Of a stretch of DNA of 64,000 bases, positions 1-64,000 are shown one piece after another. The stretch spans positions 1 to 64,000 of the forward strand of contig JAKQIY010000057.1 in NCBI GenBank assembly GCA_029561455.1, read 5' to 3'. Numbering within the stretch: the stretch's first letter is position 1; each line of letters starts with the position of its first letter. Under the pieces are notes generated by a model, which worked only from the letters and a program-made list of their open reading frames with translations, was not told where the DNA came from and ran no database searches. The position numbers and the translations under genes are program-made. The stretch is from a bacterium (lineage in GTDB: Bacteria; Zhuqueibacterota; Zhuqueibacteria; Residuimicrobiales; Krinioviventaceae).

Positions 1-980
1 CTGCGATAATCCTTGCCATTGTCGATATAAACATTTTGGGGAATACCATAAATCGGGTTCTGATCACTTTTCGGCAAAATCCCATGCCGCAACGCCAGGG
101 CAATAGTGCGCGAGTTTGGCTGCCGGTTTACATGCCAGCCCCACACGCACCGAGTGCGTAAATCTTCCCACGCCGTCAGCCACGGCCGCATAATTCGCTT
201 TTCGGCTTCATCCCATACCAGTACGTCGGCCTGCATGTGGTCGCCGCACACGTATTCCAGGGGCTGTAAATCGCTATAATCCCGCAAAATACAGGGTGCA
301 GCAGAGTTTTTTAACGCCAAAGCCCCGCCCACCATATACGTGCGCAGCGCTTCATTACGGTCAATTTCGGATGTTAAAATTCGGCACGCCTGGGCGTAAC
401 TGCCAATTTTCCAGCCCATATCCACCGCAACCCCGGCCAAATCCTCATAAGCCTTTAATTTGCTGCGCCGACCGGTATACTGCGCCTTTAAATACTTAAC
501 CGCTTCCTGGTCGAATACCCGCTTTATCCCGCAATCGCTGCGCCCGCGCCGCTTTACCAGCCCGGCCAGTCCCTGCGCTTTAAATACCTTTTCCCATTTA
601 TACAATTTGGAAAGCGAAATCCCCTCGCGCCCAGCCAGCGCCGCCAAATGATCGCAGCGCTTAACGCCCGCGGCCGGTTGTGCCATTTCCATAACCACCT
701 GCGCCCGATGCCAGGCAACTTCCATTTCACTTTCCGAAAGTTCCGTAAGCCCATCCATGCCGAACCCACTGTCCACAGCCTTGCCCTGCGCCAACTCGCT
801 GCGCCAATACCGCACCTGTGCGCTTGCCGGTAGGCTTTCCAGTTCAATCAAAGTTTCAGTTCGACCATTACCCTGCCTGGAACCGTTACAACTATTATAT
901 GCCCCTTCTTTAACTCTACGAAAAATGGTTCGTTGTGAACATCCCAATATTTTTACAGCATCGTCAAATTTGATCCACAT
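1..980 (-). CDS. Mu-type transposase A, N-terminal part (runs off the left edge)
   Basis: This would bind the phage ends and catalyse replicative transposition. An open frame starts with ATG at 980 and continues without a stop to position 1 (326 codons). Residues 1-25 contain a helix-turn-helix-like segment (DDAVKILGCSQRTIFRR), as expected of the MuA N-terminal DNA-binding region. Residues ~165-180 carry a basic linker. The RNase H-like core is visible: a first acidic residue D247 in CGDHMQADV and a second, D320, in VYIDNGKDY, with the strand motif RCVWGWHVN between them. The 73-residue spacing is close to that of the first two DDE residues of MuA; the third (Glu) lies outside the window. An AGGA stands about 9 bases before the start. 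The preceding gene ends 11 bp upstream, so the two are probably cotranscribed. Confidence 0.88.
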   Translation of the reverse strand, partial: MWIKFDDAVKILGCSQRTIFRRVKEGAYNSCNGSRQGNGRTETLIELESLPASAQVRYWRSELAQGKAVDSGFGMDGLTELSESEMEVAWHRAQVVMEMAQPAAGVKRCDHLAALAGREGISLSKLYKWEKVFKAQGLAGLVKRRGRSDCGIKRVFDQEAVKYLKAQYTGRRSKLKAYEDLAGVAVDMGWKIGSYAQACRILTSEIDRNEALRTYMVGGALALKNSAAPCILRDYSDLQPLEYVCGDHMQADVLVWDEAEKRIMRPWLTAWEDLRTRCVWGWHVNRQPNSRTIALALRHGILPKSDQNPIYGIPQNVYIDNGKDYR

Positions 981-991
981 AGAGGACGTTC

Positions 992-1471
992 CTATTTAAG
1001 CGCCTGGGCGCGTAATTTCAATGTCTGTATGTTTTGCTCAATTTTTTTTCGTTCCGCTTCCTGCTTGGCTATCTCGGCGTAAATCGCCTGGTCGCTTTCC
1101 AGAACCTGGCACATCGCCGGAGCGCACAAAATCCGCAGCCCCTCATAATCGCCAAACAGCGCGCACGCCGCCGGAACCACCAACGCCGGAATCCGGTTAA
1201 CGCCGTGACTCTCAGCCGTCCAGCTATCCAACATGCTTTTACTGATTTCCCAATCTAACAACTCCCCAAGCTCACCGGCTATAACATGCCGACTCTTGTT
1301 CACGCGCGAACTATACTTAGCAATAGCCCTGCTCAACCAGGCGCGTAATTGCTTATCTGCGTCAAAACTTCCTGGTTTCATATTGTGCCCCTCATCTAAT
1401 AGTAATGTGAGGAAACTGCTTTGTCGAACCTTCGCCATCGAGGTTGGCGAATTCTTTTTTGTGATTGCCAT
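992..1471 (-). CDS. Mu-like phage early protein of unknown function
   Basis: A 159-residue soluble protein directly upstream of the transposase. The segment LRAWLSRAIAKYSSRVNKSR followed by VIAGELGELLDWEISKSMLDSW resembles a class of proteins that Mu-like phages carry just ahead of their transposase and that look like small DNA-binding regulators with a helix-turn-helix-like central part. The last 30 residues are a charged helix (EIAKQEAERKKIEQNIQTL). Two starts are possible in the same frame: ATG at 1471 with GGAG about 9 bases upstream, and ATG at 1381 (MKPGSFDADKQ) with a clear AGGGG about 6 bases upstream; the shorter form fits the family better. Function is inferred only from position. 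Confidence 0.65.
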   Translation of the reverse strand: MAITKKNSPTSMAKVRQSSFLTLLLDEGHNMKPGSFDADKQLRAWLSRAIAKYSSRVNKSRHVIAGELGELLDWEISKSMLDSWTAESHGVNRIPALVVPAACALFGDYEGLRILCAPAMCQVLESDQAIYAEIAKQEAERKKIEQNIQTLKLRAQALK

Positions 1472-1621
1472 TGCTTTTTTTCTCCATTTTTCGTATAATA
1501 AAACGGTTCAGGACGCCATCCCGATAACGGCGTCCTGAAGTAACAAGGAGAATATGAGTATTACGAATTTGGTAAATTGTTTCCTTTTTCGTACAATGGA
1601 ATATAGTAAAAAGGTGAAATC
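1472..1621. promoter_or_regulatory. Divergent control region of the prophage with repeated TTTTCGTA sites
   Basis: This 150-bp spacer separates the transposase operon from the repressor. The octamer TTTTCGTA occurs at 1488-1495 and 1586-1593, again at 1655-1662 and inverted at 1638-1645 (the last two inside the start of the repressor gene). A perfect 11-bp inverted repeat, TTCAGGACGCC at 1507-1517 and its complement at 1529-1539, has an 11-base loop. Such a pattern is what is expected of repressor operators between divergent phage promoters. Promoter elements are not assigned. Confidence 0.5.
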
Positions 1622-2089
1622 ATGTCAAGTACTATTTTACGAAAATCCAAAAAATTTTCGTATGGCGTAAGAATTAAAGAAATAAGAGAAGAACATGGGC
1701 TAAATAAAACTGCTTTTGCTAATAGATTACACTGGTCACGACCGCAAGTAACCAAATATGAACAAGATCAAGAATCCCCAAACATTGAAAAGCTCATTCA
1801 GCTTAATAATGAATTTAATATAAATTTACATTGGCTGCTCACCGGCATTGGCGATAAATATTTCACCGTTCCCGGCCTTTTCATCGTTAAAACCGCCCGA
1901 CCGCTAATAAGTGATAGCGGCCGCGAATATGCCTGTCCCGCCACGGCCGCCGAGCCGCTCACCGATGACCAGCTTAACCACGCTTACCGCACTATGCAGA
2001 ACATTTATCTCAAACTACAAGCAGCCAAACACCCCTTTAAACAGCGCATAATCCACCTTTTAGACGCTATTTTAGACCTGTTTGAATAG
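1622..2089 (+). CDS. Xre-family phage repressor
   Basis: A 155-residue protein with an N-terminal Cro/cI-type helix-turn-helix: residues ~17-40 read RIKEIREEHGLNKTAFANRL, followed by WSRPQVTKYEQDQESPNIEKL and the typical closing segment LHWLLTGIGDKYF. The C-terminal half (residues ~80-155) has no peptidase S24 signature, so this is a short repressor rather than a LexA-like self-cleaving one. AGGTGA lies 5 bases before the ATG. It stands divergent from the transposase operon, the position of the Mu c repressor, and probably keeps the prophage silent by binding the repeated sites in the spacer. The gene is rather AT-rich in its first half and GC-richer in the second. Confidence 0.82.
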   Translation: MSSTILRKSKKFSYGVRIKEIREEHGLNKTAFANRLHWSRPQVTKYEQDQESPNIEKLIQLNNEFNINLHWLLTGIGDKYFTVPGLFIVKTARPLISDSGREYACPATAAEPLTDDQLNHAYRTMQNIYLKLQAAKHPFKQRIIHLLDAILDLFE

Positions 2090-2119
2090 ATTTTGTGAAC
2101 CTAAAACCCCAGGAGATCA

Positions 2120-2320
2120 ATGAATATGTCGAACCAAACACCGCCGCCAGCCGCATCATCCGCCGATCACCCCGCAGATCAACAGATTACCGGCCAATTT
2201 CCAACCGCCGAACAGATCGCACAGGCCCAAACGCGGGAAAAAGCCCGGCAATCCTGGCTTGGCTGCCTGACAGTTATAATTATTTTTGCGGCAATTTTTA
2301 TCTGGCTCAACTGTTGTTAA
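2120..2320 (+). CDS. Small single-span membrane protein of the prophage
   Basis: A 66-residue protein with a hydrophilic Pro/Ala/Gln-rich N-terminal half and a single C-terminal transmembrane segment (LGCLTVIIIFAAIFIWLNCC). The ATG has a good AGGAG 5-6 bases upstream, 30 bp after the repressor stop, so it is likely cotranscribed with the repressor. I do not recognise a family. Small membrane proteins near the immunity gene of phages sometimes act in superinfection exclusion, but nothing in the sequence shows that here. A longer alternative frame over the same bases (2095-2382) lacks a ribosome binding site. Confidence 0.55.
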   Translation: MNMSNQTPPPAASSADHPADQQITGQFPTAEQIAQAQTREKARQSWLGCLTVIIIFAAIFIWLNCC

Positions 2321-2685
2321 ATTTTTGGCACTTGGATTTGTTTACAAAAGGGTTCATAAAAGTATTATTTTTATATTCTTAGCAAGTATAAATTTGTGTC
2401 ACTTGGATTGTCACTCGGATTTTTCACTGTTTTTTTATAAGTACCTGTTTTTACTGCATTGTTTGGCTAAAAAATTTGTTAAATACCGTGCGTATAAACC
2501 CTAACTCAACAGTAATATCACATTTTTTTCTTACTTATCATGCGTAAACCCCTTGTTTTTCATGTTAAATATTGTGCACCCCCACACTTAAAAATGCTAC
2601 CTGCGTCACAATTTTTTACAAAAAAAATAAATATACTTCTTCACTTTATACAAAAGGATGTAGTTATATATAAATCTAAAACGGG
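2321..2685. other. AT-rich gene-free spacer, likely containing the prophage/host junction
   Basis: No coding region with a ribosome binding site is visible. Besides the CACTYGGATT repeats, a second related pair occurs: TGCGTATAAACCC at 2489-2501 and TGCGTAAACCCC at 2541-2552. The exact junction and a target-site duplication cannot be seen because the other prophage end is outside the window. Confidence 0.5.
2329..2421 (+). repeat. Three copies of CACTYGGATT near the presumed prophage end
   Basis: CACTTGGATT occurs at 2329-2338 and 2400-2409, and CACTCGGATT at 2412-2421. All three are in the same orientation in otherwise AT-rich, gene-free DNA just beyond the last prophage gene. Mu-like phages carry several transposase-binding sites at each end, so these are candidates for end sites. 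The distance of 12 bp between the last two copies puts them on nearly the same face of the helix. Confidence 0.4.
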
Positions 2686-3225
2686 ATGGTGATGTTAAAA
2701 CAAGTAACAAAGTATTGGGAAGGGATGACGATGATGCTTCACAATTTCATTCGCAAATTGGGAGCCGTGTGGTTGACTTTACTTTTAACAGCTTTGGCAA
2801 TGTGCCTGTCCTTATGTCTGACGCTAACCAGTTTGTATATTGCCGGTCACAAGGAAGCCCTTGCATTTGCAGCCTGTATGTCGCTTTTAGTGCCGGCAGT
2901 GCTCGTTCCGTTGCTCTCGTTTACTTTTTTCAATTTATTGGTCCGTTTTGAAAATTCCGAGGTTGAAAAAGAAAAACTGATCCATGAATTACAGGAAGCG
3001 CTGCAAAAAGTAAAAAAGTTAAAGGGATTACTGCCGATTTGCGCTTCATGCAAAAAGATCCGCGACGACGCCGGCTACTGGCACCAGGTGGAAGATTATG
3101 TTCACCAGCACTCCGATGTGGTTTTTAGCCACGGCATTTGTCCGGATTGCGCCAAACAATTGTATCCCGGTTACTTTATGAACAAAGACAACGAGAGGTT
3201 GTCTCAGGCCGGGGTAGGCGGTTGA
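2686..3225 (+). CDS. Membrane-anchored protein with C-terminal CKKIRDD zinc-binding-like module
   Basis: A 179-residue protein with two N-terminal transmembrane helices (residues ~27-53 and ~60-84), a coiled-coil helix (EVEKEKLIHELQEALQKVKK) and a C-terminal module, LLPICASCKKIRDDAGYW ... FSHGICPDCAKQLYP. The two CxxC pairs suggest a bound zinc ion. This same module, with the same coiled-coil lead-in, ends the sensor at 14257-15522; it is common at the C-terminus of PAS and response-regulator proteins, but I know of no established function. No kinase or cyclase domain is present. Starts at 2686, 2725 or 2731 are possible; AAGGG stands about 6 bases before the ATG at 2731. The two helices could form a minimal receiver of a membrane signal. 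Confidence 0.75.
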   Translation: MVMLKQVTKYWEGMTMMLHNFIRKLGAVWLTLLLTALAMCLSLCLTLTSLYIAGHKEALAFAACMSLLVPAVLVPLLSFTFFNLLVRFENSEVEKEKLIHELQEALQKVKKLKGLLPICASCKKIRDDAGYWHQVEDYVHQHSDVVFSHGICPDCAKQLYPGYFMNKDNERLSQAGVGG

Positions 3226-3471
3226 AAACAAGCCGGGGGAGTCTAAAAACCGGTTTTCTTTCTGTATCAATGTACCAGATATAACAGTATTTGGAAATTA
3301 CTTTACGTCTTTACAAGTTTTTAATTTACTACATTACTCCAATCCCTGGCGGTTAAAAACATTCATACATTGCATTATTCTCAAGTTTTTCATACATTAA
3401 CCTGATTTCGCGGTTGAGACAGATCATATTGCATGAGCTTTTTGCATAAAAAATCGCACAATGAGGATTTT

Positions 3472-4053
3472 ATGACAATAACCAGGTATCTCAAAAAAAT
3501 TTTGAAAAGAACAGTTTTTGAAACTAAAGAGATATTGGTTTTTGAATATGACCGGGATAAACAGGGCGATGGAAAAATCGATCCGGAGGTTCGCGAATAT
3601 AATGAATACTGCGAAATGGATTCACCTTTACGCAAAAGACTGTTACCGTTTCCACTCATCAATCCATTATATTATCGCTTCAAACATCCCGACAGTAAAT
3701 TAATGTGCCTGTTTAAAGAAGGAGATATAATAGCCTGGGGATGGATTCAAAGCTGTGAATCCCTGCATAAAAAGAATTCCAGCTATTTTGATAAAAACGG
3801 CTTATTATTGGGGCCGTACTGGACCAATCCCGCTTACCGGGGACAGGGATTATATGGTCGTTTACTGCAGCATAGTATTGCAGTTATCGACAAAAACCGG
3901 CCGATTGTCATCTGCACTCGCACAGAAAACACTGCATCAATTACCGGTATGAAAAAAGCCGGTTTTCGCTTTGCCGGCAGTTATTCGGTATTGACTATAT
4001 TATTCTTTTTTGTAAAATTCAGCCCGGTAAAAAAAACCGCCATACAACAATAA
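3472..4053 (+). CDS. GNAT-family N-acetyltransferase
   Basis: The chosen ATG at 3472 (MTITRYLKKIL) has GAGG 5 bases upstream; the frame is open 13 codons further up without a ribosome binding site. The 193-residue product carries the acetyl-CoA-binding motif of the GNAT fold, GPYWTNPAYRGQGLYGRLL (R/Q-x-x-G-x-G), around residues 115-135, preceded by a strand LMCLFKEGDIIAWGWI. The later segment TENTASITGMKKAGFRF is the usual motif B. The acceptor substrate cannot be told. It is a single-gene unit between the membrane protein and carB. Confidence 0.8.
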   Translation: MTITRYLKKILKRTVFETKEILVFEYDRDKQGDGKIDPEVREYNEYCEMDSPLRKRLLPFPLINPLYYRFKHPDSKLMCLFKEGDIIAWGWIQSCESLHKKNSSYFDKNGLLLGPYWTNPAYRGQGLYGRLLQHSIAVIDKNRPIVICTRTENTASITGMKKAGFRFAGSYSVLTILFFFVKFSPVKKTAIQQ

Positions 4054-4413
4054 ACCCGAGTCGGCATAATAGTTCATCGGTTTCCTGTACCAGGCAATAC
4101 CCGGTAACCACTTGACTCTTTACAATCGGCTTAAGTAAAGTTTTTGGATTGTGTAATTCATCAACAAAAAAATCTAAAAATCATCTGGGTTATTTTGCAA
4201 AACTGTTTGAAAAAAGAATATACTTTATTATTTTAGACAAATATAAAGTTACAATTTTGTTATAAATTTATGCACACCGGCATCGGAACGTTTATCCGTT
4301 TGATAAATATAGAATTATACATGTTATAGAAAATGATTTTAATAATGTATCTTTTCCGGTAATTCTTCAGATCATTATCAAATGAACCCCAACCGCAAAC
4401 CTGAAAGGGAAAA
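4054..4413. other. Gene-free spacer upstream of carB
   Basis: AT-rich, with no convincing coding frame, no recognisable riboswitch and no clear pyrimidine-type attenuator. The carB promoter presumably lies in the last 150 bp, but I cannot point to well-spaced -35 and -10 boxes. Confidence 0.5.
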
Positions 4414-7400
4414 ATGCCAAAACGTACCGACATTAAAAAAGTAATGATCATAGGCTCCGGCCCGATCATCATCGGCCAGGCCTGTGAATTCGATTATTCC
4501 GGCACACAGGCCTGCAAAGCGCTGCGTTCGCTGGGCTACCAGATTGTATTGGTTAATTCCAATCCCGCAACCATCATGACCGACCCGGGAATGGCCGATA
4601 TTACTTATATCGAACCGCTTAATGTGGAACACCTGACTAAAATCATCGCCAAAGAACGACCCGACGCCCTGCTGCCGAACCTGGGCGGACAAACCGGGCT
4701 GAATCTTTCTTCGCAACTGGCAGAAGCCGGTGTTTTGGAAAAATACGGAGTCAAGGTAATCGGTGTGAATATCGACGCCATCAAACGCGGGGAGGATCGC
4801 ACCGCTTTTAAAAACACCATGCAGCAGCTTGGTATTGAAATGCCGCGCAGCCAGGCCGTCAACACGGTAGCCGATGCGGAAAAAGTCGCGGAAGATCTGG
4901 GTTACCCCGTGGTTATTCGTCCCGCTTACACCATGGGCGGCACCGGCGGCGGGCTGGTTTACAATGTGGAAGAACTGCAAACCATTGCGGCGCGCGGTCT
5001 GGCGGCCAGTATGGTGCATCAAATTTTGATCGAGGAATCCGTCCTCGGCTGGGAAGAACTGGAACTCGAAGTGGTGCGCGACGCCAAGAATCAAATGATC
5101 ACCGTCTGCTTTATTGAAAATGTGGACGCTATGGGCGTTCATACCGGCGATTCCTACTGCACGGCGCCTATGCTGACCATCGCTCCTGAACTGCAACAGC
5201 GATTGCAAAAATATGCGTATGCCATAGTTGAAGCGATAGAAGTGATCGGCGGCACCAATGTGCAATTTGCGCACGATCCAAAAACCGGGCGCGTGGTGGT
5301 GATCGAGATCAACCCGCGCACCTCACGCTCATCGGCGCTGGCCTCCAAAGCCACCGGCTTTCCCATTGCCTTTGTCTCCTCTTTGCTAGCAGGTGGCCTG
5401 ACCCTGGATGAAATCCCCTACTGGCGCGATGGTTCTTTGGAAAAATACACTCCCTCCGGCGATTATGTGGTGGTCAAGTTTGCCCGCTGGGCTTTTGAAA
5501 AGTTCGAGGGCGTTAAAGATCAACTGGGCACACAAATGCGCGCGGTTGGCGAAGTGATGAGCATTGGTAAAAATTACAAAGAAGCATTGCAAAAGGCTAT
5601 CCGTTCCCTGGAATCTGGCCGTTATGGACTGGGCTTTGCCAAAGATTTTAATAAAAAGTCCCTGGAAGAACTGTATAAAATGTTAAATACCGCTTCCAGT
5701 GAACGTCAGTTCATCATGTACGAGGCGCTGCGCAAAGGTGCCGATGTGCAAAAGCTGTATGAGATGACCCATATCAAACCCTGGTTCATCGAACAAATGC
5801 GCGAACTGGTGCAGCTTGAAAATGAAATACTGACTTTTAAAGGCGGAATGATACCGGACGCCCTGCTGCGCCGCGCCAAACAGGACGGCTTTGCCGACAA
5901 GTACCTGGCCAAACTGCTTAACCTGCCGGAAAAAGTAATCCGCGAAAAACGCCTGGCGCTGGGTATTGCGGAAGCCTGGGAGCCCGTGCCGGTCAGCGGC
6001 GTCGAGAATGCAGCGTATTACTATTCCACGTATAACGCCCCGGATAAAGTAGCGGTGAGTAATAAGAAAAAGATCATGGTGCTGGGCGGCGGCCCGAACC
6101 GCATCGGTCAGGGTATTGAATTTGATTATTGCTGTGTGCATGCCGCGTTTGCCATCCGCGAAGCCGGCTATGAATCCATTATGGTCAACTGCAACCCGGA
6201 AACGGTTTCTACCGATTATGACACATCCGATAAACTGTACTTTGAGCCATTGACCGTTGAAGATGTGCTGAGCATCTACCACAAAGAAAAACCTGAAGGC
6301 GTTATCGTACAGTTCGGCGGGCAAACGCCGCTGAACATTGCCAATGAACTGGCGGCTGCCGGGGTTAAAGTGCTCGGCACCACGCCCGATACGATCGACC
6401 TGGCGGAAGACCGCGACCGGTTCCGTAAGGTTATGGAAAAACTGGGCATTCCGCAGCCGGATTCCGGTATGGCCAGCACCTTTGAACAAGCCGTAGCGAT
6501 CGCTAAAAAAATCGGCTATCCCCTCATGGTGCGTCCCTCTTTTGTGCTCGGCGGTCGGGCCATGATGATAATTCTCGATGAAAACATGCTGAAACACTAT
6601 ACCGAGCGCGCGGTGGATGTGTCCCCGGAGCGGCCGATCCTCATCGACAAGTTCCTGGAAAACGCCACCGAAGTGGAAGCCGACGCCATTGCCGACGGCG
6701 CCGGCGCATTTGTCCCGGCGATTATGGAACATATTGAATATGCCGGCATCCACTCCGGTGATTCCGCCTGTGTTATCCCCCCGGTTGGCATCAAGGAAGA
6801 ACATTTAAAAACCATTTACAAATATACCAAACAAATCGCCACTAACCTGGGTGTTGTGGGCCTGATGAATATTCAATACGCCATCGCCAATGATGTGGTC
6901 TTTATTCTCGAAGCCAATCCACGCGCCTCGCGCACCGTGCCGTTGGTCTCCAAAGTATGCAACATCGGTATGGCGAAAATTGCCACGCAGATCATGCTCG
7001 GGAAAAAAATAGCGGATTTTAATTTCCAAAAACGACAGTTCACACATTTCGGCGTCAAGGAAGCGGTTTTCCCATTCAACATGTTCCCGGAAGTTGATCC
7101 GGTGCTGGGCCCGGAAATGCGCTCCACCGGTGAAGTGCTGGGTCTGGCGGATTCTTTCGGACTGGCGTTCTTTAAATCGCAGGAAGCGGCCAATACCATG
7201 CTGCCGATGGACGGAGCCGTGCTAATCACCATTGCTAACCGCGATAAAGCCGGTATAATCGATGCGGCGCAACGGTTCAACGATCTCGGTTTTCGGATAC
7301 TCGCCACCGCCGGCACAAAAAAATTCCTGGCGGAGCACGGTATAGAAGCCCAGTTGGTTCTCAAGATCATGGAAGGCCGGCCGCACATTGTCGATGCCAT

Positions 7401-7614
7401 TAAAAACGGGGAAATACAGCTCATCATCAACACCCCGAAAGGCAAACTCAGCGAAATGGATGACTCGTACCTGCGTAAGGCGGCGATCAGTTATAAAATA
7501 CCCTATATTACCACGACCACCGCGGCCCGCGCCGCCGCCATCGGCATTGCCGCCAGGAAACAAGGCGCAGACGAGGTGAAATCGTTGCAAGAGTATCATA
7601 AGGAAATCGCGTAG
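4414..7614 (+). CDS. carB: Carbamoyl-phosphate synthase large subunit
   Basis: Makes carbamoyl phosphate from bicarbonate, ammonia and two ATP for pyrimidine and arginine synthesis. The 1066-residue length is normal. The two homologous halves are plain: MIIGSGPIIIGQACEFDYSG at the N-terminus and MVLGGGPNRIGQGIEFDYCC at residue ~552, each followed by an ATP-grasp module (RPAYTMGGTGGG near 170; RPSFVLGGRAM near 705) with metal-binding strands IEINPRTSRSSALASKATG and FILEANPRASRTVPLVSKV. The C-terminal 130 residues form the MGS-type regulatory domain. AGGG stands just before the ATG. No carA is in the window, so the glutaminase subunit must be encoded elsewhere. Directly after the stop lies an array of hairpins that likely ends transcription. 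Confidence 0.98.
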   Translation: MPKRTDIKKVMIIGSGPIIIGQACEFDYSGTQACKALRSLGYQIVLVNSNPATIMTDPGMADITYIEPLNVEHLTKIIAKERPDALLPNLGGQTGLNLSSQLAEAGVLEKYGVKVIGVNIDAIKRGEDRTAFKNTMQQLGIEMPRSQAVNTVADAEKVAEDLGYPVVIRPAYTMGGTGGGLVYNVEELQTIAARGLAASMVHQILIEESVLGWEELELEVVRDAKNQMITVCFIENVDAMGVHTGDSYCTAPMLTIAPELQQRLQKYAYAIVEAIEVIGGTNVQFAHDPKTGRVVVIEINPRTSRSSALASKATGFPIAFVSSLLAGGLTLDEIPYWRDGSLEKYTPSGDYVVVKFARWAFEKFEGVKDQLGTQMRAVGEVMSIGKNYKEALQKAIRSLESGRYGLGFAKDFNKKSLEELYKMLNTASSERQFIMYEALRKGADVQKLYEMTHIKPWFIEQMRELVQLENEILTFKGGMIPDALLRRAKQDGFADKYLAKLLNLPEKVIREKRLALGIAEAWEPVPVSGVENAAYYYSTYNAPDKVAVSNKKKIMVLGGGPNRIGQGIEFDYCCVHAAFAIREAGYESIMVNCNPETVSTDYDTSDKLYFEPLTVEDVLSIYHKEKPEGVIVQFGGQTPLNIANELAAAGVKVLGTTPDTIDLAEDRDRFRKVMEKLGIPQPDSGMASTFEQAVAIAKKIGYPLMVRPSFVLGGRAMMIILDENMLKHYTERAVDVSPERPILIDKFLENATEVEADAIADGAGAFVPAIMEHIEYAGIHSGDSACVIPPVGIKEEHLKTIYKYTKQIATNLGVVGLMNIQYAIANDVVFILEANPRASRTVPLVSKVCNIGMAKIATQIMLGKKIADFNFQKRQFTHFGVKEAVFPFNMFPEVDPVLGPEMRSTGEVLGLADSFGLAFFKSQEAANTMLPMDGAVLITIANRDKAGIIDAAQRFNDLGFRILATAGTKKFLAEHGIEAQLVLKIMEGRPHIVDAIKNGEIQLIINTPKGKLSEMDDSYLRKAAISYKIPYITTTTAARAAAIGIAARKQGADEVKSLQEYHKEIA

Positions 7615-7955
7615 GGGCAGCCCTCGCGGCTGCCCTCTTGCGGATGCCCACCCTTGCGGTTGCCTTACCTCGCGGAGGCCCTTGTCCGGATGCGGGCAGG
7701 GGCGAGCCCTGCCCTTTTAACCTGGTTCCAAGCCTCCCGGCTTGGAACCCCAAAGATAGGGCTCTGCCGTAAAATAAAATATTGCACAGAATTTACATGT
7801 AATCCCTTTTCCGAATCACCACTTCTCAGCCGGAGGCTGACCCACATGCGCACCAAGCCGGAGACTTGGCGCGAGGAAATTGGGGTAAACCACATTCTAC
7901 GCTCTTTACGGTCGTCGAGTAGTCCCGCGGTTTTTGCGGGACGTATCGAGACGAC
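7615..7955. repeat. Array of intergenic palindromes after carB
   Basis: At least four inverted repeats follow one another. GGGCAGCC at 7615-7622 pairs with 7628-7635 (5-base loop) starting right at the carB stop. GGGCAGGG at 7694-7701 pairs with 7707-7714 and is followed by TTTT. GGTTCCAAGCC at 7724-7734 pairs perfectly with 7739-7749 across a 4-base loop. A long imperfect palindrome spans 7911-7955 (GTCGTCGAG...GTCCCGC against its complement). Further short ones sit at about 7828-7880. The region is GC-rich and resembles REP-like mobile palindromes. Frames that cross it on the minus strand are translations of the repeats, not genes. Confidence 0.75.
7694..7718 (+). terminator. Possible rho-independent terminator for carB
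   Basis: Perfect 8-bp stem GGGCAGGG / CCCTGCCC with a 5-base loop (GCGAG) followed by TTTT, 80 bp after the carB stop. The T-run is short and the hairpin is also part of the repeat array, so the terminator role is tentative. Confidence 0.45.
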
Positions 7956-8061
7956 ATTTTTGATGGGGTAGGACATTATCTTATAACTTTCCCATTTCAA
8001 AACATGCAAATTTTCTGTATATTACCATAAATCAAATCCATTATTAACCAACTAAGAGCAA

Positions 8062-9393
8062 ATGCCCACCACCCACACCTGCATCCTCGGCGATGCCCGC
8101 AACATGGACGACGTCGCCGATTCATCCGTGCACCTGGTCGTCACCTCGCCGCCGTACTGGCAGCTCAAAGATTACGGCGCATTAGAGCAGATCGGATTTA
8201 ACCATTCTTATGAGGATTATATCAACCACCTCAACCTGGTGTGGAGCGAATGTTACCGGGTTCTGCATCCCGGCTGCCGCATGGTCATCAATATCGGCGA
8301 CCAGTTTGCGCGCGCGGCTTATTACGGCCGCTACAAGGTCATCCCCATCCGCACCGAGATCATTAAATTCTGCGAGAGCATCGGTATGGATTATATGGGC
8401 GCCATCATCTGGCAAAAGAAAACTACCATGAACACCAGCGGCGGCGCTACGATAATGGGCTCGTATCCTTACCCCCGTAACGGTATTATAGTGATGGATT
8501 ATGAATTCATCCTCATCTTTAAGAAACCGGGCGACCCACCCCGGGTCAGCCAGGAAATTAAAGAACAATCCAGGCTCAGCAAGGAACAATGGCAGGAGTA
8601 TTTTAGCGGCCACTGGAATTTTGGCGGCGCCCGGCAGGACAAACACCTCGCCATGTTTCCGGTGGAACTGCCCAGGAGAGCTATCGAAATGTTTACCTTT
8701 AGCGGCGAAACCGTGCTCGATCCTTTCCTCGGCAGCGGCACAACATCCCTGGCCGCCATGATGACCGGGCGCAGTTCGATTGGTTATGAGATCAACAAAG
8801 ATTTTCTGCCGGTCATTAAAGAAAAACTAAAAATTCAGGAAAATGTGTTGTTTAATGATAATTCGTTTACCATAAAAGAGCAAAAACCACTAATAGTGGA
8901 TTGGCAGGCGCGGATAAACACACAAAAATATATATTTCATGATCCGCTGATATTGGATAAAAAAACTGAAGCGGCGAAACGTAAATACGGCTCGAAAATC
9001 AATCAGCAGGATTCGGAAAATGGGGCGAAACGGGAAACACTATACATAGTAAAAGAAATTATTGCCCCGGATTTAATAAAACTAAATAATGGCGAGATTG
9101 TACGCTTGATTGGCATCAAACAGATTATAGAAACTCAGGATCAGGCTATGGAATTTTTGCGTAAAAAGATTCTAAAAAGACAAGTATATCTTAAATATGA
9201 CAACATAAAACATGAAGAACAAAATTATACTCTTGTATATCTTTACCTGAAAAACAAAACCTTTATTAATGCCCATTTAGTTAAAAATGCCTTATGTCAA
9301 GTTGATAAAAATTATAATTATAAATACAAAGAGAAATTTGAATTATTGCAAATGGAGCATTCAAATAATGAAAACACGACTGAAAATTCCTAA
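8062..9393 (+). CDS. Beta-class DNA methyltransferase (N4-cytosine type) with SNase-like C-terminal domain
   Basis: Modification enzyme of a type II system. Residues 1-265 form the catalytic part in beta-class order: the catalytic motif TSPPYW at 28-33, which favours N4-cytosine methylation, and the AdoMet motif DPFLGSGTT starting at residue 220. A second domain occupies residues ~325-430 (VKEIIAPDLIKLNNGEIVR, LIGI, later LVYLYLKNKTFINAHLVKNA), with the strand order of staphylococcal nuclease. Two SNase active-site positions are kept (the Asp in APDLIKL and the Arg in IVRLIGI), but those matching D40, T41 and R87 are changed, so it probably binds DNA rather than cuts it. Base composition drops sharply near 8830, at the domain border. 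The endonuclease gene overlaps the 3' end by 26 bp. Confidence 0.85.
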   Translation: MPTTHTCILGDARNMDDVADSSVHLVVTSPPYWQLKDYGALEQIGFNHSYEDYINHLNLVWSECYRVLHPGCRMVINIGDQFARAAYYGRYKVIPIRTEIIKFCESIGMDYMGAIIWQKKTTMNTSGGATIMGSYPYPRNGIIVMDYEFILIFKKPGDPPRVSQEIKEQSRLSKEQWQEYFSGHWNFGGARQDKHLAMFPVELPRRAIEMFTFSGETVLDPFLGSGTTSLAAMMTGRSSIGYEINKDFLPVIKEKLKIQENVLFNDNSFTIKEQKPLIVDWQARINTQKYIFHDPLILDKKTEAAKRKYGSKINQQDSENGAKRETLYIVKEIIAPDLIKLNNGEIVRLIGIKQIIETQDQAMEFLRKKILKRQVYLKYDNIKHEEQNYTLVYLYLKNKTFINAHLVKNALCQVDKNYNYKYKEKFELLQMEHSNNENTTENS

Positions 9394-9979
9394 TAATGAA
9401 ATTATTGAGTTGTTGGGGATTGCACCAAATGATTTCCCCAAATATACCACTCAAATAATAAATTTGGCAAATCAGAATTCACAGGGAACTCGTCCTGCCG
9501 TTGTTGGTCAAATGAGTGAATTGATAAAGGAATTTACTGGTAATTCAATTAAAGAATGGGAAAAGTGGTATTTAAACAAATATCCTGATGCAATTGAAAA
9601 TGCAACAAATAAAATTGAAAACATGGTTGAAAACTTTCGCCAAGCAATAACTAAGATTGATCAGAATATGATTAGACAATGGGCTAAAGACTTAGTTATT
9701 GTTAAAACATTTATAGGTTTAAAGTTTCAAGAAGCAATTTTAAATAAAACAGCACAATTATTCTCAGCTCAATATCGATTAGCGACTCCCGTTGAAGAAT
9801 CAAAGGGAATTGATGGATTTATTAACGAGATTCCTGTGAGTATTAAACCGGAATCATATAAATCTAAAAAGTCTTTATCGGAAAAAATTCAAGTCAGTAT
9901 TATATACTATGATAAAGCAAAAGATGGATTAACAATGGATATAGAAGAAATTTATATGTTATTGAAAAATAACAACTAA
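9368..9979 (+). CDS. MjaI-like type II restriction endonuclease
   Basis: The start chosen is the ATG at 9368 (MKTRLKIPNNEI), inside the end of the methyltransferase gene, with GGAG 10 bases upstream. The 203-residue protein opens with PKYTTQIINLANQNSQGTRP followed by VVGQMSELIKEF, which I recognise as the conserved start of the MjaI restriction-enzyme family; MjaI and its N4-cytosine methylase act on CTAG. A PD-(D/E)xK-like core is likely at residues ~148-162, GIDGFINEIPVSIKPESYK, with the Asp and the Lys of SIK as catalytic candidates. The gene is strongly AT-rich, like the 3' half of the methyltransferase, and unlike its neighbours, pointing to horizontal transfer. The CTAG specificity is inferred. 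Confidence 0.8.
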   Translation: MKTRLKIPNNEIIELLGIAPNDFPKYTTQIINLANQNSQGTRPAVVGQMSELIKEFTGNSIKEWEKWYLNKYPDAIENATNKIENMVENFRQAITKIDQNMIRQWAKDLVIVKTFIGLKFQEAILNKTAQLFSAQYRLATPVEESKGIDGFINEIPVSIKPESYKSKKSLSEKIQVSIIYYDKAKDGLTMDIEEIYMLLKNNN

Positions 9980-10194
9980 GAAATATTTTATTCTCTAAAC
10001 ATTATTAATTAAAATGGGATTATTTTTTTAAACAGACATATATCAACATCAAAAGTATAATATATTTTAAGATTAGCATTTCAAATAATGTTTTTTTCTG
10101 TTAACACTATTATTTCGATTGTATATTCAGAGGAGATTGTTATTTTATTATCCCAAGAAGCAACTACCAATTTAATAAAAATCAAAAAATTCTC

Positions 10195-11505
10195 ATGCCC
10201 CTGAATAAAAAACATTTTCTCATTATCACTGGCATTTACCTTCTGATCCAGTTCGCCTATGTCCTGTTCCTGTCGCTGCCGTTCAGCAGCGATTCGTTAC
10301 GCTTTTATGAACTGGCCCGGGACTGTCAGCTAAACCACACCTTTTATCCCGGCCCCCATAACCACTATGACGACTTTATTGATTCGCCGGTATACGTCAA
10401 TTATGTGTTGCTGCTGTTGAACCTGGTCCCCTCGGCAGCCGCTATCCTTTTTATGAATATTGTCCTCAACCTGTTGCAGCTTTACCTGTTGATGATAACC
10501 GCCCGGAAATTATTCAACAATGAAAACTATGCGTTGCTGGCAGGATTGTTATATATTCTCTATTTAACCAACCTGGGAGCGGTGCTGCTCAATGTCTCGG
10601 AATTTCTGTTCGGTATCTGTATGCTCGGCAGCTTTTACTGTTACTTGCAAAATCAAAAAAGACATTGGCTGCTGTGCGGTATACTGCTGGGCGTTGGTAT
10701 TGGCGTGCGGCAGGTAGGTTTTGCTTTACTGTTCAGTTATATAACATTGTTTGCCATCGCGGTTCTGCGGAAACAAGCCCCGTGGCGTAAAATGGCATGT
10801 ATCACAGGGGGCATGATGCTGGTAATCCTTGCCACCGGCCTGATCATAAAAAGCAATTTCGGAATGTTTATGTTCACCGCCAATTCCGGGCCTCAGAATA
10901 TCCTCATGGGCGCCAATGATTATGCCACCGGCAGCTATAATACACGGGTCTTTGCACAGGGCAATGCCGGTTATATCGAAAACCTGGCGGCCAAAACCCC
11001 GGCCGAAAAACAGGCTTACTGGAAGCAACAGTCGGTTAATTGGATTCAAGCTAATCCCGTTAAATGGTTACTGTTTATCCCCAAAAAACTTTTTTACATG
11101 TTTGCCTGGGATGACTGGTCTATTAATACGCTGATGCACACAACGGACTGGAACCTGCATACCATTGCAAAAATGGCCGCAACCGGCAACACCGCTCAAA
11201 TCATGGCGGAAAAATCCCTGGCTTATAAAGCCGGTTTTTTGATTCTATATCTATATCATCATTTGTTCTATTTTATTGTGCTGGCATTGATGGCCTGGCA
11301 ATTCTATTATTATCATTTTAATCGAAAAATCTTTATCACAGAATTCCTGGTTATTTACCTGTTTGCCTTTTATGGCATTGCGATTACGGTTATGTCGGTC
11401 GGCGCGGCCAGGTACAAATATCCTTATTTCATCATGCTGCTGCCGACGATCATTCCCATGCTGGTAAATATTCATAAAAACAAAATTCGAACAAAGAGGG
11501 TATAA
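10195..11505 (+). CDS. Polytopic membrane glycosyltransferase, GT-C / ArnT-PMT-like
   Basis: A 436-residue integral membrane protein with about ten hydrophobic helices. The first periplasmic loop holds the acidic motif SSDSLRFYELARDC (residues ~30-43), in the position of the catalytic DD/DE motif of GT39/GT83 (dolichyl-phosphate-mannose or ArnT-like) glycosyltransferases, followed by several helix pairs and GVGIGVRQVGFALLF. Such enzymes move a sugar from a polyprenyl phosphate carrier onto protein or lipid on the outer face of the inner membrane. Acceptor and sugar are unknown. The ATG at 10195 lacks an obvious ribosome binding site. The small membrane protein gene follows after 34 bp and may be cotranscribed. 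Confidence 0.65.
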   Translation: MPLNKKHFLIITGIYLLIQFAYVLFLSLPFSSDSLRFYELARDCQLNHTFYPGPHNHYDDFIDSPVYVNYVLLLLNLVPSAAAILFMNIVLNLLQLYLLMITARKLFNNENYALLAGLLYILYLTNLGAVLLNVSEFLFGICMLGSFYCYLQNQKRHWLLCGILLGVGIGVRQVGFALLFSYITLFAIAVLRKQAPWRKMACITGGMMLVILATGLIIKSNFGMFMFTANSGPQNILMGANDYATGSYNTRVFAQGNAGYIENLAAKTPAEKQAYWKQQSVNWIQANPVKWLLFIPKKLFYMFAWDDWSINTLMHTTDWNLHTIAKMAATGNTAQIMAEKSLAYKAGFLILYLYHHLFYFIVLALMAWQFYYYHFNRKIFITEFLVIYLFAFYGIAITVMSVGAARYKYPYFIMLLPTIIPMLVNIHKNKIRTKRV

Positions 11506-11539
11506 CCAAGCTGATGCGTTGCTCATTGTCGAGGTCTTT

Positions 11540-11911
11540 ATGTTCATAATTCTCTTATGGGTATATATGGTGAATGCCATCCTGCTGATATTACACGAAA
11601 TGGATTCGGCATATTGGCAGGAATGGAACCTGTTCAAACTGCCGGGCGGCATTGCTGGATTTCTGGTGCTGCACATTCCCTTATTGTTTGTAATATTGTA
11701 CGGTCTGCTCCTGGTATACCAACAGCAAACCGGAGGACTGGTCATTTCCCTGCTGGCGGCAACAGGGGGCATTTTTGCGTTTGCGATACACACCTGGTTC
11801 CTCAAACAGGGCCATCACGAATTCAACACCTGGTTCTCCAAATGGCTGTTGGGAGCGACACTCCTTTGTTCCCTGTTCCAGGCAGTATTATCTATAACCT
11901 TGCTTTTGTAA
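11540..11911 (+). CDS. Small four-helix membrane protein
   Basis: The ATG at 11540 has GAGG 6 bases upstream; the frame is open seven codons further 5'. The 123-residue product has four hydrophobic helices and a conserved-looking loop after the first, LLILHEMDSAYWQEWNLFKL, then PGGIAGFLVLHIPLLF. A His-Glu-x-Asp pair at the start of a helix hints at metal or substrate contact, but no function is known to me; it resembles a small uncharacterised membrane family (DUF6713-like), which I could not check. It sits directly behind the glycosyltransferase gene. An overlapping frame at 11557-11961 is a shadow. Confidence 0.6.
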   Translation: MFIILLWVYMVNAILLILHEMDSAYWQEWNLFKLPGGIAGFLVLHIPLLFVILYGLLLVYQQQTGGLVISLLAATGGIFAFAIHTWFLKQGHHEFNTWFSKWLLGATLLCSLFQAVLSITLLL

Positions 11912-12199
11912 AAATAATGTGGATATTGCTTAAACTGCTATTTTTACCCCGGCGGGTTTAATTTACACTGTATGGTAACGGTAAAATAAAAAGTAAAAAC
12001 CGAAAATTTATATTGCATATTTGGTTAAAAAAAACTATAATTCATTTAAGATTTGAATTGTTGACAGAAAGAAAACAAACATATCCCTGGAACCGGCGGG
12101 GAACTGGTAATTTTTTGCCGCTAATCAACTATATCAGTGGGTTAACCTGTTTTGTGTTTGTTATGAATACCAAACAGGATTAAACGGGAGGATTTAATT

Positions 12200-12772
12200 A
12201 TGAAAAATTTCACATTTTTGATGCTGGTAATCTGTAGTAGCATGATGCTGTTCAGTTATTGCAGCAAAGATAAACAGCCGTTAATACCGGTGACGCCGTA
12301 TGGAGATGACTATATACCAGGTATGGTTGGTGTGGGTTTAGCGAGTAATATAACACAGGATTTTTTTCTTTCTTTTTTGGATGATATGAATTTACAACCG
12401 AGGTGGCTTGAAATTGATAGTACTTTTGTTGTCAGAGTGGAAGCGGATAGTCATGATGTATCCAGAGTAGAAGCACGACTATTGCAATCCCAATTAATAA
12501 TCAGAGTATTCATTTTTTGGCAATCTGCTGCAAGCAGTCCTGAAAAAGTAGCAATGAATGTGCAATTTAAAGATAATGCCGATAGTTCGCATGTAAAGAC
12601 AATAATTAATGATATAGGCGGTGTTGAACTTGTCAGGTTTATTTATCGGAATGATAATGCGCTTATAAATGTCCCGGTTGGTACAGAATTATACTGGATA
12701 AATAAATTGAAACAATATTCATTTGTGTTGTGGGCAGAACTTATTTATTGTACAAAAGCACAAACTGATTGA
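12200..12772 (+). CDS. Lipoprotein with two inhibitor-I9-like repeats (tentative)
   Basis: A 190-residue exported protein. The N-terminus is a lipoprotein signal (charged start, hydrophobic core, FSYC with Cys near residue 21), so it is probably anchored in an envelope membrane. After a short linker the protein falls into two halves of about 70 residues that share a pattern: a strand (MVGVGLASNI / VAMNVQFKDNA), a helix, a strand, then V-x-V-x-A or INVPVGTELYWINKLKQY and a closing strand. The second half looks like subtilase propeptide domains (VPxGxE...L...V..AE). I infer a stand-alone protease-inhibitor-like lipoprotein; the similarity is by eye and weak in the first half. GGGAGG lies upstream of the ATG. 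A second lipoprotein gene follows. Confidence 0.55.
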   Translation: MKNFTFLMLVICSSMMLFSYCSKDKQPLIPVTPYGDDYIPGMVGVGLASNITQDFFLSFLDDMNLQPRWLEIDSTFVVRVEADSHDVSRVEARLLQSQLIIRVFIFWQSAASSPEKVAMNVQFKDNADSSHVKTIINDIGGVELVRFIYRNDNALINVPVGTELYWINKLKQYSFVLWAELIYCTKAQTD

Positions 12773-12891
12773 AAAAAAGACAAAAAAACCCTATATTTGT
12801 TATACTTTAAATGTTTTACTTAACAATCAATAATACCGGTGAAAGTGAATTAAAAAGTACCTTTTACCGGTATTTTATTACAGGAGCGATC

Positions 12892-13767
12892 ATGTCCAAA
12901 ACAAGGTTGGGGTTTATTCTCATAGTTTCAGTATTGGTACTATCATTAGCGTGCGGCGACGATAAAAATCCCGTCAAACCAACGGAAGAACAAGTTAAAT
13001 TTTCGTTAACAACCGATGGCAAACCGGCCCTGGTAATGGTTATCGAGAACACCATGGGCAGTTTGGCTGAATTAGGTTTTCAGGTATACCCCTCTGAAAT
13101 CAAAAAAATCCTTTCCAACATGTTTGCTATTGATACCACCGCCATGACGGGTATGTCGCTGAGCCAGATCGTTGATGCTTTTGGCGAGGACTGGCAGATC
13201 AATCAGCTTAAAACCGTGTGCGCGCCGAAATACCAAAAGATCATCACCCTCACGGATCAAACCGCTACCAGTCAAATCCTGGTTGATTCATTAACTGCTC
13301 TGAAAAACCAAAACTATAGCATCGATTTATTATTAAATGTCAAGGGCAGCGCATCCGAAATTATTTTTTATAACAATGCCGCGATGACGATTACCGATTT
13401 CATTACCAAACTTGACGAAAAGGATATCAGCATCAGGGCGGTTTACCACACCTGTGACTCCGGCAGCGGTATGATCGATGACTGGAAAAAGTACCGGATT
13501 ATTGCCGTCAATGGCGCCGCGCAAACCAATACCCTGATCATGTTCTCCCCCATTTATTTTATGCAGCGCTGGCTGGCAGGCGAAACATTTGCCGATGCCG
13601 TACAAAACGCCTACAATGATGAAATAACCCAACTCGGCGCTTATGCTTCAGTCGCTCCGGTGGTCAGCACTATGATGATTTCCGAAAGCGCTAAAAATGC
13701 CAGTAAACAATCGACCGGCGGTCTTGATAAAAACCTGTTATTCATTAATTATCCAGTGTTCGAATAA
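12892..13767 (+). CDS. Lipoprotein with possible caspase-like fold
   Basis: The ATG at 12892 has AGGAG 5 bases upstream and is followed by a lipoprotein signal ending LSLAC, then a short polar linker (GDDKNPVKPTEE). The 291-residue protein contains the pair IDLLLNVKGSASEIIFYNN (Lys151) and IRAVYHTCDSGSG (Cys188), then RIIAVNGAAQTNTLIMFSP and ETFADAVQNAYNDE. This order of strands and the Cys-x-Ser-Gly after a strand are what caspase-fold (clan CD) peptidases show, but the position of the catalytic His (HG) holds Lys (KG). It could therefore be an inactive relative. I do not recognise a named family. It lies between another lipoprotein and a small anchored protein, all in one direction. Confidence 0.55.
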   Translation: MSKTRLGFILIVSVLVLSLACGDDKNPVKPTEEQVKFSLTTDGKPALVMVIENTMGSLAELGFQVYPSEIKKILSNMFAIDTTAMTGMSLSQIVDAFGEDWQINQLKTVCAPKYQKIITLTDQTATSQILVDSLTALKNQNYSIDLLLNVKGSASEIIFYNNAAMTITDFITKLDEKDISIRAVYHTCDSGSGMIDDWKKYRIIAVNGAAQTNTLIMFSPIYFMQRWLAGETFADAVQNAYNDEITQLGAYASVAPVVSTMMISESAKNASKQSTGGLDKNLLFINYPVFE

Positions 13768-13786
13768 TATGAAAATGGAGAGAGTC

Positions 13787-14101
13787 ATGAACAAGCAAAA
13801 AAAGATCATAATACTCCTGATTGCCATTCTGGCAATTCTCTTTATCAGCGGCTGCATTCCCGGCGACGGTAAAAACAATGCTGAACATCCGGCCGGATTT
13901 TTCAAGGGCATCTGGCATGGCTGGATCGCACCGTTATCCCTCATCATCGGGATATTCAAGCCCGGCATTCGGATATACGAAACCGCCAATACCGGTTGGT
14001 GGTATGACTTTGGTTTTTACATGGCCATCATCAGCGGTTTTGGCGGATTATCGCTCACCCGCCGTAAAAAGCAATGTCGTAAAGAAGAAGAAAATCTTTA
14101 A
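13787..14101 (+). CDS. Small anchored protein of the 'GFFxGIWHGWIAPLSLI' type
   Basis: The ATG at 13787 (MNKQKKIIILL) has GGAGAG upstream; the 104-residue product starts with a signal or anchor helix ending ISGCIPGD, which may be a lipobox. It then has the motif GFFKGIWHGWIAPLSLIIGI, the segment RIYETANTGWWYDFGFYMAI and a basic tail (LTRRKKQCRK). Proteins with this Trp-His-Gly motif and an N-x-GWWYDFGF segment are widespread small membrane proteins of unknown role. Two membrane spans are likely. It is 19 bp behind the caspase-like lipoprotein gene and probably cotranscribed. Confidence 0.65.
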   Translation: MNKQKKIIILLIAILAILFISGCIPGDGKNNAEHPAGFFKGIWHGWIAPLSLIIGIFKPGIRIYETANTGWWYDFGFYMAIISGFGGLSLTRRKKQCRKEEENL

Positions 14102-14256
14102 GAGAACAGTTTTACAAATTTACATGATGTTATAAATAATTTTTTAGTTTCAGGTATGGAACAAACTAGATAATTCTTTTGTTGGTAAAGTACATACAAA
14201 ATATTAAAAAATGATTTCGGTTTAATATCCTTTTAAACCTTTCAAAAGTATTATTA

Positions 14257-15522
14257 ATGGATATTTCTCTTTATAATATACAGTTTTATAGTTGGGCGCT
14301 GCTGTTTGCAGGTTTTATAGCCTTTACTTTGGCGCTGTTACTCAAAAAATTTACAACTTTGAGCGCTCGAGTTTTAAGATGGTTGCAGTTATCAGTTGCT
14401 TTATGGTCATGGGGTATGACCCTGGAATCGGCGGCCACTACCGTACCATTAAAGACCTTTTGGTCACAGGTTGCTTACCTGGGTTCGACCACCGCACCGG
14501 TGCTTTTTTTATTGCTGGCCATTGCCTACAGTCAGTATGACAAAAAAATAAACCAAAGAAATATTATCTTACTTTTTATCCTGCCGATTTTAACAATTGT
14601 GATGGCCTTTACCAATAACTGGCATCACCTTGTCTGGACCTCGATAGTTATAAATCCGGAAACTAATATCGCTTTATACAATCATGGCGCATACTTTTGG
14701 TTTTTTATTATATATGCCTATTTATGTTTATTATCTAGTATTATTCTGATTATCATTTCCTTTCGCAAGTTTCCGGGATACTATAAAGAACAAACTATTG
14801 CATTGATAACAGCCTCACTTTTCCCAATTACAGGTAATATTGTCTATGTTTTTAACATTAATCCGGTACCGGGACTGGAATGGACGCCGATTGCGTTTAT
14901 GGTTAGCGGCGCAATTCTGGCCTATTCCATATTCAAATTCCACATGTTCGACCTGGTGCCGATTGCCAGGAATAACATAGTCGATTCAATGAACAACGGT
15001 ATCATCGTATTCGATAACAAAGACCGGATAGTGGATCTGAATCCGGCTATGCGTGGCTTTTTATCACACCAGCAAAATAATTGGATTGGGCAATCCCGTT
15101 CGGAATTGCCGGAATCATGGGAAAATGCAATTGCAGGATTACAGGATAAACCGGATGATCATTATGACATCATCGTCCAAAAGGTTGGACAAAATACATA
15201 TTTCGATGTACAACTGATAACCTTACGCAATCAAAAGCAGCTCGTCGTCGGCAAGTTATTTCTATTCCATGATATTAGTAAGCGAAAAAACCTGGAACTG
15301 GAACGGGAAAAGCTCATCACCGAATTACAGGACGCCCTGGCGCAGGTGAAAAACCTCAGCGGCTTACTGCCAATCTGCGCCAATTGTAAAAAAATTCGCG
15401 ACGACCAGGGTAATTGGCACTCGGTGGAAAGCTATGTAACCAAACATTCCGAAGCAAAATTCAGCCACGGCATCTGCCCGGATTGCCGCGCTAAATTGTA
15501 CCCGGACTATACGGATAAATAG
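14257..15522 (+). CDS. 7TM-PAS sensor with C-terminal CKKIRDD module
   Basis: A 421-residue membrane sensor. Residues 1-220 hold seven hydrophobic helices of the histidine-kinase N-terminal 7TM type. Residues ~240-345 form a PAS domain (NNIVDSMNNGIIVFDNKDRI through LFLFHDISKRKNLELEREKL). A coiled-coil (EKLITELQDALAQVKNLSGL) leads to the C-terminal module LLPICANCKKIRDDQGNW ... FSHGICPDCRAKLYP with two CxxC pairs. There is no histidine-kinase, cyclase or methyl-accepting output, so the cysteine module must itself be the output or bind a partner. It is the same module as in the protein at 2686-3225, including the coiled-coil lead-in. No clear ribosome binding site precedes the ATG. The signal sensed is unknown. 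Confidence 0.82.
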   Translation: MDISLYNIQFYSWALLFAGFIAFTLALLLKKFTTLSARVLRWLQLSVALWSWGMTLESAATTVPLKTFWSQVAYLGSTTAPVLFLLLAIAYSQYDKKINQRNIILLFILPILTIVMAFTNNWHHLVWTSIVINPETNIALYNHGAYFWFFIIYAYLCLLSSIILIIISFRKFPGYYKEQTIALITASLFPITGNIVYVFNINPVPGLEWTPIAFMVSGAILAYSIFKFHMFDLVPIARNNIVDSMNNGIIVFDNKDRIVDLNPAMRGFLSHQQNNWIGQSRSELPESWENAIAGLQDKPDDHYDIIVQKVGQNTYFDVQLITLRNQKQLVVGKLFLFHDISKRKNLELEREKLITELQDALAQVKNLSGLLPICANCKKIRDDQGNWHSVESYVTKHSEAKFSHGICPDCRAKLYPDYTDK

Positions 15523-15596
15523 ATTATTTCCCCCTTTTTTTTACTCTATATCATACCGCTTTTGCTTATATCTGAATTACCAAGTTGATTTTATTA

Positions 15597-16625
15597 TTAA
15601 TAACTGTGTTTATCCAGTTTGACCTTGCCGCGGAATATACGGAATATAATTACGGTATAGAAAAGCACCAGCGGCATGCCGATCAGGGCAATAGTCAGCA
15701 TAATTTGCAAAGTCTTTTGCGAAGATGCGGCATTATAAATTGTCAGTGAATTGGCCGGATCACCGCTGCTGATTAATAAATTCGGGTACAATCCCAAACC
15801 CAACGTCAGCATGAGGGTAAAAATCACCGCGCCGGATGATAAAAAGGCCGCCAGGTCCCTGCCCTTTTTATGCTGCACAAAAATATTTACAATCAACAGT
15901 ACCGTAAGCAACGGTAAAATAAACAACGCCGGACTGGCTTTGAACGGCTGCACCAGGTGCGGAGTAAATAAAAACGTGTTGATGGTAATAAATACATACG
16001 CTGCCGCAAACACGAAATAAACACTGCGAAAGATACGGGTAAGCAATTTCTGCAAAGCATGCTCGGTTTTTACAATACCGTACAAAGCGCCGTGCATCAT
16101 AAAAAGTGCCAGCACTGTAATACCAATTAAAAGTGAATAAGGATTTAAAATATCCCAAAAAGAGCCGGCATATTCAAAACTACCGTCCAGAGGGATACCG
16201 CGCGCTACATTGCCCAAAGCCGTACCAATGAGCAGCGCTGCAACTATACTGCTCACCGTAAAACTGGTATCCCACACCTTACGCCATAAAACGTCATCTT
16301 TTTTGCTGCGAAATTCAATAGCCACAGCGCGAAAGATCAGGCTAAAAAGTAATAACATAAAAGCCATATAAAAACCGGAAAAAGCGGTTGCATACACTTC
16401 GGGAAATGCGGCAAACAACGCGCCGCCGCCGGTCACCAGCCATACTTCATTTCCATCCCAAATCGGACCGATGGAATTGAGCATGATGCGCCGGTCTTGG
16501 TCGGTGCGGGTGAACAAATGCAGGGCGCCAATTCCCAGGTCAAAGCCATCAAGTATGGCGTATCCGGTTAACAGGATGCCAACCAGAAAAAACCAGGTGG
16601 TATTTAAATCTAATGCTAAATTCAT
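15597..16625 (-). CDS. cydB: Cytochrome bd ubiquinol oxidase subunit II
   Basis: The 342-residue partner subunit of the bd oxidase. It starts with TTWFFLVGILLTGYAILDGFDLGIGALHLF, of which the stretch TGYAILDGFDLG is the family hallmark, and has the conserved segment GPIWDGNEVWLVTGGGALFAAFPEVYA nearby; eight to nine hydrophobic helices follow. The ATG overlaps the cydA stop by 4 bp, with AAGGAGGGA inside the cydA end as ribosome binding site, which makes the two translationally coupled. Together they reduce oxygen to water at low oxygen tension and help protect against nitrosative stress. No cydC/D or cydX is seen nearby. Confidence 0.95.
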   Translation of the reverse strand: MNLALDLNTTWFFLVGILLTGYAILDGFDLGIGALHLFTRTDQDRRIMLNSIGPIWDGNEVWLVTGGGALFAAFPEVYATAFSGFYMAFMLLLFSLIFRAVAIEFRSKKDDVLWRKVWDTSFTVSSIVAALLIGTALGNVARGIPLDGSFEYAGSFWDILNPYSLLIGITVLALFMMHGALYGIVKTEHALQKLLTRIFRSVYFVFAAAYVFITINTFLFTPHLVQPFKASPALFILPLLTVLLIVNIFVQHKKGRDLAAFLSSGAVIFTLMLTLGLGLYPNLLISSGDPANSLTIYNAASSQKTLQIMLTIALIGMPLVLFYTVIIFRIFRGKVKLDKHSY

Positions 16626-17971
16626 GCGATTTGTCCCTCCTTTGCTTGGTCATTTTCATCAGGGCCATGTTTGATCTTTTCCACCAACAGGTAAATGAAA
16701 AGCGCAAACAACAACAGGTAAATCAAGCCGAAAATTATAATGGAGGTTAATACCTGGCCGCCGCTAACAACCGGTGAAAAGGCTTCGCCGGTTTTCAACA
16801 ATCCATAGACGATCCAGGGCTGGCGACCGACCTCTGCGGTGAGCCAGCCGGTTTGGTTGGCAATCTGCGGTCCGAGGACGGCAATTACATACACCCATAA
16901 TAACCAGCGATAATTAAATAATTTCTTCATCCACCATAATAACAAGCCCAGCCAGGAAATAAAAATGAGCGCCATGCCGATGGCGATCATGATATGATAG
17001 CCCTGAAAGACGATGTTCACCGGCGGTCGCTCGTCTTCAGGGAAAGCATTCAGGCCGATAAGCGGTTCTTTCGCATCCCAGTGCACCAGAAAACTGAGCA
17101 AACCGGGTATTTTTATGCCGACCTGCACTCGTTGCTGCTTGTCATTAACCCAGCCGAACAGGTATAAATCGGCGGCGGCGAGGGAATCATAGTGCGCTTC
17201 CATAGCCGCAAGTTTAGCCGGTTGGGTTTTGCTAACGGTTACAGCGCTGGCATGGCCGGTAGCCAGTTGGAGCAGAGAAGCGACTGCTGCTACAACCAGG
17301 GCAATTTTCAATCCGGCGCGGGCAAAATCTACATGTTTGTTACGAAGCAGATACCATGCGCAAACGCTGATGACCAGAAACGCGCCCGTTTGCCATGCGC
17401 CCATCAGGGTGTGGCTGAGACGATCAAGGGTGGATGGATTGAACACCAATTGCCAAAAATCAACAATTTCAGCACGCGGCCCCATAGCGGTATTAACAAT
17501 GTGATACCCGGCCGGGGTTTGCTGCCAGGAATTGGCAACAATGATCCACACCGCGCTGAAATGCGCGCCAAAGCACACCATTATAGTCGAAATAAAATGT
17601 GTGCGCGGTTTGACCCGGTTCCAGCCAAACAGCAGCACAGCCAGAAAACCGGATTCCAGAAAAAAGGCAAAAATACCTTCGGCCGCCAGGGCGCTGCCAA
17701 ACACATCGCCAACGAACCGTGAATAGGTCGCCCAGTTGGTGCCGAATTGAAATTCCATAACAATCCCGGAAGCTACACCGAGTGCAAAAACCAGCCCGAA
17801 AATTTTAACCCAAAACCGGGTCATGGCATGATAGAGCGGGTTGCGCGTTTTCATATATAGGCCTTCCATGATAACGAGCAGCAATCCCAAACCGATACTG
17901 ATCGGCGGGAAAATATAATGAAAAGCAATGGTCAGCGCAAACTGCAAGCGGGAAAGGATCAAGGCATCCAT
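16622..17971 (-). CDS. cydA: Cytochrome bd ubiquinol oxidase subunit I
   Basis: Haem-bearing and quinol-oxidising subunit, 449 residues. The N-terminus [20 protein letters not shown] contains the conserved haem-ligand His. The motif [23 protein letters not shown] follows, then [12 protein letters not shown] and, late in the protein, [16 protein letters not shown]. The quinol loop between is short, so the protein belongs to the short-Q-loop group rather than the E. coli long-loop type. AGGAG stands 7 bases ahead of the ATG. It is the first gene of the cydAB operon; the promoter should lie in 17972-18238, which is AT-rich and shared with the divergent SRAP gene. Confidence 0.96.
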
Positions 17972-18238
17972 TAAACTCTCCTGTTTAGAATTCCCTGGTT
18001 AAATTAATTAAAATTTTTACCGGTAATATTATTTCAGAAAATATGAATAATGAATTGATTTTTCAAGATGAATTTTTAAAAAATAAGAGGGGCAACTAAA
18101 AATGCTTGATTTTTTGAAAATTAAAAACTAAAATACATCAAGTGGTCTTTTAAAAGTTCATAATTATTTAACAATAATCAAACAGGCATACAGGTTTGCC
18201 GGATGCTGTTAATTATACATTAAAAATACAGGTGAATT

Positions 18239-18907
18239 ATGTGTGGACATTTTGCCATTAACTATATGAAATTCAAGAGCCTGATCGACCGGTACGGACT
18301 GGAAATTATGCCAATAGAAGAAATTGAAAATATTTTTAATGACGCCCATTATTATCCCTCGCATGGCGATTCTCATACTCTGGTTCCAGTGGTGTTGGAA
18401 ACACCGCAGGGCCGCGCACTGGATTACTTTCGCTGGGATATTGTTCCGGCGTGGTGGAACAAACCGTTAAAAGAAAAAAAGTTCAGTTCCTTCAACGCAC
18501 GCTCGGAATCATTGCTGGAAAAAGCTAGCTTTAAAAGCGCCTGGCAAAAGAGAAAACGCTGCATCATTCCTGCTACCTGTTTTTTTGAATGGCCCGATAA
18601 AAAACTGGCTTCCAAAGATGCAGAACGAGTCGAATACCGAATTTCCCTGGCGGACCAGCACATTTTTTCTATAGCCGCGATCTGGGATCAATGTATGCTG
18701 CCCGGCAACGAGATTCTCAAATCCTGCACAATTATTACCGTCGATGCCAATGAAAAAATGCTGCAAATACCACATACTCGAATGCCGGTAATACTGGCGC
18801 CGGATGCGGAAAGCGCCTGGTTATCACCTTCGACACCTGCCGAGGCCGCTGCCGAACTTTTACGTCAATATCCGGCTGAACAGATGATCAGTGCCGCTCA
18901 TTATTAA
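18239..18907 (+). CDS. SRAP/YedK-family abasic-site protein
   Basis: Members of this family (bacterial YedK, human HMCES) form a covalent thiazolidine bond between Cys2 and abasic sites in single-stranded DNA and shield them. Here Cys2 is present (MCGHFA), as are FSSFNARSESL (Asn), IIPATCFFEW (Glu) and PHTRMPVIL (His), the residues of the active site. The length of 222 residues is normal. AGGTG stands 6 bases before the ATG. It lies just upstream of umuD and umuC in the same direction with a 150-bp gap, so a shared role in DNA-damage tolerance is likely. Confidence 0.93.
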   Translation: MCGHFAINYMKFKSLIDRYGLEIMPIEEIENIFNDAHYYPSHGDSHTLVPVVLETPQGRALDYFRWDIVPAWWNKPLKEKKFSSFNARSESLLEKASFKSAWQKRKRCIIPATCFFEWPDKKLASKDAERVEYRISLADQHIFSIAAIWDQCMLPGNEILKSCTIITVDANEKMLQIPHTRMPVILAPDAESAWLSPSTPAEAAAELLRQYPAEQMISAAHY

Positions 18908-19055
18908 TGTAGCAAATATTGACAATTCTTTTTATATTATCGGCATAAACCGGTTTCAAGGCTACTCTCTATCGGAGCCACCCGGTTCGGATACCGAAAA
19001 AGGTTGAACAAAGAACTTGTACCACAGAAAGGCCGCACTTTTCAGCGCAACTGCA

Positions 19056-19508
19056 ATGAATAACGCCCCCAAAAAACTGACCGTAACGGCAGTTTACCCG
19101 GTTTCCACCGATGAGCAGGTGGAACTGTTGCTGTTTTATCCGAAAATCCAGGCAGGCTTTCCCTCCCCGGCGGATGATTACCTGGCTGAAAAGCTGGATT
19201 TGAACAAGTATCTGATCAAAAACCGGGCAACCACCTATTGCGTGCGGGTCGAAGGCGATTCCATGACCGGCGCCGGCATCTACTCCGGTGATATTCTGAT
19301 CGTCGACCGCTCTATCCAGGCCCGTGAAAACCTGATCGTTATTGCCATTCTTAACGGCGAACTGACGGTAAAATGGCTGAAACGCCGCAACGGTAAATTA
19401 CTGCTCTATCCGGATAATGCCGCCTTTCCTTCCATTGAAATACCGGAGGAAGCGGATTTCCAGATCTGGGGTGTGGTGGTGCATTGTATCCATACCTTTT
19501 ACAAATAA
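19056..19508 (+). CDS. umuD: UmuD-like S24 peptidase, polymerase V accessory subunit
   Basis: Self-cleaves after RecA activation and then joins UmuC in the translesion polymerase V. With ATG 19056 the product has 150 residues. The cleavage site is A33-G34 (KIQAGFPSPADDY), the catalytic serine S69 lies in VEGDSMTGAGI and the lysine K106 in ELTVKWLKR. The distances Gly-Ser 35 and Ser-Lys 37 equal those of E. coli UmuD. A TTG 39 bases upstream is an alternative start; neither has a strong ribosome binding site. The gene is 52 bp ahead of umuC. A LexA-type operator was looked for upstream but none could be named, since SOS boxes in this group are not known to me. Confidence 0.92.
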   Translation: MNNAPKKLTVTAVYPVSTDEQVELLLFYPKIQAGFPSPADDYLAEKLDLNKYLIKNRATTYCVRVEGDSMTGAGIYSGDILIVDRSIQARENLIVIAILNGELTVKWLKRRNGKLLLYPDNAAFPSIEIPEEADFQIWGVVVHCIHTFYK

Positions 19509-19560
19509 GATGAATTACCGGTACAATTTTAAACCGGCAGGTTAAAAAAGTAAATAGCCT

Positions 19561-20832
19561 ATGAACAAAATATTTGCCCTGGTCGATTGCGACAACTTTT
19601 ATGCCTCCTGTGAACGGGCTTTTAATCCCAGTCTCGCGAACCGCCCGGTTATTGTACTATCTAATAACGATGGCTGCGTGATCGCGCGTTCCAATGAAGT
19701 CAAGCAAATGAAAGTGCCGCTGGGCGAGCCTTATTTCAAATGCCGTGATCTGGTTGAAAAGCATAATATTGCGGTCTTTTCTTCCAATTATGAACTGTAT
19801 GGCGATATGTCGCGCCGGGTCATGGAAATACTGGCCGGTTTTGCGCTGGATATTGAAATTTATTCCATCGATGAAGCCTTTCTGGAACTGGACGGCTTTC
19901 GTCATCAGAACCTGGATGAATATGCCGCCGAAATTCGCCGCTATGTGTTGCAGGGCACCGGCCTGCCGGTAACAATCGGCATCGGCAGTTCCAAAACCCT
20001 CGCCAAAGTAGCCAGTAAATATGCCAAAAAAAACCGCCAGTCCGGAGCTGTGTTTAACATTGTTAACCATCCCGATATCGATCACTTGCTTGAAGGCATC
20101 CCGGTTGAAGATATTTGGGGAGTCGGCAGGCAATACGATAAATTTTTACGCCGGCATGGCATCGAGAATGCCCGGCAGCTCAAATATGCGCAGGATAAAT
20201 GGGTTAAAAAGCACATGACCGTAGTGGGGCTGCGAACGGTTTGGGAATTACGCGGTAAATCATGCCTTGAACTCGACCAGGCGCCGGCGCCGAAAAAAGG
20301 GATTTGCACCTCGCGTAGTTTTGGCCGCCCCATTGAAACACTGGCGGAAATGCGGGAAGCAATTGCCGAATATGCCAGCCGCGCCGCAGAAAAATGTCGC
20401 CAGCAACACTCCGCCGCCTCAATAATGCAGGTATTTTTAACCACCAATCGCTTTAAAGAAGAACCGCAATACTTTAACTGTATACAAATCGTTTTACCCA
20501 CACCAACTAATGATACCCTGGAACTGGTCCGGTATGCCTGCCGTGGTATAGAAAAAATTTACCGGCCCAACTATCATTACAAAAAGGCCGGGATATTTTT
20601 AACCGATATTGTCGATAGCGATAATATTCAGTTGAATTTATTCGACAATTACCCCTACCGGGAAAAATCGCAAAAACTGATGCGGGTCATGGATCAGCTC
20701 AATTCCCGTTACGGGTCTAAAACCGTACAGGTGGCAGCAGCAGGCACCCGCAAAGAATGGGCGATGCAGCGTAATATGAAATCCAATAACTTTACCACCA
20801 ACTGGAACGAAATCCTCATAGTCAAAGCATAA
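19561..20832 (+). CDS. umuC: DNA polymerase V catalytic subunit UmuC
   Basis: A Y-family translesion polymerase of 423 residues, the normal length of UmuC. Catalytic metal-binding residues are seen in FALVDCDNFYASCERAF at the start and YSIDEAFLELD near residue 105. VIVLSNNDGCVIARSNEVK is the family's fingers motif, and the thumb segment VTIGIGSSKTLAKVASKYAK and helix-hairpin-helix region follow. The C-terminal tail has the UmuC-specific domain that contacts UmuD and the sliding clamp; QLNLFD (residues ~359-364) is a clear beta-clamp binding motif. It follows umuD by 52 bp and forms one unit with it. Confidence 0.96.
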   Translation: MNKIFALVDCDNFYASCERAFNPSLANRPVIVLSNNDGCVIARSNEVKQMKVPLGEPYFKCRDLVEKHNIAVFSSNYELYGDMSRRVMEILAGFALDIEIYSIDEAFLELDGFRHQNLDEYAAEIRRYVLQGTGLPVTIGIGSSKTLAKVASKYAKKNRQSGAVFNIVNHPDIDHLLEGIPVEDIWGVGRQYDKFLRRHGIENARQLKYAQDKWVKKHMTVVGLRTVWELRGKSCLELDQAPAPKKGICTSRSFGRPIETLAEMREAIAEYASRAAEKCRQQHSAASIMQVFLTTNRFKEEPQYFNCIQIVLPTPTNDTLELVRYACRGIEKIYRPNYHYKKAGIFLTDIVDSDNIQLNLFDNYPYREKSQKLMRVMDQLNSRYGSKTVQVAAAGTRKEWAMQRNMKSNNFTTNWNEILIVKA

Positions 20833-20848
20833 CAAACACGGAGCAATT

Positions 20849-21889
20849 ATGCATAACTACAAGCAAAGAATATTGGTTTTTCTATTAACCTGGTTTTTAA
20901 TATTTTCTGCATGTGCAGATAAAAACGCAACCACCAAACCGATAACGACCGAAGATGGAGTAAAAAAAATGAAATGGAACGGCTGGAACGATGCTTATCA
21001 AATAACCAATGCAACGACTCAAGTTATTGTCGTTCCTGCAATCGGCAGGATCATGTTTTATGGTTTCAAGGACGGCGTTAATATATTGTGGAATGATCCG
21101 CAAACTTTTGGTAGAACTTTACCGCAAGATTTGACAAGCGTCAGGTCGTGGACCAATTTTGGCGGTGATAAAGTGTGGCCAACCGGTCAGAATGATTTTC
21201 CGAAAATCAATGGTATGGCCTGGCCGCCGGATCCCTATTTTGACGGCGCCCCGCATACTATAAAAGTTTTGGCGGATGGTGTGGAAATAACCAGCCCGGT
21301 GAGTGAATTCTGCGGCGCGCAGAGTGTGCGGGAAATACGCCTGGCCGAAGAAGGCAGCCGCCTCACAATACGCCAGATAATTAAAAAAATCAAACAAGCC
21401 AAGATTTTATCGGTAGAGCCGATTCGTTACACAATCTGGAATGTTACCCAGGTTAATTCGCCTGACCAGACTTTATTTAATTTAAATGCCAACAGCAAAT
21501 TTCCCAATGGTTATATTATGATGTCCCAAAACGGGGCTTCCAACTTTAGCGTGGAAGGTCAAACCGGAATATTTATACCCAGCGCCAGTAGCGATCAAAA
21601 AGCCGGCGCCGATAGTGATAAATGGCTGGCGGCGATTATCGATGATGTTGTAATCGGTGAGTTTTTTACATACACGCCGGGGGAGACTTTTCCCGATGGG
21701 GGGTGCAGCGCCGAAGTTTATACATGTCCGTCCTATACGGAACTGGAACTGCTGAGCGCCACCAAATTATTGAGGATCGGCGAATCTATCGAATTTACTA
21801 TCGCCTGGGAACTAGATAAATTACCGGCTACCGCCATAACCGCAGCGGAAAAACGGGCTGCTGCCGTTGCCTGGTTAAATAGTAAATAG
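20849..21889 (+). CDS. DUF4380 lipoprotein
   Basis: A 346-residue exported protein with a lipoprotein signal (LLTWFLIFSAC, Cys about residue 22). The mature part begins with NDAYQITNATTQVIVVPAIG followed by RIMFYGFKDGVNILW, the start of DUF4380 proteins, which are predicted to have a galactose-mutarotase-like beta-sandwich. The region SWTNFGGDKVWPTGQND is the other conserved patch. Function is unknown; a carbohydrate-binding or sugar-modifying role in the envelope would fit the fold. It starts 16 bp after umuC with GGAG upstream of ATG, so it may be read through from the umuDC unit although no functional link is obvious. Confidence 0.75.
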   Translation: MHNYKQRILVFLLTWFLIFSACADKNATTKPITTEDGVKKMKWNGWNDAYQITNATTQVIVVPAIGRIMFYGFKDGVNILWNDPQTFGRTLPQDLTSVRSWTNFGGDKVWPTGQNDFPKINGMAWPPDPYFDGAPHTIKVLADGVEITSPVSEFCGAQSVREIRLAEEGSRLTIRQIIKKIKQAKILSVEPIRYTIWNVTQVNSPDQTLFNLNANSKFPNGYIMMSQNGASNFSVEGQTGIFIPSASSDQKAGADSDKWLAAIIDDVVIGEFFTYTPGETFPDGGCSAEVYTCPSYTELELLSATKLLRIGESIEFTIAWELDKLPATAITAAEKRAAAVAWLNSK

Positions 21890-22020
21890 ACCTGAATTTT
21901 TACCATGCATACTGAATAAAGCCAGGTCTTGATATACAATCGTAAAACCGGTAGAGAATATTATTATAAGTAAAAATTTAATTTTTAAGAAACACCTTGA
22001 TAATAAATGAGAAAATGACT

Positions 22021-22917
22021 ATGGATAAAATTCAAGCCAATAAACTAACCCAGTTCGAAGGATGGTTTTCAATTTTTTTCAATATTATCCTGTTTATCCT
22101 GAAATACTGGGCCGGTATTGTAACCGGTTCCATCGCCCTGGTTGCAGATGCCTGGCATACCCTTTCCGATTCGGTATCGTCGATATTTGTATTAATAGGC
22201 GCCAAAGTATCCATCAAACCGGCGGACAAGGCGCATCCGTTCGGACATGGCCGCGCCGAGTCGATTGCTTCAATTGTCATTGGCGTATTATTATCTATGA
22301 TCGCTCTGAACTTTCTTCAGGAATCTATTACTAAACTGCGCAATCATGAAATGGTCAATTTTGGTATGATTGCTATTGTGGTAACGATCATTTCCATTGT
22401 TGCTAAAGAAGGACTGGCGCAATTTGCCCTGTGGGCCTGGCGAAAGAACAAAGCCACCCTGCTCAAAGCCGACGCCTGGCATCATCGCAGCGATGCCATT
22501 TCGTCGGTCATTATTCTGGCCGGTATTTTTTTAGGTAAACACTTTTGGTGGATCGATGGCGTGCTGGGTATTATTGTGGCAATTATGATCTTTTACGCTT
22601 CGCTGGAAATTTTCCGCGATGCGGTCAATCCCCTGCTGGGCGAACAACCGGACACCTTGCTTGTAAACCAGGTGAACGAAATTTGCGGCCGGGTCGCTGC
22701 CACCAATAATTTCAAGGCGCATCATTTTCATATTCATAAATATGGCGACCATACTGAATTGACCTTTCATATAAAATTACCCGGTTCTCTGCATTTGAAA
22801 AAAGCCCATGATATTGCTACGGAAATCGAAAAAGCTATAAAATCAGAATTAAATATCGAAGCGACAATCCACACGGAACCGGATAACAGCAACGTCGTGA
22901 ATCAGTTAAAAGGATAG
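22021..22917 (+). CDS. Cation diffusion facilitator family transporter
   Basis: Inner-membrane exporter of divalent metal ions such as zinc, iron or manganese in exchange for protons. Six hydrophobic helices span residues ~10-200. The metal-site motifs are clear: ADAWHTLSDSVSS on helix 2 (HxxxD) and ADAWHHRSDAISS on helix 5 (HxxxD), with HPFGHGRAES between. The cytosolic domain (residues ~205-298) ends in HHFHIHKYGDHTELTFHI, the usual metal-binding ferredoxin-like domain. ATG 22021 (MDKIQANK) was chosen over ATG 22015 because of the GAG spacing. No regulator is adjacent. Confidence 0.93.
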   Translation: MDKIQANKLTQFEGWFSIFFNIILFILKYWAGIVTGSIALVADAWHTLSDSVSSIFVLIGAKVSIKPADKAHPFGHGRAESIASIVIGVLLSMIALNFLQESITKLRNHEMVNFGMIAIVVTIISIVAKEGLAQFALWAWRKNKATLLKADAWHHRSDAISSVIILAGIFLGKHFWWIDGVLGIIVAIMIFYASLEIFRDAVNPLLGEQPDTLLVNQVNEICGRVAATNNFKAHHFHIHKYGDHTELTFHIKLPGSLHLKKAHDIATEIEKAIKSELNIEATIHTEPDNSNVVNQLKG

Positions 22918-23044
22918 TAATGGTTTAAAAATCCTGAACCCCTTCCCGGATAACATTCTGCTCAATCCGGTAAATGGGAAATATATTCAGTATCCAATTA
23001 AACATTTTTTATACTGCAAGGCTCACATATATAGAGGTGGAAAC

Positions 23045-23740
23045 ATGGCGCAACCGTTCACAGGGAGGTCCTCAAGTCATAAAAATGCTTTGCCGGTCAT
23101 TTTGATCTTTTTAATGGTACTATCCGGTTTATTGATCGGTATTATTTATGCCAACAAATACCGTACCCGAATCATCGAAAAGGAGGATATGTTAGTAACA
23201 GCGCTATTGATGGAGGGTCGGCACAAACAGATTGATACTTTTTTCTCCCTTTACGCCTGGTTTGAAACTTTTATTAAAGTAGAGAACTTTTATTATAATC
23301 AACATCAACACTATGCCGAACCGGCTCGATTGGACAGCCAGTTAATATCCGGTATTGATCCCACTACGATACTTAAAAAAATCCGCAACGACTTTTGGAA
23401 CGACCGGTTATTTCTCGATGATTTTATTCCATACGACACTCTGAAAATACATTTTAAAAAAGCATTTGGGGTTAATTACGTCCATTTCCTATCCGCCCTG
23501 GATAGTTCAAAATTTCGTTATAAATTTTCAATCGATGCCAAACACAGGAATTATACGATTAAAGTATTTGAAAAAAGTGATGTGACCCTCGATAATGATG
23601 TAAAGGACTATTTTATTTATAAACACAAAGGGCAAAATCCACATATTCGTTTCATAGATAAAGGGAAAAAGATCGACCTGGAGGATTTTATTATTAAATA
23701 TGCGGAAATACTTGGCAGAAAACTGGACGAAAAAGAATAA
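23045..23740 (+). CDS. Membrane-anchored protein of unknown function
   Basis: A 231-residue protein starting with a short basic segment and one transmembrane helix (VILIFLMVLSGLLIGIIYA, residues ~18-36), after which the bulk would be periplasmic. The rest is charged, with many aromatic residues, and includes FFSLYAWFETFIKVENFYYN and a lysine-rich beta-like segment near 170-215. No known domain is recognised. AGAGGTGG precedes the ATG by 5 bases, so translation start is well supported. The neighbouring acetyltransferase gene follows 12 bp downstream and is likely cotranscribed. Confidence 0.6.
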   Translation: MAQPFTGRSSSHKNALPVILIFLMVLSGLLIGIIYANKYRTRIIEKEDMLVTALLMEGRHKQIDTFFSLYAWFETFIKVENFYYNQHQHYAEPARLDSQLISGIDPTTILKKIRNDFWNDRLFLDDFIPYDTLKIHFKKAFGVNYVHFLSALDSSKFRYKFSIDAKHRNYTIKVFEKSDVTLDNDVKDYFIYKHKGQNPHIRFIDKGKKIDLEDFIIKYAEILGRKLDEKE

Positions 23741-23752
23741 TCCACTATTATC

Positions 23753-24298
23753 ATGATAGCTAAAAGCCCTCTCAAATTTCAAGATTTCAAAGCCTCCCTG
23801 CATATCTGTCGTGCGGAACTACATCATATTAACCCGGTGATGGCATTGATACGCGCCGTAACCGATGATATGGCTGCTCACAACCTCGATCAGTGGAATG
23901 ATAATTATCCGACCCAACAAATCCTGGAACAGGACATCAGGCAAGGGAATCTATATCTGTTGTTTGATGAAAGCTATTTATGCGGTCAGGTGGTACTCAA
24001 TGATCGTCAGGATGATGAATATAAGACGATACCCTGGGGGTATCATGCCGATAAAGTAATGGTCGTGCATCGCTTGTGCGTGCATCCGGCACAACGTGGC
24101 CGGGGATATGCGCACAAGTTAATGGATTTTGCCGAACATTATGCCAGTGCTAATGGTTACAGTTGTATCCGGCTCGACGCCTATACCGCCAATTCTGCCG
24201 CCATTAACCTGTATGAGACAAGGAATTATACCAAAGCCGGCGAGGTACGCTTTCCGGGTCGAAAATTTGTCTTTAACTGTTATGAAAAAATGCTGTAA
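23753..24298 (+). CDS. GNAT-family N-acetyltransferase
   Basis: A 181-residue acetyltransferase. The CoA-binding motif A reads VMVVHRLCVHPAQRGRGYAHKL (R-G-R-G-Y-A), near residues 102-122, followed by LMDFAEHYASANGYSCIRLD and motif B-like AYTANSAAINLYETRNYTKA. The substrate is not predictable. The N-terminal segment MALIRAVTDDMAAHNLDQWN is typical of the family in which the helix contacts the acceptor. It is separated from the previous membrane protein by 12 bp. Confidence 0.88.
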   Translation: MIAKSPLKFQDFKASLHICRAELHHINPVMALIRAVTDDMAAHNLDQWNDNYPTQQILEQDIRQGNLYLLFDESYLCGQVVLNDRQDDEYKTIPWGYHADKVMVVHRLCVHPAQRGRGYAHKLMDFAEHYASANGYSCIRLDAYTANSAAINLYETRNYTKAGEVRFPGRKFVFNCYEKML

Positions 24299-24335
24299 TT
24301 TTTTTATTATCCTCAAAAAAACATTAAAAAAATCA

Positions 24336-24363
24336 TTGACAAGTTGCAGTTTTTTCCTATATT
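24336..24363 (+). promoter_or_regulatory. Sigma-70-type promoter before the glutamine amidotransferase-like gene
   Basis: TTGACA at 24336-24341 and TATATT at 24358-24363 with a 16-bp spacer. The -10 box ends only 5 bp before the ATG at 24369, so transcription would begin about at that codon; this supports the next ATG, at 24396, as the translation start. Confidence 0.6.
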
Positions 24364-24395
24364 AAAGCATGATAAAAGAAAAAATCAAAGAACCC

Positions 24396-25091
24396 ATGAA
24401 TCTGCATTTTTTTCAACACGTTCCGTTCGAAGGACTGGGCAGTATTGAAGACTGGGCGCAGGATAATAATTTCGACATAACCTGTACCCGTTTTTTTGCT
24501 GGCGAACATCCCCCGGCAACCACTAAATATGACTGGTTGTTTGTCATGGGCGGGCCGATGAATATTTACGAGGAAGATAAATACCCCTGGCTAAAGGAAG
24601 AAAAAAAGGCGATTAAAACAGCTATCAGCAAAGGGAAAATTGTCGTCGGTATATGCCTGGGTGCGCAGCTCATCGCCGATGCACTGGGCGCAAAAACAGT
24701 TGCCAACCAACATAAAGAGATAGGCTGGTTTAAAATACGCAAACATCCGCAGGCGTTTTCATCTCCCCTGGCCGATTTTCTGCCCGAAGAATGCTGGGCA
24801 TTGCACTGGCATGGCGATACTTTTGCAATTCCCCTAGGCTCTATCCCCCTGGCATCGAGTGAAGCCTGCACTAACCAGGGTTTTATTTATAATGAACGCG
24901 TGGTAGGTTTACAATTCCATCTGGAATTTACCCAGGAAGCCGCCAGGCTATTGATTGAGAATGCCGGGCATGAACTGGTTGAAGCCCCTTTTATTCAATC
25001 TGCGGACCGTATGCTGAAATGCGATCAGCGGTTCTTTGAAATTAATTACATAATGGATAACCTGCTGCTGGCATTGTTAAATAAAAAATGA
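24396..25091 (+). CDS. Class I glutamine amidotransferase-like protein
   Basis: With ATG 24396 (MNLHFFQHVPFEGLGSIEDW) the product has 231 residues; the frame also has an ATG at 24369, but that lies at the expected transcription start. The triad of the GATase1 fold is present: the nucleophile Cys in VVGICLGAQLIADALG, and His and Glu in GLQFHLEFT. GGPMNIYEEDKYPWL is the usual early motif. Stand-alone members may transfer amide nitrogen or act as glutaminase or gamma-glutamyl hydrolase-type enzymes; no synthase partner is adjacent. The MBL-fold hydrolase gene follows 64 bp later. Confidence 0.85.
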   Translation: MNLHFFQHVPFEGLGSIEDWAQDNNFDITCTRFFAGEHPPATTKYDWLFVMGGPMNIYEEDKYPWLKEEKKAIKTAISKGKIVVGICLGAQLIADALGAKTVANQHKEIGWFKIRKHPQAFSSPLADFLPEECWALHWHGDTFAIPLGSIPLASSEACTNQGFIYNERVVGLQFHLEFTQEAARLLIENAGHELVEAPFIQSADRMLKCDQRFFEINYIMDNLLLALLNKK

Positions 25092-25155
25092 ATCAGGATT
25101 ATTAACAATACTATAATCGGGATCTGTACCAATCTCTTTATAAAGCGAGGACGCC

Positions 25156-25797
25156 ATGTTTGTAAAACAATTTAAAACAGGCGGAGATAGAAATTTTGCA
25201 TACCTTGCCGCAGATGAAACCAGTAAAAATGCGCTGTTAATCGATCCCTCCTACTCCCCGGAAATGCTCGCCGATTTTGCACAACAACATGGTTATAAAA
25301 TACTCTATATCTTTAATACTCATAAACATTACGATCATACCAACGGTAATCCTGTTATATTCCAGCGCACCGGGATAAAACCGGTAAGCTATGGCGATAC
25401 CGAACCCCACAGCGAGCAAATCATAAGGGATGGCGTTGAATTTCAACTGGGTGCTTTACAGGTTAAAATTCTACACACCCCTGGTCATACCCCGGATTCT
25501 ATCTGCATACTTGTTAACGGCGCTGTATTTACAGGCGATACCCTTTTTGTCGGTAAAGTTGGCGGCACAGATTTTGAGCAACAGGCGCGCCAGGAATATG
25601 ACTCCCTGCACCAAAAACTGCTGACCTTGCCGGATGATACCAGAGTCTACCCCGGACATGATTACGGGGTTATGCCGGAATCGAGCATCGGCTATGAACG
25701 GAAAACCAATCCATTTTTATTGCAACCGGATCAGGCATCATTTATCAATTTAAAGAAAAACTGGGCGGCCTATAAAAAAGAACACGGCATCAGCTAA
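25156..25797 (+). CDS. Metallo-beta-lactamase-fold hydrolase (glyoxalase II-like)
   Basis: A 213-residue hydrolase with the binuclear metal motif HKHYDH (THKHYDHTNGN, HxHxDH) near residue 56, the later ligands in HTPGHTPDSI and FTGDTLFVGKVGG, and the last His in VYPGHDYGV. The domain order is that of glyoxalase II and persulfide dioxygenase relatives, but the C-terminal substrate domain is short. The substrate is likely a thioester or a persulfide. A ribosome binding site, GCGAGGACGCC, stands before the ATG. It is the last plus-strand gene before the convergent CotH gene. Confidence 0.92.
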   Translation: MFVKQFKTGGDRNFAYLAADETSKNALLIDPSYSPEMLADFAQQHGYKILYIFNTHKHYDHTNGNPVIFQRTGIKPVSYGDTEPHSEQIIRDGVEFQLGALQVKILHTPGHTPDSICILVNGAVFTGDTLFVGKVGGTDFEQQARQEYDSLHQKLLTLPDDTRVYPGHDYGVMPESSIGYERKTNPFLLQPDQASFINLKKNWAAYKKEHGIS

Positions 25798-25877
25798 ACG
25801 GAAATGGTATCCCCCGGTTTAGCAGTTATTGACGGCAGATAAAATAAAGTCACCTGAATCTTAAAACCTCATACTAA

Positions 25878-28800
25878 TTATTTCATCACCAACATCTTTT
25901 TAACCGACCTTTGTAGTCCATTCCCTGGTTGGTTAATTTCCAGGCAGTAAAAATAAACCCCGCTGGCAATAGCGCCGGCATTATAAATATAACGATGCGC
26001 GCCGGCCGGCATGGCTTTATTCTCGATTAACCTGGCGACCACCTGCCCCTGAATATTATAAAGGGTTAAAGATACTCCGGCAGCTTTGAGAAGGTCCCAG
26101 GTAATTGTAGTTTGCGCATTAAAAGGATTGGGATAATTCTGTTTTAAACAGAAAAAATGCGGTAGTTTATCTCTATCAATGTTACTCATACTGTCGCTGT
26201 TTTTTCGGCCCGGAGTACCATCCATTATTAGTGAGGCCACCCAACTTGCCGCCAGCGCATTATCCAATGTGATACTTTTTAGCGATAAACTGTAACCATT
26301 GCCGTCGGCTTCAGCCGGCCAGGGTGCCTTATTAGCATAGGTTACATTATCAACCGGTTGCAGAATTGGCGAAAACAAACGAACCTGGTCGCTACGACCA
26401 TAACCAAAGCTGACATTGCCAAAAATATTTTTGATCTGTGGATGGATATCATGGAACAGCACCGTATCCTCGCACACCACAACCAGGCTGTCGGGCAGAA
26501 TTATCGAGCCCGGAGGGAAAACAAATTCATGATCATCATGATCATCTTTTAAAATCCAGCCGGCAATATCTTGCGCAACAGCCTGGGGGTTATATAGCTC
26601 GATCCAGTCGCCGCTATTTCTGTCTGCTGTGGCGTTGTACATAATTTCTGTAATAATAACAGGGCCATAAAGTCTGCTCATATTATCTTCCAAACCCATA
26701 TTGGCGCCATACATACCTTTGCCGACGCCGGGTGAACCGGGCAGTAGATAATATTTTTCATCAAATACCGGCACGCCGGTAATGCAAAACGGAGCGTTGT
26801 TATAATCATCATCATTGGTCATGGAATAGGAAATATCAATCGCATCCGGAGCCGGCGCCAGGGTAGAATTCAAATAATTACGAATATTATCGTCATTATT
26901 ATAAATAATCATATTGGTTGCCGTTAAATGACCATGATACGACCAGTCGTAGCTGTCGCCATAACGCAGGCCGGTGTTGTTGTTGATGACAACACAATGA
27001 TCGGCAAATACCAGCGGCCCGTTGCTGATACCGCTATCCGTCCAGCCGCACTCGATACCCTGGTCGCAGTTCTGTATGACAGTATTATATATACGGATCG
27101 TATCCTGCCCGGAAGAGGCAACGCCTTCATGCATAAAGCCTTCAATCCAGCAATTTTGCACCCGTAACCGCGAAGCATGATGATCTACTGCATCATCTTT
27201 ACCGTTAATGAAAAAACAATGGTCTATCACTGAATATTCATTGGAATTCGGATATAAATAATCAATATGAAAACCGTCGCTGTCCTTATCTTCAAAAATA
27301 CCGTCATCATTGGGGATGTTCATCATGTAACTGTTTGTATAATTAAGCAGTGTATAAAGCAACTCTCCCCCATGATAAACAAAAGCGGTAACACACTCGT
27401 TGGCGGTAATTTTTGCGGTTGAAGCGCCCCAGGCTTTACCGGGAGAATTGAGGATATAACAGTTATTCAGGCGCATTTCCGTATCATTGCGGGCAAACAA
27501 AATCGGCTGGTAATTACCATGATTCCAGCCTTTGGTCGAATCGCCGCCGCCATTCACAAAAAAACAATACGCAATATCGACTTCGCTGCCGCTAAAGTCA
27601 AAACCACCCCAGGGTTGATTACGCTCTTCCGAGGTGAACAAAACCGGGTCGGTTGCAGTACCGTTGATCTCAATATCGCCGTTCACAGTGATATTGACCT
27701 TTTTGCGTATCAAGACATTAACCCCGGCATCGATTGTTAAATGAGTTCCGGAGGGTATGGTCAGATCGGAAGTCAATAAATAATCCGCGCCGGAAGTCCA
27801 GTGGATAACACCGGTTGGTAATGTACCTGAAACCTGTTGCAACGGGAAGCCGGTGGTCGCCGTTATATTCTTTTGAGCAGCAGGGATTTCCGGATTGGTA
27901 ATAGACAAAACCATATTGCCGGCGTTATTGACCGGCAGGACAACCGTTCCGGCTCCTCGCTTGATAGTCATAGATGAGTTGATCCCTACAGGACTGCTCT
28001 GAACCTGCGCAACACCTTGCACCAGTGGATCGAAATTCCAGGCGGAATTCCGAACCCTGGCAACAACCGGTAATATACTGCCGGACCGAACTCGTGAGGG
28101 TGCGATCAGTTCGGTATTGGTATTTTCCAGTTTTTCAAAAACCGGCGTTAAAGTAGTATTGACTACCAGGTTAAGCGTAATATGCGAGTCTGTGGATAAA
28201 TGAGAATTTCCCCAGCCGGCAAACCGGTATCCCGGTTTGGGCAGGGCGGTTATTTCAACCGGAATACCCGGAAAATACTTGCCTGTCCATGGTAATTCAT
28301 CAACTGTAACCGTATTCACCTTAACAATTCCCTGCCCGGACTGCACCGCCAGGGCAAGATCGACCGGTGCGCTTGTATTAAAATACTCCTGCATCTGCTG
28401 CCGTACCAAATCCGGGCGAAAACCGATTTTATAACGTAATATATCTACATTTTCCAGCCATTTATCCTCGGTACAATTCCAGCGCTCCAGTTCATAGGGG
28501 ATATCCGGGGTTATTTCACTTTGCAGCGAATCAAGCAATTGATTGACATTATCCGGCACAAACATGGTATTCAATAAATCGCAAATCCGGGTTATCAGGG
28601 TTTGCCGGTATTTTTGATTCTGTATCAATTTTTGAGTGATAATATTCGGCCAGTATTCTCCAGAAGTATTAGTATAAAAGCTAAAACCATTCCAGTCCGA
28701 CGTGGCATAAGCGCGATCCATGTCCCAAACCGTCCAACGCCATTTTGCGCCCGGTTCATTGGATTTGAACATAGTAGCTCCATAAGTCCAGCTGCGGTAT

Positions 28801-30257
28801 TCGGTTGGATGCGACAGCGCCTGGATTGCAGTAAAATTTTCCAGGTCTATCGCTTGCTCGACCTTGGCAAACTCGGCATCCGTAACAAGATTAGCATTCT
28901 CAATATAATCCATAAACTCATTAAAAGCGTCGGCCGTACCATAAATCAGTTCCCAATCGGCCCAGCGATAACGGATCATGTCCATATCGTCATAATTGCA
29001 GTAATCATGGATAAAATCTTCATTGATACTTTCACGCATATCATAGATACCCCAGTACTGACCATTAATATAAAGCAAGGCAAGCTGGCTATGCGAGGTC
29101 AGGAATCCTAACCGACGCCACATTTCATTGACCAGCGGATCACGTAACAAGGTACCGTTATCGGCCATCAGATCATCATCATAACCGGCGCGCAGCACCA
29201 GGTTAGTAAAACTTTGTACCGATGTATGCCGGAAGAGCGGGTATTCGAGTCGTTCCGCGCCAAAACCGTCACGAAAAAACAAACGAAATGATTTTTTAGC
29301 CATTTCCCGCCCGGTATTGCCCTGGATCCGAACACCGGCAGAGATATTAAAAGCCTGGCTGCCGTCCTTAAAAAATTCAAAATCTGCCTTTCTTTCCCAG
29401 GCTCTGCCCTCTTGCAGATGGTTAGTGTAAATACCGGTTGCGGCATCGAATAAACTGGCCGGGTCGATGATCATAGACAGAACTGGTAAATGATGTTCAG
29501 TATTGATAAAATAGGAAGCCGAGGCAATCGGGCTTGGGCCATAGTTTGCTCGATAAGAAAATGCTTTCAAGACACAGGTTTGTGAAATAGTAATGGGAGA
29601 TGTATATAGAAAAGACTCCATATCAGGTTGAGAACCATCCAGAGTATAATAGATCACTTCATCCGGGTGACTCGCCTGCAGAGAAACTGTTATAGCAGCA
29701 TTATAAAAACCGGAGGCTTGAGATATAAACGGTGCGCCGGCAAAACTATTGTAGTATTGAGTGTTATGGTGATTCGGAGATGGCTGCGGCATAAACCCGA
29801 TGGTGTTTGCTCCGTTCGGAGATCTGCCGTAAGAATAATCGGCTGGAATTGCAGGAAAAGTCATACTATCCACAATGGCAATACCATCGGGTGCAACCAG
29901 AAACAACTTTTCACCTTCTCCCGATAATTTAAAATTCGCATGCAGAGGACCGTCGCCGGTATCATCATCCGCCCAAATGAGCAGGTAACTACCGGGTTGA
30001 ATTGTAGTTTGGGATGGATTAGCTGAAGCAATCTCCCACTTGTTCAACCGCGTTGCATCATCGCTTAAATAATATCCATTGAGATTAACTGCCGTAGCAG
30101 ATGGATTATAAAGTTCGAGCCAATCGTCATACTCATTCTTTTCATCGCCAATTGTTAGAACATTAACCGACATGATCTCGTTGATCCTGATTGTATCAGC
30201 AGCGCCGGCCGTGATAACGAATGATAATATAAGACCCAGTAAATAACGCTTTTTCAT
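25878..30257 (-). CDS. Giant secreted CotH / lamin-tail protein with type IX sorting tail
   Basis: The ATG at 30257 (MKKRYLLGLILSFVITAGAA) follows GAGG and begins a signal peptide; the frame is open 11 codons further up. The 1459-residue protein contains, in order: a lamin-tail domain (RINEIMSVN ... ADDDTGDGPL, ~20-150), a chitobiase-C-like repeat (IYYTLDGSQPD), a CotH kinase-type domain (GVRIQGNTGREMAKKSFRLF, LLYINGQYWGIYDMRES, WRWTVWDMDRAYA), an InlB-like linker, a right-handed beta-helix region (~850-1200), a second lamin-tail domain (EIMYNATADRNSGDWIELYN), and a C-terminal sorting tail with FCLKQNYPNPFNAQTTI. It is expected on the cell surface. CotH proteins phosphorylate secreted proteins; activity here is inferred. 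Confidence 0.88.
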   Translation of the reverse strand: MKKRYLLGLILSFVITAGAADTIRINEIMSVNVLTIGDEKNEYDDWLELYNPSATAVNLNGYYLSDDATRLNKWEIASANPSQTTIQPGSYLLIWADDDTGDGPLHANFKLSGEGEKLFLVAPDGIAIVDSMTFPAIPADYSYGRSPNGANTIGFMPQPSPNHHNTQYYNSFAGAPFISQASGFYNAAITVSLQASHPDEVIYYTLDGSQPDMESFLYTSPITISQTCVLKAFSYRANYGPSPIASASYFINTEHHLPVLSMIIDPASLFDAATGIYTNHLQEGRAWERKADFEFFKDGSQAFNISAGVRIQGNTGREMAKKSFRLFFRDGFGAERLEYPLFRHTSVQSFTNLVLRAGYDDDLMADNGTLLRDPLVNEMWRRLGFLTSHSQLALLYINGQYWGIYDMRESINEDFIHDYCNYDDMDMIRYRWADWELIYGTADAFNEFMDYIENANLVTDAEFAKVEQAIDLENFTAIQALSHPTEYRSWTYGATMFKSNEPGAKWRWTVWDMDRAYATSDWNGFSFYTNTSGEYWPNIITQKLIQNQKYRQTLITRICDLLNTMFVPDNVNQLLDSLQSEITPDIPYELERWNCTEDKWLENVDILRYKIGFRPDLVRQQMQEYFNTSAPVDLALAVQSGQGIVKVNTVTVDELPWTGKYFPGIPVEITALPKPGYRFAGWGNSHLSTDSHITLNLVVNTTLTPVFEKLENTNTELIAPSRVRSGSILPVVARVRNSAWNFDPLVQGVAQVQSSPVGINSSMTIKRGAGTVVLPVNNAGNMVLSITNPEIPAAQKNITATTGFPLQQVSGTLPTGVIHWTSGADYLLTSDLTIPSGTHLTIDAGVNVLIRKKVNITVNGDIEINGTATDPVLFTSEERNQPWGGFDFSGSEVDIAYCFFVNGGGDSTKGWNHGNYQPILFARNDTEMRLNNCYILNSPGKAWGASTAKITANECVTAFVYHGGELLYTLLNYTNSYMMNIPNDDGIFEDKDSDGFHIDYLYPNSNEYSVIDHCFFINGKDDAVDHHASRLRVQNCWIEGFMHEGVASSGQDTIRIYNTVIQNCDQGIECGWTDSGISNGPLVFADHCVVINNNTGLRYGDSYDWSYHGHLTATNMIIYNNDDNIRNYLNSTLAPAPDAIDISYSMTNDDDYNNAPFCITGVPVFDEKYYLLPGSPGVGKGMYGANMGLEDNMSRLYGPVIITEIMYNATADRNSGDWIELYNPQAVAQDIAGWILKDDHDDHEFVFPPGSIILPDSLVVVCEDTVLFHDIHPQIKNIFGNVSFGYGRSDQVRLFSPILQPVDNVTYANKAPWPAEADGNGYSLSLKSITLDNALAASWVASLIMDGTPGRKNSDSMSNIDRDKLPHFFCLKQNYPNPFNAQTTITWDLLKAAGVSLTLYNIQGQVVARLIENKAMPAGAHRYIYNAGAIASGVYFYCLEINQPGNGLQRSVKKMLVMK

Positions 30258-30502
30258 ACCGCCTCTTTGTTTAACCGGTCTTATGAACAAACAATACCGG
30301 CCCGTTTTTAGTCAATTGTTGTTGTATGAAAATTATTCCAAAATAATCCATCTTGAATATTTTACATTTTTTTTATGGTATCTGCAATGAAAAAATCACT
30401 TTCACCAATAAATTACCCCTCTTGTCAGAAATAACTGGCAAATCGATACAAGGCGCTTTTCGAATAACTTGAATGCTCCAAACTGAAAAAAGTTTCAGGA
30501 AT

Positions 30503-30549
30503 AAAAAAACCGGAAATACCAAACCATTTTTAAGGTGATATTTCCGGTT
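30503..30549 (-). terminator. Rho-independent terminator after the DUF3078 gene
   Basis: On the minus strand an 11-bp stem AACCGGAAATA (complement of 30539-30549) pairs with TATTTCCGGTT (complement of 30508-30518) across a 20-base loop and is followed by seven T (30503-30509). It lies 27 bp beyond the DUF3078 stop. Confidence 0.8.
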
Positions 30550-30575
30550 AATCACATTAACTGGAAGCAGCAATA

Positions 30576-31439
30576 TTAAAAAAAGCTGTAGGTTATGCCC
30601 GCTGCTAAAGCCTGCTTTAACTGCCGTTTTTTGGAAATATCTTTATCATAAAGCATTTTAACATTAAAATTCAGATTTATATATTTGGTGACCTGGGCAA
30701 TCAATATTGTATCCCAGTTGACATCAATTTCCTCAAAAGTTTTTAAATTGGAAAACAGTTCCAGTTTTGAGGTTAATTTACTATTAGCGGAAACTTTCAA
30801 GTCCAGGTCGGTAACCGATTCCATACCATACTCTTGTTTCGTCTTTTCAATTGCCAGTGTTTTGGGATCATCGGCAAAAGGCATGGGGTATTTATCGGTT
30901 AAAGTTTGTTTCATAGCAAAACCGAGCCGGGTAGCGATTTCCGGTTTGGGCTTGTAACCCACGCCGGCACTTTCCCGGAAATAAATGGGGTCGGCAAAAT
31001 TGGATATTTCCGCTTTTGGTTTGGCGGCATAGTTATATCCGGGCCCAAACTGACTTTCGGCAGTACCGGCAATATATGGATCGATATTAATACCCAGTTT
31101 GTAGGTGTAAACAGTTTCCAGCTTGATTTCATCAATCGACTTTTTGCTTTCATCCTTGCCGCTTTTAGACATACCATAATTTAATTTGCCGCTGTTAGCC
31201 CAATTGGTTTTTTCCTGATCATTCACAAACTTGTAAGTGGCGTTAAGCTGCCAGGTCATGGTATTTTCACCGCCCTGTACATAGTTATCAAAACTGGTTT
31301 GAGTCAGGTTCAGTCCGGCCGACATTGCTTTTTGCCAGCCATACTTGGGAGTCGTTGCTTCGGGTTCGCTTGTTTGGCCCCACACCAACACAACATGACA
31401 CAAAAAAAATAACCACAATACAATTGATTTTTTACTCAT
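30576..31439 (-). CDS. DUF3078 outer-membrane protein
   Basis: A 287-residue exported protein with a signal peptide (LWLFFLCHVVLVWGQ). The mature part starts with the segment YGWQKAMSAGLNLTQTSFDN, typical of DUF3078 proteins of Bacteroidota and relatives, followed by alternating strands ending in an aromatic C-terminus (AAGITYSFF), as expected of an outer-membrane beta-barrel. The function is unknown; a role in surface polysaccharide or nutrient handling has only been guessed for this family. AGAGGG stands 5 bases before the ATG, and a terminator follows the stop. It is a single-gene unit. Confidence 0.82.
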   Translation of the reverse strand: MSKKSIVLWLFFLCHVVLVWGQTSEPEATTPKYGWQKAMSAGLNLTQTSFDNYVQGGENTMTWQLNATYKFVNDQEKTNWANSGKLNYGMSKSGKDESKKSIDEIKLETVYTYKLGINIDPYIAGTAESQFGPGYNYAAKPKAEISNFADPIYFRESAGVGYKPKPEIATRLGFAMKQTLTDKYPMPFADDPKTLAIEKTKQEYGMESVTDLDLKVSANSKLTSKLELFSNLKTFEEIDVNWDTILIAQVTKYINLNFNVKMLYDKDISKKRQLKQALAAGITYSFF

Positions 31440-31561
31440 TTTTCCCTCTCCATTGTTTAGTTAGGATTTCATTCTTAAACAAAACAAGGAAAAAATTATT
31501 CCCATCCCCGATGCTAAAATTTTCCAGATATAATTTAAATAAATATTAATTATAACAGGGT

Positions 31562-32734
31562 TCAGAACATATTGCCAAAAGACATATAAACAGCCAGAGG
31601 TTCATACTGCGAATGTCCAAAATCGAGCGCACCGACAAAATCTTTATTCCAGCGGACATGAAAGCCGAGCCCCTGGGTAAGATGCAGGTTTTTCATGTTT
31701 CCGGGATCACCCCTGAGCCAAACTTTACCGCAATCGATAAATGGATGTATATAGAGTGTAAAATCCTGTTTAAGAATATTAACATGTAATGTTCTGAGCC
31801 GCAGTTCAAAATTAGCTACAAACTTGGTCGGACCGATGAACAAAAACCGCGGTACACCCCTCAGGCTATACGAACCGCCCAACCCGGGCCGGCGATGCAG
31901 AGAACTGCTAATAATCCCCATTTCATAAAATGGCGGATCACCGGGCATGGTTTCGAATAATAACCGTTGTGCATAGACGATACGGGGGTGTAGCGAAATA
32001 TAACGACGATCTGTAGTCGTGATGCGGGTATAAGTATAATCACTGCCCAGGAATGGAGCGACAGCTTCAAGTAAAACTTCACTCCAGCAGCCCCGGTTCG
32101 GCATGGCTTCTTCATCGCGCCGGTCATAAACAATACCCAGTTGCAGGTAATTGGTAGCCCCGCCCGTTATACCGTGAGGTAAATCCTGACCCAATTTTGT
32201 TTTACCGTCATGCTCTTCGATCCTGGTATTGTAAAATCCCAGTCCTGCCAGTCCCTTTAATCCAGCCGGTCCAAGCGCAAACTGAGCTTTGCTGCGCACA
32301 GAAAAATAACGGCGTTGCAGGTAATAGTAATTTTCATTAATGAATCCGGGATTATTCTCTTCAATAAAATCTTTTTCAAAAGTATTATTATTTCCTACGC
32401 CATAAAAATCATAATAATTATAACGCTGATAATCGAGGCACAGATCAAATCGGGTGTTTTTGCCGAAAATTTCCGGCATGTCGACAAAAAAGAAATTCTC
32501 CTGCTGTTGTTTGGTTGTCCAGGTACAGTCCAGAATTAAATTCCACTTGTAGGGTTTTATTACTCCGTTGCCGTATTGGAACAGATACAATGAAAATCCA
32601 TATTGAAATCCCTGATCATTACCATAAGAAACATTCGGCAGACCGGCGGGCACCAAACCCTGCAAAGAATCCTGGGCGGCGCCGAAACCGTTTATCACCC
32701 ATGAAAACAAAAACAACAGTATTATTTTTTTCAC
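31562..32734 (-). CDS. Omp85-type outer-membrane barrel protein (surface antigen D15-like)
   Basis: A 390-residue protein with a signal peptide (LLFLFSWVINGFGAA) and a barrel of the Omp85 superfamily: alternating amphipathic strands, the loop motif GLGGSYSLRGVPRFLFIG (the L6 loop, here SLRG instead of VRGY), FELRLRTL, IHPFIDCGKVW, and a C-terminal strand ending YMSFGNMF. No POTRA domains are present, so it is not BamA itself but a POTRA-less relative. The start is GTG. It may help insert or export surface molecules. The methyltransferase gene lies just upstream with a 12-bp gap, suggesting cotranscription. Confidence 0.85.
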   Translation of the reverse strand: MKKIILLFLFSWVINGFGAAQDSLQGLVPAGLPNVSYGNDQGFQYGFSLYLFQYGNGVIKPYKWNLILDCTWTTKQQQENFFFVDMPEIFGKNTRFDLCLDYQRYNYYDFYGVGNNNTFEKDFIEENNPGFINENYYYLQRRYFSVRSKAQFALGPAGLKGLAGLGFYNTRIEEHDGKTKLGQDLPHGITGGATNYLQLGIVYDRRDEEAMPNRGCWSEVLLEAVAPFLGSDYTYTRITTTDRRYISLHPRIVYAQRLLFETMPGDPPFYEMGIISSSLHRRPGLGGSYSLRGVPRFLFIGPTKFVANFELRLRTLHVNILKQDFTLYIHPFIDCGKVWLRGDPGNMKNLHLTQGLGFHVRWNKDFVGALDFGHSQYEPLAVYMSFGNMF

Positions 32735-32746
32735 TTGAACATCCAG

Positions 32747-33580
32747 CTATTTTCTGACCAGAACAGTTAAGAAAGAATCCATATTTACTTTATAAAGCGC
32801 TTTTTTTACCAAACTTTTGCCGGAATACCGGGCTGATGAATAATCTATAGTCAACAGTTTCATATTCCTAAACCCGGAATGTAACAAAATTCGCGCCAGG
32901 GAATTAAAGGTAAAGAAAGATAAATGATAACGCGGGTGATTGCCCCCGACCCAGCGATTGCCGTCATTGGCAAGACGGAATTTAATACTGTTCAGGTTGG
33001 GAACTTCAATCAATAAATAACCATTTTCTTCGAGCATATTATATAACTTGTACAATACCGATAGAGGATCATAAAAATGTTCCAAAACATGCCACAAAGT
33101 AATAATATCGTACCTGACAGCAGGGATTTGCATATTTTCCATATTGCCGGTTTGCACTTTTACTTTGAATTTTTCCCGGGCGTAGCGGGCAGCATCAGAC
33201 GCGATTTCGATACCTTGAACCGAATAACCGTTTTTTTGCGCCAGGGATAAAAAATAACCTCTTCCGCAGCCAATTTCCAGTAGTCGGCCAACCGGCTTGA
33301 TTTTTTTTATCAAATCAATCCGCCGGTAATAAATATTCCAGGCAGTTGCAGAGATGCTGGAATCATTATCCGGTAAAGCCGCCATAGCTGCGGCATTACT
33401 AAAATATTCCTGGTACGTAGCCTCATCGGCAGTCACTGTGTGCGGATTTTGTAAATAGACAAAACCGCAGTTACGGCATTTTACAATACGGAAATGATCG
33501 ACTCGATATTTAAGTGAACAGTTGTTACTGCCGCATATTGAGCAAGAACGGATCGATATTTCGGATGCAGGAGCGATCAA
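32747..33580 (-). CDS. Class I SAM methyltransferase with N-terminal zinc ribbon
   Basis: A 277-residue methyltransferase of the Methyltransf_23 type. The N-terminus has four cysteines, SCSICGSNNCSLKY and VKCRNCGFVYLQNP, making a zinc ribbon. The AdoMet motif is RLLEIGCGRGYFLSLAQKNG near residue 97, followed by IQGIEIASDAA-like residues and DIITLWHVLEHFYDPLSVLY. Such proteins often modify sugars or lipids in polysaccharide clusters; the acceptor is unknown. The best start is TTG (33580) with GGTGA 8 bases upstream, since no ATG lies near the zinc ribbon. The Omp85-like gene follows 12 bp downstream. Confidence 0.88.
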   Translation of the reverse strand: MIAPASEISIRSCSICGSNNCSLKYRVDHFRIVKCRNCGFVYLQNPHTVTADEATYQEYFSNAAAMAALPDNDSSISATAWNIYYRRIDLIKKIKPVGRLLEIGCGRGYFLSLAQKNGYSVQGIEIASDAARYAREKFKVKVQTGNMENMQIPAVRYDIITLWHVLEHFYDPLSVLYKLYNMLEENGYLLIEVPNLNSIKFRLANDGNRWVGGNHPRYHLSFFTFNSLARILLHSGFRNMKLLTIDYSSARYSGKSLVKKALYKVNMDSFLTVLVRK

Positions 33581-33641
33581 TAATATATCACCGGGTTTAT
33601 ATAAAAAGTACTGGTTATTTCAAAACATAAATCCATTATTA

Positions 33642-35168
33642 TCAGGGGATAGCTGCTTTCATAATTTTTTCTTCCGTAGCCTCTGAGCGGCTGAACTCGG
33701 CTTTCAGTTGACCCTCCGCCAGCACCAGAATCCGATCGGCAATGCCCAGGATTTCCGGCAATTCCGATGAAACCACAATAATTGCCATACCTTCCCGGAC
33801 CAGTTCATCGATCAAAGCATAAATTTCCTTTTTGGCATTAATATCGATGCCCCGCGTCGGCTCATCTAGCAAGAGAATGGCGGGATTGGTAGCCAGCCAT
33901 TTTGCTAAAACAACCTTTTGCTGATTGCCGCCGCTTAAATTGGCAACGCGCTGCAGTAAACCGGAAGTTTTGATTTTCAGCTTTTTGATATATTCGGCGG
34001 CAAATTTTTCCTGCAAAGAATCATTTATGAAACCCATCTTTAATGTCCGCTTCATACTGGCAATATTAATGTTATCGCGAACATTCATCGTCATGATCAA
34101 GCCGCGTAATTTACGATCCTCCGGCACAAAACCGATGCCGGCGTTGATCGCATCCAGTGGACTTTTTATTACCACTTCCCTGCCTTTAATAAACAATTGA
34201 CCGGAAGCCCCGCGATGCAAGCCGAAAATCGTTTCCAATAGTTCGGTGCGTCCCGCGCCCATCAGACCGAAAATCCCCAGCACTTCGCCATTGTTAACAT
34301 GAAAACCGACATGATCGACAAGGCAGCGTTTGCTCAGGGTAGGATGCGCCAGAGTACAATCCTCGACCCGCAGCGCTTCTTCCTCGCTCACCCGATGATC
34401 ATGGGGATAGAGTTCAGTTAACGGCCGTCCGACCATTTTTTGAATGATCTGTTCCTGACTCGCCTGGTCGATAAGAATAGAATCAATTACCCGGCCGTCG
34501 CGTAATACGGTTATATAGTCGCTGATCTGAAAGAGTTCATCCATTTTATGGCTGATATAGATGATAGTAACGCCCTGGCCGGTAAGCTGCCGGATCAACC
34601 GGAATAAAACCGCCACTTCTTCATCGCTGATTGCCGAGGTGGGTTCATCCATAATAACAATTTTTGATTTTAGAGAAAGCGCTTTAGCAATTTCGATTAT
34701 TTGCTGTTGCCCTACCCGCAGTGAAGCTACCGGGGTGCGCGGATCGAGATCAAGATTCAGTTCCTGCAAAATTGCAGTGGTTTCCTGGTGCATTTTTGTA
34801 TAATCAATAAACCGTAACCGGGTTAACGGTTCACGGCCCAGGAAAATATTTTCGGCAATACTCAGGTTTGGCAGCAGGTTCAGTTCCTGGTAGATTATGG
34901 CAATGCTGCTGGAACGGGCGTCGCGGGTATTGGAAAACCGGACTTGTTGACCATCCAAAATAATTTGACCGCTGTAATCCTGGTAAACGCCGGAAAAAAT
35001 TTTCATCAGGGTCGATTTCCCGGCGCCGTTTTCGCCGATCAGGGCATTAACCCGGGCGCGATGCACTTTGAAACTGACATTATCCAGCGCCACAACGCCG
35101 GGAAAGGTTTTGCTTACGCCGCGCGCTTCGAGAATGATATTATAAGCCTCATTGTTGCCATTTAACAT
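33642..35168 (-). CDS. CUT2-type sugar ABC transporter ATPase (orphan)
   Basis: A double ATPase of 508 residues like RbsA, MglA and XylG. The first domain has Walker A GENGAGKSTLMKIFSG, a modified C-loop SLRVGQQQIIE and Walker B VIMDEPTSAIS. The second has a degenerate Walker A GIFGLMGAGRTELL, the C-loop LSGGNQQKVVLAKWL and LLLDEPTRGID. This asymmetry is normal for the class. In all related systems the permease and the periplasmic binding protein genes are next to the ATPase, but here neither is present: downstream is a methyltransferase and upstream a divergent unknown gene. Sugar specificity cannot be told; it may work with permeases coded elsewhere. Confidence 0.9.
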   Translation of the reverse strand: MLNGNNEAYNIILEARGVSKTFPGVVALDNVSFKVHRARVNALIGENGAGKSTLMKIFSGVYQDYSGQIILDGQQVRFSNTRDARSSSIAIIYQELNLLPNLSIAENIFLGREPLTRLRFIDYTKMHQETTAILQELNLDLDPRTPVASLRVGQQQIIEIAKALSLKSKIVIMDEPTSAISDEEVAVLFRLIRQLTGQGVTIIYISHKMDELFQISDYITVLRDGRVIDSILIDQASQEQIIQKMVGRPLTELYPHDHRVSEEEALRVEDCTLAHPTLSKRCLVDHVGFHVNNGEVLGIFGLMGAGRTELLETIFGLHRGASGQLFIKGREVVIKSPLDAINAGIGFVPEDRKLRGLIMTMNVRDNINIASMKRTLKMGFINDSLQEKFAAEYIKKLKIKTSGLLQRVANLSGGNQQKVVLAKWLATNPAILLLDEPTRGIDINAKKEIYALIDELVREGMAIIVVSSELPEILGIADRILVLAEGQLKAEFSRSEATEEKIMKAAIP

Positions 35169-35428
35169 TGTATGCGCTTGTTTTAGTATGATAAATTATG
35201 TTCGTACAACCGTATGATTTTTATAAATTACAAACTCTGATTATAATAAACAAATAATAAATGCCGTTCACTAATACCCTGAAAAACATGAAAATAGTAA
35301 AATTTAGTTGTAATTAAAAAGTATTTTACAAAAAATTCCAAAAAGGTATAAAATTTGTAACACATTTTACCATCAGATAATAACTTTCACCATCGACAAT
35401 GTGAAAAATTAAAAATGGAGAACAAACA

Positions 35429-35986
35429 ATGCAGGTAAATGGCACAGCAGTCGCATCATTACCGTTATTCATTCGCAGTAAATTTGGAGAAGCCGGTTTT
35501 AATCGCTGGATTCAGTCACTGCCGGCAGAAGCTGCGAAAATTTACTCTACCAATATTTTCCCCAGCAGTTGGTACCCTTTGGATAAAGTTGTCATTGAGC
35601 CAACCCGCAAATTTTGTGAACTGTTTTACGGCGGCAACCTGAAAGGCGCCTGGGAAGGCGGCCGTTTCAGCGCCGATTACGGTCTGAAAGGGGTGTTAAA
35701 AATATTTGTCAAAGTAGCATCGGTAAATTTATTGATTAAAAAAGCGGGACTCATTCTACCCACGTATTATAAACCTTCTGAAATCACAGTGATTGAAAAC
35801 GAAAAAGGCAAGGCTTGCATCCAAATTACCAGCTTTCCGGAGATGGATCAGATTATTGAATTCCGCATTGCCGGCTGGATTGAACGCGCTATCGAGATTG
35901 GCGGCGGTAAAAATGTCAAGGTAATAATTTCCAGTTCTCTGGTAAAAGGCGACCCCTATTCAGAAATAAAAATAACCTGGTTATAG
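35429..35986 (+). CDS. Conserved protein, DUF2378-like (weak)
   Basis: A 185-residue soluble protein beginning MQVNGTAVASLPLFIRSKFG, followed by GFNRWIQSLPAEAAKIYSTN, PSSWYPLD and GAWEGGRFSADYGLKGVLKI. The pattern (short helical N-terminus, AS-L-F-V-x-x-FG, SWYP) resembles the DUF2378 / haem-NO-binding-like proteins of Myxococcota, but the match is by eye. The C-terminal half is a beta-alpha-beta sandwich with a clear strand VIENEKGKACIQITSF. GGAG lies 9 bases before the ATG. It is divergent from the ABC ATPase and has its own terminator, so it is probably a single-gene unit. Function unknown. Confidence 0.55.
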   Translation: MQVNGTAVASLPLFIRSKFGEAGFNRWIQSLPAEAAKIYSTNIFPSSWYPLDKVVIEPTRKFCELFYGGNLKGAWEGGRFSADYGLKGVLKIFVKVASVNLLIKKAGLILPTYYKPSEITVIENEKGKACIQITSFPEMDQIIEFRIAGWIERAIEIGGGKNVKVIISSSLVKGDPYSEIKITWL

Positions 35987-36070
35987 AATTTTCACATTTT
36001 TATATCGGCTGCAGATACGGCCTCACATAATGCCCAGGTTTTAATTCCGGTATAATGAATATAAAATAAA

Positions 36071-36107
36071 AAAAAAGGACGGTTCCAGTAAGAGCCGTCC
36101 CTTTTTT
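36071..36107. terminator. Bidirectional rho-independent terminator
   Basis: GGACGG (36077-36082) pairs with CCGTCC (36095-36100) across a 12-base loop, flanked by a run of A on the left and of T on the right, so it works for transcripts from either side: the convergent unknown gene ending at 35986 and hppA, whose stop is at 36124. Confidence 0.85.
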
Positions 36108-36123
36108 ATTAAAGCATAACTTT

Positions 36124-38331
36124 TTATTTAAACAGTGAGAAAGAAACCGTCAGACCGGCCATAACGATAGATACCATGCTCATCAGTTTAATGAGAATGT
36201 TCAGGCTCGGGCCGGAGGTATCTTTAAATGGATCGCCAACGGTATCGCCGATAACCGCAGCTTTGTGAGCCGGGGAACCTTTACCGCCATAAGCGCCGCC
36301 TTCGATGTGCTTTTTAGCATTATCCCAGGCACCGCCGGAATTGGCCATAAACACAGCCAGTACAAATCCTGCGCCAAGGCCGCCAACCAGCAATCCCAAT
36401 ACGCCGGCTACTCCCAGTAAAACACCGGTCAACACCGGGGCAATAATAGCCAGGAAGGACGGGATCATCATTTCCGATTGCGCGCCTTTGGTAGAAATAG
36501 CTACACAACTGGCGTAATCCGGTTCGGCTTCGCCGCTCATAATGCCTTTGATTTCGCGGAACTGGCGACGTACTTCATCAACCATTTTCGCGGCGGCGCG
36601 ACCGACAGCCGTCATGGTCAAACCGCAAAATAAAAAGGCCATCATCGAACCGATGAATACACCCATAAGTACGCGCGGGTTCATCAGGTGAACACTGTAA
36701 TATTCCATAAAATGTTGCAGGGTGGCTTCGGCAGTATTGACGGTGCCGCCGGCAACTTCCATAGTGGTTTGGCCAATGCGGATCAAACCTATCTTTAATT
36801 CCTCAATATAAGAAGCCAGTAAAGCCAGGGCGGTTAACGCTGCAGAACCAATAGCAAAGCCCTTGCCGGTAGCGGCTGTGGTATTGCCAAGAGAATCCAG
36901 GGCGTCGGTGCGTTTGCGGACTTCGGGTCCCAAGCCGCTCATTTCCGCATTACCACCGGCATTATCGGCAATTGGACCGTATGCATCGGTGGCCAGGGTA
37001 ATACCCAGGGTGGAAAGCATACCGACAGCAGCTATACCGATACCGTACAAACCCATGGACAGATTGGTTACATCCCAACTGGCAGCGGTCAGGAATGCCA
37101 GCATGGTACCAATAACTATAGTGATAACTGGAATTGCGGTAGAAAGCATACCGGTACCCAAACCGGCAATGACAACAGTGGCCGGACCGGTTTGTGCATT
37201 AGCGGCAATATTTTTGGTTGGAGAATAGGCGTCGGAGGTATAATATTCGGTAGTTTTACCGATAATGATACCGGTGATCAAACCGATTACAATAGAAGCC
37301 CAGATATTCCACACCAGCGGATTGCCGTAAGCATCCTGCAGGTTCAACAGTTTTAAAACGACCCATGAGAGAACTACAATCAAAGCGGAACTAAGATTTA
37401 CGCCGACACTAAGAGCGCCAAGCAAGTTTTTCTGCGAAGCATTTTCTTTAGTTCTGACCGCAAAAATACCGATGATCGAAAGTAAAGTACCGATTGCGGC
37501 AATCAGCATCGGAGCCAAAACACCACGGAGTTGCATGTCCGGGCCCAAACTTAAAAACGCGGCGGCGCCCAGAGCGGCAGTCGCCAGGATGGAACCGGCG
37601 TAGGATTCGTAAAGATCCGCGCCCATACCGGCAACATCGCCAACATTATCGCCAACATTATCGGCAATGGTAGCCGGATTACGCGGATCGTCTTCCGGGA
37701 TGCCGGCTTCAACCTTGCCAACCAGGTCGGCGCCAACATCGGCAGCTTTGGTAAAAATACCGCCGCCTACGCGGGCAAACAGCGCCTGGGTGGAAGCGCC
37801 CATACCAAAAGTCAACATTGTAGTAGTAATAATTACCAGTTTATGACCAGCTTCATCCTGAATAAAATGATTCAGAATGATGAACCACAACGAAATATCC
37901 AGCAGGGCAAGACCAACCACAACCAAACCCATTACAGCGCCGCTGCGGAAGGCAACTTTTAAACCGCTGTTGAGTGATTTTTGCGCGGCATTAGCAGTGC
38001 GGGCGCTGGCATAAGTTGCCGTTTTCATGCCAAAGAAACCGGCTAAACCGGAAAAGAAACCGCCGGTTAAAAATGCAAACGGCACCCAGCCATTTTGCAG
38101 TTTGAAATAGGCCATTACAGAGAAAATTGCAGTAAGAACGATGAATACAATAGTGACAACTTTATATTGTTGTTTTAAATAAGCCATTGCGCCCTTGCGG
38201 ACATGACTGGCAATTTTTGCCATTCTTTCCGTGCCCTCGCTCTCCTTCAGCATGGTTTTATAAAAATAAAACGCAAAAGCCAAAGCGAGGACAGAAGCTA
38301 CAGGAACAATCCAAAACAGAAGGTTAGACAT
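36124..38331 (-). CDS. hppA: Membrane-bound inorganic pyrophosphatase (K+-dependent type)
   Basis: Hydrolyses pyrophosphate and uses the energy to pump H+ or Na+ across the membrane. The 735-residue length and about 16 helices are normal. The substrate site is intact: [36 protein letters not shown], and the later [11 protein letters not shown] and [14 protein letters not shown]. The segment [18 protein letters not shown] has Ala and Gly at the two positions that hold Lys and Thr in K+-independent enzymes, so it should need K+. Whether it pumps Na+ or H+ I cannot decide. AGGAG precedes the ATG. Convergent with the gene at 35429, with a shared terminator. Confidence 0.96.
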
Positions 38332-38400
38332 CTTCTCTCCTTTTCAAACGTTACAGAATAATTAGTTATTAAATTGCTACCAGTTAATTGTATATTTTAA

Positions 38401-39174
38401 TTAAAAGCCGGTTGTTAATGCCGACCGCCACCAGTCATGGAATTTTTCTTCCATTTCTTTTTCGGTCGGGAATGGATAAAAACAGAAATCTTTATTATCT
38501 CCGGCAAAGAATCCGTTTTTTATGGTTCGATATAAAATATCCTGATTTATATAGCGGATTACCGTTTTGGTGTTCTTGTCCGGCGCTTGTTTTAAACTGC
38601 TCAAACAATCGCGTAAATGGTTGATCTTGGCATAAGGTAAATTATCGGCTGAAGCGGAAACCGGATCCTGAGCCAATTTATCAAGTATCAATTCCGCAAA
38701 AACCAGACGCGGTACGGATACTGATTTCTTTCTGTTTGTCACCAGTCGGCAAAATTCCAGTGGATCAAGATTGCTGACAATTTGCGGCGTCACCGGGCAT
38801 AATTCCTGGTATAAATGCAGCTCGTGGTTTCCGGGTTGGTTATAATTTTTCTTTTGTAATTGCAAAACCCGGCCATCATCGGTTACCAGGTACAGATCCC
38901 GCAAAGCATCAATGGGAATATGTTCCAGCACCCGGTAGATGGATAAATATACAGATCTTTTGGGTTGACCATCGGGATGAGGTATACACCGTTCATCTAC
39001 CTGGGCAACCGGCAAATCTTTACTTTTAAAATCCCGGCTTACTTCAAAGAACATGGCTTCGCCGCGAGTCCGTTTTTTTGTACCTGTTGCCAGGTAATTG
39101 CCAAATTCGGCAGGCGGTAACATCGAAGCGATCAGGGACTCGGGAATGAGTGATAAATACAGGTACGATTTCAT
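38401..39174 (-). CDS. Conserved hypothetical protein of unknown function
   Basis: A 257-residue soluble protein starting MKSYLYLSLIPESLIASMLP followed by PAEFGNYLATGTKKRTRGEAM. No signal peptide, no membrane helix and no motif that I recognise. The central part, SVYLSIYRVLEHIPIDALRD and LYLVTDDGRVLQLQ, looks like a beta-sheet domain, and the rest is mixed. I have a dim memory of proteins with the same N-terminus in other environmental bacteria, but no function. AGGAGTCAGCC precedes the ATG. It lies in front of hppA in the same direction with a 69-bp gap, possibly cotranscribed. Confidence 0.65.
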   Translation of the reverse strand: MKSYLYLSLIPESLIASMLPPAEFGNYLATGTKKRTRGEAMFFEVSRDFKSKDLPVAQVDERCIPHPDGQPKRSVYLSIYRVLEHIPIDALRDLYLVTDDGRVLQLQKKNYNQPGNHELHLYQELCPVTPQIVSNLDPLEFCRLVTNRKKSVSVPRLVFAELILDKLAQDPVSASADNLPYAKINHLRDCLSSLKQAPDKNTKTVIRYINQDILYRTIKNGFFAGDNKDFCFYPFPTEKEMEEKFHDWWRSALTTGF

Positions 39175-39544
39175 GGCTGACTCCTTTAAATTAATTGACA
39201 GATAAAGAAGTAACAGTATTTAATTAATGCTCCGGTTCTGAATGAGACATCAATTCATCGAAATCGACCACATCCGCCAGCATTCTCGATTTGCTGAAAA
39301 ATTAAGTTGATAATATAACGATAACTCAAATAAAAGTCAATATATAACTCTGTTAAATCAATAATGTAACAGTAAAAAATTGTATAAAATTCATAAAATC
39401 TGAGGCATTATATTTTTTTTGCCAATCTCACTTATTAGTAACAAAAGTAAATATACTCTTTATTAACATGTCAGGGAAAAAAGTATAAACGGGATGAGAA
39501 TTTTAAGAAACAAACCGAAACCACAAAATTAACATTTCCCTGGT
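39175..39544. other. AT-rich gene-free spacer
   Basis: No coding frame with a ribosome binding site is visible. It should contain the promoter of the gene at 38401-39174 and perhaps the end of the permease transcript. No hairpin with a T-run was found. Confidence 0.45.
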
Positions 39545-40957
39545 TCATTTCCTCAGGTTAAATTTTGTAGTGAAAAATACGACAAGTGGTTTACGGTAAT
39601 AATAAATCAACCCGGTTGAGGTTAAGGCAATGCCAAGCAATGAAGGCAGAAACGCGCTGATCAATGTGACGATCATAAACAGCAAATGAACCAGGATGAC
39701 AAAAATTAAAGTATATGGGTACCCCCACACTTTAAATGGCCGTTTTTGCAATGGATATTTTTTTCGCAATACCCACACAGATGTAAATGTCAATATGTTA
39801 AATACCGAAGATGTAAAAGAAAAATAATCAATAATCGTTTCATAAGTATGTTCGGCAAACCCGGCTCCCAGCAGTAGCACGCTTGCCCAAGCCCCCTGCG
39901 CCAGCAGCGCTGCGTTTGGGGTTTTATAATCGGGGTGAATTCCGGAAAGCGTTTTGATAAATAACCCGTCACGCGACATGGCATACCAGGTGCGCGCCTT
40001 GCAGAGTATTTGCGTGGAAATGTTGCCAAAAGTATTCAGCATAACCGCCAGGGCAATAAAAATACCGCCGCTTATCCCCAGGGCTGCCTGCATGGCTGCG
40101 GTTGCTACCCAGCGCGATTCCTGTATGGCGCGCACCGGCAGTTGATACAAATACGCCGTATTCACCGCCAGGTATAAAAACAGCACCCCGGCAATACCGA
40201 ACAAGATCGAACGGGCCAGGTTCTTTTGCGGATTGCGGACCTCCTCGGCCACATAAGTAGCGCCCTCCCAGCCGCTGTAGGCAAAAAATCCATATCGCAT
40301 GGCAGCGCCGAACGCAACAATGGCAGACCAGTTGAACTCTTGCGGCCAAATATCTGTCGTAAAATGCGACCAATTACCGCCACGGGAAAAACATATAAAA
40401 ATGACTGCCCCAAGGGCAACAACTTTTAACAGGCTGAAAATATTCTGCACAATACCGCTTAGATGCACACCAAAGCAATTGACTAACGTTAACAGCCATA
40501 TCGCCAGCAAAGCCAGCCCCAGTTCGGCCAGATGCGGAAAAGACCGGCCGGTAATAATAGTATAAAATGAATTGCTATATTCGGCAAAAACCAGAGCGAC
40601 TGCGGCAATTGCCCCGGTCTCGGAAACAAAAAACATGGCCCAGCCGCGTAAAAACGTCCACACCGGCGGGTATGCCGCTTTAAGGTAGACGTACGGCCCA
40701 CCGGATTGCGGTAACATGGAAACCAGTTCAGCGTAACAAATGGCGCTCAGCAAGGTGATCAGGCCGCCAAACAACCAAACGCCATAAAACATACTCACCG
40801 AACCAACCAGCAGCATTATCGGCGCGGGAGTACGAAAAATGCCTGAACCGATGATCCTGCCAATAACAATGGACAATGTTTCCGTTAAACCCAGCCTACG
40901 CTCCAGTTCGCCTGTTCCGGTTGTTATGCTGTTGAGCGGCTCAGTATTCAATGTCAC
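39545..40957 (-). CDS. APC-family amino acid permease
   Basis: A 470-residue transporter with twelve hydrophobic helices. The start of helix 1, IVIGRIIGSGIFRTPAPIML, contains the substrate motif GSGIF, and YAELVSMLPQSGGPYVYLKAAY on helices 2-3 is the APC hallmark. FFAYSGWEGATYVAEEVRNPQKN marks helix 6. It resembles L-type and LAT-like exchangers; substrate unknown. The start is GTG with GGGAG 6 bases upstream. It stands between a gene-free spacer and uxaC, in the same direction, with a 58-bp gap to the latter, so both may be cotranscribed. Confidence 0.92.
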   Translation of the reverse strand: MTLNTEPLNSITTGTGELERRLGLTETLSIVIGRIIGSGIFRTPAPIMLLVGSVSMFYGVWLFGGLITLLSAICYAELVSMLPQSGGPYVYLKAAYPPVWTFLRGWAMFFVSETGAIAAVALVFAEYSNSFYTIITGRSFPHLAELGLALLAIWLLTLVNCFGVHLSGIVQNIFSLLKVVALGAVIFICFSRGGNWSHFTTDIWPQEFNWSAIVAFGAAMRYGFFAYSGWEGATYVAEEVRNPQKNLARSILFGIAGVLFLYLAVNTAYLYQLPVRAIQESRWVATAAMQAALGISGGIFIALAVMLNTFGNISTQILCKARTWYAMSRDGLFIKTLSGIHPDYKTPNAALLAQGAWASVLLLGAGFAEHTYETIIDYFSFTSSVFNILTFTSVWVLRKKYPLQKRPFKVWGYPYTLIFVILVHLLFMIVTLISAFLPSLLGIALTSTGLIYYYRKPLVVFFTTKFNLRK

Positions 40958-41015
40958 AAGGCGCTCCCTGGGGAAAAATAAAAAAAGACCGGATCAGTTA
41001 TCAAGAAATACTTTC

Positions 41016-42437
41016 CTAAAATTTGTAATTCTTTTTAGCCAGGTTATAAGCAAGATCGACGATCACTTCCTCCGCCTCATCCAGGTCGAGAATGTGTTCA
41101 GCAACCAGGCCGGCCAGGAACCGGCAATCGATGCGACGCGCCACTTCATGGCGGGCCGGGATGGATGGAAACGCCCGTGTATCATCAATAAAACCGACGG
41201 TGTTGTAAAATCCTGCGCTTTCTGTGGTCATTTCCCGGAAGCGCAGCATTCCTTCGCGGCTGTCGTTAAACCACCAGGCAGGTCCCAGCTTCATGGCCGG
41301 GTAATGCCCCGCCAGCGGCGCCAGTTCACGTGAATAGGTAGTTTCATCCAGGGTGAATACAATCAGGTTGAGGCGGGGATCGTTACCAAATTTGTTCAAC
41401 AAGGGTTTCAAATTGCGTACAAAATCGGTGGCAACCGGTATATCACAGCCTTTATCAAGGCCGAATTTATGTAATACCACATCATTATGATTGCGGAAAA
41501 CTCCGGGATGGATTTGCATGGTCAAACCGTCCTCGATGCTCATCTCCGCCATGACCATCAGGATATGGCCGGTGAACAACGCGGCGTCATCGGCTGTGGC
41601 ATGACCCTTGATGGCTTTTTCAAACAGTTGTGACGCCTCCCTTTCACTCATTTCTATGGTGAATGGTGAGAACACGCCATGGTCGGTCGAAGTTGCGCCC
41701 ATTTCCTTAAAAGCCAATCGCCGGTCGCGCAGCGCCTGAATAAATCCATAATAATTAGAGCAATCGATGCCGCTAACATGGGATAGTGTATCAATATTTT
41801 GCCGCCAGGTGCGGAAATTGAAATCGGTTACATTATCCGGCCGAAAAGCAGGTACAACTCGTCCTTTCCAGCCGCTCTGACGGATTTTTTTATGGTGCTC
41901 CAGGGTGTCGATCGGTGAATCGGTAGTGCTCAACACTTCAATATTAAATCTTTCAAACATGGCGCGGGGCAGGTTTTCCGGTTTTTGCAAAGCGGCGGCA
42001 ATTTCATCATAAATTTCCCTGGCAGAAGCGCCGGTTAACCGTTTATTAATGCCGAAAACCTGGGATAATTCTCTTTTTAGCCAGAGACCGGTAGGGGTGC
42101 CCCGGAACAGATAAAAATTATCGGCTACAATTTGCCATATTTTAAGGCGATCCGACTCAGTACTGCCGCCATCAGCGCGGGGGACGCCGAGCGATTCCAT
42201 GGGAATACCCTGGGAATAAAGCATCCGGAACAAATAATGATCGGGAATGATCAGTAATTCGGTTGGGTCGGGAAAAGGACGATTTTCCGCAAACAAACGG
42301 GGATCAACGTGCCCATGCGGACAGACCAGGGGCAAATGTGCTACCAGGGCAAATAATTTTTTGGCAATTTCACGTTGCCGGGGTTCAGGACTAAATAGAA
42401 AATCGTCAGATATATTTATATTCTTTGTATCACTCAT
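41016..42437 (-). CDS. uxaC: Glucuronate isomerase
   Basis: Converts D-glucuronate to D-fructuronate, or D-galacturonate to D-tagaturonate, at the start of hexuronate breakdown. The 473-residue length is right for the family. Visible signature segments are LVCPHGHVDPRLFAENRPF (metal-binding His), DHYLFRMLYSQGI, IEVLSTTDSPIDTLEHH, FSPFTIEM, and DEAEEVIVDLAYNLAKKNY at the end. AAGGAG stands before the ATG. No other uronate genes (uxaA, uxaB, kdgK) are nearby, so the pathway is completed elsewhere. Confidence 0.95.
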   Translation of the reverse strand: MSDTKNINISDDFLFSPEPRQREIAKKLFALVAHLPLVCPHGHVDPRLFAENRPFPDPTELLIIPDHYLFRMLYSQGIPMESLGVPRADGGSTESDRLKIWQIVADNFYLFRGTPTGLWLKRELSQVFGINKRLTGASAREIYDEIAAALQKPENLPRAMFERFNIEVLSTTDSPIDTLEHHKKIRQSGWKGRVVPAFRPDNVTDFNFRTWRQNIDTLSHVSGIDCSNYYGFIQALRDRRLAFKEMGATSTDHGVFSPFTIEMSEREASQLFEKAIKGHATADDAALFTGHILMVMAEMSIEDGLTMQIHPGVFRNHNDVVLHKFGLDKGCDIPVATDFVRNLKPLLNKFGNDPRLNLIVFTLDETTYSRELAPLAGHYPAMKLGPAWWFNDSREGMLRFREMTTESAGFYNTVGFIDDTRAFPSIPARHEVARRIDCRFLAGLVAEHILDLDEAEEVIVDLAYNLAKKNYKF

Positions 42438-42479
42438 AACAACTCCTTATACTCGATATAAAAATAACTGCAGGAAATA

Positions 42480-43457
42480 TTACTTGACCTTGCGCCGGAT
42501 TTTACCGGTAACCACTTCAACGGAACGCTGCCGGTACAATTCAAGTTGGGAAGCATAAAAGCTAAAACGTAAACCAATTTTTATAAAAATGAACAGCTGT
42601 TGTAACAAAATAACCGTCAATAAAATAAATAAAGATGAAGCATTTACAACATCCAGTAAAAAACCAAAGCACAGCACAAGACATAAACCGATGACGGATA
42701 ATAATAAATACAGGCCAAAAGTTTTAAAAAGATGCCGCACAACAAATTTTACGGCCAGCCAAATGCAGAGCCAGGAAGAATTTTTGTTTTCGAGCACAAG
42801 AATGATCTTGGCATAATCGAAAACGATCTTGATAAAGAAGATTATAAAAATTAGCAGCAGATAAGCTAAAATATAAACCGGCCAGGCGTTACCTGCGGTT
42901 CCGCCGGCGCTCTGGTCGGCTAAATTCAGTATCAATGGATGTAAAGTCTTATAAAAAACAAAAACCACCAGCAGCATGGTCAACGCCAGGGCAAAAAAAT
43001 GATGAAAGTAAAAGCCGGATAAAGAAAAGAACCGGCTGACGGAAAAGGTACGCTTTTCATCGGCATATAGACCGATTACGCCGCCATTGAAAAAGGCGCT
43101 GATAAACACCATTGCAAGTCCCCAGAAAAATATTACAGTTCCAAAGCCGGTAAATTTACCGGTCAGGAACAATTCAAAATTATCAAATAACAGTGCAAAA
43201 CCGCTGCTCAAAGCCGGTCGTATGGTCTTTTCCAGGCCCTCGGCTTTAAAATTAAAACTGCTCCACCATTCATAATCGAAATTTTGTTCCATAACATCGC
43301 GGACACCACGGTCGGATAGATTGTCCTTGAGAGTGGAATAAACGGGAATGGCAATCAGTATTGCCAAAAGAATATTGACCAGGTAAACAATCAGCGCCAT
43401 TTTATAATTCGTAATGACGAGGGTAATGCCGTTGCTAATCGCTTTAAAGATGTTCAT
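42480..43457 (-). CDS. Polytopic membrane protein of unknown function
   Basis: A 325-residue protein with about six hydrophobic helices (starting YKMALIVYLVNILLAILIAI), one ~75-residue soluble loop after the first helix, and a basic C-terminal tail (RRKVK). The layout resembles the DUF4013-type or GDPD-membrane-domain proteins, but no clear signature is present. AGGAG precedes the ATG. Its stop is 42 bp upstream of uxaC in the same direction, so it might be in one unit with it. No function is proposed. Confidence 0.6.
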   Translation of the reverse strand: MNIFKAISNGITLVITNYKMALIVYLVNILLAILIAIPVYSTLKDNLSDRGVRDVMEQNFDYEWWSSFNFKAEGLEKTIRPALSSGFALLFDNFELFLTGKFTGFGTVIFFWGLAMVFISAFFNGGVIGLYADEKRTFSVSRFFSLSGFYFHHFFALALTMLLVVFVFYKTLHPLILNLADQSAGGTAGNAWPVYILAYLLLIFIIFFIKIVFDYAKIILVLENKNSSWLCIWLAVKFVVRHLFKTFGLYLLLSVIGLCLVLCFGFLLDVVNASSLFILLTVILLQQLFIFIKIGLRFSFYASQLELYRQRSVEVVTGKIRRKVK

Positions 43458-43549
43458 TTTACCAACTCCTGTTCAAATCCGGTCCAGTATCAGACTGCCA
43501 ATCCTGTTAACGCCGGGGAAATGCAGACTGACATAGCATTAGGTAAATT

Positions 43550-43957
43550 TTATCGCAAACCCTTTTCGTTAAAAAGGCGTGAATACTTTTTATCTACAAC
43601 CATGATGTGGTTTTTCAACCAATCACTTAAGAATTGCAATACATTAAAAGTTAAAGTAAAACTGTCTTTATCAAATTCTTGTTTAAATTTATTCACTTTA
43701 TTGACAAAATCGGTATGTTCGCGCTTGTGGCTGCCGGCTTCAAGATAACCAAACTTGACAAAATATTTTTCTTCAGTTTGAAAATGTATTCCGGCATATT
43801 CTATCATCCCGTTGATAATTTTGCCCATAGCTTCGGAACCTTTACCTTGCATCATCGCTTCATGAAGATCATTCAACATGCCGACCAGCTTCTTGTGTTG
43901 CAGATCAATCTCCTGCACATTAACACTCAAATTGTCATTCCAGGTTATGAGAGCCAT
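43550..43957 (-). CDS. Bacteriohemerythrin
   Basis: A 135-residue oxygen-binding protein with a non-haem di-iron site. All ligand motifs are seen: a first His in VQEIDLQHKKLVGMLN, HFQTEEKYF (His and Glu), HKREHTDF (two His), and LKNHIMVVDKKY (His and Asp) near the C-terminus. It is a single-domain, soluble protein. It may store or sense oxygen for the bd oxidase metabolism of the host, but no direct link is visible. GAGG stands upstream of the ATG. The HEAT-like gene begins 26 bp upstream in the same direction, suggesting an operon. Confidence 0.95.
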   Translation of the reverse strand: MALITWNDNLSVNVQEIDLQHKKLVGMLNDLHEAMMQGKGSEAMGKIINGMIEYAGIHFQTEEKYFVKFGYLEAGSHKREHTDFVNKVNKFKQEFDKDSFTLTFNVLQFLSDWLKNHIMVVDKKYSRLFNEKGLR

Positions 43958-43983
43958 AATATTTTTCCTCTAAAAAAGTGTTA

Positions 43984-44535
43984 CTATTTATACTCTAACA
44001 ATGCTGCATACTTTTTTTTGTACTTATCCTCGTGTTCCTGAACAATCAGTTCCCGGATAATTTTATTCAATCGCTCATCTTTATTGGTATTATAAATATT
44101 AACCAGTGACTGAATACTGTCCTGGCGCAACAGGTTATAATGGTCTTCCGTATTACATTCCCGGTAACGCTTTATGAGGTGACTGATAATAAGATCATAA
44201 AGTTGCTGATTGACAAGCGCAATTTTCCAAACATTCAGCAAGCATTGCCGCGAGGTGATAAACTTTTCATCTTTGGTATGAGAAAGCAATTGTTCCAGAA
44301 AGCGTGGTAACCGGTTCTCAACATCGCTTTTAGCCAGGTTGCAGATAACCATAAAAGCAATAGATCGCTTAAAAGAGTTTTTGTCGGTTAACAACAAGAA
44401 CATATCATCCCAAACCTCATAAATCCAATCGACTGGTTGTTCTGTAATTTTAAGAACGTTCTGCAAAGCGTCCATTCGGATTTTGTCGTCGTTGGATTTC
44501 AGGTTTTCGATATGGTTTTTAATTTGTTGATCCAT
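43984..44535 (-). CDS. HEAT-repeat-like protein
   Basis: A 183-residue all-helical protein. It has repeating helix pairs, e.g. KIRMDALQNVLKITEQPVDW and SFKRSIAFMVICNLAKSDVE, and the conserved segment HTKDEKFITSRQCLLNVWKI. Such proteins are common in clostridia and Bacteroidota and have HEAT-like folds used for protein-protein contacts; the partner is unknown. It lies directly upstream of the bacteriohemerythrin gene on the same strand. The start is ATG; the ribosome binding site is weak. Confidence 0.7.
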   Translation of the reverse strand: MDQQIKNHIENLKSNDDKIRMDALQNVLKITEQPVDWIYEVWDDMFLLLTDKNSFKRSIAFMVICNLAKSDVENRLPRFLEQLLSHTKDEKFITSRQCLLNVWKIALVNQQLYDLIISHLIKRYRECNTEDHYNLLRQDSIQSLVNIYNTNKDERLNKIIRELIVQEHEDKYKKKYAALLEYK

Positions 44536-44598
44536 ACCTGGCGCTCTTTATATTACAATAATTTGAACATTTTGACGGTAACCTGTTATTGCATAGAC

Positions 44599-46596
44599 TC
44601 AGGCAAAGAAGGCGGCCAGTTCAAGTAAATGTTGCAGCCAGAAAAGCCAGGTGGTAGCCCAACGGCGGGCTGCAAATGGCTTGGCCTCGGCATACAGGGT
44701 ATTATTAGTATAATTCACATCGAGAGCCAGTTTTCGTTCCGGGTCGATTATAACACTGAGAACGGCGGCTTTACCAGAAAAGGTATATTTCTTCCACTTG
44801 CCTTCGCCGTCCCATACTTCTTTGCTTGTTTCACCATTGGCAAAATTAATTTGCACATCGACCGGAATTACATAATCACCGGCGCGTTCAACAATCACTT
44901 TGGAATTAAAGCGCTGCGGATTCTTTTCTTTCTCTACGGGAGCAATATAATTGCCCTGCTCATCCAAACCATATAATCCGGTTTCCGGTTCGGATGTTAT
45001 TGACTTGACGGCATAATCGACAACAGCGGTACTATGCAGAGCCTGCTCAAAGAACCGGTTCATGGGTTGTGAGGCAAATTCATTGACCGTATTAATAAAG
45101 TCGGCAGTTGTGGGATGTTTAAAGGTAAACCGGTTTGCAAAAGAACTCATGATACGGCTCATCACTTCTTCGCCAAGAATATTTTCCAGGGTAAAAAGCA
45201 TTAGAGCGCCTTTGTAATATTGCTGGGCACGGTAGCTTTTATTATTTAAAAAAGCCCATGAATCATTGTCCATTACATCCCATTGCGCCCAGGGGCGATA
45301 ACTTTCCATTGCCCGGAAAGCAGTATTCATTTTAACTTTACGTAAAGTAAAAGGAACACTGAAATTTCCGTGCTCAAGGTATGTTTTACCGGATTGCAGA
45401 TCGCCATACACCGCATTCATGCAACGAATGGTCGAATAAACAACCAACGCTTCGTCGAGCCAGGCTTCTTCAAACTCATTGTTGGCCACCAGGCCATACC
45501 AGAATTGATGACCACATTCGTGAATTGCCGTCCATGCCGGCGCCCGGAGACCGGGAATGCTGTTATAATCGATTTTAACTGTAAACAAGGTGGGGTATTC
45601 CATGCTGCCAAGCCGGGAATCTCCAGGGACATCGACAACCGTCAACTGCGGGTATGGATAGGGTGTATACCAGGTTCCGAAATGTTGCAGGGCAGCCTCA
45701 GTGCCTTCAAGGTAACCACTGACGTTCTGCTCATTCTCCGGCAGGTAAAGCAGACGAATTTTTACTTCCGGCAAGTTGGCGTGCTTAAAGGTACGCGTTA
45801 TAACTTTAAAATCGGGACTGGCAGTCCAGGCAAAATCATGCACACAGGATTGCACAAAACGGCGGGTAATCTTGCCATCGCTTATAGTCGAATCCTGTAA
45901 AATTCCGGTAGCGCCGATAATATAATTTTCAGGGACTGTTATGCTTACATCGTAATCGCCAAAATCGGCAAAAAATTCGCTGTTGCGGTGGTACTGATGA
46001 CAGTTCCAGCCATTTTCCTGTAATACCCCGATTTTGGGGAACCACTGGCCGGCAAAGAAAAGATCATCCACAAACCCCGCCCTGATTCCCTTAAATGGCA
46101 GTTTGGCGGTAAAATGAATATTAAAAACCAATGCTTCTCCGGGATTAACAGGGGTTGGTAGTTCGACCCGGAATACGGTTTGGTCGTGAGGGTTCTGGTC
46201 ATCCGGTTGCACATACTTGAACGTTGGTAATATCGAAGTTTTATTGAATTTGTTAACCTGGGTTGCTTCCAGGGCATCAATTTCAAGATACCCCCAGCCA
46301 TCCTGCGGCCAATCAGGACCGAAAAAGTTTCCCCAGGCCGGTTCGGCACCGGCTTGCTGTAAAAAAGTGCTGCGGTTATTTTTAAATGCATTGAGATAAG
46401 CGTGAAAAAATATTTCTTTAACCGCGAGCGGCGAATTATTACGCCACTGGAGTTCCTGCGTCCCGGTAATTGTTTTTGCTGCGACATCCAGTTCCACATT
46501 CATCCGGTAACTGGCAATTTTTTCACATGCGGTTTCCTGGGCTAGTGTAACAGTCGTAAAAACAATTAAAATTAACAGAACTCGCTTTATCATCAT
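44599..46596 (-). CDS. M1-family zinc metallopeptidase
   Basis: An exported 665-residue peptidase with a signal peptide (VLLILIVFTTVTLAQ). The zinc site is TAIHECGHQFWYG with the downstream Glu in NNEFEEAWLDEAL, i.e. HExxH-x18-E as in M1 aminopeptidases. The exopeptidase motif GAMEN is replaced by RLGSMEYPTLF. The N-terminal half is the M1 beta-sandwich saddle (MNVELDVAAKTITGTQELQW). The C-terminus ends in a hydrophobic helix (TTWLFWLQHLLELAAFFA) that could anchor it. It probably releases amino acids from peptides in the periplasm. GGAGAAGG precedes the ATG. Confidence 0.92.
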   Translation of the reverse strand: MMIKRVLLILIVFTTVTLAQETACEKIASYRMNVELDVAAKTITGTQELQWRNNSPLAVKEIFFHAYLNAFKNNRSTFLQQAGAEPAWGNFFGPDWPQDGWGYLEIDALEATQVNKFNKTSILPTFKYVQPDDQNPHDQTVFRVELPTPVNPGEALVFNIHFTAKLPFKGIRAGFVDDLFFAGQWFPKIGVLQENGWNCHQYHRNSEFFADFGDYDVSITVPENYIIGATGILQDSTISDGKITRRFVQSCVHDFAWTASPDFKVITRTFKHANLPEVKIRLLYLPENEQNVSGYLEGTEAALQHFGTWYTPYPYPQLTVVDVPGDSRLGSMEYPTLFTVKIDYNSIPGLRAPAWTAIHECGHQFWYGLVANNEFEEAWLDEALVVYSTIRCMNAVYGDLQSGKTYLEHGNFSVPFTLRKVKMNTAFRAMESYRPWAQWDVMDNDSWAFLNNKSYRAQQYYKGALMLFTLENILGEEVMSRIMSSFANRFTFKHPTTADFINTVNEFASQPMNRFFEQALHSTAVVDYAVKSITSEPETGLYGLDEQGNYIAPVEKEKNPQRFNSKVIVERAGDYVIPVDVQINFANGETSKEVWDGEGKWKKYTFSGKAAVLSVIIDPERKLALDVNYTNNTLYAEAKPFAARRWATTWLFWLQHLLELAAFFA

Positions 46597-46696
46597 CCTT
46601 CTCCGTTCTGGTTGTGCAATTCTGAATTTTCATTGCTTTTTCCAGCAATACCAATTCGGGCTGGAAAGAATTTATACAGGGATATCCGGTAATAAT

Positions 46697-47506
46697 CTAT
46701 CGTTTTACTATTTTTGCATCAATACCATATTGGTTGCTGAACGATTGGGCGAACTTTCTGGCAGCTTTCAGGTCGTCATAACTGCCAATCCATACAGCAT
46801 AATATACTTTTCCATCAACCTTTTTTTCAATAACTTGTACATGTTGATATACTTTAAAAAATTTATCCCTGACCGTTCTGGCATTCTTTAAAACTGAAAA
46901 AGCGCCAATCTGAACAGAATAGAGCTCTTTCTCGCCAGCTTCCCCGCCCTGGACCGGAAGTTGTTCCTTGACCGGTTTACGCCATAATTGTGATGTTTCC
47001 AAATCGGCTACTGCCAAATCAATATATGGTGAATTACGTACATTTTCGATGAATGCCTGTAAAAAAATCCGGGCGGAATCTTGCTTCCCCTGTGCATATA
47101 TAGACTGACAAAGTAAATACTGGGTCCGGTCCTTGATCGGAGTATCGGGATAATTGCTTAAAATAGAGGATAGATAAATCCGGGCGTCTTTATAATCACC
47201 CATCGAATAATAATACTGGGCAATGCGCAACAAGGCTTCAGCCGCATAAGGATGTTGTTTATACTCTGTCCGCACCTGATTATAATAGATTAGTGCCTTT
47301 TGCGCATCTTTTTCAAACAGACCCCGGAAATAAAGCACACTGGGGTCTTTCAGATCAATGGCATCCACTTGTTGTAACTGCGATTCAAGTTCATCCAGGC
47401 GATTTTCACGATACAGATTTTCCAGCAGAGCAATATTTTGCTGTTGGGAAAGAGCGACTGAAATAAATAAACTGCCTGCCAACAAGACAAGTTTAACGAT
47501 ACGCAA
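46697..47506 (-). CDS. SPOR-domain protein with TPR-like repeats
   Basis: A 269-residue exported protein with a signal peptide (LVLLAGSLFISVALSQ). Residues ~30-165 form TPR-like helix pairs (PYAAEALLRIAQYYYSMGDY, YAQGKQDSARIFLQAFIENV), and residues ~195-268 are a SPOR domain (ELYSVQIGAFSVLKNARTVR ... KVYYAVWIGSYDDLKAARKF). SPOR domains bind denuded glycan strands, so the protein probably acts at the septum or in wall growth. The TTG start at 47506 lies inside the lapB end with AGGG upstream, so both are translationally coupled. This gene is the last of the lapA-lapB-SPOR operon. Confidence 0.9.
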   Translation of the reverse strand: MRIVKLVLLAGSLFISVALSQQQNIALLENLYRENRLDELESQLQQVDAIDLKDPSVLYFRGLFEKDAQKALIYYNQVRTEYKQHPYAAEALLRIAQYYYSMGDYKDARIYLSSILSNYPDTPIKDRTQYLLCQSIYAQGKQDSARIFLQAFIENVRNSPYIDLAVADLETSQLWRKPVKEQLPVQGGEAGEKELYSVQIGAFSVLKNARTVRDKFFKVYQHVQVIEKKVDGKVYYAVWIGSYDDLKAARKFAQSFSNQYGIDAKIVKR

Positions 47507-48659
47507 TTTTTACCCTTTTGGTTGAATTCCAGGCTTTGCATTCAGGGCAGTGCCAAAAGTAGGACACACTTTTATATCCGCAACCGGTACAAATATAATC
47601 ATGATGTTCCTGCATGATCCCTTCCGCCAGTTTTTGCGCCATTTCAACTGCGTCATCCGTCAACCCTAATTTGCTTTTCAATCGGATCAGCATTAATTTC
47701 AGCTCCAAACGATCAGGATCGGTGACTAGTGCAGATTGACATATCTCAATCGCTTTCAGGTATTCACCCTTTTTCTCCGATAATTCGGCCAGCCCCAAAT
47801 GCGCTTCCATCACTTCAGGATTGGACTTGATTAATTCGATATAGAGCTTTTCCAGGTCGCCAAACTGTCCCAGGTCGAACAAAACATCTTTCATACGTTC
47901 AAAGGCCAGGGCTGAGTCTTTGGGATTGTTTTGCATCAGTTGCTTTAATGCTGTTAAAGCATCTTTTAAACGGTGCTCGCGTATATAACTATGTGCCAGT
48001 TCCAGGTAGGCTCCGGAGCAGGTTTTATCCAGTTTCATCGCTTCCCTGAAACACAGGCGGGCATCATGTTCCTTGTTAATTTTGGTTAACTTTAACCCTT
48101 CCTCCAGTTTGAAACAAGCCAGAATGCGCGCTTTATGTTCCTTATCTTGCTTGTTGCTTTTTTTCAGCAAATCATAGGCTTTACGCCAATCTTCCATATC
48201 CTCATAAACTAATTGCAGCAATTCTTTGCTTGCTTCGTTCTGACGGTCGATAGAAAGGACTTCTTCAAGGGTGGTTACAGCCTGTAAATAATTTTTATTT
48301 TTATGATAATCTTTGGCAAGCGACATTAATATAGATATTCTCCGTGCATTACCAAGTTCATGACGGATTAAAAGGTCACGGTGAATTTTAACCGCTTTAT
48401 CGGCATAACCCTGTATACGCAAAATATCGCCAATTTTTATATAAGCATCGACCAACTCGGTATTGATACGGACAGTTTTGCGCAAATGATCCAACGCTTT
48501 TTCATAATCGCCGTCGATTAAATTATTCAATCCGGCAATGTATTCTATTTGCGCTTCATTTTGATCTACCTGGCGTCGCCTGAAAACCCGGAATATTCCG
48601 GCAGTTAACAGAAATATAACAACAATTAAAACAAGTGCAATTATATGGATCTGCTCCAT
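47493..48659 (-). CDS. lapB: LapB/YciM-like lipopolysaccharide assembly protein
   Basis: A 388-residue protein with one N-terminal membrane helix (IIALVLIVVIFLLTAGIFRV), about nine TPR motifs, and a C-terminal rubredoxin-like metal site, YICTGCGYKSVSYFWHCPEC (two CxxC pairs), exactly the layout of LapB/YciM. In enteric bacteria LapB recruits LpxC to the FtsH protease and so limits LPS synthesis. Here lapA precedes it, as in E. coli. AGGAG stands 6 bases ahead of the ATG. The last TPR runs into the zinc domain with no long linker. Confidence 0.9.
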   Translation of the reverse strand: MEQIHIIALVLIVVIFLLTAGIFRVFRRRQVDQNEAQIEYIAGLNNLIDGDYEKALDHLRKTVRINTELVDAYIKIGDILRIQGYADKAVKIHRDLLIRHELGNARRISILMSLAKDYHKNKNYLQAVTTLEEVLSIDRQNEASKELLQLVYEDMEDWRKAYDLLKKSNKQDKEHKARILACFKLEEGLKLTKINKEHDARLCFREAMKLDKTCSGAYLELAHSYIREHRLKDALTALKQLMQNNPKDSALAFERMKDVLFDLGQFGDLEKLYIELIKSNPEVMEAHLGLAELSEKKGEYLKAIEICQSALVTDPDRLELKLMLIRLKSKLGLTDDAVEMAQKLAEGIMQEHHDYICTGCGYKSVSYFWHCPECKAWNSTKRVKIAYR

Positions 48660-48663
48660 TCAA

Positions 48664-49020
48664 TTACTCCTTTTTGCTTTTATTTTTTTTCCCGGTGGTG
48701 TTGGCAGGAGTTGACAACGGCATGATCATATCATCAACTGCTACATTACGCAGGCGATCCAGTTCGCTGCGCAGTTTTTTTAATTCTTTGCGCACTTGCC
48801 GGTTCTCGCTTTTTAAACTTAGCATCTGAAAAATTGATACAAACACCCAAAAAAACATACCGGCAGCAAAAGATATGTACATTACAATCCATAATGGCAT
48901 TTTACCGGCCGTTTCCCATTGCCAAAACCGGACTGATACCATAACGGATGAATTTTGCATAGCGAAAAGTATTATTACAACAATCAGTACCGCTCCGATA
49001 ATCCATTTGACAATCCACAT
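48664..49020 (-). CDS. lapA: LapA-domain inner-membrane protein (DUF1049)
   Basis: A 118-residue membrane protein with two helices (WIIGAVLIVVIILFAMQNSS and LWIVMYISFAAGMFFWVFVS) followed by a coiled coil (ENRQVRKELKKLRSELDRLR) and a Lys-rich tail. QNSSVMVSVRFWQWE is the DUF1049 signature. It starts the LapA-LapB operon. ATG 49020 has GGAGG 6 bases upstream; the frame is open 12 bases further up. It likely acts with LapB in lipopolysaccharide control. Confidence 0.88.
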   Translation of the reverse strand: MWIVKWIIGAVLIVVIILFAMQNSSVMVSVRFWQWETAGKMPLWIVMYISFAAGMFFWVFVSIFQMLSLKSENRQVRKELKKLRSELDRLRNVAVDDMIMPLSTPANTTGKKNKSKKE

Positions 49021-49235
49021 AATTGCCTCCAAAAAATATATTATCCGAATTTAATATAATGTAAAATATAAAGTTGAAAATTCAAAACTTTTTTGTATAA
49101 ATAGTTATTATTATTTTCGGAAAATTTCTAAAACAATCCTGTTCGAGATAATATCATGTAAGGTAAATTGAATTCCAAACTCAATATATACAAATATTTA
49201 TTAAACATGCAATGCCGTTACAATCCTGCCCTCTT
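49021..49235. other. AT-rich intergenic DNA between lapA and the rpsA terminator
   Basis: No gene is visible; the lapA promoter should lie here. The rest up to 49336 contains the terminator listed separately. Confidence 0.4.
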
Positions 49236-49272
49236 AAAAAAAAAAGAGTCGGGGCTTTTCAGACCCGACTCT
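49236..49272 (-). terminator. Strong rho-independent terminator of the scpA-rpsA block
   Basis: On the minus strand the 9-bp stem AGAGTCGGG pairs with CCCGACTCT across a 10-base loop (49245-49272), followed by a run of about ten T (49236-49245 on the plus strand are A). It lies 64 bp past the rpsA stop. Confidence 0.92.
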
Positions 49273-49336
49273 AATTTGTTCAATTATGATTCATTGTGAT
49301 TACTGTAACAATCATAATCTGTGCTTATTTTAGAGT

Positions 49337-51259
49337 TTATTCACCTTCCGGGGTTGCGGTTTTATCAACCTGCGGCTTTTTTTCAGAAGCTGGAGCAGCC
49401 GGCGCTTCACTATTACCACGGCTACGCGGCGCTGTAATTCCAAGTTCTTCATCGATATCTTCGGTGATAATTTTCTTACTCAGGTCGATATCCGTTCTTT
49501 CCGACAATACAATCTTTTTGTTTTCCTTGTTAAATTCAATAACAATCAAACTGAGTGTATCATCAATCTGGTAACCATCGGCCGGTTTACCAAGGTTTTC
49601 CTTGGCTAATTGCGACATGGGCACAAAACCATCCACGCCTTCCGGTAATTCAGCTAACAGACCCTTTTCAATTAAACGAACCACCTTGCCCTGAATTTGC
49701 GTGCCGACTTTGTACTTTTCCTCAAAATAATCCCACGGATTATCCTGGGTTTGTTTAAAGCCGAGCGATATTCTGCGATTGCCTTTATCAACATTCAGAA
49801 CTACGACCTGAATCTCATCACCTTTCTTTACAACTTCTCCAGGGTGACGGATCTTTTTGGTCCATGACAGGTCGGAAATATGGATCAATCCATCGATACC
49901 TTCCTCAAGTTCCACAAAGGCGCCAAAATTGGTGAGGTTGCGCACTTTGCCGGTATGACGCGAGCCAACCGGGTACTTTTCGGACAAAGTCTCCCACGGA
50001 TCGGGTTCGAGTTGTTTTAAACCGAGAGAAATTTTGCGTTCTTCTTTTTGAATGTTCAGCACTTTGGCTTCGATCATTTCACCAACCGCCAGAATTTTGG
50101 AGGGGTGTTTGATATGCTGGGTCCAGGACATTTCGGATATATGGATCAATCCTTCCACACCCTTTTCCAGTTCAACAAAAGCGCCATAATCGGAAATACT
50201 GACCACTTTACCGCGCACGATGGTACTGACCGGGTATTTTGCTTCCACTTCTTCCCACGGATGCGGCTGTAATTGTTTAAGACCAAGGGAAATACGGTCT
50301 TTATCATCATTGAAATCAAGAATTACAACATTAATTTTCTCATCGAGGGCAACCACTTCAGATGGATGCGAAACACGGCCCCACGACAAGTCATTAATGT
50401 GCAACAAGCCGTCAACACCGCCAAGATCAATAAATACACCGAAATCGGTGATATTTTTAACAGTGCCTTCCAATATCTGGCCGCGTTCTAACTCGACAAG
50501 GATCTTTTCCCGTTGACCCTTCATCTCCTCTTCAACCAGGACACGGTGAGAAACCACAATATTTTTACGAATGTGGTTGACCTTGACAATTTTGAATTCC
50601 ATGTCTTTATTGATCAGGGCATCAAAATCGCGGATCGGGCGGACATCAATCTGTGAACCGGGCAGGAATGCATCCACACCGCCGAGATCGACAACAATAC
50701 CGCCTTTGATACGGCGTACGCATTTACCTTTAAGGACTTCGCCTCTTTCAAACGAAACAATGACCTTGTCCCAAATCCGCATGAAATCGGCTTTCCGTTT
50801 GGAAAGAATTAAAAATCCGTCCACATCTTCAATTTCATCGATCAAAACTTCAACATTGTCACCGACAACAATATCAGAGGGGTCGTCAAACTCGTCGATA
50901 GGAATAGTCCCCTCGGATTTGAAACCGATATCAACAGACACTTCCTTATCATTAACTGCAAGTACTTTACCGACAACGACCTGACCGGGTTTGAAATCCA
51001 TTAGTGTATCCTCATAAAGTTTGGCCATATCGGCAAACTCTTTATCGGTATACTCTTTTTCCAGCAGGTCCAACTCTGCAAGACTGGTTGGTTTTGCAGG
51101 TACTGCTTTCGGTTGAATCTTTTCCGCCTGAACCGGCGCTACAGGGATTTGAACTTCCTGAGTTACGGCCTCGGCCTGTGCTTCTTTGTTTTCACCTGAT
51201 TCTGGGTTTGCAACCGGCATTCCTTCATCAAGTGGTTTAGGGTTTGTTTGTTGGTCCAT
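49337..51259 (-). CDS. rpsA: 30S ribosomal protein S1
   Basis: A 640-residue RNA-binding protein with six S1 (OB-fold) repeats, near residues 93, 177, 264, 349, 436 and 523. The clearest are GVFIDLGGVDGLLHINDLSW, AFVELEKGVEGLIHISEMSW and AFVELEEGIDGLIHISDLSW. S1 helps load mRNA onto the 30S subunit, most needed where Shine-Dalgarno sequences are weak, as for several genes here. The N-terminus has a ~75-residue low-complexity extension rich in Glu, Pro and Ala, and the last ~40 residues are acidic and disordered. It is the last gene of the block and is followed by a strong terminator. Confidence 0.97.
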   Translation of the reverse strand: MDQQTNPKPLDEGMPVANPESGENKEAQAEAVTQEVQIPVAPVQAEKIQPKAVPAKPTSLAELDLLEKEYTDKEFADMAKLYEDTLMDFKPGQVVVGKVLAVNDKEVSVDIGFKSEGTIPIDEFDDPSDIVVGDNVEVLIDEIEDVDGFLILSKRKADFMRIWDKVIVSFERGEVLKGKCVRRIKGGIVVDLGGVDAFLPGSQIDVRPIRDFDALINKDMEFKIVKVNHIRKNIVVSHRVLVEEEMKGQREKILVELERGQILEGTVKNITDFGVFIDLGGVDGLLHINDLSWGRVSHPSEVVALDEKINVVILDFNDDKDRISLGLKQLQPHPWEEVEAKYPVSTIVRGKVVSISDYGAFVELEKGVEGLIHISEMSWTQHIKHPSKILAVGEMIEAKVLNIQKEERKISLGLKQLEPDPWETLSEKYPVGSRHTGKVRNLTNFGAFVELEEGIDGLIHISDLSWTKKIRHPGEVVKKGDEIQVVVLNVDKGNRRISLGFKQTQDNPWDYFEEKYKVGTQIQGKVVRLIEKGLLAELPEGVDGFVPMSQLAKENLGKPADGYQIDDTLSLIVIEFNKENKKIVLSERTDIDLSKKIITEDIDEELGITAPRSRGNSEAPAAPASEKKPQVDKTATPEGE

Positions 51260-51280
51260 GATTAAAAATTACCTCCTTGG

Positions 51281-52153
51281 TTATTTATTAAAAGCCCCTT
51301 GCGGGGAACTTGTAAACTGCGCAACTTGCTCCAATTGCCAAACCGGGGTTGATGCGCTTCCGGTTATACCGACTCTATCATCCGGTTTGAACCATTCCAT
51401 ATTTATTTCATCCGGTGCTTCTATGTGATAGCTGCGCGGATTTGCATTTTTACATATCTCAAACAATACGGCCGTGTTGGAACTGCTCTTTCCACCGACC
51501 AGTAACACCACACTTACAGAAGCAGCAAATTTCTGCATCTGTTCGTGTCGTTTATTTATATAGCTGCAAGTTGTATCACTGACAACCGCATCTTTATGTA
51601 ACGTTAGCAGTGCGTCACTTATTTCAATGAACTTTTCACGCGCCAGGGTAGTTTGTGATACCAGCAATACTTTATCATCCGGCTTGATAGCAGGTAATTC
51701 ATTTTTATTCGCAACAATCACCGCTTCATTATTACAATACCCGGCAATACCGCTGACCTCCGGATGCCCTTTTTTCCCGGCAATAATGATCTGGTAACCC
51801 TGGCGATAATAGTTTGCCACCAGCTTGTGTACTCGTTTCACTTTGCCGCAGGTGGCGTCAACCAGGCGGACGCGGCTATTGACCAGTTTACTCTCCAATT
51901 GTGGAGAAATACCGTGCGAACGGATAAAAACCCGCTGCCCGGCAAACTCATCCGCAGTATCGCAATTTTCAATGAACGTTTGTTCAAGAACCATTAACCC
52001 TTTACCTTGAAGTCGCTGCATTTCCTGGTCGTTGTGAATCACAGCGCCAAGCGCATGTAAAGTTTCCGGTGTCTTTAAATGATCTTCAACCAATCCAAGA
52101 GCGCGGTTGACTCCGGGACAGGGTCCAGCATGGGGATCAATTATGACCTGCAT
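51281..52153 (-). CDS. ispH: 4-hydroxy-3-methylbut-2-enyl diphosphate reductase
   Basis: Last step of the MEP pathway, giving IPP and DMAPP. The 290-residue protein has the three cluster-binding cysteines: Cys12 in HAGPCPGVNRAL, one in VDATCGKVKRVHKL and one in DTTCSYINKRHEQ. Active-site motifs are AVIHNDQE (His), GKKGHPEVSGIAGYC (His, Glu), SQTTLA and GGKSSSNTAVLFEIC. In common IspH the start is AGFCFGVKRA; here it is AGPCPGVNRA. The gene overlaps cmk by 17 bp. With rpsA downstream, it forms the common cmk-ispH-rpsA order. Confidence 0.94.
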   Translation of the reverse strand: MQVIIDPHAGPCPGVNRALGLVEDHLKTPETLHALGAVIHNDQEMQRLQGKGLMVLEQTFIENCDTADEFAGQRVFIRSHGISPQLESKLVNSRVRLVDATCGKVKRVHKLVANYYRQGYQIIIAGKKGHPEVSGIAGYCNNEAVIVANKNELPAIKPDDKVLLVSQTTLAREKFIEISDALLTLHKDAVVSDTTCSYINKRHEQMQKFAASVSVVLLVGGKSSSNTAVLFEICKNANPRSYHIEAPDEINMEWFKPDDRVGITGSASTPVWQLEQVAQFTSSPQGAFNK

Positions 52154-52841
52154 CAGCCGCCAAAATCTCTTGTGCCTTGTGGATCACAAAATCCACCTGT
52201 TCATCAACGCTCATTTGCGAATTATCCAGCAAAATGGCATCATTAGCTTGTTTCAGGGGATTGACCTTGCGGCCGGTATCCTGGGAATCGCGCTGCTCCA
52301 TATCTTTAATAAGCGTTTGCAGATCGACCTCGATCCCTTTGTCCTGCAACTCTTTATGCCGGCGTTTGGCGCGTTCGGCAATGGAAGCCACCATAAATAT
52401 TTTCAACTCGGCCTGCGGGCACACCACAGTGCCGATATCCCGGCCTTCGGCAACCACACCGCCGCGACGCATCACTTCCTGCTGTTTTTCCACCAATATA
52501 GCCCGCACCTGCGGATTAGCAGCCACCGGGCCGATTGAATTGGTAACCTGCGGGGTGCGAATAGCTTCGGTTACATCCGCGCCGTTCAGGAATACCCGCT
52601 GCATGGAACCGTTATTCTCAAAATGGATATGCGAGTTACGGGTAACATCAACCAATTTGTCATTATCCAGCAGATCGATATGCTGTTGTAACGCATGCAG
52701 GGTAACCGCGCGATACATTGCGCCGGTGTCCAGGTGCAAATAGCCCAACCGCGCCGCAACCATTCGGGCAGTGGTGCTTTTGCCCGAACCTGCCGGCCCG
52801 TCAATAGCTATGCAAATTTTTTTAGCTTTCCGATCTGCCAT
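52137..52841 (-). CDS. cmk: Cytidylate kinase
   Basis: Phosphorylates CMP and dCMP with ATP. With ATG 52841 (MADRKAKKICIAIDG) the protein has 234 residues. The P-loop is IDGPAGSGKSTTARMVA, the CMP-binding segment YLHLDTGAMYRAVTLHA, and GGVVAEGRDIGTVVCPQA the conserved loop. A TTG 6 bases upstream is an alternative start. It overlaps ispH by 17 bp at its 3' end and follows rluB by 9 bp. Confidence 0.96.
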   Translation of the reverse strand: MADRKAKKICIAIDGPAGSGKSTTARMVAARLGYLHLDTGAMYRAVTLHALQQHIDLLDNDKLVDVTRNSHIHFENNGSMQRVFLNGADVTEAIRTPQVTNSIGPVAANPQVRAILVEKQQEVMRRGGVVAEGRDIGTVVCPQAELKIFMVASIAERAKRRHKELQDKGIEVDLQTLIKDMEQRDSQDTGRKVNPLKQANDAILLDNSQMSVDEQVDFVIHKAQEILAADAGHN

Positions 52842-52850
52842 ATCCAATTT

Positions 52851-53573
52851 TTACTTTTTTTTCATCAATCCGGCGGCTTTTTTCAGGTCACGAATTTCCG
52901 TGGGAGATAACGGCCGCGCCTGACCGCGTTCCAGATCCTCTAAAACCAGCGGGCCATAGCGCACCCGTTTCAGGGCTTTAACATCATAACCCAGCGCCTC
53001 ATACATACGGCGCACCTGGTTCTTTCTGCCTTCGTGTATTTTAATTTCCATCCTGTCAAGCGATTCCGCATAATAACGCGCTTTACAAGGAGAAGTAACT
53101 TCACCATCCAGTTCAATGCCGTTTTCCAGGAAAGAAAGGTCGTCGGGATTGAAATCCCGGTCCAGCCTTACCCGGTAGATTTTGTTCACCTTGAATGCAG
53201 GGTGCATAAGGCGATGCGCCAGTTCACCATCATTGGTAAAAAGCAGCAGTCCTTCACTCTTCAAATCCAGCCGCCCGATGGGAAAGACCCGCTCTCTGGT
53301 TTTCAACAGTTCAAACACCGTTTTACGGCCATGCTCATCGCTGGCGGTGGTAACATAACCTTTCGGTTTATTCAACATGATATAAACTTTTTTAACGGTC
53401 ATAGCGACCGGTTTACCTTCAACCGTAACTTTGTCTTTAGCCTCGTCAACCTGGGCCGAGAGTTCGGTAACCACTTTGCCGTTAATTTTTACCAGACCAG
53501 CGGTAATAAATTTTTCCGAAGCGCGGCGTGAAGCAATGCCGCAGCTTGCCAGGTATCGGTTAAGACGCATCAT
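52851..53573 (-). CDS. rluB: rRNA pseudouridine synthase, RsuA/RluB family
   Basis: Makes pseudouridine in ribosomal RNA (the 23S site in RluB, 16S in RsuA; which one cannot be told from sequence). The N-terminal S4 domain reads MRLNRYLASCGIASRRASEK, followed by the catalytic motif PIGRLDLKSEGLLLFTNDGE with the Asp nucleophile, and KIHEGRKNQVRRMYEALGY. Length is 240 residues with ATG 53573, which matches family starts; an upstream ATG at 53600 is in frame. It overlaps the end of scpB by 14 bp. Confidence 0.93.
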   Translation of the reverse strand: MMRLNRYLASCGIASRRASEKFITAGLVKINGKVVTELSAQVDEAKDKVTVEGKPVAMTVKKVYIMLNKPKGYVTTASDEHGRKTVFELLKTRERVFPIGRLDLKSEGLLLFTNDGELAHRLMHPAFKVNKIYRVRLDRDFNPDDLSFLENGIELDGEVTSPCKARYYAESLDRMEIKIHEGRKNQVRRMYEALGYDVKALKRVRYGPLVLEDLERGQARPLSPTEIRDLKKAAGLMKKK

Positions 53574-54351
53574 CGGGATTCGCCGGTTGTTGTTCATCAT
53601 CTAGAGCATTTACATCATCTTGAGCAACGAGTTCGCTAACCGTAGCGGTCAATCCGGTTTCGGGGTTTGCACTGCCGTCTTCGCCCGGCTGCTCTTTTAC
53701 CGGGGCCAGTGCGGGGGAATCGTCGCCGGTCAGTTCTTCAAATTCAAGTACCGGTAATTCTTCGGCGTTCTCATCCACCACGATCACTTCTTCCGGCAAG
53801 TTGTTCAATATCTTGCCGCCTTCGCCTTCGGCCAGCAGTTCCTCGATCTCTTTGGGTCGCGGCAGATCGGCTATATCGTTAAGATTAAAATACTTTAAAA
53901 ATTCATTGGTTGTTACAAACAATAACGAGCGGCCATGCTCTTTATCGCGGCCGGCCAGGGTGATCAATTGCCGTTCCAGCAGATTTTTGATAACCCCGTC
54001 GGAATTAACGCCGCGGATCGCGGAAATTTCCACACGGCTGATAGGCTGCTTGAATGCGATGATTGCCAGGGTTTCAAGGGCAGCCCGCGATAATCGCGTC
54101 CGCGCCTTGTTTTCATGCATTTGGCTGATCCATTTGGAAAATTCCGGTTTGGTGGCAAACTGGTAGCCATTGCTCACCTTGTTCAGAAAAAATGCCCGCT
54201 CATCGAGATCATCCTCAAGCATTTTTAGAGCATTTTCAATATCGCCTTTTTCTTCATCCTTTAATATTGCCATAATTTGCCGTACGGTCAACGGCGAATC
54301 CGAGGCAAATATCAACGATTCCAGGACCAGTTTAAGCTGTTTCGATTCCAT
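53560..54351 (-). CDS. scpB: Chromosome segregation and condensation protein ScpB
   Basis: Part of the SMC-ScpA-ScpB complex. Residues 1-165 hold the two winged-helix domains: KLVLESLIFASDSPLTVRQI, and LSRAALETLAIIAFKQPISR, VEISAIRGVNSDGVIKNLLE, the family's signature. The last 85 residues are a long acidic, Pro- and Glu-rich tail (EEVIVVDENAEELPVLEFEE), longer than in most ScpB proteins. The ATG is at 54351 and overlaps scpA by 20 bp. Confidence 0.95.
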   Translation of the reverse strand: MESKQLKLVLESLIFASDSPLTVRQIMAILKDEEKGDIENALKMLEDDLDERAFFLNKVSNGYQFATKPEFSKWISQMHENKARTRLSRAALETLAIIAFKQPISRVEISAIRGVNSDGVIKNLLERQLITLAGRDKEHGRSLLFVTTNEFLKYFNLNDIADLPRPKEIEELLAEGEGGKILNNLPEEVIVVDENAEELPVLEFEELTGDDSPALAPVKEQPGEDGSANPETGLTATVSELVAQDDVNALDDEQQPANPDDAS

Positions 54352-55069
54352 CAAGCATTCGTAAAATTATTTCACCAAAAGTTTCGGATTGCAATGCCAT
54401 GATCACCTGGTTTTTGACCAGTTCAAGGATGGCGATAAATGTTACAATCCATACCAGTTTATCATCAGTCGGTTCGAACAGGGCGGTAAAATTAATTTCG
54501 CCATATTCTTTGATCCTACTGATTACAAATTCAATTCGTTCTTCAAGGTTTACATTCAGCATGCGCACCCGGTGCACAACCACCTTTTTGTTCTTTTCGA
54601 CAATGGTTTTAAAGGCGGTTACCAGGTCGAACAGGGAGACATCGGCGCGTTCATCAACAAGTTCATCGGCAAAGCCGGGACTTTCAATTTTAAAACTGCC
54701 GCGGGTATATAAATTCCGGGCAAATTCTTCTTTTTCGCTTAAATTCTCCGCTACATCCTTGAATCGTTTATATTCCAGCAGCCGGTACACCAGTTCCTGA
54801 CGGGGATCTTCCACAACTTCCTCATCCTCTTCTATGGAAGGTTTGGGAAGTAGCATCTGCGCTTTGATGCGCAGTAATGTGGAAGCTAACAGGATAAAGT
54901 CGCTGGCAAATTCTATATCTAATAACTTGATTATATCAAGATATTCTAAAAACTGTTGCGTAATTTTGGATACCGGAATGTCGTAAATATCGACTTCGTT
55001 TTTCTTGATCAAAAACAATAACAGGTCCAGGGGACCTTCAAAAGTATCCAACTTTACTTTATACGTCAT
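54332..55069 (-). CDS. scpA: Segregation and condensation protein ScpA
   Basis: The kleisin subunit of the SMC complex, 245 residues. The N-terminus YKVKLDTFEGPLDLLLFLIK and EVDIYDIPVSKITQQFLEYL are the ScpA signatures, with LASTLLRIKAQMLLPK after. The C-terminal winged helix is FIAILELVKNQVIMALQSET. It starts the block; no ribosome binding site of high quality is seen before its ATG. A short hairpin and the HNH gene lie upstream. Confidence 0.95.
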   Translation of the reverse strand: MTYKVKLDTFEGPLDLLLFLIKKNEVDIYDIPVSKITQQFLEYLDIIKLLDIEFASDFILLASTLLRIKAQMLLPKPSIEEDEEVVEDPRQELVYRLLEYKRFKDVAENLSEKEEFARNLYTRGSFKIESPGFADELVDERADVSLFDLVTAFKTIVEKNKKVVVHRVRMLNVNLEERIEFVISRIKEYGEINFTALFEPTDDKLVWIVTFIAILELVKNQVIMALQSETFGEIILRMLDGIETA

Positions 55070-55221
55070 TCAACTCTTGTCCGTTTAACTGGCGTTCATC
55101 AACCTCCGCCATATATCATTACCGTACCTGTATTCGCATTACCGTCATTTGCACTGCATTGCAGACAGCCATGCTGCCCGGTTAGGCAGATTTGAATACC
55201 CGATACACTATACAAAATGAA

Positions 55222-55239
55222 GGCCGTATTAAAACGGCC
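55222..55239 (-). terminator. Possible terminator after the HNH endonuclease gene
   Basis: GGCCGT at 55222-55227 and ACGGCC at 55234-55239 form a 6-bp stem with a 6-base loop, followed on the minus strand by TTCATTTTG. The T-run is interrupted, so it is weak. Confidence 0.4.
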
Positions 55240-55272
55240 ATAATAACAAAATCCTGTTTTATATGCTGCCGG

Positions 55273-55776
55273 TTACATCATGAATAAATAAGGTTTCCAG
55301 CAATCATCCGGCCGCCCGAAAAAGTGCTGAATGAAAAAAAGATAACTGGGTTTTTTGGGCGTCCGCAGTAACATCATATTGGCTCGTTCCAGGGTTTTGC
55401 TGCCTTTTTTATTGTTGCAATTTACACATGCGCACACCAGGTTTTCCCAACTATCGGCGCCGCCTCTGGTGCGGGGCACCACATGGTCGATCGTAAACGG
55501 CCCTTTACGGGTGCCGCAATATACACATTGGTAGCCATCGCGTTTGAATATATTATGCCGCGTCAATTCAACACGCTTTTTTGGAACACGAATAAAATTA
55601 GTCAACCGGATTACACTTGGAAGCGGCAAAGCCTGGTACCGGGAACGAATCATGTAATGGCGTTTTTCTATAATCTCAACTTTTTCCAGATAAAGCAGTA
55701 TAATTGCTTTCTTGGCATTGACCACCGTCAGGGGTTCATAGTTCTGATTAAGCAATAATACTTTGGAATCAAGCAT
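55273..55776 (-). CDS. HNH endonuclease
   Basis: A 167-residue protein of a widespread housekeeping-type HNH family that starts VLLLNQNYEPLTVVNAKKAI. The zinc and catalytic motifs are CVYCGTRKG, FTIDHVVPRTRGGADSWENL and CACVNCNNKKGSKTL: the first Cys pair, His of IDHV, Asn of ENL and second Cys pair of an HNH/McrA finger. It probably nicks or cuts DNA; its natural role is not known. The start is ATG 55776 with a weak upstream site. It has no clear functional tie to the scp block. Confidence 0.9.
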   Translation of the reverse strand: MLDSKVLLLNQNYEPLTVVNAKKAIILLYLEKVEIIEKRHYMIRSRYQALPLPSVIRLTNFIRVPKKRVELTRHNIFKRDGYQCVYCGTRKGPFTIDHVVPRTRGGADSWENLVCACVNCNNKKGSKTLERANMMLLRTPKKPSYLFFIQHFFGRPDDCWKPYLFMM

Positions 55777-55893
55777 TTTATTATTCTTGGTTTAAATGCT
55801 TAACAATTTTTTAAATATGAATTTATGACAAAATATGCAAATAGTCAAGGATTTTCCCTAAACCAGCCGCAGGTAAACTTTTTTCCGGCCGGT

Positions 55894-56850
55894 TTATTCT
55901 TTCCAGGTTCCCATCTTGGCATATTTAGCGATGCGGTCGCTGATAAGCTGCCGGACCGGTATTTTCCTCAGGTTTTCAAGTTCTTCACTGATCGCTTTTT
56001 TAACAATCGCGGCAGCCTGGTCATGATCGCTATGCGCGCCGCCGATCGGTTCTTCGATGATGCGGTCGATAATCCCCATTTCGATTAAATCTTTGGGAAT
56101 AACGCGCATTGCCTCGGCGGCCAGGCTGGCGTTACCGGAGTCGTGATATAGAATTGCCGCACAACCTTCCGGGGTGATCACAGAAAACCAGGTATTTTCC
56201 AGCATCAGAATGCGGTCGCCAACCCCAATGCCCAAGGCGCCGCCGCTGGCCCCTTCGCCAATAATAACAATAATGACCGGAACCGGCAATTGCGACATTT
56301 CCAGCAGATTGCGGGCAATAGCCTCCGCCTGCCCCCGCTCCTCGGCGCCGATGCCGGGATACGCTCCGGGGGTATCGATCAAACAAATCACCGGACGATT
56401 AAACTTGGCGCCCAGCTTCATAATCCGCAGCGCTTTGCGATATCCTTCGGGATTGGGCATGCCGAAATTGCGGCGCAGTTTTTCTTTGGTATCGCGGGCT
56501 TTTTGATGACCAATCAACACCACCGGCTGTCCATCCAGGTTACCGACGCCGGCAACAATCGCCGGATCGTCGCCAAAGGCCCGGTCGCCATGCAATTCCA
56601 CAAAATCTGTTAGTATCCGGTTCACATAATCCAGCGTATACGGCCGATCCGGGTGACGGGCAAGCTGCACCCGCTGCCAACGGTTCAGGCGATTGTATAT
56701 ATCGAGGCGCAGCTTTTGCGCTTTGGCTTCGAGGCGTTCTATTTCATGCTGTACTTCAAGGTTTTCGCTGATGGAAAACTCTTTTAATTCAGCGATCTTT
56801 TGTTGAATTTCAACGACCGGTCTTTCAAATTCTAATACAAATTTTCCCAT
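55894..56850 (-). CDS. accA: Acetyl-CoA carboxylase carboxyltransferase subunit alpha
   Basis: Transfers the carboxyl group from biotin to acetyl-CoA in fatty-acid synthesis. With ATG 56850 the product has 318 residues. Signatures are the leading MGKFVLEFERPVVEIQQKI, then ARHPDRPYTLDYVNRI, HGDRAFGDDPAIVAG, LIDTPGAYPGIGAEERGQAE, and IGEGASGGALGIGVGDR for the CoA pocket. It pairs with AccD, which is not in the window. A GTG 12 bases upstream is in frame. Its upstream neighbour is the glycosyltransferase fusion, 28 bp away. Confidence 0.97.
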   Translation of the reverse strand: MGKFVLEFERPVVEIQQKIAELKEFSISENLEVQHEIERLEAKAQKLRLDIYNRLNRWQRVQLARHPDRPYTLDYVNRILTDFVELHGDRAFGDDPAIVAGVGNLDGQPVVLIGHQKARDTKEKLRRNFGMPNPEGYRKALRIMKLGAKFNRPVICLIDTPGAYPGIGAEERGQAEAIARNLLEMSQLPVPVIIVIIGEGASGGALGIGVGDRILMLENTWFSVITPEGCAAILYHDSGNASLAAEAMRVIPKDLIEMGIIDRIIEEPIGGAHSDHDQAAAIVKKAISEELENLRKIPVRQLISDRIAKYAKMGTWKE

Positions 56851-56877
56851 TTTGGCTACCACTCAGTTTGCTGTTGT

Positions 56878-58974
56878 TCAGGTTTTGTTTTTTGTAAAAA
56901 CAGATTTCATCATAATTTGTATATCCAGCAGCAACGAATAATTTTTCAGGTAATAAATATTATATTTTATACGTTCCGCATCATTGATCTGCCGGTTGCG
57001 GTTAAGCTGTTCCAGGCCGGTTATACCGGGCTTTAACGAAAGACTCGCATCCTCATCCCGCTTGGACAGATCGGCGATAATTTCACGGCCAACAAAGCTG
57101 ATATCGCCCCTGAATACGGCAAATAACCAGGGTATATGCCGCCAGGTAGATTTCAGTTCAGGCGCCGTGAATTCCTGCAATGTAAAATATTTTGTGCCGG
57201 CGCCTTTGATTTGCTTGCTTTGCAGCGGATAGCGTTTAACCCATTTCAGCCAGGCATAAATCGGCGCAGCAAACACAAGCAATAATCCGGCGCACACTAT
57301 ATCAAAAGCACGCTTGACGGTGCGATGCAAGGTGGAATGCAGCTTGTATTCAAGGTCGACAAAGGGGATATCCTGAATATAATCAATAGACGCTTTGCCG
57401 ATGATCACATCGAGATTGCTGGGCACCATTTTAAAGGTAACGCCCGCATCGTTGGACCCGGCTATTACCGCCAGCATTTTGTCATAATCGATTTTATCGG
57501 TAGCAAAAATCACTTCCTGGATTTTCTCGCGGCGAATGATCTCGGTTAAATGCTGCATCGTGCCCAGCACCGGCAGGCCGGATATTTCCTCCTGCACCAG
57601 TTTGCCGGAATTCAATACCACGCCGACCAGTTTGTACGATTCATGCAAATGTGCGCTAATGCGGTTCACCAGTTCGGCGCTGGTTTTAACGTCGCCTACG
57701 ATCACGGAACGCTGCTGCCAGATGCCGCTTTTAAACGGCCTGGTAACGAACCGCTTCAAAAGTACGCGCCAGCCGGGTAAAATGATAAAATTGATCAAAC
57801 CGGCGTAAAGGATAACCGCGCGCGAAAAACCGTACTGTTTAAAGAAAAAGGTCAACGCGCTGTTGATGACCATGCCTAAAGCCACTGCGGCAAAGCTTTT
57901 TATTCCGGAAAATTTGTTGCGGCTGTATAATCCATAACCGGCGAGACTCGCCAGCCAGACGATGGAATAGACAGTATTGACCAGCACAAACGGCCGCCAC
58001 GGAAACGCCGGGTAAAAGCGGATTAAAATTGCCGCCGCCAGAGCCAGCGTCATACAGATCACATCCAGGCCCGGCATGACTAAATGCTTGCCCACACCGG
58101 ACAAGAATGCCAGCAGCGCCCGCGCCTTGATTGCCAGCACCAGGAACCAGGATGGGAACAGGGCGTTTTTGCCGGAAAAATGCTTGTTAACAAACAACCG
58201 CATGGCCTCGTAAAATAACCGACGCTGGGCAAAGGGACTCTTTTTTGAACTCTCGCCCTTGAAATGCACGATCTGGGTGTGCGGCACATAATAGATCTTC
58301 CAGCCGCCGTTGCGAATGCGGTAACACCAGTCCAGGTCTTCGCCGTACATGAAAAATGCCTCGTCAAAGCCGCCGACCGTGTCGATAACCGCTTTACGCA
58401 CCAGCATGAACGAGCCGGAGATCGCCTCCACCTCGGCCACCTGTTCGGGATCGAGATAGGTGAGGTTATAGCGGCCAAATAAACGGCTGTGCGGGAACAG
58501 GGTCGCCAGTCCCGCTATTTTGGTGAACGCCACCCACGGCGTGGGAAAGCTGCGGCGGCAGGCGAGCTGCAGGGTGCCGTCCGGATTTAAAATTTTACTG
58601 CCGATGGCGCCCGCTTCAGGATGTTTTTCAAAGAACTCTAATAATACCGTAAAAGTATCTTCCTGCACAATCGTATCGGGATTGATGACGCAGATAAACT
58701 TGCCGGCGCTGCGCCTGATCGCCTGGTTATTAGCGGTGCCGAAACCCAGGTTTTCGGTATTGGCAATCAGCGTTACCTTCGGGTGATGTTTTTCCAGGTA
58801 CTCTACCGTGCCGTCGGTAGAGGCGTTATCAACCACAAATATTTCATGGCTTATTCCCAGCAGGGCTTTTTGAATGGAGGTCAGCGCCTGGCCGAGAAAA
58901 TCGCGCACATTATAACTGACGATAACTATGCTTAGCGTCAAATCCGTTCCTGGTTTTTTATCGACTGTGCTCAT
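56878..58974 (-). CDS. Fusion of a GT2 glycosyltransferase and a phosphoglycosyltransferase-like protein
   Basis: A 698-residue membrane protein. Residues ~10-260 are a GT2 domain like WbbL rhamnosyltransferases (LSIVIVSYNVRDFLGQALTS, VDNASTDGTVEYL, CVINPDTIV as the DxD-like motif, FMYGEDLDWCYRIRNGGWKI). Residues ~280-410 hold four or five helices. A Rossmann-like region (RSVIVGDVKTSAELVNRISA) follows, and residues ~550-698 look like the polyprenyl-phosphate hexose-1-phosphate transferase domain (VKRAFDIVCAGLLLVFAAP, FRGDISFVGRE, LKPGITGLEQLNRNRQIND). The Asp-Glu dyad normally in SLDELPQ is absent: the same place reads TWRHIPW. So the second domain is atypical or inactive. It probably helps build a lipid-linked polysaccharide. 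Confidence 0.85.
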   Translation of the reverse strand: MSTVDKKPGTDLTLSIVIVSYNVRDFLGQALTSIQKALLGISHEIFVVDNASTDGTVEYLEKHHPKVTLIANTENLGFGTANNQAIRRSAGKFICVINPDTIVQEDTFTVLLEFFEKHPEAGAIGSKILNPDGTLQLACRRSFPTPWVAFTKIAGLATLFPHSRLFGRYNLTYLDPEQVAEVEAISGSFMLVRKAVIDTVGGFDEAFFMYGEDLDWCYRIRNGGWKIYYVPHTQIVHFKGESSKKSPFAQRRLFYEAMRLFVNKHFSGKNALFPSWFLVLAIKARALLAFLSGVGKHLVMPGLDVICMTLALAAAILIRFYPAFPWRPFVLVNTVYSIVWLASLAGYGLYSRNKFSGIKSFAAVALGMVINSALTFFFKQYGFSRAVILYAGLINFIILPGWRVLLKRFVTRPFKSGIWQQRSVIVGDVKTSAELVNRISAHLHESYKLVGVVLNSGKLVQEEISGLPVLGTMQHLTEIIRREKIQEVIFATDKIDYDKMLAVIAGSNDAGVTFKMVPSNLDVIIGKASIDYIQDIPFVDLEYKLHSTLHRTVKRAFDIVCAGLLLVFAAPIYAWLKWVKRYPLQSKQIKGAGTKYFTLQEFTAPELKSTWRHIPWLFAVFRGDISFVGREIIADLSKRDEDASLSLKPGITGLEQLNRNRQINDAERIKYNIYYLKNYSLLLDIQIMMKSVFTKNKT

Positions 58975-59066
58975 GAACTAGAAAAATACAAAATTAATCG
59001 CTGATATACAAATATAATTTACCGGAATATGAATTGAATTCAGTTTTTTGCATTAAAAATTATGTA

Positions 59067-59095
59067 TTGCATAAATTCAGGATTATTTCTATAAT
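59067..59095 (+). promoter_or_regulatory. Sigma-70-type promoter of the type ISP/IIG gene
   Basis: TTGCAT at 59067-59072 and TATAAT at 59090-59095 with a 17-bp spacer, about 38 bp before the ATG. AGGGG lies before the start codon as ribosome binding site. The -10 box is a perfect consensus. Confidence 0.75.
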
Positions 59096-59132
59096 ATAGC
59101 ATAAACTTTCACAAACCGAGCAGGGGCTGTAA

Positions 59133-62100
59133 ATGATTGATGCTTTGTTGCAGTATATAAACGCGATTAACAAACGTTACAAGACCGGTATCTCTACGGA
59201 ACACAGCTACCGAGCCGATTTACAAGGACTTGTCGAAAGTCTCATTCCCGGTGTTCTGGTTACTAATGAACCCACCCGCGTTGCTTGCGGCGCGCCGGAT
59301 TATATTATTACCCGAAAAAATATACCGGTCGGCTATATCGAAGCCAAAGATATTGGCAAACCGCTGGACAGCAAGGAATTTAAAAACCAGTTTGAGCGGT
59401 ACATCAATTCCCTGGATAACCTGATCATCACCGATTATCTTGATTTCCGGTTTTATAAAAACGGTCAATTGACAACAGCCATCGCTATTGCCAAAATCAG
59501 CAAGGGAAAAATAACAACGCTGGAAGAAAACCTGCCCCGCTTTGTTGATTTGATAAAAAATTTTTGTGAATATAGCGGCCTTACCATCACTTCCGCTGCC
59601 AAGCTTTCCAAAATGATGGCCGGGAAAGCAAAATTATTATCCTATATTATTGAGAATGCTCTTAACAGCGATGAAGAACACAGGGAAGACAGCTCTTTAA
59701 AGGCGCAGTTAAAGGCATTCAAGGATGTGCTGATCCATGATATAAAACCCAAAGAATTTGCCGATATATACGCGCAAACCGTTGCCTATGGCATGTTTGC
59801 CGCCCGCTTGCACGATCCAACCTTGCAGGATTTTTCCCGGCAGGAAGCTGCGGAAATGATCCCGAAATCCAATCCCTTTTTAAGAAAGCTGTTTCAATAT
59901 ATTGCCGGTTATGACCTGGATGATCGTATAAAATGGATCGTTGACGCTTTAGCGGATATTTTCCGGGCGACGAATGTTATGGAACTGCTAAAAGATTTTG
60001 GCAAAGCTACGCAGCAACAAGACCCGGTCATTCACTTTTACGAAACGTTTTTGGCGGAATATGACCCTAAACTGAGAAAAAGCCGTGGCGTGTGGTATAC
60101 TCCCGAACCGGTGGTCAATTTTATTGTGCGGGCGGTGGATGATATTCTGAAAACGGAATTCGACTTACCGCAGGGCCTGGCGGATACATCCAAAACCAGC
60201 ATCGAAGTAGATACCCAGGTTGCGGACAAACGTTCCCCTTCCGGTTATAAAAAAGAAAAAATAGCGGTGCACAAGGTACAAATACTGGACCCCGCGGCCG
60301 GCACCGGCACTTTTTTAGCTGAAGTTATCAAACAAATCTATAAAAAATTCCAGGGACAGGAAGGCATCTGGAGTAAATATGTTGAGGAACATTTAATTCC
60401 ACGCCTGAACGGTTTTGAAATACTGATGGCCTCTTATGCCATGGCGCACCTTAAACTGGAAATGTTGCTGCAGGAAACCGGCTACAAGCCCGCCAAAGAA
60501 CAGCGCTTGCGCGTCTATTTAACCAACTCGCTTGAAGAACACCACCCGGATACCGGCACCCTGTTTGCCAGTTGGCTCTCCACCGAAGCCAATGAAGCAA
60601 ATTATATTAAGCGGGATACACCGGTGATGGTGGTGTTGGGAAATCCACCATATAGTGGACATTCAGCAAATAAAAGTACCTGGTTAGATGACTCCTTATT
60701 AAAAGATTATAAGCAAGAGCCAGGAGGTGGTAAATTACAGGAAAAAAACCCAAAATGGTTAAATGATGATTATGTGAAATTTATTCGATACGGACAATAT
60801 TATATTGAAAAAAATGGTGAAGGAATTGTAGCCTTTATCAATAATCATAGTTTTATTGATAATCCAACTTTTCGTGGTATGAGATGGAATTTATTAAAAA
60901 CCTTTGACAAAATTTATTGTATTAATTTACATGGTAGTACTAAAAAATTTTCTAAATGTCCTGATGGCTCTAAAGATCAAAATGTATTTGATATACAACA
61001 AGGTGTTTCAATAAATTTTTTTGTAAAAGTAAAAGGAAAAAGAAAAAAAGAATTAGGCGAAGTATGGTATTTTGATTGTTGGGGTAATAGAGATACAAAA
61101 TATCATTTTTTATGGAATAATTGCATAAATTCTATAAATTTCAAAGAATTACATCCATTTAAGCCGCAATACTATTTTACACCTTTTAATTATTTAGCAC
61201 ATGAAGTTTATAATTCAGGTTTTTATATACCTGATCTATTCCAACAAAATTCTGTAGGGTTAGTAACAGCAAGAGACAATTTTTGTATTCAAGATAGCGC
61301 TGAAATAGTAAAAGAAGTCATTAATGATTTTGTAAAATTGGATATTGAAACTGCAAGAAATAAATATAAACTTGGGAAAGACGCAAGAGACTGGAAAGTA
61401 ATTTTGGCTCAAAAAGATTTACTTAATAGTAAATTGGATAATTCAAAAATAACTCCTATAGCATATAGACCATTTGACATAAAATACACATATTATACAG
61501 GTAATTCGAAAGGTTTTCATTGTATGCCGAGGGGAAATATAATGCAAAATTTATTTCAAAAGAATAATTTGTGTTTAACATTAAGTAAACAGATAAAAGC
61601 TTTTGATAATTACCATCATTGTTTTATTGTCAAAGATATATTTGAGTCATCACTTGTTTCAAACAAAACTAGTGAAATTTGTTATGGTTTTCCTCTCTAT
61701 ATTTATTCTAATCTAACACTTGATAGAGAAATAAATAATAACAATATATACCCCAATCTTAATCAAGAGATAATTAATATAATTGAAAAACAAATTAACC
61801 TATACTTTCTAACAAATAGTATAAACAAAGAAAATATCTTTTCTCCAATTGACATTATTGATTATATTTATGCTGTACTAAATTCACCTACCTACAGAGA
61901 AACATTCAAAGAATTCCTGAAAAAAGACTTTCCTCGTATCCCCTACCCTAAAGATCAGGAAACCTTTTGGCAATTGGTAAAGTTGGGCGGTGAATTGCGG
62001 CAACTGCACCTGCTGGAATCGCCAAAAGTAGAACAGTACATTACCACTTATCCCAAAGACGGGGACAACAATGTAACCCGCCGCATTACCAAAAACGATT

Positions 62101-62348
62101 TTGAGATCATTGACCATAAAAAAGGGCTAGGCTGCGTGTGGATCAATGACGAGCAATATTTTGAACAAGTCCCGGTGGTTGCCTGGGAATTTTACATCGG
62201 CGGCTATCAACCGGCGCAAAAATGGCTCAAAGACCGTTATGGCAGAACCCTGAGCTTTGAGGATATTTTTCATTATCAGAAAATAATCGTCGCCCTGACT
62301 GAAACTGACAGGATAATGCAAGAAATTGACAAGGTTGATTTTATGTAA
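59133..62348 (+). CDS. Single-chain type ISP/IIG-like restriction-modification enzyme
   Basis: A 1071-residue enzyme joining nuclease, methyltransferase and target recognition. The N-terminal PD-(D/E)xK nuclease has D56 in GAPDYIITR, then E70 and K72 in GYIEAKDIG. The gamma-class N6-adenine methyltransferase has the AdoMet motif DPAAGTGTFLAEV near residue 387 and the catalytic GNPPYSG at 503-509. The conserved C-terminal part begins near residue 925 with KDFPRIPYPKDQETFWQLVK and ends in the specificity-type region. No helicase motifs are visible, unlike LlaGI-type ISP enzymes, so a type IIG mode is likely. Bases 60650-61900 are far AT-richer than both flanks, which marks a replaced target-recognition module. 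Confidence 0.92.
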   Translation: MIDALLQYINAINKRYKTGISTEHSYRADLQGLVESLIPGVLVTNEPTRVACGAPDYIITRKNIPVGYIEAKDIGKPLDSKEFKNQFERYINSLDNLIITDYLDFRFYKNGQLTTAIAIAKISKGKITTLEENLPRFVDLIKNFCEYSGLTITSAAKLSKMMAGKAKLLSYIIENALNSDEEHREDSSLKAQLKAFKDVLIHDIKPKEFADIYAQTVAYGMFAARLHDPTLQDFSRQEAAEMIPKSNPFLRKLFQYIAGYDLDDRIKWIVDALADIFRATNVMELLKDFGKATQQQDPVIHFYETFLAEYDPKLRKSRGVWYTPEPVVNFIVRAVDDILKTEFDLPQGLADTSKTSIEVDTQVADKRSPSGYKKEKIAVHKVQILDPAAGTGTFLAEVIKQIYKKFQGQEGIWSKYVEEHLIPRLNGFEILMASYAMAHLKLEMLLQETGYKPAKEQRLRVYLTNSLEEHHPDTGTLFASWLSTEANEANYIKRDTPVMVVLGNPPYSGHSANKSTWLDDSLLKDYKQEPGGGKLQEKNPKWLNDDYVKFIRYGQYYIEKNGEGIVAFINNHSFIDNPTFRGMRWNLLKTFDKIYCINLHGSTKKFSKCPDGSKDQNVFDIQQGVSINFFVKVKGKRKKELGEVWYFDCWGNRDTKYHFLWNNCINSINFKELHPFKPQYYFTPFNYLAHEVYNSGFYIPDLFQQNSVGLVTARDNFCIQDSAEIVKEVINDFVKLDIETARNKYKLGKDARDWKVILAQKDLLNSKLDNSKITPIAYRPFDIKYTYYTGNSKGFHCMPRGNIMQNLFQKNNLCLTLSKQIKAFDNYHHCFIVKDIFESSLVSNKTSEICYGFPLYIYSNLTLDREINNNNIYPNLNQEIINIIEKQINLYFLTNSINKENIFSPIDIIDYIYAVLNSPTYRETFKEFLKKDFPRIPYPKDQETFWQLVKLGGELRQLHLLESPKVEQYITTYPKDGDNNVTRRITKNDFEIIDHKKGLGCVWINDEQYFEQVPVVAWEFYIGGYQPAQKWLKDRYGRTLSFEDIFHYQKIIVALTETDRIMQEIDKVDFM

Positions 62349-62536
62349 GGATAAACTAGTAGTTGCCGTATTAACAAGTATGGTACAATTTTTGTAATAA
62401 ATGAAAAATATACCCAAAATTACTTGACATTAATAAAAAAAATTAATTAATTAAACTACCAGGCTAACAACTAAAACACTCCACCGGATTTTCAGACACA
62501 GGATTTTGTAAAATATATAGCTTTTTGAGGTTTTGT

Positions 62537-63040
62537 ATGTATCCGTTAAAAGCACAAAAAATAAATGAAGCTATTCTTTTTATAGCGCCCCTAGCTCCAA
62601 ATATGTATAATATTTTAAAAATATTGTACTTTGCAGATAAAGAACATTTAGCAAAATACGGTAAATTTATTACCAATGACGACCATTTCGCTCTTAAAGA
62701 AGGGCCTGTTCCCAGTTTAGCTTATGATCTGATTAAACTTGCCAGGGGTGATGAAAAATCGTTTATTACAGTAAATATCGAAAAAACATTCACTGTCGAA
62801 AACAATAATATAATGCCGCTGCGAAAAGCGAATCTGGATTTTTTTAGCGCCACCGAAATAGAATGCTTGCAGCAGGCAATAAAAGTATATGGCAAATTAA
62901 ATTATAGTGAGTTAAAAAAAATCGGTCATGCCGACCCGGCATATATTAATACTCCTTTGAATAAACAAATAACTCTTGAGGAAATAGTTAAAAGTTTACC
63001 GGATTCTGAAGAATTATTAGAATATCTTGAGCAAAAATGA
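62537..63040 (+). CDS. Panacea-domain (DUF4065 / SocA-like) protein, putative antitoxin
   Basis: The start is ATG 62537 (MYPLKAQKINEAILFIAP) with GAGG 6 bases upstream; a TTG 12 bases upstream is in frame. The 167-residue protein has the Panacea signature: ILKILYFADKEHLAKYGKFI, then GPVPSLAYDLIKLARG, and SATEIECLQQAIKVYGKLNY. Panacea proteins serve as antitoxins of many unrelated toxins and as adaptors (SocA with ClpXP). The stop overlaps the ATG of the next gene by 4 bp (ATGA), which is typical of toxin-antitoxin pairs. TTGACA at 62424-62429 may be the -35 of the unit, with an AT-rich -10 region. Confidence 0.85.
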   Translation: MYPLKAQKINEAILFIAPLAPNMYNILKILYFADKEHLAKYGKFITNDDHFALKEGPVPSLAYDLIKLARGDEKSFITVNIEKTFTVENNNIMPLRKANLDFFSATEIECLQQAIKVYGKLNYSELKKIGHADPAYINTPLNKQITLEEIVKSLPDSEELLEYLEQK

Positions 63041-63519
63041 AATTTAAAGAATTTCTAAGCGACCAGGTCAGAAAGAAAATAATATTCAATTCTTTGCAGC
63101 CGAAAGTTATACTCCATATTTACTCTTGTTCAATCATACCACCAGGGGATAAGTTTTGTATCATTATTAATAAAGACCCACTGGCAGTATTTTATATAAA
63201 TTCTAAAATTAATCCCTTTGTATTAAAACGACCTGAATTATCAAGGCTGCAAATTCCTGTATCTCCATCCGGGGATTACAAATTTTTGAAATGGAATTCA
63301 TTTATCAATTGCGGGAACCTGGATTTCGGTTTAAATATTGATGATATAATCATGCAAATGCTCTCTAAACCGGAATATTATTCAATAAAAGGTGTATTAC
63401 AAAACCAGGAAATTGACAAGATCATTGCGGTCATTGCGAATTCAAATATTTATTCACCGGTTGAAAAGAATATGATTATCACAAATTTAGGTGATAAGCA
63501 TCATTTTGGTTCCCAATAA
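63037..63519 (+). CDS. Candidate toxin partner of the Panacea antitoxin
   Basis: A 160-residue protein whose ATG overlaps the antitoxin stop by 4 bp. I do not recognise a family. The first 35 residues are a basic helix (FLSDQVRKKIIFNSLQPKVI) and the centre is rich in beta strands: HIYSCSIIPPGDKFCIIINK, VFYINSKINPFVL, LQIPVSPSGDYKFLKWNSFI. The pattern of a small barrel with K/R-rich loops is loosely like PemK/MazF-type folds, but no catalytic motif can be named. The composition is AT-rich like the antitoxin gene. A toxin role is inferred only from the overlap with a Panacea gene. Confidence 0.6.
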   Translation: MKFKEFLSDQVRKKIIFNSLQPKVILHIYSCSIIPPGDKFCIIINKDPLAVFYINSKINPFVLKRPELSRLQIPVSPSGDYKFLKWNSFINCGNLDFGLNIDDIIMQMLSKPEYYSIKGVLQNQEIDKIIAVIANSNIYSPVEKNMIITNLGDKHHFGSQ

Positions 63520-63537
63520 CAGCTCGCCCCCCAAAAC

Positions 63538-63566
63538 AAAAAAGCCGGCATGTTGTGCATACCGGC
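63538..63566 (-). terminator. Rho-independent terminator of the tRNA unit
   Basis: On the minus strand the 9-bp stem GCCGGTATG / CATGCCGGC (one G-T pair) with loop CACAA (63544-63566) is followed by six T (63538-63543 are A on the plus strand). It lies 11 bp beyond the end of tRNA-Glu. Confidence 0.85.
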
Positions 63567-63577
63567 CTGATGCTGTG

Positions 63578-63649
63578 CATCCCCTAGGGGGATTGAACCC
63601 CTGTTGCAGGAATGAAAATCCTGAGTCCTAACCACTAGACGAAGGGGAC
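63578..63649 (-). tRNA. tRNA-Glu (anticodon TTC)
   Basis: The minus strand folds as a full cloverleaf: acceptor GTCCCCT against AGGGGAT (G-T at the end), anticodon stem CAGGA/TCCTG with loop TTTTCAT and anticodon TTC, and a T-arm CAGGGGTTCAATCCCCCT. No CCA is encoded. It is 31 bp behind tRNA-His and shares the downstream terminator. Confidence 0.95.
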
Positions 63650-63680
63650 AATTTAAAGAACAATTGTCTGTGTAACTCAG

Positions 63681-63754
63681 GGTGAGTGACGGGACTCGAA
63701 CCCGCGACAACCAGGACCACAACCTGGGGCTCTACCAACTGAGCTACACCCACC
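63681..63754 (-). tRNA. tRNA-His (anticodon GTG)
   Basis: Acceptor stem GTGGGTG against CACTCAC, with the extra 5' G (G-1, at 63754) opposite C73 that marks histidine tRNAs. The anticodon stem CCAGG/CCTGG encloses loop TTGTGGT with anticodon GTG, and the D-arm TAGCTCAGTTGGTAGAGC and T-arm CGGGTTCGAGTCCCG are typical. No CCA is encoded. It is transcribed ahead of tRNA-Glu. Confidence 0.95.
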
Positions 63755-63827
63755 ATGTACATCATGGGGCAAATCAATAAAGCCGTATAATTTATAGAAT
63801 TTTCAGGAAAGAGTCAAGCAATTTTTT

Positions 63828-64000
63828 TCAAATCAGCGTTTCCGATACCAGTTTTTTTAACCTGGCCGGGTAATTTGAGATTATACCGTCCACGCCAAGT
63901 TTCATCATGGTCAGAATATCTTCCTGGGTGTTCACTGTCCACACCAGCAGCTTTTTATCGGCGGCATGAGCTTGCTGCACAAAGCTTTCATCAACCAGGG
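63828..64000 (-). CDS. Glycerophosphodiester phosphodiesterase, C-terminal part (runs off the right edge)
   Basis: The last 56 codons of a frame that enters from the right edge and stops with TGA at 63828-63830. The peptide VDESFVQQAHAADKKLLVWT, VNTQEDILTMMKLGVDGIIS, NYPARLKKLV matches the end of GDPD enzymes (VWTVN ... GVDGIITNYP), whose TIM barrel closes with this strand. They cleave glycerophosphodiesters to glycerol-3-phosphate and an alcohol. Its 3' end lies 74 bp upstream of tRNA-His on the same strand. Confidence 0.9.
   Translation of the reverse strand, partial: LVDESFVQQAHAADKKLLVWTVNTQEDILTMMKLGVDGIISNYPARLKKLVSETLI

Follow-up and report, generated by a model that had tools for sequence, protein, structure and literature searches.

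The 64,000-nucleotide stretch of DNA analysed here (the window) carries a type II restriction-modification pair with an MjaI-family endonuclease (R), in which the methyltransferase (M) ends in a domain predicted to be a degenerate staphylococcal nuclease (SNase) fold. We found that this domain, hereafter the tail, stays with the methylase in evolution and is not tied to the endonuclease. It seems to us about an even chance that the tail is a basic, non-catalytic grip on the DNA backbone that serves methylation, in a clade of methylases which acquired an SNase domain and then lost its active site. Across many phyla, an apparently disarmed nuclease fold is kept inside an enzyme whose job is to guard DNA against a nuclease.

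The methylase and endonuclease genes form an MjaI-like pair

The Pfam search assigned the catalytic part of M (residues 23-254) to N6_N4_Mtase (PF01555) with an E-value of 3e-42, and the motif order, SPPYW at residues 29-33 ahead of DPFLGSGTT, is that of the beta-order methylases. A sequence-only reading of this DNA had called the catalytic part complete, with TSPPYW at 28-33 and DPFLGSGTT from 220; both positions were recovered, and both motifs were invariant or nearly so among 63 relatives. The best solved relatives of M were TTHA0409 of Thermus thermophilus (2zie, E 1.4e-53), a putative modification methylase, and the bdelloid N4-cytosine methyltransferase 8s9m. Among solved structures, the catalytic domain of TTHA0409 is the nearest, with about 35% of residues identical when the structures are aligned, and TTHA0409 has no SNase tail. 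The SPPY motif and the relatives suggest that the product of M is N4-methylcytosine (4mC). Column counts further showed that a linker motif, DKKxDPKKLxFGSKID, is present in most relatives but degenerate in the window copy.

The match of R to RE_MjaI (PF09568) covered model positions 1-163 of 164 with an E-value of 1.6e-66, and M is adjacent, so the earlier assignment to an MjaI-like restriction-modification system holds. The R gene most likely starts at the ATG at 9368, rather than at the start of the open reading frame at 9287, which leaves an overlap of 26 bp with M. The two genes lie in tandem, and the adjacency of the methylase is conserved in relatives, where the layout is nearly always M followed by R, often overlapping. 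By its relationship to known endonucleases R probably cuts CTAG, and M would have to protect the same sites. CTAG was the most under-represented 4-base palindrome of the window (17 occurrences against 33.4 expected, counted in the window only). This would fit a CTAG target weakly, since CTAG is commonly rare in bacterial DNA.

Table 1. Positions of the genes, domains and aligned active-site residues in the window
Feature	Position	Strand	Basis or family counts
M gene, 443 aa: beta-order DNA methyltransferase of the cytosine-N4 type, SNase-fold domain at the C-terminus	8062..9393	+	ORF, PF01555, PF00565
M catalytic domain, residues 23-254; TSPPYW 28-33, DPFLGSGTT from 220	8128..8823	+	Pfam match
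M linker, residues 257-325, partly low-confidence	8830..9036	+	pLDDT <50 at 297-324
Predicted degenerate SNase (OB-fold) domain of M, residues ~326-434	9037..9363	+	PF00565, AlphaFold models, Foldseek
R348, equivalent of SNase R35	9103..9105	+	column counts: Arg 49/63, Lys 13/63
K353, equivalent of SNase calcium ligand D40	9118..9120	+	Lys 52/63, Arg 7/63, no Asp among listed residues
Y389, equivalent of SNase R87	9226..9228	+	column counts: Asn 36/63, His 8/63, Arg 6/63
R gene, 203 aa: restriction endonuclease of the MjaI family, 26-bp overlap with M	9368..9979	+	PF09568, E 1.6e-66

We then compared the pair with the characterised CTAG systems. Over 167 aa, R shared 56% identity with the MjaI-family endonuclease encoded on the Methanothermobacter plasmid pFZ1. 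This enzyme falls in the same Pfam family, and its gene lies next to that of a methylase without an SNase match, which we take to be M.MthZI. This methylase is also a beta-order N6_N4_Mtase, but M shares only 33% identity with it, and M.MthZI (355 aa), unlike the window M, gave no SNase match. The pFZ1 genes are convergent, whereas those of the window are in tandem and overlap. Judged by these sequence identities, R is a close family member, while M belongs to a separate clade and is not a close relative of M.MthZI. M.MthZI is an experimentally characterised 4mC CTAG enzyme, and M.MjaI, M.BfaI and M.MthZI are 303-364 aa long (PMC5867850); the characterised CTAG methylases of the MthZI and MjaI systems are without the tail. 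No description of an SNase-methylase fusion was found in the open-access literature searched.

The tail is predicted to adopt an SNase fold

The C-terminal part of M matched the SNase model PF00565 with scores of 28-32 bits, where the cut-off is 21 (E 2.5e-6 for the whole protein and 2.5e-7 for the tail alone), and the NCBIfam model NucI at E 1.8e-7, which is below the equivalog cut-off of that model. Searched alone, the tails of 62 of the 63 family members matched PF00565. An AlphaFold model of M, built on an alignment of 63 sequences, had blocks of about 79-97 pLDDT across residues 331-430, and a model of the tail only reached a mean pLDDT of 85.5. When the tail model was compared with the PDB by Foldseek, the best 50 matches were all staphylococcal nuclease, typically over 117 columns with an rmsd of 2.1-2.2, TM 0.70/0.73 and E-values from 4e-7; with the whole M model, SNase came directly after the methylases. 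The models thus place residues ~326-434 of M in the SNase OB-fold, and the tail has several structural residues as well as the fold in common with the staphylococcal nuclease family. The extra C-terminal domain had been proposed to be SNase-like from the sequence alone, and the predicted fold agrees. The whole M model had a pTM of 0.64 with an unstructured linker, and the placement of the tail relative to the catalytic part is not fixed in it.

In the sequence the tail comes after motif I, and the region that beta-order enzymes usually use for recognition does not include it. That it is merely the target-recognition region of ordinary MjaI-type methylases was rejected, as M.MthZI has no SNase match and the tail has the predicted SNase fold.

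Catalytic residues are replaced in the fused SNase domain

Aligned with SNase, the window M carries D337 for D21, R348 for R35, K353 for D40, Q354 for T41 and Y389 for R87, just as the sequence-only reading had mapped them. Its statement that D21 is kept applies to the window M but not to the family, in which this residue is usually Glu (38/63) and Asp in 5/63. The equivalent of E43 was not conserved across the family tails, and a larger set of 112 tails showed the same active-site pattern as the 63-member set. The tail does not carry the set that marks an active staphylococcal-type nuclease (D21, R35, D40, E43 and R87), and was classed as degenerate. By inspection, standalone SNases from relatives of the window genome still have the DGDT motif together with the arginines of R35 and GR, and because they keep these residues the loss is specific to the fused domain; a search for a separate SNase gene in the window's own genome found none. 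With D40 turned into Lys or Arg and R87 into Asn or other residues throughout the family, the fused domain almost certainly does not cut DNA, in line with the earlier suggestion of a probably inactive nuclease.

Some residues of the tail are nevertheless well conserved. D380 is invariant and the D83-equivalent Asp mostly kept in the 63-member family, and the strongest conservation was found at N398-K399-T400-F401-x-N403-x-H405 (within NKTFINAHLIK). As this segment does not coincide with the former active site, the function may depend, at least in part, on another face. The net charge of the tail averaged +6.3 and was positive in 63/63 relatives.

A proposed DNA-backbone grip and its nearest alternative

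The architecture of M resembles that of CcrM, in which a conserved catalytic domain, a linker and a poorly conserved C-terminal domain follow one another in the same order. In CcrM, conservation of the C-terminal domain is much below that of the catalytic domain, and the domain binds the backbone of the non-target strand and its deletion kills activity (PMC6787082). It is, however, SAND/PWWP-like and not SNase, and the product is N6-methyladenine at GANTC (PMC6787082). M has no SAND/PWWP-like C-terminal domain, and CcrM is an architectural analogue only. Because the tail is basic in 63/63 relatives and CcrM is built alike, although its C-terminal fold is unrelated, we favour a grip on the DNA backbone. 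In this proposal, the M clade of beta-order cytosine-N4-type methylases would have gained an SNase domain, most likely close to its base; the active site of the nuclease would then have been lost, with the calcium ligand D40 becoming Lys or Arg, and a basic OB-fold left. Without cutting, the tail would grasp the DNA backbone next to the target and so help the methylase to bind duplex DNA or remain on it, in the manner of the C-terminal domain of CcrM. DNA binding is plausible from the basic charge and the CcrM plan, and by the same analogy we favour an effect on methylation. A more specific version, to which we give somewhat less than an even chance, is that a captured SNase, its metal-binding Asp replaced by Lys or Arg, was domesticated as a phosphate-binding clamp needed for methylation, in a widespread and apparently undescribed clade. 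If true, this would add to CcrM a second, independent case in which a beta-order methylase relies on a C-terminal DNA-binding domain.

Alternatively, the tail may serve dimerisation or folding of the methylase and make no direct contact with DNA. Beta-order methylases are often dimers, and the position of the NKTFINAHLIK motif away from the old active site would suit such a module. CcrM is also a dimer, but its interface lies mainly in the catalytic domains (PMC6787082), and the consistently basic charge of the tail suits DNA better; we regard dimerisation or folding as unlikely, though next in line after the grip.

The fusion is widespread

At least 580 relatives of M were found in a search of genome contigs, and nearly all of the best 80 match beyond residue 415, which indicates that the tail is present in them. 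The hosts span many bacterial phyla, as well as the archaea Methanothermococcus, Methanosarcinales and Methanophagales. Since this ranking favours tailed proteins, a count anchored on the endonuclease was added: 33 genomes had RE_MjaI beside a methylase that could be read, and this methylase was tailed in 31 of them and tailless in two (G238 and G084). In G084, the cellular tailless methylase lies beside an intact endonuclease (L135/L151). The search for the same fusion that the sequence-only reading had proposed thus turned it up in hundreds of genomes, and the gene directly downstream almost always encodes an MjaI-family endonuclease. A chance fusion or a peculiarity of the window genome was rejected on the same distribution.

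In phage and plasmid collections, no record covered 80% of the M query. The IMG/VR search returned nine loci, and a second viral scan with L121 as the query recovered only L121 itself. Close tailless homologues were present on the viral contigs L118 (63% identical), L120 and L121; these methylases (L118:1805-2782, L120:3911-4852 and L121:3977-4750) have no RE_MjaI match alongside and possibly serve phage self-protection against these restriction-modification systems. Given these tailless close homologues, the need for the tail is not universal, or else its job is compensated; enzymes in some settings may do without it, and what it adds may be a matter of degree. On another viral contig, the methylase (L116:3983-5383) is part of a 467-aa frame whose weak match to the endonuclease model (E 6e-4) hints at the remnant of an M-R fusion.

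The tail follows the methylase rather than the endonuclease

The sequence-only reading had offered two roles for the tail, added DNA binding or a tether for the endonuclease made from the overlapping gene. The first is plausible, as described above. The second, by which the tail would hold R to M and coordinate cutting with protection or restrain the endonuclease, draws on the very strong adjacency (the 31 of 33 genomes above), on the usual gene overlaps and on the loss of the tail from some phage methylases that lack an endonuclease. We analysed distance correlations in 72 complete cassettes. Distances of the tail correlated with those of the catalytic domain (r 0.83) but not with those of the endonuclease (r 0.08), and endonuclease distances gave 0.09 and 0.08 with the catalytic domain and the tail, respectively. 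The partial correlation between tail and endonuclease was 0.02 (p 0.27) in the whole set. Within endonuclease subtypes there was modest co-inheritance; a weak tail-endonuclease residual in the subtype of the window (partial r 0.27, p 0.018) speaks for a tether, and its absence from the second subtype (-0.06) speaks against one. The two subtypes are very divergent, but the methylases and tails differ no more between them than within them, so that the tails appear interchangeable. On the methylase tree, which is a quick tree and on which part of the endonuclease absences are due to decay, the tail state required 5 changes, endonuclease presence 20 and endonuclease subtype 12.

Tailed methylases without an RE_MjaI match were found in at least ten genomes: G002, G008, G012, G030, G044, G046, G050, G053, G054 and G079. 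The tail evolves faster than the catalytic domain of M. It is under purifying selection in G030 and G044, which share the surrounding genes and have no endonuclease: between them the tail showed a dN of 0.088 and a dS of 0.91, a ratio of about 0.10, compared with 0.07 for the catalytic part. Orphans that keep the tail under purifying selection indicate that it serves the methylase. Conversely, the endonuclease is present and the tail absent at L135/L151 and in MthZI. With the endonuclease repeatedly lost or swapped while orphans keep the tail, we consider a tether improbable.

About as improbable is that the tail senses another substrate, such as methylated DNA, single-stranded DNA or RNA, and regulates the methylase or expression of the operon. 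There is precedent for dead SNase derivatives that have other ligands, among them eTudor domains, in which catalysis is lost and the fold retained (PMC7641849); the tail differs from the SNase of Tudor proteins in its fusion to a DNA methylase, in the loss of D40 and R87 and in having no Tudor insertion. That the tail is still a nuclease with a rebuilt active site, so that one protein methylates and cuts, would fit the retained fold, the mostly kept R35 and the conserved D380 and D83-equivalent, but it is very improbable given the family-wide loss of D40 and R87 and the orphans, for which an unguarded nuclease would be a burden. Direct tests of what the tail does are made possible by the natural tailless homologues, by the two interchangeable endonuclease subtypes and by the orphan copies.

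Additional observations on the locus and its relatives

The orphan tailed methylase of G030 and G044 is syntenic (L145/L146), with downstream frames that resemble ClpS and MutY by eye, and is possibly a maintained epigenetic enzyme. At L006, L018, L023, L031 and L111, the endonuclease gene is broken by frameshift or decay with the tailed methylase still open; such splitting is a typical route to orphan methylases, and assembly errors are possible. At L075 (3100-3780) and L048 (4140-5250), a tailed methylase without RE_MjaI is followed by an overlapping gene of 222 and about 345-370 aa, respectively. These genes had no convincing match in Pfam or NCBIfam and are possibly replacement endonucleases.

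Finally, third-position GC within M falls from 0.71 to 0.32 near position 8773 (codon ~237), and that of R is 0.23. This break is the largest among the 63 family members (log-likelihood gain 35.9, followed by 20.4 and 11.2). The nearest protein relatives of M are much alike on both sides of it, and recombination inside M near this position is suspected.
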